Below, in pieces: positions 1-26,257 of a stretch of 26,257 nucleotides of DNA. Each line of letters opens with the position of its first letter. The first letter of the stretch is position 1. The notes under the pieces are model-generated. The model had not been told where the DNA came from. It saw only the letters and a program-made list of their open reading frames with translations, and made no database searches. Source of the stretch: a virus; the IMG/VR virus record IMGVR_UViG_3300009620_000042, positions 1-26,257 of that record. One strand, 5' to 3'. The position numbers and the translations under genes are program-made.

Positions 1-1190
1 GGTTCCTGCTGTGAATAATCAGCTGAAAGCCACTGTTCCCCCTCCTCAGGAATGAAAATCTTTCTTATTTCTATACCCATTTCCCCCCTGATTGGAATCT
101 GCTGTAAGTTGGGACAGTACATGGAGAATCTTCCAGTAACCGTTCCCCCACTATCCCCCCTAATTTGATTTATATGTGCGTGTATCCTGTCATTGTGTAT
201 ATATTTGGCTATACCATCTATGAATGTACCCTGTAACTTGTTGAATATCCTCGCCTTGGTAATAAGACGTGGAAGCTCATGCTCGTGGGTTTCCAAGAAT
301 GTCTGGGTAAAACTGGGTGCCTTTGTTTTTTCCGTCATTGGATATTCCAAATTAAGGGAATTAAACGCCTTCGCGACTGACCTCGCTGACCACAAATCCA
401 CATAAGATCCTGTTAAGTCTTTCACTCTTTTTAAAATTTTTTTCTCTTTGTTTCTAAGCTTATTCTTTAGAGCAAAGGCTTTTGTCATGTCAACCCTCAC
501 TCCTTTCTTTGTCATATTGAATATGACGTTAATAAGGCGGCATTCTATGTCATAGATGCTCTGAAGAGATTCTTTTTCTATTTCAATCTTTAATCTTTCA
601 TGCAGTTGCAAAGTCAACCTTGCATCCGCTTCAGCGTATTCCCCCACAAATTGCGCGTTCATTTTGTACATCTCACTCTTGGGATCCAGTCCCAATTCAG
701 CCGCAGCTTTCTTGAGTGTTGCTTCGTTTTTGTACTCTCCTAGGTATTGGGACACTATGCTATTAAGTGTATATGAAAATCTATTCTCATCAATAAGGGC
801 TGACGCAATCATTGTATCATGTATGTATCCTTTTACTTCTATTCCTATTCTCCACAGCCACCCAATGTCATACTGCGCATTATGAAACACTTTGTCTATT
901 GAATCGTCTTCACATACAGATTTAATGTATTTTAGGACAGCTTCCTTGTCCATGTTTCCGCCACCATCATGATCAATGGGATAATAGGCACTGAAATGTC
1001 CATCAGATATGGCAATACCTATAACCTTTCCTATGCCTCGTGGCCAACCTGGGCCCATTTTCTTCAGATCTGTATCGCAAGTCTCCAAGTCCACAGCCAC
1101 TACGGGTCTTTCCTTCATGGATGGAAATTCAGTAGGATGAACCCACTCTGATTTTATAGTGTTAGCAAAGATAAATTCATTTTGTTTCAT
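1..1190 (-). CDS. DNA polymerase, family A, with 3'-5' proofreading domain (C-terminal part beyond the window)
   Basis: Replicative polymerase of the phage. The reading frame starts at ATG 1190 and stays open for 396 codons to the left edge, so the gene is cut by the window. The N-terminal half is a DnaQ-like exonuclease: Exo I DLET (D34, E36), Exo II HNAQYD (103-108) and Exo III YAEAD (Y185, D189), so proofreading looks intact. The polymerase domain begins with the template-binding stretch VTGRFS...NLQQIP (351-366) and motif A, SADYSQQE (389-396), where the window ends. The fingers (O helix) and motif C are not visible. The start is preceded by AAGGA and overlaps the end of the DUF3310 gene by 14 bp, so it is the last visible gene of the replication operon. 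The family assignment is certain; which phage subgroup it belongs to is not. Confidence 0.95.
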   Translation of the reverse strand, partial: MKQNEFIFANTIKSEWVHPTEFPSMKERPVVAVDLETCDTDLKKMGPGWPRGIGKVIGIAISDGHFSAYYPIDHDGGGNMDKEAVLKYIKSVCEDDSIDKVFHNAQYDIGWLWRIGIEVKGYIHDTMIASALIDENRFSYTLNSIVSQYLGEYKNEATLKKAAAELGLDPKSEMYKMNAQFVGEYAEADARLTLQLHERLKIEIEKESLQSIYDIECRLINVIFNMTKKGVRVDMTKAFALKNKLRNKEKKILKRVKDLTGSYVDLWSARSVAKAFNSLNLEYPMTEKTKAPSFTQTFLETHEHELPRLITKARIFNKLQGTFIDGIAKYIHNDRIHAHINQIRGDSGGTVTGRFSMYCPNLQQIPIRGEMGIEIRKIFIPEEGEQWLSADYSQQE

Positions 1191-1467
1191 TTTTTTCCTT
1201 ATTGAGTTTTTTGATATGTTTTCTGGTCACTTCTCCCATTAGCTCACCGCGAGATTTCTTGGGGGTGTACTGATCTTCCAAGAGCAATTCAGCATAGTGG
1301 ATAACTTTTTCCACGTCCTGTTTTCCCCCCTTGATACTGTGCCTGGTGATATACTTGACAATGTTTCCTTCATACCAACCAAGCTTATTCTTAACGATAT
1401 AGTGGCTAGGCTGGATTGCCATTCTTTTATAATGGTCTCCTCCTATCTGTTTTTTATGGGCACTCAT
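1177..1467 (-). CDS. DUF3310 family phage protein
   Basis: Protein of 96 aa with the typical DUF3310 layout: GGDHYK near the start (residues 9-14), then IQPSHYI, then GNIVKYITRH and a helix ending in HYAELLLE. The family is widespread in phages and usually lies among DNA replication or nucleotide genes. It is sometimes annotated as a nucleotide kinase-like protein, but no P-loop is visible here and its biochemical role is not established. The C-terminus is rich in lysine. The start ATG overlaps the helicase stop as ATGA (1464-1467), and the end overlaps the polymerase start by 14 bp, so translation is probably coupled to both neighbours. Confidence 0.85.
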   Translation of the reverse strand: MSAHKKQIGGDHYKRMAIQPSHYIVKNKLGWYEGNIVKYITRHSIKGGKQDVEKVIHYAELLLEDQYTPKKSRGELMGEVTRKHIKKLNKEKNETK

Positions 1468-2969
1468 ATTTTGAATCCCCCATAGTTTTGTGGTTCTATT
1501 ATATGCAGTTGTTCTTTTGCGCGTGTTACCCCCACATAAAAGACTCTGTGCGTATCGTCTGGATTGACTTCCATTTCCTCCCTGTTGGCGCGGGAAAGAT
1601 CCGTGAACAGCATAACGTTATCACACTCTCCACCCTTGGCCATGTGAATGGTGCTTAAGTTAATGAGAGGATCAGAGGATAAAGTCTTGTTAACCTTTTC
1701 CAACGATCGTATGTACTCTATATTTCTATTTCCTATTTTCTCAAACACCACATCCCAAGGCGTGCCGGACGCACACAATCCATGGTGCATCGTTAATTCT
1801 TCAACACCATACATTTTATCTTCACTTAATGTGTTCAAATTCTTATAGCCCCTTTCAACACCAATCTTGGTTGGTAGGTAACTGTATATGTAAGATACCT
1901 CATCATAGGAAAGTTCATCACCCTCGTTCAGTTTTTTCCATGCATCTATGGCTGACAGTATTTCTTTCTTGACTGGAAGCTTATTATTTTTCTTGTATGC
2001 CAATCCCTGTTGTCTTAGGTTTTCCTCAATCTCATTCAACATATATCCGCACGGAGCCAGGACAAGCCATTTTCCTATGCTTAAATCAATGGGATCAGGA
2101 TATGCATGTAATTCAGCTACACCATGTACATTTCTTGGCAGCCATTCCTTATCCCTTCTATTGTCTATTCTTTTTACTATCGAGTCCGCAATTCTGTGAA
2201 CAGCGCGAGGACATCTATAAGAGTGTTTAAGGATGGTTACATTCCCTTCCATATTTATGAAATGTTCAATACTAGCGCCTGCCCACCTAAAGATGGCTTG
2301 GTCATCATCCCCGCTTATGTAAACTCTCTTGGCATTCTTCCATATTTTGGAGCACATTTTCCACTGTAAATTGGTTAGATCCTGTGCTTCATCAATGAAT
2401 ACCACTTCCAACTTTGGGGTAGGTCCCGTCTCGATCCACAGAGAAAGCATGTCAGTGAAATCATGCTTGTTATTACCATGTTTATAATCCTCTAACGCCC
2501 TGTAAGCCATTAATAGCTCATACCAGTTAAAATTAAAATTATGTTTATTATAGAATTCTTCCAGTTCCATGCATTGATTTCTGCATTTATTTATTTCCCT
2601 TAATAGCTTGTTGTCTGTTGTAATTATTCCTGTATCTTCCCAGTCCTGAGTGACAAATTCCAGGTCAACACCAGACTCAGCCGAGAATGATTTGTAATCT
2701 TTTGGGTTCATTATTTCCGTTTTTGCCATTCCTAGTTGCCTTTTTCCAAATGCGTGTAGTGTACAGAAGTAAGGCAAGTCATCATCAGTCAAGCTAAATT
2801 TTTCTTTGGCCCTATCACGTGCTTCATTAGTAGCTTTGGTAGTAAAACTGAAGAATCCAATTTCATTTGAATCAGCAGTCTTCTCCTTTAGCTCCCGGTC
2901 CACTATCCGCAGAAGTTCCTCAGTTTTCCCCGTGCCGGGTGGGCCTAGTATGATGTTAATTTCTGGCAT
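1464..2969 (-). CDS. UvrD/PcrA-like superfamily 1 DNA helicase
   Basis: ATP-driven 3'-5' type helicase, 501 aa, shorter than bacterial UvrD (about 720 aa). Motifs in order: Walker A GPPGTGKT (9-16), the Ia region SFTTKATNEAR (41-51), Walker B IDEAQD (192-197), motif III GDDDQAIFRWAG (220-231), motif IV HSYRCP (249-254), motif V STIHMAKGGECD (439-450) and motif VI VFYVGVTRAKEQL (476-488). All catalytic residues appear present. An upstream TTG would give 16 extra residues, but ATG 2969 starts just before the conserved P-loop strand. A GGAGGAG sits 13 nt upstream, longer than usual spacing. It lies between the HNH and DUF3310 genes, overlapping both by a few bases. It probably supports phage replication or recombination; it could instead act in repair. 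Confidence 0.93.
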   Translation of the reverse strand: MPEINIILGPPGTGKTEELLRIVDRELKEKTADSNEIGFFSFTTKATNEARDRAKEKFSLTDDDLPYFCTLHAFGKRQLGMAKTEIMNPKDYKSFSAESGVDLEFVTQDWEDTGIITTDNKLLREINKCRNQCMELEEFYNKHNFNFNWYELLMAYRALEDYKHGNNKHDFTDMLSLWIETGPTPKLEVVFIDEAQDLTNLQWKMCSKIWKNAKRVYISGDDDQAIFRWAGASIEHFINMEGNVTILKHSYRCPRAVHRIADSIVKRIDNRRDKEWLPRNVHGVAELHAYPDPIDLSIGKWLVLAPCGYMLNEIEENLRQQGLAYKKNNKLPVKKEILSAIDAWKKLNEGDELSYDEVSYIYSYLPTKIGVERGYKNLNTLSEDKMYGVEELTMHHGLCASGTPWDVVFEKIGNRNIEYIRSLEKVNKTLSSDPLINLSTIHMAKGGECDNVMLFTDLSRANREEMEVNPDDTHRVFYVGVTRAKEQLHIIEPQNYGGFKI

Positions 2970-3375
2970 CTCTAATTCTTTTCTCCTCCGTTCTATGACA
3001 ATTGGCGCATAGTACAATGCATTTCATCCATTCTTTTTTCATTTTCTTAAACTGTTGCCAACTTGTTCTCCAAAAAGAAGAGACAGGTCTTTCTTTTTTT
3101 TCTGGATTTATATGGTGATAGTCTAACCTTTCTGGATATTTTTTAAATTTTTTATTGCAGTGAGAACACCCAAGTTTGGTTTTGGATGCATTATACAAAG
3201 CTGTTATTGCATCATAAACTTTTTTCTTATTAGCTTTGTGATATGACCTTTGCCTTTCAAATGCTTCAGGACTTCTAAAATCTGCATACTTCTTTCCTCT
3301 TTTCATAGTGTATCCAACAAATATATATCCATCTTCTCTTTTATCACCGTATTTTAAGTTAGAACGGTATGTCAT
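2956..3375 (-). CDS. HNH endonuclease, probably free-standing (homing type)
   Basis: Small basic protein of 139 aa with a zinc-stabilised HNH nuclease fold in its second half: CSHC (C70, C73), catalytic DYHHINP (85-91) and CANCHR (C123, C126, H127). The N-terminal half (GYIFVGYTMKRGKKYADF) is probably a DNA-recognition part. An upstream TTG is possible, but ATG 3375 has a strong GGGAGGA five bases upstream and is preferred. The gene sits between primase and helicase, with its first codons overlapping the primase end (17 bp) and its last ones the helicase start (14 bp). Its base composition is richer in A+T than the primase (19 G+C in bases 3121-3180 against 28 in 3601-3660, hand-counted). That fits a gene acquired by insertion into the replication operon. 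A packaging-linked HNH role is less likely at this location. Confidence 0.88.
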   Translation of the reverse strand: MTYRSNLKYGDKREDGYIFVGYTMKRGKKYADFRSPEAFERQRSYHKANKKKVYDAITALYNASKTKLGCSHCNKKFKKYPERLDYHHINPEKKERPVSSFWRTSWQQFKKMKKEWMKCIVLCANCHRTEEKRIRDARN

Positions 3376-4903
3376 CTTTTTCCTCCCTATCAAACTCTGA
3401 GTCCTGTTTAGGAAAGGCCGGAATGCCCCATACGTTCACGCCCTTGCCCTTGATCTTGAAGAATTCCGATCTGAATCCTTTTATGTTTTGTATTTCCGCT
3501 ATGATCTGTCCTGTGTTGCTGAAATGGTTGAATTTCTGCCTGATAAGATAGGCGTGGAGGTCCTGAAGCCTGAAATAGGTTATATTGTAGTCCTTCGCTT
3601 CGGAATCGTCCTGTGTCCACGGTCTTCTTATGAGTATTTGTCCTTTGTTTTTTGCCTGCGCCCGATCAGTACAGAACTCCTGGAGGTGAGCCATGAACTG
3701 TCCGGACACAGATCCGTCACTGGAAACTTTGGTAATTTGAGCCTTTTTCATTTTCTCATTTACGAGTTTTTGCCAGTCAGACGTCTTCATCAACGGAGGC
3801 ATAATGGTCAATACGTCCATTGCGCGCCGCTGAAACTTTGTTTGTATCTGTAATTCCTCAGTGCTTAATTGAATCTTGTAGTCATCTTCATCAGGCTTAT
3901 CATTGGGAATTTCAAGGAACCACTGTGGGGGCTTCGTATCCAGCTTGGTCAGTTCCCCCAATGCCTGGGCCAAATCGCTGCCATCTATTCCGTATTTCCT
4001 GAGCTTGCATATGATGGAATTGCAGTAGGAAACTATTGGCTGATCCTTGCACTTATAGTTATAATCTTTCTTGTTGAGTTGTGATACTACAACGGTTACT
4101 TCCTTGTGATCCAATGGTGGTTCCATATATTTCTGATTATATTTTTCCAGTAAATTCTCCCAATTTGTGGGGTCGAACTTTCTCAGGTAAACTCCAATGT
4201 TAAATAGACCGTTGTTGCGTGTTCCTTCCGGAAATCCTTGATCACACAGTGCCTGCAGGCACGGTGGTCCATCCTTGATGGCCTCGTCATCAACACTCAC
4301 TTTTACCTTGTCTATGTCTTCCACGCTGTACTTGTCGTACATCGCATAAAATTCCTTTAACGTTGCTGGCTCCCCATTATTCTTGATGGCAAACCTAACT
4401 GTCTTTCTTGCATGGTAATAGGGAAGATTAAGGAAATTTCCCACGTCCCCCTTTTCCGGCTGAATGCCGGATTGTTTTGGAAATATTTCTGATTTTGATT
4501 GACCTAGTAGCGCCGCAATTGCGGAAAGCTTATTTTTCATGGTCTTGGATGCAATCGTATTTTTCATAAAGAGGAAGATGTGAGCTCCTCCACTCTTTGA
4601 CTTGCAGTGCACTAATGGTAATTTTAATTTTCTGATTTTGATAATAAGACTATGGTGATCAATAGGATAATCATCAATATCAATGCATCCCCACTTAGTA
4701 GTATTATCAGCCCTAATAGGAATAATCCCAAGAGACGGACCCTCACCCTTGAGGTGTTTTTCCCAGAGTTCATCGGTTACCTCCCTTCTGACAACAGAAG
4801 ATTTGCCTTGTTGCTTACCGTCAGCACGTGCCCCATTGGGTTGGTGCTGACCGTAAGCTATATCCAAACCTTCAAATATGAACTTGAATTTCTCAACTTC
4901 CAC
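3359..4903 (-). CDS. Archaeo-eukaryotic-type (AEP) DNA primase, SSB-like C-terminal tip
   Basis: Protein of 514 aa, probably the phage primase. The N-terminal domain has AEP motifs: metal-binding IDIDDYP (74-80; D75, D77) and SGGAHIFLF (104-112; H108), preceded by SLGIIPIR. This resembles primase-polymerase-like AEP domains rather than TOPRIM (DnaG or T7 gp4) primases. The C-terminal half is not recognised and may be a helical or winged-helix domain. The protein ends in EEKDDIPF, an acidic tail like that of bacterial SSB. The start is GTG with GGAGG a few bases upstream. The gene lies 21 bp after the ssDNA-binding candidate and just before the HNH gene. No helicase motifs were seen inside it, so it is not a primase-helicase fusion. 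The primase call is fairly safe; the subfamily is uncertain. Confidence 0.8.
   Translation of the reverse strand: MEVEKFKFIFEGLDIAYGQHQPNGARADGKQQGKSSVVRREVTDELWEKHLKGEGPSLGIIPIRADNTTKWGCIDIDDYPIDHHSLIIKIRKLKLPLVHCKSKSGGAHIFLFMKNTIASKTMKNKLSAIAALLGQSKSEIFPKQSGIQPEKGDVGNFLNLPYYHARKTVRFAIKNNGEPATLKEFYAMYDKYSVEDIDKVKVSVDDEAIKDGPPCLQALCDQGFPEGTRNNGLFNIGVYLRKFDPTNWENLLEKYNQKYMEPPLDHKEVTVVVSQLNKKDYNYKCKDQPIVSYCNSIICKLRKYGIDGSDLAQALGELTKLDTKPPQWFLEIPNDKPDEDDYKIQLSTEELQIQTKFQRRAMDVLTIMPPLMKTSDWQKLVNEKMKKAQITKVSSDGSVSGQFMAHLQEFCTDRAQAKNKGQILIRRPWTQDDSEAKDYNITYFRLQDLHAYLIRQKFNHFSNTGQIIAEIQNIKGFRSEFFKIKGKGVNVWGIPAFPKQDSEFDREEKDDIPF
3381..3387 (-). promoter_or_regulatory. Ribosome binding site that fixes the HNH start
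   Basis: GGGAGGA on the minus strand, five bases before ATG 3375 and inside the end of the primase gene. It favours ATG 3375 over the TTG at 3393, which has no such element at a proper distance. Confidence 0.7.
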
Positions 4904-4924
4904 AAAACCTCCAATAGATATCCC

Positions 4925-5704
4925 TTAAAAAGGAATATCTACGTTGCTTTCAGTTGTCTGCGGTTTTGCGATTGATTTTGGTTCTTCCGGTTTTGCTTCT
5001 ACTGCACCACTTGATGCGGCAGTAGAAAATGCTTTACCTTCACCGTAAACGGAAGCGTCAGTTACCTGATCCCCCTTTTCTACTTGGAAGCCAAACCAGC
5101 TACCTCGATCATTTGATTCACCTACCGTTGTTATTTTGTAGGTAAAGGCATATGTTGGAGGCGTAAACATCCCAGATGGACCCTTAATTTTTTGTGACAG
5201 CATCAGGCTGTTCCAACGTCTGCTTTTCTTAAGCTGACTTGAAGCCATGCTGATCACGGCATTTTGGTATCCACCATTTATTTTAGCCAATACATAATGA
5301 TAAGCTGTTTGAACAATATGGTTGCCGTTGTCAAGTACATATCTTCCGGTCATTGGATCCCTAGCTGCTTTTCCTAGAATGCCACTGTCGGCACTATGGG
5401 AAGCAATAAATCCTCCACCCTGTTCACGAGCTTTCCATTCAACATATCTTAGGTGATAAAAAACGGGAATGACAGTTAATTCAGGAAATGTTTCCTGGGT
5501 AACTGTATTATACAGTTGACCAGCTTTTGCTGTTTCAATGTATTCCGCTTTTGATGGGTTTATTTGAGGGCTTCCGGATTGAAGGATAGTTATGTAGGGG
5601 ATAGCTGTATCCCTTGAAAGATCCAACGCTCCAAAGCCACTTGTGATTTTAGAGTCCGCGGCAATTGTTGCCACGTCGACTGAATTATTAGTTTTTTTAT
5701 TCAT
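4925..5704 (-). CDS. Putative phage single-stranded DNA-binding protein
   Basis: Protein of 259 aa. The main body (about 30-215) is rich in beta-forming and aromatic residues: IPYITILQSGSPQ (35-47), then VIPVFYHLRYVEW and SWFGFQVEKG. It is followed by a low-complexity linker rich in A, E, K and P, and an end in NVDIPF. A compact beta domain, a flexible acidic linker and a hydrophobic tip is the layout of ssDNA-binding proteins such as bacterial SSB and T7 gp2.5, and the neighbours are primase and helicase genes. I do not recognise a specific named family, and OB-fold membership is inference. The start at ATG 5704 has GAGGA about eight bases upstream. Confidence 0.6.
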   Translation of the reverse strand: MNKKTNNSVDVATIAADSKITSGFGALDLSRDTAIPYITILQSGSPQINPSKAEYIETAKAGQLYNTVTQETFPELTVIPVFYHLRYVEWKAREQGGGFIASHSADSGILGKAARDPMTGRYVLDNGNHIVQTAYHYVLAKINGGYQNAVISMASSQLKKSRRWNSLMLSQKIKGPSGMFTPPTYAFTYKITTVGESNDRGSWFGFQVEKGDQVTDASVYGEGKAFSTAASSGAVEAKPEEPKSIAKPQTTESNVDIPF

Positions 5705-5725
5705 TAGTATTTCCTCTTTAAGTTA

Positions 5726-6274
5726 TTAAGATTTAATAGTTGTTTTTTGTCCTACATACGCCCCTAACAGATCCATCGGTAATTTCTTACCGGATTCATG
5801 TTGTTCACGTACAAAGGCGCGAAGGGTGGAAGGTTCGACCCACTCGCGTTGTGAAGACTCATATCCCTCTTTATTCAAGTGTTCCAAAAGTCCTCTAGCT
5901 TTCTCATCTTCATTCCTCCCAAAGCTACAAGAGACTTGGTTCTTTACTAAATCACCAAATCCGTTGTTCCTTAACCAAGCATAAGCCATTGCCTTTTTTT
6001 CTGGCTTGATGGAAGCGCCATAATAGTCCTTAACGGATATTAACCTTCCATCTGCTAGTTTTAATTCTGATAAACCTACTTCCGCAAAAAGACTAGGAAG
6101 AACTTCTTCCGATAGTTTTTTCTTATAGTCTTCTTTCTTTTTTAATTGTTCCTTTATATCGTTTATTTCTTTATCTGTTTCTGCAACATCCGTTGCAACT
6201 GCACCAATCCTGCCTAAATTATCTTGGGGTACACCCTCGACATCCTTTGCCATTTGATTTACTAAATTATTCAT
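5726..6274 (-). CDS. Unknown phage protein with N-terminal coiled coil
   Basis: Protein of 182 aa that I do not recognise by name. Residues about 30-60 are strongly charged and heptad-like (DKEINDIKEQLKKKEDYKKK), predicting a coiled coil. They are followed by a compact region with LKLADGRLISVKDYYGASI and a C-terminal stretch STLRAFVREQHESGKKLP that looks like an ordered helix. It has no membrane segment or known catalytic motif. The start ATG 6274 lies inside the end of the preceding gene (8-bp overlap) with AAGGAAAA upstream. Its place ahead of the ssDNA-binding and primase genes suggests a replication, recombination or early host-takeover role, but that is only context. Confidence 0.75.
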   Translation of the reverse strand: MNNLVNQMAKDVEGVPQDNLGRIGAVATDVAETDKEINDIKEQLKKKEDYKKKLSEEVLPSLFAEVGLSELKLADGRLISVKDYYGASIKPEKKAMAYAWLRNNGFGDLVKNQVSCSFGRNEDEKARGLLEHLNKEGYESSQREWVEPSTLRAFVREQHESGKKLPMDLLGAYVGQKTTIKS

Positions 6275-6581
6275 GTTTTCCTTTCAAGTCTATTTCTATA
6301 TCATAATATCTTGTTTCGTTGCGGTCCCACTTCAGTACCTTGAAGCGTCCGTTGTTGTGTTCTGCAGCAATTGCTCCTGCAACCGCTATTATAGCAGGAT
6401 CTCCGATTAAAAGCAAGTAGTCATTATCATTAAAATCCCTCAATTCTTTTTGAAGCTTAAATGTTAAAGGACTGGATGATAAAATCATCTGTTTATTGTC
6501 AGGAAGAACAATTTTTAAATCACCAAACTTTTCAGCTGACCTTATATTTCTTCCCATTTCTTGCAAAACGTAAACTGTCAT
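6267..6581 (-). CDS. Unknown small early phage protein
   Basis: Protein of 104 aa, first gene of the leftward replication operon. Features seen: an N-terminal strand MTVYVLQEMGRNI, a FGDLKIVLP segment, an acidic patch DFNDNDYLLLIGDP, an alanine-rich hydrophobic helix (AIIAVAGAIAAEH) and a C-terminal basic strand FKVLKWDRNE. The alanine-rich stretch is too short and amphipathic to call a membrane segment. I recall similar short proteins next to replication genes in marine phages, but cannot assign a function. It sits about 14 bases downstream of the predicted transcription start of the leftward promoter, so its leader would be very short. Confidence 0.75.
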   Translation of the reverse strand: MTVYVLQEMGRNIRSAEKFGDLKIVLPDNKQMILSSSPLTFKLQKELRDFNDNDYLLLIGDPAIIAVAGAIAAEHNNGRFKVLKWDRNETRYYDIEIDLKGKHE

Positions 6582-6592
6582 AATTTTATTTC

Positions 6593-6621
6593 TTGATTTG
6601 TATTATATCATATGTTATAAT
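6593..6621 (+). promoter_or_regulatory. Sigma70-like promoter for the SNF2 helicase gene
   Basis: Plus strand: -35 TTGATT (6593-6598), 17-bp spacer, -10 TATAAT (6616-6621) preceded by TGT, an extended -10. Predicted start near 6628, giving a leader of under 20 bases before ATG 6645. It overlaps the leftward promoter almost completely. Confidence 0.8.
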
Positions 6622-6623
6622 AC
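6600..6623. repeat. Near-perfect 24-bp palindrome spanning both -10 elements
   Basis: Bases 6600-6623 pair with themselves at 11 of 12 positions, centred on CATATG at 6609-6614. The arms contain the two opposing TATAAT boxes. It could be a binding site for a symmetric repressor or simply the result of two mirrored extended -10 boxes; the sequence alone cannot decide. Confidence 0.7.
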
Positions 6624-6630
6624 GAGTCAA
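6602..6630 (-). promoter_or_regulatory. Sigma70-like promoter for the leftward replication operon
   Basis: Minus strand: -35 TTGACT (6625-6630), 17-bp spacer, -10 TATAAT (6602-6607) preceded by TGA, that is an extended -10. Transcription should start near 6595, just ahead of ATG 6581. It matches the bacterial consensus at nearly every position, pointing to use of host RNA polymerase. Confidence 0.8.
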
Positions 6631-6644
6631 CATTAGAAATAGGA

Positions 6645-8084
6645 ATGTACAAATTTAAAACAGAGCCATACGAGCATCAAAAGGATGCACTAAAAAAATG
6701 CTGGAACAAGGAGTCATTTGCAGTGTTCGCAGAAATGGGAACAGGCAAGACCAAGATAGCGTTGGACAACGCTTGCATATTATACAACAAGGGAAAGATT
6801 GATCGTGTTCTTGTGATAGCTCCCAAGGGAGCCTACATGACATGGGTGGAACAAGAAATTCCAGCACACGTTCCGGATTATATAGAAAAGAAAGTACTCG
6901 CCTGGAAACAGTCCACGAGCCAGAAATACAAAGCGCAATTGAAGGACATAATGGATATTCAGGATTATAAATTAAAAATTATGGTCATGAACGTGGAAGC
7001 TTTTTCCACGAAAAAAGGGACTGACTTTGCCAGATTATTCCTGATTGGTCGTTCAATGATGATCGTGGATGAAAGCACTACCATAAAAAATCCACAGGCA
7101 AAAAGAACCAAATCAATATTGAAATTGGGAAAGGATACCAAATACAGAAGAATACTGACTGGATCCCCAGTTACCCGGTCGCCCATGGATCTCTGGTCAC
7201 AGATGGATTTCCTGAACCCGGAAATACTGGAGCAATCAAGCTATTATGCATTCAGGACTCGCTATGCAATCATGGTCACGTCAAATGCAGCCGGCGGAAC
7301 GCATACATACCAGCGTATCGTCAAGTTTCAGAACCTAAAGCAACTGGGGGAGCTAGTAGCACCCCATTCATACCGCATATTGAAGAAGGACTGTCTTGAC
7401 TTACCAGATAAGGTATATACCAAACGTGAGATAGAATTAAGTGATGAACAAAAAGAGGCGTATGTGGATATGAAAGCTAACGCTATAGCTACCCTTAAAG
7501 GGCAATCCATGACTGCAGTTAACGTCCTTACCCAACTGATAAGGCTTCACCAGATAACGTGCGGTCATATGAAAACAGATGCCGGCCATACCATAGATCT
7601 TAGAAGCAACAGAATAGATGAACTAATGCAGATTTTGGGTGAGACAACCGGAAAGGTGATTATATGGGCAAATTACATACATGACATTGAAAAGATTGAA
7701 GCTAATATAGCCTTAAGCGATTTCGGAGCAGATTCTCTGTGCACTTATTACGGCGCAACACCAGCCGATAAAAGGCAGGAATGCATCCGAAAGTTCCAGG
7801 ACCCAGATTCAAAGGTAAGATTTTTTATTGGTAACACCCAAACTGGCGGATACGGTATTACCCTTACCGCCGCAAGCACGGTGATCTACTATTCAAACAA
7901 TTATGATCTGGAAAAGAGAATACAGTCAGAGGATCGTGCTCACCGCATAGGGCAGAAGAACAAGGTACTGTACATTGATCTAATGTCAAAAGGGACTGTG
8001 GATGAAAAAATCATACAGTCCCTTCGAAGCAAGGTTAACATCGCCAAAGAAATCAGTGGCGAGGAACTTATTGCTTGGATTTAA
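6645..8084 (+). CDS. SNF2-family DEAD/DEAH-type helicase
   Basis: Protein of 479 aa, a minimal SNF2-type ATPase and the only rightward gene. Motifs in order: HQKDAL (Q-type start, 11-16), Walker A AEMGTGKT (29-36), VLVIAPKGAYMTW (motif Ia region), Walker B VDEST (141-145; DEST instead of DEAH), LTGSPV (171-176), IWANYIHDIEKI (start of second RecA fold), GGYGITLTAAS (motif V) and QSEDRAHRIGQ (427-437, motif VI with arginine finger). It has no extra chromatin, nuclease or zinc-finger domain. Such stand-alone SNF2 proteins occur in many phages and probably translocate on double-stranded DNA to remodel replication or recombination intermediates. AGGA lies directly against the ATG, an unusually short spacing. 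Its end overlaps the Hsp20 gene by 17 bp, tail to tail. Confidence 0.92.
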   Translation: MYKFKTEPYEHQKDALKKCWNKESFAVFAEMGTGKTKIALDNACILYNKGKIDRVLVIAPKGAYMTWVEQEIPAHVPDYIEKKVLAWKQSTSQKYKAQLKDIMDIQDYKLKIMVMNVEAFSTKKGTDFARLFLIGRSMMIVDESTTIKNPQAKRTKSILKLGKDTKYRRILTGSPVTRSPMDLWSQMDFLNPEILEQSSYYAFRTRYAIMVTSNAAGGTHTYQRIVKFQNLKQLGELVAPHSYRILKKDCLDLPDKVYTKREIELSDEQKEAYVDMKANAIATLKGQSMTAVNVLTQLIRLHQITCGHMKTDAGHTIDLRSNRIDELMQILGETTGKVIIWANYIHDIEKIEANIALSDFGADSLCTYYGATPADKRQECIRKFQDPDSKVRFFIGNTQTGGYGITLTAASTVIYYSNNYDLEKRIQSEDRAHRIGQKNKVLYIDLMSKGTVDEKIIQSLRSKVNIAKEISGEELIAWI

Positions 8085-8466
8085 TTTTTATTTGTTTTGG
8101 TTTTTCGGATTCCGGAATTTCCCGTTTATAAGTAACTTTAAGAAGTCCATCCTTTAGCTCCGCTCCATTAATCATAATGTGTTCATGAAGCTGGAATTTT
8201 TTGATAAAACTCCTATCAGAAATTCCTTTATGCCAAAAATCTTCTGAGGTTTTTTCTTCTTTACACCCAGAAACATGTAAAGTTTGCTCTTTTACTTCAA
8301 CTTTCAAATCTTTCTCAGCGAACCCTGCAACAGCAAATTCAATGACGCCTAAGTCATCTTTTTCTTTAATGTTGTATGGGGGATAAGTTGAGACTCTTTT
8401 GAAACCGTCAAAAAAGTCGTTGTGGAAACCAAGAAAATGGTTACGTATAATATCTAGCTCGTTCAT
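8068..8466 (-). CDS. Hsp20 small heat-shock protein (alpha-crystallin domain)
   Basis: Chaperone of 132 aa, the usual size for IbpA-like proteins. It holds an N-terminal arm with FHNDFFDGF, then the alpha-crystallin domain: YPPYNI (28-33), AVAGFAEKDL (45-54), SDRSFIKKFQL (83-93), and LKDGLLKVTYKREIPE (104-119). A C-terminal IKIKS (126-130) is the I-x-I type anchor that lets these proteins form large oligomers. The family binds unfolding proteins without ATP. Phage-borne Hsp20 is known from marine T4-like cyanophages. The start has AGGAGGT at 8471-8477, a strong ribosome site. It is separated from the nuclease gene by about 54 bases, one of the longest gaps in the window, and probably has its own promoter. 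Confidence 0.93.
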   Translation of the reverse strand: MNELDIIRNHFLGFHNDFFDGFKRVSTYPPYNIKEKDDLGVIEFAVAGFAEKDLKVEVKEQTLHVSGCKEEKTSEDFWHKGISDRSFIKKFQLHEHIMINGAELKDGLLKVTYKREIPESEKPKQIKIKSKQ

Positions 8467-8520
8467 ATGTACCTCCTATTAAAGCAAGATTTAGCAGGAC
8501 CCATTACGGCATCCTAGGTA

Positions 8521-9189
8521 CTATATAACACTTTCTGAATATTTTTCAAGTCTTTTCATGAAGGAATCTGATGCCCTCGTGAAATTCTCACCATCAAGCT
8601 CGAATCGCTGAAACAGCATTCCCCTGGAACACATCAGCACTACTCCTTGGTCAATTTCCGTTCCAAAGAGGTGGTTATGTGCCTGGGCATAGGCGGCGAG
8701 CTGCATGAGGTAATCCTGTACCCACTCTCTCTTCTTGGGCTTGTTTGTCTGCTTAAAGTCGATAATGGCAGGCCTTCCCTTATATAGTCCAACCATGTCA
8801 GTAGTCCCAGCGTACTTGCCAGGCAAATACAGATGAACTTCAGAACCCCATACCTCGTCAACATCCTTCAATCCCTCCTCTATTATCTTTTTCGCCATCA
8901 GCTCCGCTTGCACGCCAACGTCCGTGAGATCCTTGTATGGTTTTCCGTTCACATAATGTTCTATGTATAGGTGGAGCGCGGTTCCAATCTGGGCCGCGTC
9001 CGTCATAATTTTTTCGGCTTTTTTCTCCCCCACGCGCTTTCGCCATGCGTGAAGGCCACTCTTGTCCTTTGTCTTGGAGAGGACTGAGGTTACGGACGGT
9101 AAACTTTCCCCGTCGGGTGTAAGGTATATTCTATATTCTCCGTCTTGCCTCTTGAGAGAGGCGTAGTCATACTTCTTTATAAATTTCAC
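8521..9189 (-). CDS. PD-(D/E)XK nuclease of the RecB/Cas4-like type
   Basis: Exonuclease-like protein of 222 aa. Core motifs: GTALH (69-73), E117, D131 in TTDMVG, catalytic DFK (D144, K146) after a hydrophobic strand, and QLAAY (Q163, Y167), the RecB-family Q-x-x-x-Y motif. No four-cysteine iron-sulphur cluster is visible, unlike Cas4. The N-terminus (KFIKKYDY, then TPDGESLPSVTSVLSKTK) resembles exonucleases of marine T4-like phages, which supports a GTG start at 9189. The open frame extends to ATG 9339, but those extra 50 residues overlap the upstream gene and carry no conserved feature. There is no Shine-Dalgarno before the GTG; instead an extended -10 box ends seven bases upstream. Likely roles are recombination or host-DNA breakdown. 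Confidence 0.85.
   Translation of the reverse strand: MKFIKKYDYASLKRQDGEYRIYLTPDGESLPSVTSVLSKTKDKSGLHAWRKRVGEKKAEKIMTDAAQIGTALHLYIEHYVNGKPYKDLTDVGVQAELMAKKIIEEGLKDVDEVWGSEVHLYLPGKYAGTTDMVGLYKGRPAIIDFKQTNKPKKREWVQDYLMQLAAYAQAHNHLFGTEIDQGVVLMCSRGMLFQRFELDGENFTRASDSFMKRLEKYSESVI
8522..8549 (-). promoter_or_regulatory. Candidate promoter for the Hsp20 gene
   Basis: Minus strand: -35 TTGAAA (8544-8549), 16-bp spacer, -10 TATATA (8522-8527) preceded by TGT. It overlaps the last codons of the nuclease gene. Predicted start near 8515, leaving a leader of about 48 bases before ATG 8466. The -10 matches consensus at only four of six positions, so this is a moderate call. Confidence 0.4.
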
Positions 9190-9195
9190 GCATGC

Positions 9196-9204
9196 ATTAT
9201 AGCA
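9196..9204 (-). promoter_or_regulatory. Candidate extended -10 promoter for the nuclease
   Basis: Minus strand TGCTATAAT at 9196-9204, overlapping the stop codon of the upstream gene. No good -35 was found 15-18 bp further upstream. The expected transcription start falls at 9189-9190, right on the proposed GTG start, so any transcript would be leaderless. This could be chance. Confidence 0.3.
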
Positions 9205-10126
9205 CAAGTGAGACCAATCCGCCAGTGTTATAATTGTATCCAGGAGGCCCTTGATTTGGATATCTATGGGGGTGTTGATCATGCTGGAGGAAAGCCCCAG
9301 TATGCTTACCAGGAAGCATGCCGGCACGCTCTGCTTCATGTTTAGCGGTCCTCATCAAGTTTCCTCCCCATCCAAGTTCTTTTTGACCCATATTTCCTAC
9401 CATCTCATAAGCATTCCGCACTGTTTGTGGGTTTTGACCGTACACGGCTCCTGTGGCGTATATGGGTATATGCTGTACCTCACCTGGAGAATACTGTATA
9501 GTTGCTTGACGGTTGGGGTCATAGGCTTGGTATTTATCCGTAAAAGCCTTCCATGTTTTTGATTTGCTTGGAACACCTGTATCTCTCCCCGTAAACCAGT
9601 GTTTTTTATTTTCTCTAATCCCTAAGTACTGATCCCACAATGGATGCTTATACTCGTGCCTGTAGACGTCGGAGATAAAGCTCTGAAGAGACCCCTTACT
9701 TGGATCCCAATCACCAATTATCTCGCTTAAATTAATATCCATTCTAGTCCTTGGATCATCATCAGGATCAAAGGGGTCATCGACATCCACTTGCCCCCAA
9801 TAACGGTTTCCTTCTGGGGATTCTTTCAATCTTCCTTTCTTTTGCTCCTCATCATAGAGGTATCTCATGGGTCCTTCCATGGTGTGCTTTCTTAATCCCA
9901 TGAGGGCCATCTCATCATAATCATAGAGTGATGTACCCAATCCTTCCATCAGTTTCGATCGTTCAGTAGCACTAAGTTCATCGGAAGGTTTTCCATACAT
10001 GATGTCATCGTACATGTCCTGTTCGAACTCGATGTCACCCAGTCCGGCTTGCAATAGCCAGTCTGGGTCGTTGTATAAATGATCTATGACAGATGAACTA
10101 CTGAGATTTGAGGTTCTGTTTGCCAT
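9197..10126 (-). CDS. Unknown protein with an HExxH motif and GGLVSL C-terminus
   Basis: Protein of 309 aa, not recognised. Residues 157-161 read HEYKH, a zinc-metallopeptidase type HExxH inside a probable helix (SFISDVYRHEYKH). Further histidines and acids follow in AKHEAERAG (261-269) and in a histidine-rich tail FLQHDQHPHRYP (279-290). An acidic aspartate-rich stretch (113-124) precedes the motif. The protein ends NTGGLVSLVL, a motif also echoed in the glycine-rich protein at 18680-19768. No signal peptide or membrane segment is seen. The start overlaps the upstream stop as TAATG. The HExxH could make it a virion-associated or lysis peptidase, but a five-residue motif occurs by chance, so this is only a suggestion. 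Confidence 0.7.
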   Translation of the reverse strand: MANRTSNLSSSSVIDHLYNDPDWLLQAGLGDIEFEQDMYDDIMYGKPSDELSATERSKLMEGLGTSLYDYDEMALMGLRKHTMEGPMRYLYDEEQKKGRLKESPEGNRYWGQVDVDDPFDPDDDPRTRMDINLSEIIGDWDPSKGSLQSFISDVYRHEYKHPLWDQYLGIRENKKHWFTGRDTGVPSKSKTWKAFTDKYQAYDPNRQATIQYSPGEVQHIPIYATGAVYGQNPQTVRNAYEMVGNMGQKELGWGGNLMRTAKHEAERAGMLPGKHTGAFLQHDQHPHRYPNQGPPGYNYNTGGLVSLVL

Positions 10127-10677
10127 TATCTCTTACCTCCAGGAAATGGTATCACGTTGGCCCCACTCGCCGCGTCCTGCCTTCGCTGTCTCGCGAGGGC
10201 GATCATGTATTTCTCGTAGTCGGTGAGTCCACGCACGCGCATGTTTCTTTTCGCCATCTGCGCGATCGCGTTCTGTGCCAGCTCGTCCACGTATTCCTGT
10301 CCCCCGAACTCACCCCAGTAGGTCCTTCCCGCCTCGTTCATCTTGGCGTACTCATCTGGGTTCGCGCGGTACCAGTTGATGAGGTCCTTTGTCGTTCTTT
10401 CACTGTTGAGTCTCGCCTTCATCGTCTGCATTATTCCGCTGTAGGGCGTCGCCTTGTTCTCCGGTGTTACATACTTTGACGCGTTTCGCAGAAGCCCTTC
10501 CGCCGCACCCATCCTTGATGAAAGCGCCACTCCATAAGGATACCACGCTTCATACGCGGTTTCATTCTTCAATGTCTGGACGTGACGGTCCTTTGGATAT
10601 TGCTTAGCTATGGCAAGGACGCGACGCATCGCCTCCTTGCCATACTTTTTGCCGATCAGTGATAGTACTCCGTACAT
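10126..10677 (-). CDS. Unknown protein, probably virion-associated
   Basis: Protein of 183 aa, largely helical and basic, not recognised. Seen: an N-terminal helix YGVLSLIGKKYGKEAMRRVL, a central WYPYGVALSSRMGAAEGLL, and a tail ending ANVIPFPGGKR. No catalytic motif or membrane segment was found. Its base composition is clearly richer in G+C than that of the gene at 10897-11436 (30 of 60 in bases 10201-10260 against 18 of 60 in 11041-11100). A run of GGGGGGAGA lies just before ATG 10677. The downstream gene is joined through TAATG. Confidence 0.7.
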   Translation of the reverse strand: MYGVLSLIGKKYGKEAMRRVLAIAKQYPKDRHVQTLKNETAYEAWYPYGVALSSRMGAAEGLLRNASKYVTPENKATPYSGIMQTMKARLNSERTTKDLINWYRANPDEYAKMNEAGRTYWGEFGGQEYVDELAQNAIAQMAKRNMRVRGLTDYEKYMIALARQRRQDAASGANVIPFPGGKR

Positions 10678-10696
10678 TCTCCCCCCAAGCGGCCCC

Positions 10697-10897
10697 CTAT
10701 CCTATTAAACCTGTGTAAACTGCCCTCAACAACAACCCCAAGACCATGAACGAAACCATCCAGACAATCTTAAAGATCGTATCAATCTTGGAACTCATGT
10801 GTGTAATATGATTGTCCAGCTTCTGATGGATCAACCGAAGCTCTCCCTCAATCCTGATGATGTCCTCGCGGTTCGCTGTTATTTTTTCTTCGGCCAT
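10697..10897 (-). CDS. Small membrane protein, XhlA/holin-like
   Basis: Protein of 66 aa with an N-terminal charged helix (about 8-38) containing RIEGELRLIHQKLDNHITHM, likely a coiled coil, followed by one hydrophobic membrane segment at about 41-60 (IFKIVWMVSFMVLGLLLRAV). This resembles the layout of XhlA-type holin-associated proteins of phages and phage-like elements. ATG 10897 overlaps the previous stop as TAATG; a TTG six bases upstream is less likely. A role in lysis would fit, although no endolysin was recognised nearby. It could equally be a membrane-anchored virion or takeover protein. Confidence 0.65.
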   Translation of the reverse strand: MAEEKITANREDIIRIEGELRLIHQKLDNHITHMSSKIDTIFKIVWMVSFMVLGLLLRAVYTGLIG

Positions 10898-11436
10898 TAC
10901 CAATTAGTCCCCCAATTTATGTAAGCATTGTAATCTTCATCATCAATATCATATCCACCGCCAAATCCTAAAGTTCCACCCCATAAATTTTTATCAAAAT
11001 CATAGCCAATTTGTTGATCATTTATGTCAACATCAGGGAAAAAAGGATCAAATTGACTGTAAATGTTTTTCATTTTATTAACTGCAGGACTGTTTGCCAT
11101 TGCCAACATAAGACCTGAATTATTTCGAGGTTGATCTGCCTTGACATTCCAGAAGGAACCTTCGCCGCCACCAACATTATTTTGATACCAAGGGGGTAAG
11201 TTTGGATCTCTATTTCTAAGTAAACCTTCACCTGGAGGTGTTTCATCCCTGATCAGTCTGTCAATGACTCCAGGAGCCTGTTGTAAATGTCTTAAAAAAT
11301 CTAAATCCATACCAGGCGAAGACCTAATAGTATTATCCTGAAGTATGCGTTCAATTTCAGTTGGTCCTGCACGGTCATATCCAATGTTTGGTCTGTCAAC
11401 TCTTGGTTGTAATTTTTGTCTCTCTCTTGGTGGCAT
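10897..11436 (-). CDS. Unknown protein with RPNIGYDRAGP motif
   Basis: Protein of 179 aa, not recognised. The N-terminus contains RPNIGYDRAGP (15-25), which recurs almost unchanged in the proline-rich protein at 19771-20358. The rest is rich in N, D, G and P, with PPWYQNNVGGGEGSFW and an acidic aromatic C-terminus ending YINWGTNW. It looks like a partly disordered virion-associated protein rather than an enzyme. It is A+T-rich compared with its neighbour at 10126-10677. It is coupled to the gene before and after by TAATG overlaps. Confidence 0.7.
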   Translation of the reverse strand: MPPRERQKLQPRVDRPNIGYDRAGPTEIERILQDNTIRSSPGMDLDFLRHLQQAPGVIDRLIRDETPPGEGLLRNRDPNLPPWYQNNVGGGEGSFWNVKADQPRNNSGLMLAMANSPAVNKMKNIYSQFDPFFPDVDINDQQIGYDFDKNLWGGTLGFGGGYDIDDEDYNAYINWGTNW

Positions 11437-14400
11437 TATAATACTCCCATTATTCCCTTGTTCTGTGCATTCTGAAAAGGATTGTCATTGATTCCTGTCT
11501 GTATGTCCGTGTACTTTCCCTGATTGTTCATCACGGGGTTCATCTCCATCAGTCCGCCTCCGGCAGCATACTGTGTTCCGCCGCCGTACTGCGCAGCCAA
11601 CGCCGCGTCAGTGTTTCCTGTATACAACGCTCCAGCTGCCGCCGGATTCATTGTCGGATTGCTCATTATTGAAGCGCCAACACGTGATGTGTCATACGCT
11701 CCTCCCGCCGCCTCAGGCGCGTAGTCAACCGCTCCTTCCGGTGCCCCAATTTTTGGACTTAGGAGAGACGGTGTTGGATCTATATCAGCTCCCTTTTTAA
11801 TAGCATCATATCCTGCTCCAAGCGTGTCAAGCGGATTCATGACAGCCTCGCCCACTCTGGCGCCAGTTGTCAGTAAGGCATCCTTGGCTTTTTCATTGAA
11901 TGTTTGTGCCTGCTGGAATCTTTGTCCTGACTGGTCAAACATTTTTTGATCTTCCTCAAGTTCATGCAAATCACGGTCAAACGCAATCCATTCCTCCGGG
12001 TACATACGAACCAGTCTGGCAAAGTTTGCAAGCCTAATTGTCTCCGGCAGGTTTGCATCTACCATGTTTTTAAGTACCCTGTGCGATACTGGATTGGTTA
12101 GAACCTTTCCGCCATAGTTGATCATGAACGCCGCGGCACTCATCATCAACGGTCCAATTCCTATAAGGGTGCCAGCCTCGGCGGCTCCTTTTCCCATCGC
12201 TCCTGGACCCAATGCCGCACCAGGAATAAACGCTCTTACAGCTGACCTAGTGGAACCCATGACTGCACGACGCATCATGAACTTCGCTCCGCTAGGAACG
12301 CCGTTCTCGAAAAGCTTCGCGAGAACCATTGATAGGTCATCAAAGTCCTTCTGGGTTGGCATCTTTGTTCTTTCTCCCCTTATGAATCCTTCCGGCAATT
12401 CCTCGCCGAAGATTTCCTTCAGTCCCTTGCCAACTCCCGTTTCATATACCTGGTCATCAAAATGGGTCCATCCAACTCCAGGCTCCCAAATCCTGAGCTT
12501 TGTTACTTCCGGTGACTCATCAAGCGCGTGACTGAACAGTGATTTTAACTTGGATCCTTCCTTTCCAAGTCCAAGTCCGGCCCTGAATCCTGCCGCGTCA
12601 AAATATTGCAGTCCTTCCTTTTCAACAATGGATGCATTGAACAGGTCATCAACGTATGTTCCTAATCCGTTGTGGTATCCACGGTCGCCCACAATTCTTC
12701 TGATTGCAGCCAGTTCCGCCTTTCCGTCTATGGCATGTGCCTTTGATGCATTAATAATGGTATCAAATAGAGTATGAGAAGCACGTGTTGTACTGTTGTC
12801 AAGAATAATGTTGAATCCCCTTTGCTTTACTTCCCCTCTCGCCGCTGTCTTGCCAACATTCGTTCCCCAAAGCATCAGCCCTGAAGAGACAAACTTGTCA
12901 TACTCATCAAACGCCTTGGCAATATCCGGGTATCCCATTTTTTCAAGGGATGCTACATCATTCTCCCACGCCTTCATAAGGCGTGAAATGTCATCCGCAT
13001 AGGTGGTCTTCGCCAGTACCTTGTCCTTGAGTGGAGCCAGCAAGTCATTGATCTGCTCGCGAAGCCCTTTCATTTGATGCACGTCTAGCATTGCGTGCGC
13101 CCTTCCTTCGCCAACAGGTTTTATTATTTGTTTTTCCAGGAAGTCGATCAGCTTGTTTCTTACTTCCGATGGGATTATTTCTCCTCCAGGGTCAAGCTGA
13201 AGCTTCTCCCTGTATTCCCTTAGCGTCTGTTTTGCAACGTTGACCAGATTCTCATTGGAGAATCCCTTGCCCATGCCTTCCGCCGCCTCAGTGAATCCCT
13301 TCTCCAGTGTCTTTGCCTGTGCTATGAATCCCTTTAAGTTCTGTGATGCTAGGAAGTCCCAGCTCTCCAGCATCTCGTCAAGGTGTCCGTATGGTGCAAA
13401 TCCACCAATCATTTTTCTCATGACTCCATCAATGTAGAAGTCACTCTGTTTTGCCATGTTGTTCTTTATGCTGATTCCGAACAGCGGTGCTGGGGATAGC
13501 ATTGAGGTTATCTTTCCACCCAAAGTTCCACCAACCATTTGCCTTCCAACCATTGTTCCGGCAATCTCAGTTGGATCAGGCCACCATTCATTGGACCCTT
13601 TCTTGATAGGTCCTGGTGGGCCAAGCCAGTTGAGTGCCTTTGAATTGGTAGCACGCCATAGGAAATTTCCAAGTCCCAGTGGTAGGTTGAATGAAAGCTG
13701 TTCCTTTGGTACCTTCAATCCTCTTGTTGCAATCAAGTCCAGTTCATTCTGCGATGGCATCCATCGCTCAAGAACCCTTTGCTCCCCTTCCAGCAGTTCC
13801 TTTCCGCTGACAATTCCTGGCGCCTTGCTGGGCTTTTGCCTAAACATCCTGAATGGAGTGTGTCCAACTACTTTTCTTATTCCGTAATATGCCGGCCTTA
13901 ACGCGAAGAATCCAGCTGTCAGTCCCGCATCCCAGTAGGCGGCGTTGAGAGCGTTGCCTAATCTTTTCTTTTGTGTTGGCCTGTTGATTCCCTGAGGACC
14001 AAACGTCCATGATTCAGGAACAAGCGTTGCCAGTGTGGCATCAACCAAACTCGCCTGCTTGTTTGGATCACGCATGTATCCTTTCGCCTTTCCTGCCTTG
14101 TTCATCATATCCAGCATGCCCTCGTAGCCATAGTCCGCCACGCCGACGGCCATTGCGCCACCTATGACGGCGCCAGCTGTCCTTGCAAGCCAGTTTCCTT
14201 TTGACTTTCCAAATCCCTTTGCAGCTCCTTTAAAAAATTTATCCCTTACTAATTTTTCACCCTTGACTGATCCGTATATTCCACCACCTATGTATCCCGT
14301 CATTTCAATTGCAGGATATGGGTTAGGATTATTGGTGAACAGTCCTATATTATCACGCATGTCCAGTACTTCAGGGGACACAACGGTAAAGTCAGTCTTA

Positions 14401-14855
14401 GGATTCAATCCCTCGTTGGCCATAATTTCATTTATTCCCTGTACAGCCAGATCAAGCTTCGATTGATCTCCGGTTTCCGTAAATCTTCTCTTCGCGGTAT
14501 CCGCTATCAAGAGTGCTTGGTCACGCACACGGTCCCTCTTCTCACGGTACAGTCTAGACTCTTGCAGCTCCGCTTTTCTTTGCGCCACGTCCGCCTTGCT
14601 TTGCAGTATCCAGTTGTCCTTTCCGTATCGCCATCCAGTCTTTCCGAAAGGAATATTCCATGCGGTTCCTAAGGCCGCCATTGGTACATCAGTAAGCTTC
14701 TTCTGGAATTCCCTTCCTTTCATTATCTTTTCTTTCGCTTCAGTCTGTGGAACTCCGCCTTCAGTGGTCTCACCCTTGTATTTCTTGTACGCATTCTTGT
14801 GGTCAAGGAAAGGCTTAACTGTTGATTGAAATTTTTGTATTGATGACTGTGCCAT
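11436..14855 (-). CDS. Very large unknown protein (1139 aa), probably internal virion or DNA-ejection protein
   Basis: The longest gene in the window, not recognised. Mainly helical and charged, with scattered glycine/alanine-rich hydrophobic patches such as AGAVIGGAMAVGVADYGYEG (about residue 230) and a stretch near the C-terminal third (AAEAGTLIGIGPLMMSAAAF). The last 100 residues are low-complexity (G, A, N, P) and end in QNAQNKGIMGVL. I found no convincing lysozyme, transglycosylase or ATPase motif. Size, composition and position between virion genes resemble large internal virion proteins of podoviruses, which are ejected with the DNA; that role is inference. Both ends are TAATG overlaps. 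Confidence 0.8.
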   Translation of the reverse strand: MAQSSIQKFQSTVKPFLDHKNAYKKYKGETTEGGVPQTEAKEKIMKGREFQKKLTDVPMAALGTAWNIPFGKTGWRYGKDNWILQSKADVAQRKAELQESRLYREKRDRVRDQALLIADTAKRRFTETGDQSKLDLAVQGINEIMANEGLNPKTDFTVVSPEVLDMRDNIGLFTNNPNPYPAIEMTGYIGGGIYGSVKGEKLVRDKFFKGAAKGFGKSKGNWLARTAGAVIGGAMAVGVADYGYEGMLDMMNKAGKAKGYMRDPNKQASLVDATLATLVPESWTFGPQGINRPTQKKRLGNALNAAYWDAGLTAGFFALRPAYYGIRKVVGHTPFRMFRQKPSKAPGIVSGKELLEGEQRVLERWMPSQNELDLIATRGLKVPKEQLSFNLPLGLGNFLWRATNSKALNWLGPPGPIKKGSNEWWPDPTEIAGTMVGRQMVGGTLGGKITSMLSPAPLFGISIKNNMAKQSDFYIDGVMRKMIGGFAPYGHLDEMLESWDFLASQNLKGFIAQAKTLEKGFTEAAEGMGKGFSNENLVNVAKQTLREYREKLQLDPGGEIIPSEVRNKLIDFLEKQIIKPVGEGRAHAMLDVHQMKGLREQINDLLAPLKDKVLAKTTYADDISRLMKAWENDVASLEKMGYPDIAKAFDEYDKFVSSGLMLWGTNVGKTAARGEVKQRGFNIILDNSTTRASHTLFDTIINASKAHAIDGKAELAAIRRIVGDRGYHNGLGTYVDDLFNASIVEKEGLQYFDAAGFRAGLGLGKEGSKLKSLFSHALDESPEVTKLRIWEPGVGWTHFDDQVYETGVGKGLKEIFGEELPEGFIRGERTKMPTQKDFDDLSMVLAKLFENGVPSGAKFMMRRAVMGSTRSAVRAFIPGAALGPGAMGKGAAEAGTLIGIGPLMMSAAAFMINYGGKVLTNPVSHRVLKNMVDANLPETIRLANFARLVRMYPEEWIAFDRDLHELEEDQKMFDQSGQRFQQAQTFNEKAKDALLTTGARVGEAVMNPLDTLGAGYDAIKKGADIDPTPSLLSPKIGAPEGAVDYAPEAAGGAYDTSRVGASIMSNPTMNPAAAGALYTGNTDAALAAQYGGGTQYAAGGGLMEMNPVMNNQGKYTDIQTGINDNPFQNAQNKGIMGVL

Positions 14856-16816
14856 TACTGCTCCAATTGCTCCAGAATGTTATTTGTTATGCTTTGGGTA
14901 CTCTCTTTATTCTCCTGATGGTCCTGCGTTATATTACCCTCTATTGAAAATCTATAAGAGCCATATAATTCAGCCCCTTCAATATCATGCCTGTAATAGT
15001 TTTCTTTATCGTTGTATCTAAGTTGGTAGTACGCCCCTTTGAACTTGTCAATGCCACTAATCTTAAATGCATCAGGTGCGTGCGTCCATCCACTCTCCTG
15101 CGCAAAGTCATAGTCACTGGTGTATTCCGCCCCTTCTAGAGCGCTCAGCATGTTGTTGTAGAGCTGGTTGTATATGAATGTAAATCCCTCTATAACCTGT
15201 TGAGGTGAGGTGTATACTGAATCACCGAATCCAGTCATTTTTGTTTCAGCGAATGATCTTCTAAGAACGTCCGCCAGCATACGTCCAGTAGGCTGCCTGT
15301 CCCTTGCTAACGCCAGTCCAAGTGTAGTCTCGAATGTCATGAGTGCTGAACGGTCAGGGTTCTCAAGGATCATCTTCATGCTGTCCCACGTCACATATTC
15401 CGCCGCTGTTCCTGGATCAATCATTGTTTTACCGTCATCAGAATACCTAGCGCCTTCATTCTCTCCATATTTATTTGCATGATCCAGCCACACCCCTACT
15501 TTTCCGTTTGGAGTGTCCATGAGATAGTCAGCTCGTTCCGGTACTGTGCTTTCTTTTGCAAAATCACCCACTTGCCTCTCAAAATCTTTCATGTCACCAC
15601 CGCTTCCTGACGATACAGCGGCATTCATCAGTTGATTAAACAAGTCAAGCTTAGGTTGAATTATTCTTCCTGCTTCACCAATCGCGCCAAGGACAGTATC
15701 CCTATTTTCAATGATGGTAGGCATGATGAAGTCCGCCATTGTATCCAGTGTACGTTTCAAGTACTTGGCATACTTAAGTTGCTGATCCATTTGTGCTGGT
15801 GTCTTGAACGTCGCCTGTCCACCACCACCTGGATCTGAACGTTTAATTCCTTCCTTTGTCGCCGTTGTGTCAATGAATGTGAATCGGTCATATCCAAGCT
15901 GGCTGTTGATGTCCATGAGGTTTTGAATCTCAGGGCTTTTTCGGTAGAAAGTCTGCAATCTTTGTTTGTCAATAGGAATAGGGTCGCCATTACGGTCGTA
16001 TATCATTTCTCCCTTATCATTCTCTTTGTATATATTCTCGTAGACAACGGTGAACGGTCCACTACGATCATTCATCTTATCCAGTTCGGACATGTACATG
16101 TTAAGGGCTGCGGCTCCTATTTCTCTATCCGCCTTTCCTTTCTCCACTCCCATCTGGAATAGCGTTGGTGCCATTTGCATCCCTGCCTGTCCTACGACAT
16201 CGAAGAATCCTGCCACACCTTGCTGGTCCGTTCTTCCTGACATGAGTGCCGATCCAACCTGCAACAGCATCGCGAGTGACTGCATCTTCTGTCCCTCGTC
16301 GCCGTCACCCATGATCTGCCTTATGACATCCTTGTAACCTTCAATTCTTTTCAGGCTGTCATTGTCAATGAGTCCCGCATACATGTTTGACTGCTCCAGC
16401 AGAGCGGTATTGGTTGTCTCCGAATCCTCTATTGAATCACCTGTAGCGTTAGACTCTTCATGTGCTTCCGTATCTTCATCAACTATCTTATTCTTTTCCG
16501 TCTCAGGAAATGTAAGTAAATCATCTTCAGGAGGTTTTGTTTCTGTTGGTTTTTCCTCCACTATTTCATCTAGATCCAGCGTCTGCACCCTCTCCGGAAT
16601 GGTACCATATGCCGCGAGTGGTCCTCCAAGGGCGACTGCCTGCTTGAATCTTCCCTGATTGCCTGCAGCGGCGTCCATGTAGTTCTTTGCATAGGGACGT
16701 GCCCTTTCCGCCGCACGCGTGGCAAATTCCTGTGCCGTTCCAGTCATCCTGTAGGCCGATCTTGCGGCCTTGTTCAATATTGGTTTGAAAAGCGGTCTAA
16801 GAAATGGATTGCCCAT
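14855..16816 (-). CDS. Large unknown virion-associated protein (653 aa)
   Basis: Not recognised. Begins with a basic, alanine-rich helix (FLRPLFKPILNKAARSAYR), followed by an acidic, serine/threonine- and glutamate-rich disordered stretch (about 80-145), then a mostly helical body with MLLQVGSALMSG and GVAGFFDVVGQAG. No enzyme motif was found. The basic head and acidic linker suggest a structural or DNA-contacting role. Together with the 1139-aa protein directly downstream (TAATG overlap) it may form an internal or ejection complex. The start ATG is five bases after an AAGGAGGT that is part of the last codons of the preceding gene. Confidence 0.75.
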   Translation of the reverse strand: MGNPFLRPLFKPILNKAARSAYRMTGTAQEFATRAAERARPYAKNYMDAAAGNQGRFKQAVALGGPLAAYGTIPERVQTLDLDEIVEEKPTETKPPEDDLLTFPETEKNKIVDEDTEAHEESNATGDSIEDSETTNTALLEQSNMYAGLIDNDSLKRIEGYKDVIRQIMGDGDEGQKMQSLAMLLQVGSALMSGRTDQQGVAGFFDVVGQAGMQMAPTLFQMGVEKGKADREIGAAALNMYMSELDKMNDRSGPFTVVYENIYKENDKGEMIYDRNGDPIPIDKQRLQTFYRKSPEIQNLMDINSQLGYDRFTFIDTTATKEGIKRSDPGGGGQATFKTPAQMDQQLKYAKYLKRTLDTMADFIMPTIIENRDTVLGAIGEAGRIIQPKLDLFNQLMNAAVSSGSGGDMKDFERQVGDFAKESTVPERADYLMDTPNGKVGVWLDHANKYGENEGARYSDDGKTMIDPGTAAEYVTWDSMKMILENPDRSALMTFETTLGLALARDRQPTGRMLADVLRRSFAETKMTGFGDSVYTSPQQVIEGFTFIYNQLYNNMLSALEGAEYTSDYDFAQESGWTHAPDAFKISGIDKFKGAYYQLRYNDKENYYRHDIEGAELYGSYRFSIEGNITQDHQENKESTQSITNNILEQLEQ

Positions 16817-16818
16817 TT

Positions 16819-17850
16819 TTAACCTCCTTGCAAGTTCTGATAGCCCTGATATGCAGCGAGTCCTGTGATTCCGGTTCCAACGGCCTGTGCAAGCGGACTG
16901 GTTCCAGGCGATGTTCCCATCGCTGTCGCCATCGCGCTTGAAGGCATGCCTTGATAGATGTCGGAAACGAATCCCAATCGCTGGTATGGCTCATACGTTT
17001 GCTGTAACTGCTGTCTGTACTGTGCATCCAAGAACTGTTGTTGTGCTTGTTGCTGCACGGATCCTGATGCCATCAGTGACGCAATGTCTCCCTGTGCCTG
17101 TTGCTGCTGTTGTCCCCCTAATCCAGCCATTTGAGTTGCTGCCTGACCGTATCTCCCCATTTGTCCTGCAAATTGCTGTTGCGCCTGTTGTTGCGCTTGT
17201 CCATAATTCTGTGCCAATGACTGTCCCACTGTCTCTGCCTGCTGTCTTCCAAGCTCCGCAGCTTGAACTCCTTGCCTTGCTCCGCCAAACGATCCAACCT
17301 GTCCTGCCTGTGCGGCGGCCTGATTCTGTAATTTTTGGAACTGGCTTTCTATTCCAGCAGTGACGTGCTGTTGGTATGGATTCATATAATCCTGATATCC
17401 TACTTGGCCTGCCGTCTGCCCCGTTGGGTCATACGCCCCTGTTGCCGCCTGCGCATATTGTGACGCAGTGTTCAAGTAAGGCTGAAATGCTCCTAGTCCT
17501 GTTGTTGCAAGACCGAATGCCTGTGTTTGTTGAGGATTAAATGCTGCAACTTGCTGCTGTGGAATTTGAACTTGTCCTTCTGCCGCTCTTTGCCCCCTAG
17601 TTAGGTCTTCCCATTTAGTTCCTGGTGCATAAGCGCCTCCGGCAGGTCCTTGATATGTATATTTTCCAAAGTCTGGGTCACCAACCTTTGCTCCAGGGGT
17701 GGAAAGTTCCCATGGATTCTGTCCAAAGCGGGCATACTGCTGGGCAGTGCCCATCAACCCCATCTTCGCCGCTTCTATCTGTGGTGCGTCTCTTGTAAAC
17801 TGTGTCTGAAATTGTGTGCCACTTGGGCTTTCACCGCCGCCAAAACTCAT
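16819..17850 (-). CDS. Q/A/G-rich virion-associated protein
   Basis: Protein of 343 aa dominated by glutamine, alanine and glycine. The N-terminal third contains GGAYAPGTKWEDLT (71-84), a motif shared with the glycine-rich protein at 18680-19768. The middle holds repeated QAQQQ-type helices (about 165-275) with GSFGGARQGVQAAELGRQQA, predicting long amphipathic or coiled helices. I recall similar Q/A-rich proteins in marine phage virion clusters, but none with a defined job. Glutamine runs arise from the DNA as repeated CAG/CAA-type codons, yet no exact tandem repeat was seen. The start ATGA overlaps the GNAT stop by four bases. It could be a scaffold or internal virion protein. Confidence 0.75.
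   Translation of the reverse strand: MSFGGGESPSGTQFQTQFTRDAPQIEAAKMGLMGTAQQYARFGQNPWELSTPGAKVGDPDFGKYTYQGPAGGAYAPGTKWEDLTRGQRAAEGQVQIPQQQVAAFNPQQTQAFGLATTGLGAFQPYLNTASQYAQAATGAYDPTGQTAGQVGYQDYMNPYQQHVTAGIESQFQKLQNQAAAQAGQVGSFGGARQGVQAAELGRQQAETVGQSLAQNYGQAQQQAQQQFAGQMGRYGQAATQMAGLGGQQQQQAQGDIASLMASGSVQQQAQQQFLDAQYRQQLQQTYEPYQRLGFVSDIYQGMPSSAMATAMGTSPGTSPLAQAVGTGITGLAAYQGYQNLQGG
16822..16829 (-). promoter_or_regulatory. Ribosome binding site embedded in the preceding gene's end
   Basis: AAGGAGGT on the minus strand, encoding the last QGG codons of the Q-rich protein and serving the 653-aa protein that starts at 16816, five bases on. It firmly supports that start. Confidence 0.75.
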
Positions 17851-18299
17851 AATTTTCTCCTATAAGCGTTCGCAAAATGTTCCATACCTAGGCGTTTTGC
17901 CATCGCGTCAAATTTTTTTGTCTCATTGTCCGAAAGGCGTGGCTCGAAGTACACTTCTTGCGCTCCGTTCATCTTCGCCCAGTCCATAAATTTTCTCATC
18001 ATAAATATACCTGCCATTCCGTTTCGCTTCGTGGGTTCAACATATAGTTCAAGCTCCCTTGCAAACTTCTCACGGCTGAAGTTGTATTCCAACAGCCTTC
18101 CAACCATGAACCCAATCCTCTCTTCATCCTTCAGTGCAACGATCCCGAAATAGTTTGGATCATTGGTTGCGGTGTCTATGTATCTCGCCACCTTCTTCTT
18201 ATCATATTCAACCTCGCTCCAGTCTGACTCCTCATGGTGCTCCTTGGATACATACATCATCCACTCGAAGTCGTTAGGTTCCAAGAACCTCCATTCCAT
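17847..18299 (-). CDS. GNAT-family N-acetyltransferase
   Basis: Protein of 150 aa with the GNAT fold: an N-terminal strand EWRFLEPNDF, central beta strands YFGIVALKDEERIGFMVG (50-67), the acetyl-CoA strand and loop ELELYVEPTKRNGMAG (82-97), then helix MMRKFMDWAKMNGA and the final strand and helix KRLGMEHFANAY. The usual R/Q-x-x-G-x-G/A signature is here K-R-N-G-M-A, with lysine at the first position. It transfers acetyl from acetyl-CoA to an unknown amine. It lies between virion genes, joined by ATGA to the Q-rich protein. A virion or host protein may be the substrate; this is a guess. Confidence 0.85.
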   Translation of the reverse strand: MEWRFLEPNDFEWMMYVSKEHHEESDWSEVEYDKKKVARYIDTATNDPNYFGIVALKDEERIGFMVGRLLEYNFSREKFARELELYVEPTKRNGMAGIFMMRKFMDWAKMNGAQEVYFEPRLSDNETKKFDAMAKRLGMEHFANAYRRKL

Positions 18300-18302
18300 T
18301 AT

Positions 18303-18680
18303 CTACCCATGGTGCTTCCCGTATTTTTCACGTTTCTCCTTGGTTTCTTTTTGTTGCCTCTTCAGGGCTTCTTTTAACTTTTGTTTATCCTCTTTAGACT
18401 TGGCTTCTTTTTTAGCTTTAGCCTTTCCAGCTGCATATGCTACACCTGCAATGATAGCTCCCTTACCAATGTCTCTCGTAGTTTTCTTGATTTCTGGTAT
18501 TATTGGTCTTGCTTTTTCTGCTATCCTCGTTCCAGCAATTCCTTTAGGTTGTTTAATTCCTAAAGCTTCACTGGGTTTAATTGCTGGATAAGCTCCTTTT
18601 ACTCTTTTACCAAGCACTGGTGCTTTTTTTAAATGTTTTTTAAGGACTTTTCCCATTCCCCTTAATGCTGCGCCTGCCAT
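18303..18680 (-). CDS. Very basic lysine-rich protein
   Basis: Protein of 125 aa, extremely rich in lysine (for example KKHLKKAPVLGKRVKG near the start and KAKAKKEAKSKEDKQKLKEA towards the end), with a short alanine/glycine hydrophobic patch GAIIAGVAYAAG (about 74-85). The C-terminal third is a highly charged helix. It is not recognised. Such composition suits binding to DNA or a membrane, for example as a minor virion protein that contacts packaged DNA. It is coupled to the next upstream gene by TAATG and precedes the GNAT gene by only three bases; its lysines would be possible acetyl acceptors, though nothing proves this. Confidence 0.7.
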   Translation of the reverse strand: MAGAALRGMGKVLKKHLKKAPVLGKRVKGAYPAIKPSEALGIKQPKGIAGTRIAEKARPIIPEIKKTTRDIGKGAIIAGVAYAAGKAKAKKEAKSKEDKQKLKEALKRQQKETKEKREKYGKHHG

Positions 18681-19768
18681 TATATTACCTCCGACATGGT
18701 TTCTGATTCGGGATCGAGTACGTTCATAAGGTCGTACATTTGTCTAGCCCCTGCGTAGCGATCCCCACCACCCAGGTTTTCGACTGCCTTTGCAGTCATC
18801 ACGAACTCACCGTCAGACAGGTTCGCATTGATTGAATCCGATGTTCCAGTTCCCGGTCCACTGACACCGCCGCCATTTTCCAATGACGCTATGCCACCCT
18901 TGTTCCAGAATCCGCCACCAGTCGCCCACGGGTTTGTCATTTCCCCTTCGATCATCTCTTCAGGGACTCCGTACATCCATGCCAGTTCTTTTTTTCTTTT
19001 CTTTTGTGACTCTTCCCATTCCTCTTCCGGCGTCATTCTTCCGCCGTAGAGTGCCGCAGCCTGTGAGGCCGCCGTCGGTAGCCAGTTGGCCACTTGTTCT
19101 CCGCCGGTGAACACAGAAGCGCCTGACTGAGGGTCATACACTTGTTTCAACGGTGTAGTCTTGGAGAATATGTCCGCTCCAGGAAGTTCCCCACCTGTAA
19201 GTGCAGTTAAATCTATTGGTTTTTCACCAGGAATAGCGGAAGGTTTGGTATAACTTCCTTTTAAGACATCCCAAGGGGTCATTTTTTGAAATTCGTAACC
19301 CTTTTTTGGAACCATTCCTGTTATATCTTCCCACCTTTTTCCCCCTATTCCAGGGGCATAAGGTCCTCCAGCCGCTCCTGACGGCGTTCTAGTTCCCATC
19401 CATCTTCGTCCTGTTACTCCCATCTCTTCGGGAATTACATCGGCAAATTGCTGGTTGTATGCGTTCGCGCCTTGCGCAGCGCTCATGTAGGAGAACGGAA
19501 TTGACGCAAGTCCTGCGTACATCGCCGCCTTGCCTGGCCTTTTTGATCCGCTCAGCGCCGCCGTTCCGTATCCCATGGCTGACTGCATAAGCATGTTCCT
19601 CGCCATGGGGTTCATTCCACTAAACGCACTTCCAAGCCAACCTAACTTTCCACCTTGGCCCAACAGACTCGCCAATTTAGCGCTTCCCATAATGCCTGAT
19701 CCAACCATAGGTAGAAGGAATGGCAGAAACGGTTTCGCCTTCTTAAGTAGTTTGCTTAGGAATCCCAT
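18680..19768 (-). CDS. Glycine-rich virion protein with SDGEFVMTAKAV C-terminus
   Basis: Protein of 362 aa. N-terminus basic and hydrophobic (LLKKAKPFLPFLLPMVGSGI, 7-26), then glycine/alanine-rich helices. Residues 134-150 contain GGPYAPG...WEDIT, shared with the Q-rich protein. The last 74 residues carry NKGGIASLENGGG and SDGEFVMTAKAVENLGGG, a C-terminal motif that I recall in many marine phage and prophage proteins, followed by GARQMYDLMN. Such ends are thought to belong to structural or minor virion proteins, but the function is not known. Both neighbours abut directly (TAATG downstream, two bases upstream). Confidence 0.75.
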   Translation of the reverse strand: MGFLSKLLKKAKPFLPFLLPMVGSGIMGSAKLASLLGQGGKLGWLGSAFSGMNPMARNMLMQSAMGYGTAALSGSKRPGKAAMYAGLASIPFSYMSAAQGANAYNQQFADVIPEEMGVTGRRWMGTRTPSGAAGGPYAPGIGGKRWEDITGMVPKKGYEFQKMTPWDVLKGSYTKPSAIPGEKPIDLTALTGGELPGADIFSKTTPLKQVYDPQSGASVFTGGEQVANWLPTAASQAAALYGGRMTPEEEWEESQKKRKKELAWMYGVPEEMIEGEMTNPWATGGGFWNKGGIASLENGGGVSGPGTGTSDSINANLSDGEFVMTAKAVENLGGGDRYAGARQMYDLMNVLDPESETMSEVI

Positions 19769-19770
19769 TA

Positions 19771-20358
19771 TTATGATGCCATTAACTGATCAAATATTCT
19801 CAACAGTTCATCACCAGCAGGCTGTATTCCAGTACCACCCTGTCCAAGTGGGTGATTAGGATCATTTAAGTTTTTCCATATCAATTGTATTGTTCTGTTA
19901 CGGTCTGTCGTGCTCATGTCAGACAGTCCTGCTACATCAAAGGGTCCACCCCAAGGTGGCTCGGATGGATCTGGAAATGGTGGTGGAAATGGATCTGGAA
20001 ATGGTGGTGGAAATGGATCTCCTGGTCTTGGTGGCCATTGAGGTCCTCCCCACAATCGTGATGTGTTCATTCCACCCAGCATTGCATTAACCATATCATT
20101 CGCGCCGGATGCCCCTTGACCTCCGAATATACCACCCATACGATCACGTCCTATGTTTGGACTCCCTACAGGTACATTTGTCATTGGTCTTTCAAAGCCT
20201 GGTTGATTATATGTTCTGTCACCCATATTCAGGTATGTCGCTGGTTCCCTTCTTGCTGGTCCCGCACGATCAAATCCTATGTTGGGACGACTGTCGCCCG
20301 GCCGTACTCTTTGAGGGACAGAACCTGCCATTCTCATTATTCTATCGTCATAAACCAT
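19771..20358 (-). CDS. Proline-rich repeat protein with RPNIGFDRAGP motifs
   Basis: Protein of 195 aa, not recognised. The N-terminal part holds two related motifs, RPNIGFDRAGP (24-34) and SPNIGRDRMGG (66-76), like that of the protein at 10897-11436. The middle is a polyproline stretch built from the eight-residue unit PFPPPFPD repeated twice (about 113-130), encoded by an exact 24-bp tandem repeat. The C-terminal 60 residues look folded (TDRNRTIQLIWKNLNDPNHP, ...ELLRIFDQLMAS). Probably an extended linker between a short binding motif and a small helical domain. The start has GGGAG eight bases upstream. Confidence 0.7.
   Translation of the reverse strand: MVYDDRIMRMAGSVPQRVRPGDSRPNIGFDRAGPARREPATYLNMGDRTYNQPGFERPMTNVPVGSPNIGRDRMGGIFGGQGASGANDMVNAMLGGMNTSRLWGGPQWPPRPGDPFPPPFPDPFPPPFPDPSEPPWGGPFDVAGLSDMSTTDRNRTIQLIWKNLNDPNHPLGQGGTGIQPAGDELLRIFDQLMAS
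19967..20020. repeat. 24-bp tandem repeat, 2.25 copies
   Basis: An exact 24-base unit starting GGATCTGGAAATGG occurs at 19967-19990 and 19991-20014, with GGATCT again at 20015-20020. It keeps the reading frame of the proline-rich protein and encodes the PFPPPFPD units. Perfect identity implies a recent slippage expansion. Confidence 0.95.
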
Positions 20359-20370
20359 TTTGTTTTCTCC

Positions 20371-20604
20371 CTATGATGTTCCGCCGAATATGCCAGGTAA
20401 CTTGTTCACGCTGATCGCGACGTCCCTCCTTATGTCATTTTCTGTGGTATCAGTCGCAGGGTTGTTGATGTCGGTTTGCGCATCCTCTTCACTGGCGTAA
20501 ACCTCCCCTGTTGTGGCGTGCTTGACGGTGGTATTAGTTTCCACGTCGGGTGCCGTGATTATAGTCTTTCCGGCTGTCACGATTATGTCCTCTTTTATAG
20601 TCAT
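20371..20604 (-). CDS. Small unknown protein
   Basis: Protein of 77 aa, acidic and threonine-rich (TIKEDIIVTAGKTIITAPDVETNTTVKH), with a beta-forming first half and a DINNPATDTTENDIRRDV helix, ending in NKLPGIFGGTS. Not recognised. The frame extends to a TTG six codons upstream, but ATG 20604 has AAGGAGGA six bases before it and is preferred. It sits between the proline-rich protein and the duplicated beta-rich protein, both probably virion components; a virion or assembly role is possible. Confidence 0.65.
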   Translation of the reverse strand: MTIKEDIIVTAGKTIITAPDVETNTTVKHATTGEVYASEEDAQTDINNPATDTTENDIRRDVAISVNKLPGIFGGTS

Positions 20605-20610
20605 TTTTTG

Positions 20611-20618
20611 TCCTCCTT
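20611..20618 (-). promoter_or_regulatory. Ribosome binding site that fixes the 77-aa protein start
   Basis: AAGGAGGA on the minus strand, six bases before ATG 20604. It selects that ATG over the TTG at 20622, which lies upstream of this element and has no similar element at proper spacing. Confidence 0.7.
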
Positions 20619-20634
20619 GCAAGAATTATTATTA

Positions 20635-21297
20635 TTATCCAGGGTTCCCTATCTCAAGTATTGAAAAATGGGAGTGAAGATCATTCGCTGATCCCGGATG
20701 AAATGTGATATATTCACTTTCATCCATGACTTGAGGACGCGCACAAAACTCGGCAGCTAAACCAGCAGCTACTGTCCCCCCTAAATAAATAAAAGCAGTA
20801 TCACTTGAATCATTGAATTTTACATAAGTGGTACCCGAGGCGTTGCTTGTATCATCATTATGAATTAATACCGAACTAACTATGGCCTTCTTGGCCGTCG
20901 GAACGGTGTAAACTGTTACCGTATCAGTTGTTGTATAATCATTTCGCTTGGCGATGAACTTGTTGTTGACTCCCTGGTCCCTTTCCAAAATGGATAAATG
21001 CAGTGTTAACCTATTGGAGTCACCGGCGGTGGCTTTGATAATATCCCCTTCATTTAAAATTAAATTTCTAGCAAAAATGTCCGTTTCCACCAAGGCACTA
21101 ATTGTTGCTGCAGTTATAACAGAAAACACGTTCGCACTGGAATCCGTAATTGTGATTGTAAGGGTCGTTGCGTTGTTTGAAGTTTCAGAATACCTGAAAC
21201 TGTTAAGAAAAGCCGTCTTTTCATCCGGAACCGTATAAAGGGTCGTCGCGCTCGTTGTTGACAGGTTATATCTTTTTGTTACGTAATTGTGCGCCAT
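20635..21297 (-). CDS. Duplicated beta-rich virion protein
   Basis: Protein of 220 aa made of two related halves of about 109 residues. The first (8-105) has YTVPDEKTAFLNSF and ends HLSILE; the second (117-215) has YTVPTAKKAIVSSV and ends HFSILE. Each half is beta-strand rich (LTITITDSSANVF; TYVKFNDSSDTAFI), suggesting two stacked beta-sandwich domains. Not assigned to a named family; a head-decoration, tail or neck component is likely from its location upstream of the tail genes. The start has AGGA six bases upstream, contributed by the end of the 58-aa gene. Confidence 0.75.
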   Translation of the reverse strand: MAHNYVTKRYNLSTTSATTLYTVPDEKTAFLNSFRYSETSNNATTLTITITDSSANVFSVITAATISALVETDIFARNLILNEGDIIKATAGDSNRLTLHLSILERDQGVNNKFIAKRNDYTTTDTVTVYTVPTAKKAIVSSVLIHNDDTSNASGTTYVKFNDSSDTAFIYLGGTVAAGLAAEFCARPQVMDESEYITFHPGSANDLHSHFSILEIGNPG

Positions 21298-21474
21298 CTA
21301 CTGTCCTATGTACCATGCCAGTCGTTCCTGTTCCTCACGGAGCTGCTCCGGAGTGTAGGTGGAATTCAGTGCCTTGATTACCTGATCAAGCGCCTCGACC
21401 AGTTTGTTGAACTGATCGGGGTCCACCCTGTTCTCATACGACTGCGGCAGTACTGGTTGATCAATCTTTGACAT
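21298..21474 (-). CDS. Small unknown protein (58 aa)
   Basis: Reading the minus strand from ATG 21474 gives 58 residues: MSKIDQPVLPQSYENRVDPD and then a helical segment with FNKLVEALDQVIKALNSTY, ending EERLAWYIGQ-like (...QERLAWYIGQ). The stop TAG directly abuts the ATG of the duplicated beta-rich protein, and the start overlaps the 50-aa gene by 14 bp with AAGGAG ten bases upstream. This tight fit on both sides, rather than the sequence itself, supports it as a real gene. Possibly a small helical assembly factor or chaperone. Confidence 0.7.
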   Translation of the reverse strand: MSKIDQPVLPQSYENRVDPDQFNKLVEALDQVIKALNSTYTPEQLREEQERLAWYIGQ

Positions 21475-21613
21475 TGGTAATGTACTCCTTCGCCTTTTCC
21501 AGATCCTCGTCCGTCAGGTCCCCTTCGGGCTTGATGATGCGCGCGACTTTTATGAGGGTGTCCTGGTTATACATCAGGTAATGTCCTTTCATTGGTTTTT
21601 TTTCTATGTCCAT
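21461..21613 (-). CDS. Very small unknown protein (50 aa)
   Basis: Reading the minus strand from ATG 21613 gives 50 residues: MDIEKKPMKGHYLMYNQDTL, then IKVARIIKPEG and the acidic helix DLTDEDLEKAKEYITNVKD. The ATG overlaps the stop of the large tail protein as TAATG, with a G-rich stretch (GGGGGC) just before. It overlaps the 58-aa gene by 14 bp. Size, context and overlaps support it. No function is visible. Confidence 0.7.
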   Translation of the reverse strand: MDIEKKPMKGHYLMYNQDTLIKVARIIKPEGDLTDEDLEKAKEYITNVKD

Positions 21614-23493
21614 TATCTGCCCCCGTCCGGCCTGACTTCAGCGCGGAAAGTTCCGAACCTCCAGTCGTCGCCTGTGGCGTCGCTTTCAATCCTGAGAGCG
21701 GCCTGTCGTCCCCGTGCGCGTGTGTCAATCTTGTCCGTTGAGGTCGTAATCTCATACGGTCCGTTTGTCCTTTGGGTTGATGATGGATAGTCGCGAAACT
21801 TGAGTGTCAGGTCAACCGATCCCGACAGGTTCTTGAAGTCGGGTATGAATCTTTTAATCGACATCATTTTTTCGCCGTCCTCAAGATCAACGTCAGCTGA
21901 CTCTATGTAGGATGTCATCGCGCTGCCGTCGGCGTCCTTCCCGAACTCATGCTTGTAGAAAAATGTCCTTCCCGCCGTCGCCCCGTACACGGTTGGAATT
22001 GGAGTGGTCGTGTCATCCGCGTCGTATTCCGCCGCGTATGGATTATTGTATGCGCTGCGGTCCGCCCACGCGCTTCTTGCCAGTGAGCCAACGTGCCAGG
22101 AATTTTCCTGGTAGTTGTATGTTACCTGCTTGTCCAGCTGCACGGAATCACTTGACGGATAGAACCACATCACCTCTCCAAAGTCGGAAAGGGTGGAACA
22201 AAATACGTCCTGCTGCGCAATTGGCTCGATGTCATCGAACACATGATCCTGCACTGTGCAGTCAAGTTTCTTGACTGCCCCGTCGAACACGAAGAATGAT
22301 TCCTTACCCATCCAGAACACCCTTCCGCCAATATCAATCGCGGCGTTCATTCCCACTGCACCGCAATTGTCGGCGATGAGCTTGAAACCAAACGTAAACG
22401 GTGGGCCAATGAACTGCATCTGGTAGAGGGAGGTGTCGGTGAAAACAAGGATTACGCCCCTGCTCCTGACCGCCGCCATGATCTGGCTTCCCCTTGTCAA
22501 TCGCTGTGAGCCGGCCGTGTTGGTCGCAGTCGGCGTCCACGTGTTGTTGTTTTCCTGGTCGCACCAGCGTATGAACATGTTGTCCTGCGTTGAGCTGGTC
22601 GCGATTGTTGTTTCCGTTCCGAACAGAATGACGTGCCGGTCATCACCCGAGATCAGCATGATCCTGTTTGTCGTTGGCGCGTTGCTCAGAACCGTTGCCA
22701 GGTTGCCGCTGAGTCCTGATGATGTATCCCACGTGTACAGTCCTCCATTTAACTGGCACGCTAGGGCGTCCTCGCCCCAGTTGTCCAAACTCCATTTTCC
22801 GGATTCAAGAACAGCAGGCGACGCTGTAATATCCTCACGAGAATCGCCCCATTCAGTCTGGTTCCACACTCCCATGCCCCAGCCATATCCATAGATGGAC
22901 GTGGCAGGACCGGATCTAATCTTGTATGTCGCCGTCGCCGTCGCGCCACTTGCCGTTGACGTTGCCGCCGCAGGCGAAGTGATCGTGAACGTGTTGGCGG
23001 TTACAACCGCCGGGCTTGACGTGTCAAGCAATGTAAGTATTTCAAATTCGTTCTGCAGGTTGGCCTGCGTAACGCCGCCAACGTCCGCGCTGACACTGGA
23101 AATCGTCACGTAGTCCCCAACACGTGCGCCATGGGACCCATCCGTCACGGTGATGGTCGTCGATCCACTGGTTGTGTTAAACTGGGTAATGCTTCCTGTT
23201 CCACGTGTTGGAGTGGCATCATAGTACTTGTCCGCCAGTATATCCGAATAGACGTAGAGCTTCTTGTTGGTTCCGAACATCGTGTACTTGACACCGTCCA
23301 GATCAACCCATGTCAAAAGGGCACGCGTCGCCCCTATAAGGGCATCGCTTGTGATCTTCAGCCATCCGCCAATCTTTTCGGGCAATCCGGAACGAAAGCG
23401 GACGTTATCACCGTCTATCCACGTTCCCTCGGCACCGTATTCGGTTCGCTGCTTGTCGATTCCCGGCCGTATCTGTATCTTGGCTAGTGGCAT
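21613..23493 (-). CDS. Large tail protein, likely tail stabilisation/tubular type
   Basis: Protein of 626 aa, beta-rich throughout. The N-terminus (PGIDKQRTEYGAEGTWIDGD, then VRFRSGLPEKIGGW) is a conserved feature of podovirus tail proteins that I associate with P22 gp10-like tail/packaged-DNA stabilisation proteins, which form beta-propeller structures. An inserted Ig-like stretch follows (about 100-185, TTITVTDGSHGARVGDYVTI; alanine/threonine-rich ATSTASGATATATYK), then repeated aspartate/tryptophan-type blades (GVWNQTEWGDSRE, FVFDGAVKKLD) and a C-terminal SADVDLEDGEKMMSIKR domain. G+C is high (40 of 60 in bases 22921-22980). The start has AGGAG. It is followed by the 50-aa gene. The tail assignment is likely, the exact subfamily less so. 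Confidence 0.7.
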   Translation of the reverse strand: MPLAKIQIRPGIDKQRTEYGAEGTWIDGDNVRFRSGLPEKIGGWLKITSDALIGATRALLTWVDLDGVKYTMFGTNKKLYVYSDILADKYYDATPTRGTGSITQFNTTSGSTTITVTDGSHGARVGDYVTISSVSADVGGVTQANLQNEFEILTLLDTSSPAVVTANTFTITSPAAATSTASGATATATYKIRSGPATSIYGYGWGMGVWNQTEWGDSREDITASPAVLESGKWSLDNWGEDALACQLNGGLYTWDTSSGLSGNLATVLSNAPTTNRIMLISGDDRHVILFGTETTIATSSTQDNMFIRWCDQENNNTWTPTATNTAGSQRLTRGSQIMAAVRSRGVILVFTDTSLYQMQFIGPPFTFGFKLIADNCGAVGMNAAIDIGGRVFWMGKESFFVFDGAVKKLDCTVQDHVFDDIEPIAQQDVFCSTLSDFGEVMWFYPSSDSVQLDKQVTYNYQENSWHVGSLARSAWADRSAYNNPYAAEYDADDTTTPIPTVYGATAGRTFFYKHEFGKDADGSAMTSYIESADVDLEDGEKMMSIKRFIPDFKNLSGSVDLTLKFRDYPSSTQRTNGPYEITTSTDKIDTRARGRQAALRIESDATGDDWRFGTFRAEVRPDGGR

Positions 23494-23500
23494 TTAACTC

Positions 23501-24508
23501 CTAGTTTGTTGCGTAAAACGGCATCCAGTAACTGGTTCCACCGACATCCACGAGAACGTGTCCCGTCAATGATCCCACGCTTGTGTCCGTTGTAACGTTC
23601 GTGCTTTGGTCAGAGGCGCTTGTTCCATCGAACTTGATGAAAGGCTTGTCCTCGTCATCCTGGTCGAGCAACAGGCAGGGAACGGCTCCCGATGCGCTGT
23701 TCTGGTTTATCTCCAGCTTTGCCGCCGGAGCGAGCACGCCAATGCCGACCCTGTCAGTTCCGCCGTCCGAGACAAAATTATTCGCGTCCCCGTTGCTTTC
23801 AATCCTGTAGTCAAGGTCCGCTGATGCATTATTGAATATGAAAGATCCGCCGTCAAATTCAACATTCCCTGTTGCCTTGAGGCTGCCGACAATATCCAGT
23901 GTAAATGAAGGGGAAGACTGGTTAATGCCAATCGTGTCCGCGCTGCCGTCAACAAAGAAGGCATGCGTGTAAGAGGCGGATTCAATCCTGAAATCAAGGT
24001 CGTTCGCCGATGCTTCATTAAAAGTAAAAGCACCACCATTAAAATTAACGGCTCCCGCCACGTCCAGTGTTCCGTTGGCCGTGATATTTCCCGCATCGTC
24101 CAAGACGTCGAACATCGTCGATCCGTCCGTGTACAGTAAGTGTTTTGATCCTGCTATAAGTCCATCAGTTGTTCCTGTTCCACCAGCCGGCTTGAAGTTA
24201 AGAGTGTATGTTCCCATGGTCGCCGCATTGTCAACAATGTACCAGTTCTCCACCGCCTCGCACTGCATGGTTGTGTTGCCCGTCAGCGTTCCCGTCAGTT
24301 TTATGATTGCGTTGCTTGTTTCATCCGCTGTTGTTCCGTCCGTTGCCGTCAGGGAATCCGTTGTGCTCGCTATTGCGACAGAGACGTATCCCTTGATAGC
24401 CGATTCCAGCTTTTGCAAATTGTTATTTGTTATTGTACCCCAAGTCGCGGCGTTCTCCCCCGTTGTCTGGAGCTCAAGGTTCAGGGTGCCTGAATATGTC
24501 GATGCCAT
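23501..24508 (-). CDS. Tail or head fibre protein
   Basis: Protein of 335 aa, rich in T, S, G, N and A. The N-terminus STYSGTLNLELQTTGENAAT resembles those of many phage fibres, and the body contains two similar repeats (NFNGGAFTFNEAS...FRIES and EFDGGSFIFNNAS...YRIES) with intermediate segments such as DTIGINQSSP and DRVGIGVLAP. These look like the triple-stranded beta repeats of fibre shafts. The end, SLTGHVLVDVGGTSYW, is a recurrent fibre C-terminus. It probably forms a trimer that binds the host surface or joins to the adhesin. AAGGAGGA lies before ATG 24508. Confidence 0.75.
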   Translation of the reverse strand: MASTYSGTLNLELQTTGENAATWGTITNNNLQKLESAIKGYVSVAIASTTDSLTATDGTTADETSNAIIKLTGTLTGNTTMQCEAVENWYIVDNAATMGTYTLNFKPAGGTGTTDGLIAGSKHLLYTDGSTMFDVLDDAGNITANGTLDVAGAVNFNGGAFTFNEASANDLDFRIESASYTHAFFVDGSADTIGINQSSPSFTLDIVGSLKATGNVEFDGGSFIFNNASADLDYRIESNGDANNFVSDGGTDRVGIGVLAPAAKLEINQNSASGAVPCLLLDQDDEDKPFIKFDGTSASDQSTNVTTDTSVGSLTGHVLVDVGGTSYWMPFYATN

Positions 24509-24525
24509 TTTTAGTTCCTCCTTAT

Positions 24526-24861
24526 CTAATCAATTTCCGTCCATGACGCCGTCTGGCTGTCATCAACTTCCGTCCAATCTACTGTCTGGCTGTCATCCGT
24601 CTCGTTCCACAAAGTAAGATCCACGTCATTCACGCTCAGGGTGATCAAGGTCTGGAATGCCTCCCCGAATGCCGTCTCGTCTCCAATGCTGAACGTTGCA
24701 TAATTTCCTGTCGCGTCCACGGGTGCCGAACCGGTAACCGTTTCCGTGCCGATGCTGAATGTTGCTGCATTTCCACCTTCCGTGAATGAAAGGTTATGCA
24801 CCACGCTCAGCATTGCGTCCTGGAATGCCTGCTCCGCGAATGCTGTGTGTCCTAGAAGCAT
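24526..24861 (-). CDS. Small repeat protein upstream of the fibre
   Basis: Protein of 111 aa with two internal repeat types: NAATFSIGTE (31-40) and NYATFSIGDE (53-62), then tryptophan repeats WNETDDSQT (85-93), WTEVDDSQT (96-104) and WTEID (107-111), an 11-residue period. The N-terminus LGHTAFAEQAF is echoed by GDETAFGEAF later. It looks like a small beta-repeat protein. I recall similar short proteins near fibre genes in marine phages, without known function. The start lies three bases from the preceding stop. Confidence 0.7.
   Translation of the reverse strand: MLLGHTAFAEQAFQDAMLSVVHNLSFTEGGNAATFSIGTETVTGSAPVDATGNYATFSIGDETAFGEAFQTLITLSVNDVDLTLWNETDDSQTVDWTEVDDSQTASWTEID
24531..24596. repeat. 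Imperfect 33-bp tandem repeat, two copies
   Basis: Bases 24531-24563 and 24564-24596 are related, sharing GTCTGGCTGTCAT at the same phase (24551-24563 and 24584-24596). They encode the 11-residue tryptophan repeats of the small repeat protein. Differences between copies show it is older than the 24-bp repeat at 19967. Confidence 0.8.
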
Positions 24862-24864
24862 CTG

Positions 24865-25476
24865 TTACCCATTTGGATCCGTTGGCCATTCGCCAAGTGG
24901 CTTGCTTTGTACACCGTCCGTTATTGTATAAGTAAACAAAGCCGCCAAAGCGTCCACGTCCGCCGCACCGTCCACCTGTGCCTGCATTGAATTGCACTTG
25001 GCCCTCACGGCCGTCCTGTAATCCGTTATGGCACTGGGTATTGACGTTCCGGCTTCCGTGTTACGTATAACATACCAGTCATATTTTGCAAGAAGTCCTG
25101 CCGCCTGTCTGTCGAATAGTTCCTTTTTAACTGTCTTTAAGCCTTTAGTAACAACTTGATTTCCATTATCATCTAGTATTGGGTTGTCATCTCCATCAAC
25201 CTCATTTCTATCCGCAATGGCTTTAGCAACAGCCGTGCCATATGTTGCCGTTACGACTCCCCCTGCAAAGGCTAGGGTCTGGTTGGTATTAGTGTACCAT
25301 TTCTCATCCCTTTTATTGGTATCATCATAAACAACCGAATAGATGCCTATGGCATTTAAATCTGCTTCCGGCCACAGACTGTGAATGTTCTGGGGATACT
25401 GAACGTCACCTATCGTCATCCCCCTAGGATTATTATAGGTTTTTGTTATTGTGTTATCTTCTACTAAAGCGTACAT
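24865..25476 (-). CDS. Tail-fibre-assembly-like protein
   Basis: Protein of 203 aa. N-terminus MYALVEDNTITKTYNNPRG and IHSLWPEADLNAIGIYSV resemble fibre-associated proteins. The C-terminal part has LLAKYDWYVIRNTEAGTSIP, then AITDYRTAVRAKCNSMQAQV and DVDALAALF, a pattern like the tail-fibre-assembly chaperone family (DUF4376-like). Such proteins help fold or attach the adhesin and lie beside its gene, as here (13 bp after the adhesin stop). AAGGAGGAG before ATG 25476 supports the start. The chaperone role is by analogy. Confidence 0.65.
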   Translation of the reverse strand: MYALVEDNTITKTYNNPRGMTIGDVQYPQNIHSLWPEADLNAIGIYSVVYDDTNKRDEKWYTNTNQTLAFAGGVVTATYGTAVAKAIADRNEVDGDDNPILDDNGNQVVTKGLKTVKKELFDRQAAGLLAKYDWYVIRNTEAGTSIPSAITDYRTAVRAKCNSMQAQVDGAADVDALAALFTYTITDGVQSKPLGEWPTDPNG

Positions 25477-25489
25477 TTCTCCTCCTTAA

Positions 25490-26257
25490 TTATTTTGCCG
25501 TGCACGGTACTCCCCCTGATGTTACAAATGGTTGTTCTGCGAATGCCATATATAAATAATTATCACCGCTTGTATTATCATTATTTTCAGTATTTCTAAT
25601 TTTAAAACCATTAGATAATAAATCAATTACAGTTGCACTATCATTTACACTTTCAGCATTAGCCCCATTAGCTAATAAAACTGTTCCATTTGGATTTGTT
25701 CCTCCAGTTGTTGTTCTTTTGTTATCTCTTATTACCCAATTTGATACGCTGTCTACATTTTTATACAGAAGATAAGCTGGTTTAAATCCTGTATAAACAA
25801 ATGGGCCGTCTGCATTTCCGTTGCCTGTATACCCACCAAATTTTGAGTAGCCTTGTATTTCCCTCCAAGCATAGCATACAAATGTTTCAGTATCACCGTG
25901 AACTCCCGAATTACTTAATGAACATACTGTTGATGTTGGTGCTGTGTCATTCCAAATAAGAAAATCAGTAGTTGCATCAGTAGTATCTAAAACCAAGTAA
26001 TCCGTTTCTGGTGCCGCTGTATTGGCACTATGATACATATACCAGTTATTTACTGTGCTTCTTTCCTTGAATAAAAGAACATCTGGAACTGCACCAAGAC
26101 CGTGTGATACTGTTGCTGTTGCTCCTGTTCCTGTATAAAGAATTATTGAAAATCCCGCTGTTGTATTTGCTTGGTGTGTACTTGCTAAAATTTGTGATGC
26201 ACCGCTTCCACTCGCACTTACAGATGATGTTGAACCGCCATTAGCTTTCCATTGCCA
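25490..26257 (-). CDS. Tail adhesin/receptor-binding-like protein, N-terminal part missing (cut by window edge)
   Basis: The frame is open from the right edge to the stop at 25490 (255 residues visible), so an internal ATG at 26038 is not the true start. It begins WQWKANGGSTSS, then GFSIILYTGTG and VSHGLGAVPDVLLFK, a domain I associate with marine phage tail adhesins (DUF7483-like), followed by VCYAWREIQGYSKFGGY, PAYLLYKNV, NGFKIRNTENNDN and the end YLYMAFAEQPF. The fold is likely a beta sandwich repeated once. A+T-rich (13 G+C in bases 25561-25620), much more than the tail protein, with A-ending codons. It probably contacts the host. Confidence 0.75.
   Translation of the reverse strand, partial: WQWKANGGSTSSVSASGSGASQILASTHQANTTAGFSIILYTGTGATATVSHGLGAVPDVLLFKERSTVNNWYMYHSANTAAPETDYLVLDTTDATTDFLIWNDTAPTSTVCSLSNSGVHGDTETFVCYAWREIQGYSKFGGYTGNGNADGPFVYTGFKPAYLLYKNVDSVSNWVIRDNKRTTTGGTNPNGTVLLANGANAESVNDSATVIDLLSNGFKIRNTENNDNTSGDNYLYMAFAEQPFVTSGGVPCTAK

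Follow-up and report, generated by a model that had tools for sequence, protein, structure and literature searches.

The window analyzed here, a 26,257-nucleotide stretch of the IMG/VR virus record IMGVR_UViG_3300009620_000042, contains two adjacent minus-strand genes whose products end in similar short peptides. One (3359..4903) encodes a predicted primase of the AEP (prim-pol) type, 514 aa long, with an ORF ending FDREEKDDIPF-stop. The other (4925..5704) encodes gp34, a 259-aa protein of the Pam3_Gp34 family predicted to be an OB-fold ssDNA-binding protein, with an ORF ending TTESNVDIPF-stop. The codons of the primase tip D-D-I-P-F and its stop occupy 3359..3376, those of the gp34 tip V-D-I-P-F and its stop occupy 4925..4942, both on the minus strand, and both tips were conserved or co-varied across relatives. 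The first-pass annotation had reported like tails on adjacent genes (EEKDDIPF and NVDIPF), and both were confirmed at these positions. Each tail consists of an acidic, disordered linker leading to Pro-Phe at the free C-terminus, an arrangement that would work like the tip of bacterial SSBs.

The two genes lie within a replication module. On the minus strand, the N-terminal part of a family-A DNA polymerase (PolA; 3..1190) forms an ORF that is open at the window edge, and a UvrD-like SF1 helicase (1464..3017; Pfam UvrD-helicase, E = 1e-31) belongs to a family found in nearly all module loci. The start of an HNH ORF (2956-3393) is overlapped by the final primase codons. Profile matches also identified a gp33-like protein (DUF7307; 5726..6274, minus strand) and a gp32-like protein (Pam3_gp32; 6267..6581, minus strand) of the same module, which further includes a divergently oriented SNF2-type helicase (6645..8084, plus strand; Pfam SNF2-rel_dom, E = 1.2e-25). 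PolA was found in all 11 tested records having both the AEP primase and gp34.

Family profiles and conserved catalytic residues point to an AEP primase at 3359..4903, for which primer synthesis is predicted. The protein scored 47.9 bits against Pfam AEP-TOTE and 21.6 bits against PriCT_1, above the curated cut-offs of 27 and 21.1, respectively, and it also matched phrog_21866 (primase; E = 1.7e-90). A profile match to structures 7nqd/7nqf (E = 4e-14) concerns proteins that we take to be prim-pols, the listing itself naming only a TPR_REGION protein. Residues D75, D77, S104 and H108 were invariant across 76 relatives and presumably correspond to the AEP catalytic acidic pair and histidine (DxD and SxH type motifs). 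The structural model had a pLDDT of 90, with only 46-48 over the last 14 residues, and the part beyond residue ~500 is predicted to be a disordered linker ending in the tip DDIPF.

The second protein, gp34, matched Pam3_Gp34 (E = 2.7e-59) and phrog_2402, neither library giving a function. Pam3_Gp34 was its sole Pfam match; PF00436 (bacterial SSB) had no match anywhere in the window record, and no PDB chain was matched by gp34 sequence. Its model had a pLDDT of 88.7, low at the C-terminal end, where a linker predicted to be disordered leads to the tip VDIPF. When this model was compared with solved structures using VIA-align, the top match was the phiC31 RDF in 9teh (Z = 8.4), the T4 and RB69 gp32 cores scored 6.6 and 6.5, and many OB proteins scored 3-4.4; T7 gp2.5-type SSBs were absent from the best 50 matches listed. 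In the PDB, Foldseek found nothing at E <= 0.001 (best E = 0.018). Judging from the model, gp34 is probably a single-strand DNA-binding protein with a predicted OB fold.

To follow the tails across phages, we used two sets of loci. The first comprised 354 loci, kept only if both genes read to a stop codon, which gave 300 gene pairs grouped into 89 primase clusters at 80% identity; lineage sampling was not random, because these loci are the best 80 per query among the matches listed. The second, from bacterial and archaeal assemblies, comprised 69 loci with 38 pairs, of which 33 remained without near-duplicates and 28 after removal of pairs at least 80% identical to the first set. One primase (L062, within the L063 cluster) ends in EVVTVQKQ and may be frameshifted; it was counted as a pair and did not serve as cluster representative.

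Among these 80%-identity clusters of the matches listed, an exact PF end was present in 47 of 89 primases and 56 of 89 gp34s. The last residue was F in 53 primases and 66 gp34s, the penultimate residue was P in 51 and 60, respectively, and 59 of the 89 primases carried a free terminal F or Y. Column entropy was 1.5-2.3 bits at the tip and 3.3-3.9 bits further inward, the linkers before the tips being unconserved in both proteins. The alignment of homologues proposed in the first-pass annotation showed the tail to be maintained in both genes across most lineages. That annotation had also held that homologous primases without the tail would argue against its maintenance; such primases do exist, in 15 of the 89 clusters, where gp34 ends in F and the primase has no hydrophobic tip (HTVC023P-like phages and Nanhaivirus). 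The primase tail is therefore dispensable in some lineages.

The PF end was largely confined to the two families. In the first-set loci, 365 distinct 12-residue tails came from the primase and gp34 families, and 220 of them ended in PF. Among the 1300 distinct tails of the remaining non-overlapping ORFs (at least 120 aa), a single one did so, and it belonged to the annotated bacterial-type SSB of Klebsiella phage VLCpiS6a. The PF end was absent from the distinct tails of the neighbors UvrD (65), gp33 (53), SNF2 helicase (52), PolA (39), gp32 (38), exonuclease (30), DUF3310 (17) and HNH (8). HNH relatives were present in just 13 of 131 loci examined, and lineages without HNH also have the tail; the overlap with the HNH ORF therefore cannot account for the primase tail, and a by-product of this overlap was rejected. 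An annotation artefact behind the tails was likewise set aside; in MW202510, the annotation places gp34 on the incorrect strand.

Where the tips had changed in other phages, they had usually changed in both proteins together. PF/PF was the commonest primase/gp34 combination, and EF/EF, NY/NY, PY/PY, IV/IV, EI/EM and joint loss were also observed. We assigned the tips of the 89 clusters to four classes (F, Y, aliphatic and other). For primases ending in F, gp34 fell into these classes in 51, 1, 1 and 0 clusters, respectively; the corresponding counts were 0, 6, 0 and 0 for Y primases, 1, 0, 7 and 2 for aliphatic primases, and 15, 1, 0 and 4 for the remaining primases. The mutual information between tip classes was 0.47, whereas re-evolving one trait on the tree gave a null distribution with a mean of 0.12 (p = 2e-4). 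A two-state version of this simulation was weaker (p = 0.02), and a strict independent-pairs test, with 5 usable pairs only, gave about 3 changes in the same way and 0 opposite (p ~0.25). Altogether, the sampled genomes offered 5-8 independent tip switches. In the second set, 23 of 28 pairs were of the same class, against a permutation mean of 12.4 (p = 5e-5). Single mismatched pairs occur, such as KEVY/ATPF (L363), DMM/EEF (L387) and KDAF/DVPY (L395). The data thus show that the two tips are real, that they have been conserved although their linkers have not, and that their co-variation exceeds what phylogeny accounts for. Because their tips co-vary, the primase and gp34 probably dock the same partner, a proposal of the first-pass annotation that the homologues make probable. 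In a literature search that covered few subscription journals, we found no account of a phage AEP primase and its SSB having a tail in common, nor any mention of PF23977, phrog_2402 or DUF7307.

The partner could belong to the host or to the phage. The bacterial SSB tip DDDIPF is described as highly conserved (PMC5872125), and the commonest phage tips (DIPF, DVPF and DDIPF) resemble it. Both tails might accordingly enter the SSB-Ct pocket of host RecO, RecQ, PriA, ExoI and the like, by which host repair and restart proteins would be recruited or blocked. Larger AEP primases from alphaproteobacterial assemblies, lacking any detected gp34 within 6 kb, fit this idea in ending DEDIPF, DEDLPF, NDEIPF or DDDVPF. 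However, Pelagibacter phages HTVC023P and HTVC027P share one host strain (HTCC1062) and have gp34s ending SVPF and QDIV, respectively; the socket is therefore probably phage-encoded. Phages of gammaproteobacteria also carry EF, EEF or EM tips, and VLCpiS6a combines its own SSB ending DDDIPF with a primase ending RSEF and a gp34 ending SEDM. Furthermore, two phage proteins that each fit an invariant host pocket are not expected to co-vary, so the co-variation itself counts against such a pocket. The suggestion of host-SSB mimicry, or of docking on host SSB-binding enzymes, is thus not favored; we regard it as unlikely, although it heads the alternatives.

We consider it somewhat better than an even chance (roughly 0.55) that the two tails share one pocket on a phage-encoded replisome protein, most probably the family-A polymerase. 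Here we infer a mechanism in which the primase and gp34, whose cores are unrelated, would each present a short docking peptide at the end of a flexible linker. The two peptides would fit the same pocket on a single phage-encoded replisome protein, most probably the PolA of the same gene module. As in phage T7, the polymerase would be held on the ssDNA-binding protein by such a tail and, with both tails competing for one site, could pass to the primase at a newly made primer.

Column association and the T7 analogy make PolA the best candidate for the receptor. Across five trees, 6-10 of 305-313 PolA columns were associated with gp34 tip type (p < 0.001), these columns being mutually non-independent, compared with 1-3 of 156-169 in UvrD and 0 in SNF2. 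Counting against the polymerase, PB1-like phages have gp34 tips EEF, DNF, EQF or EGF and no PolA match. The PolA columns R501 and K507 (phage DSL-LC04 numbering) align by MAFFT to WIKGLDGRK of T7 gp5, a stretch adjoining the basic run KWKRR (gp5 587-591), which we take to be the 'front basic patch'; because the HMM alignment skips that stretch, this mapping is a mere lead. Two other pointers were set aside. The numbers of tail-state changes hardly differed between gene trees, with 8 on each of the PolA and gp34 trees and 9 on each of the primase and UvrD trees. The module genes are present in nearly all loci, and their presence or absence is therefore uninformative on the receptor.

Next in standing, and improbable in our view, is gp34 itself as the receptor, its own tail folding onto the OB groove and the primase copying that tail to reach gp34-coated DNA. 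A similar folding of the tail onto the protein's own OB groove has been proposed for T7 gp2.5. Such an arrangement would account for exactly two co-varying tails with no third tailed protein, and the C-termini of Enc34 and T7-type SSBs sit in the groove of neighboring molecules in crystals (PMC5686142). However, gp34 core columns were tied to tip type (p < 0.001) in 0 of 110 cases on the main tree and 0-2 of 119 on other trees, and the gp34 tip was retained where the primase tip had been lost.

The UvrD-like helicase follows as a similarly doubtful receptor. In T4, the acidic C-terminal domain of gp32 docks the helicase Dda, and here the helicase gene adjoins the primase gene and occurs in nearly all loci. 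One of its few tail-associated columns is aromatic, and is A or C in a clade that has lost both tails. Nevertheless, its column signal is weaker than that of PolA, and the aromatic position varies among loci that retain the tails (V in L215) and is unchanged where the primase tip was lost (the HTVC023P group). Finally, we consider it very improbable that the tips share no receptor and descend independently from SSB-like or acidic tails, being retained through ancestry. PF/PF does predominate among the genomes, and the independent-pairs test was underpowered, but the last two residues were held while the linkers diverged, and matched switches arose in several lineages (EF, NY, PY, IV, EI/EM and loss) and in the second set.

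Returning to the polymerase, a broader and distinctly more tentative possibility is a tail code. In AEP-primase phages, one polymerase pocket might read a 2-4-residue tip borne by both SSB and primase; lineages might switch the code (PF, EF, NY, PY, IV, EI/EM) on all partners together, separating co-infecting replisomes; T7 would then be a separate, convergent case.

These observations suggest a likely SSB function and a docking mechanism for a family that has no function in Pfam or PHROGs, the window's gp34-family protein being matched by 501 phage records. They may also allow replisome parts that belong together to be predicted from sequence alone, and the matched tip switches offer natural variants for pocket specificity. 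If the polymerase is the receptor, T7-mode polymerase tethering would extend to a large phage group with a very different primase.

Compared with known systems, the primase core belongs to the family of CRISPR-associated prim-pols and TOTE AEP primases, whereas here it lies in a phage replication module and bears a putative C-terminal docking tip. Among solved SSB folds, the gp32 cores of T4 and RB69 come closest to the gp34 model, although gp34 has no sequence match to any PDB chain. The bacterial SSB-Ct likewise runs from acidic residues to hydrophobic-Pro-Phe at a free C-terminus after a disordered linker. In contrast, the gp34 core is not of the SSB family, the tip occurs here on two proteins, one of them a primase, and it varies among phages (EF, NY, PY, IV), while host SSB tips are described as conserved. 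The initial view that such a tail is unusual for a primase needs qualifying: T7 gp2.5 and gp4 both end in DF in the sequence record, and in all 8 T7-type SSB/primase-helicase pairs read, both proteins end in F or Y, the primase-helicase tip being acidic-aromatic. In the T7 replisome, gp4 binds basic patches of gp5 through its acidic tails, and both of these proteins are interaction partners of gp2.5, so that SSB and primase-helicase both contact the family-A polymerase (PMC12593628, PMC8835902, PMC8472574 and PMC5686142); here, the receptor is putative. Both systems have an SSB and a priming protein of one genome that end acidic with the same kind of terminal residue, and a phage family-A polymerase is encoded here too (partial PolA, 3-1190). 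Unlike in T7, the priming protein here is an AEP prim-pol that has no helicase fused to it, the predicted SSB is an OB protein of unrelated type, Pro-Phe is the usual tip, and tip identity switches in step on both proteins between lineages.

The window, a virus record of 26,257 bases, carries a replication module whose minus-strand genes run, in the direction of transcription, gp32-like, gp33-like, gp34 (4925-5704), an AEP primase (3359-4903), an HNH endonuclease ORF (2956-3393), a UvrD-like helicase, DUF3310 and, truncated by the window edge, the beginning of a family-A DNA polymerase (PolA). A SNF2-type helicase lies upstream of these genes on the plus strand, and nearly all relatives examined share the same gene set. 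The module adjoins a gene for a small heat shock protein of the Hsp20 type (8068-8466; Pfam HSP20, E 5.7e-17). The two SSB-like tails reported in the first-pass annotation are present exactly as described, the primase ending in DDIPF and gp34 in VDIPF. Because the HNH ORF starts inside the last primase codons in a different frame, the DIPF codons double as coding sequence for the HNH N terminus.

Searches of gp34 against solved structures gave no sequence match, and NCBIfam gave no named family apart from a weak ZapD match in 1 of 61 members. The structure model of gp34 (pLDDT 88.7) has a beta-rich fold, for which the best VIA-align match listed was the phiC31 recombination directionality factor (RDF; 9teh, Z 8.4, 156 residues aligned). 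Of the SSB structures listed, the closest were the gp32 cores of T4 (Z 6.6) and RB69 (Z 6.5), aligned over 156-159 residues, and many OB-fold ssDNA binders among the matches listed resembled the model at Z 3-4.4. BFVD matches were mostly unnamed; among the 50 listed, three carried the name single-stranded DNA-binding protein. The RDF match suggests a fold common to it and phage SSB-like proteins. We regard gp34 as a probable SSB.

Relatives drawn from IMG/VR and annotated phage records comprised 354 loci, 300 of them with both genes read through to the stop codon, which formed 89 clusters at 80% primase identity. Counting one representative per cluster, comparison of homologues bore out the conservation of the tail in both genes: most clusters kept a PF end on gp34 (56/89) and on the primase (47/89), 38 had it on both proteins, and 59 primases ended in F or Y. 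Positions just inward of the tip show almost no constraint beyond a mild acidic bias, and the structure models show disorder in both tails. No PF end was found in eight neighbour gene families (131 loci), and only one occurred among 1300 distinct tails of other ORFs from the same loci, on the bacterial-type SSB annotated in Klebsiella phage VLCpiS6a.

Where the tip is not PF, the departure usually affects both proteins of one genome. Primase/gp34 pairs include KAEF/HSEF in Providencia phage Kokobel2, KSEF/GGEF in Acinetobacter phage Bhz20, KENIV/KQDIV in Pelagibacter phage HTVC027P and PPFV/IPFA in MW202510, and, among the other gathered loci, KENY/TGNY (L337), EAPY/KQPY (L326), EPEL/DSEM (L212), KLEY/STEY (L215) and KPNY/SGNY (L286, nested within a PF group of the tree). 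The gp34 gene of MW202510 (L039) lies at 13686-14594 on the plus strand, whereas the ORF annotated there in the record is on the minus strand. In one clade (L240, L260, L275, L333, L345, L377 and L381), gp34 is tail-less, stopping at the core end, and most primases carry endings such as PAFK, PFKS or PFA. In the L240 group neither protein has a hydrophobic free tip, except the L333 primase, which ends in SPWL; most of the clade's primases have retained the motif and lost its C-terminal position.

Last residues were classed as F or W, Y, aliphatic or other in the 89 clusters. Primases ending in F or W were paired with gp34 of these classes 51, 1, 1 and 0 times, respectively; the corresponding counts were 0, 6, 0 and 0 for primases ending in Y, 1, 0, 7 and 2 for aliphatic ends, and 15, 1, 0 and 4 for the remainder. 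This association was reached in none of 5000 simulations in which one trait re-evolved independently on the primase tree (p = 2e-4), and a coarser two-state version gave p = 0.02. The most conservative test, of independent pairs, gave about three agreements and no disagreement from only five pairs, too few to decide. A second set, from bacterial and archaeal assemblies, was scored once the pattern had already been seen; 23 of its 28 pairs matched in class, where permutation without a model of phylogeny predicts 12.4 (p = 5e-5). In one member of this set, a Pelagibacteraceae contig, the primase ends in KTDII and gp34 in QKSII. The shared tip is real, and its support exceeds what the first reading could know.

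There are exceptions: in 15 of the 89 clusters, twelve HTVC023P-like and three Nanhaivirus-like, gp34 has a terminal F and the primase no hydrophobic tip. Other class mismatches are L040 (ENF/TPY), L043 (SEF/EDM) and L224 (EWE/ALY), with L363, L378, L387, L395 and L404 in the second set. Given the exception clusters, the tip of gp34 looks like the primary one, and that of the primase like a losable addition.

Of the two interpretations offered in the first-pass annotation, co-varying tips support a shared docking partner, and mimicry of host SSB by the primase is not favoured for this module. Such mimicry may apply to longer AEP primases (721-911 aa) from alphaproteobacterial assemblies (L400, L402, L407, L419 and L421), which match AEP-TOTE and/or PriCT_1 together with DUF5906 or, weakly, DUF927 and end in DEDIPF, DEDIPF, DEDLPF, NDEIPF and DDDVPF, respectively; no gp34 was found within 6 kb of them. 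A host protein as the common receptor of both tails is unlikely, because HTVC023P and HTVC027P, both recorded on host HTCC1062, differ in gp34 tip (SVPF vs QDIV), and because VLCpiS6a has gp34 and primase tips that differ from the DIPF of its own SSB.

With a probability of roughly 0.55, the two tails share a receptor that is phage-encoded and most probably the polymerase. We searched phage-protein alignments for columns that track, over and above phylogeny, whether or not the gp34 tip is of the F type. At p<0.001, PolA had 10 of 305 such columns on the main tree and 6-10 across all five trees, its own included, UvrD 1-3, gp33 0-1, the gp34 and primase cores 0-2 and SNF2 none, these being correlations between linked genes and the PolA columns mutually non-independent. 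Counts of tail changes on gene trees did not single out PolA. PolA was present in all 11 tested records with AEP primase and gp34, and likewise in phage Simon, whose gp34 ends in KAPF; it was not found in four tested PB1-like phages, whose annotations include Pol III alpha genes and whose gp34 tips lack proline (EEF, DNF, EQF and EGF).

The shared-tail arrangement is of an already known kind, since in T7 the SSB gp2.5 and the primase-helicase gp4 both end in DF, and passages in the literature describe acidic gp4 tails touching basic patches of the family-A polymerase gp5, and gp2.5 interacting with gp4 and gp5 (PMC12593628, PMC8835902, PMC8472574, PMC5686142). Across eight T7-type phages with both proteins read, T7 included (JSF18, whose gp4 end was not read, lies outside this set), gp2.5 always ends in DF and gp4 in DF, DY, DY, DF, DF, DF, EF and IPF. 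Aeromonas phage phiA014S (L432) has a T7-type gp4 with an SSB-like DDIPF end and a gp2.5 ending in PDF. Literature searches found no description of the AEP-primase version, its PF-type tip or matched switching. As in T7, an SSB and a priming protein of one genome, here probably gp34 and the AEP primase, carry matching tips; unlike T7, the module combines an AEP primase, a PF-type tip and matched tip switching.
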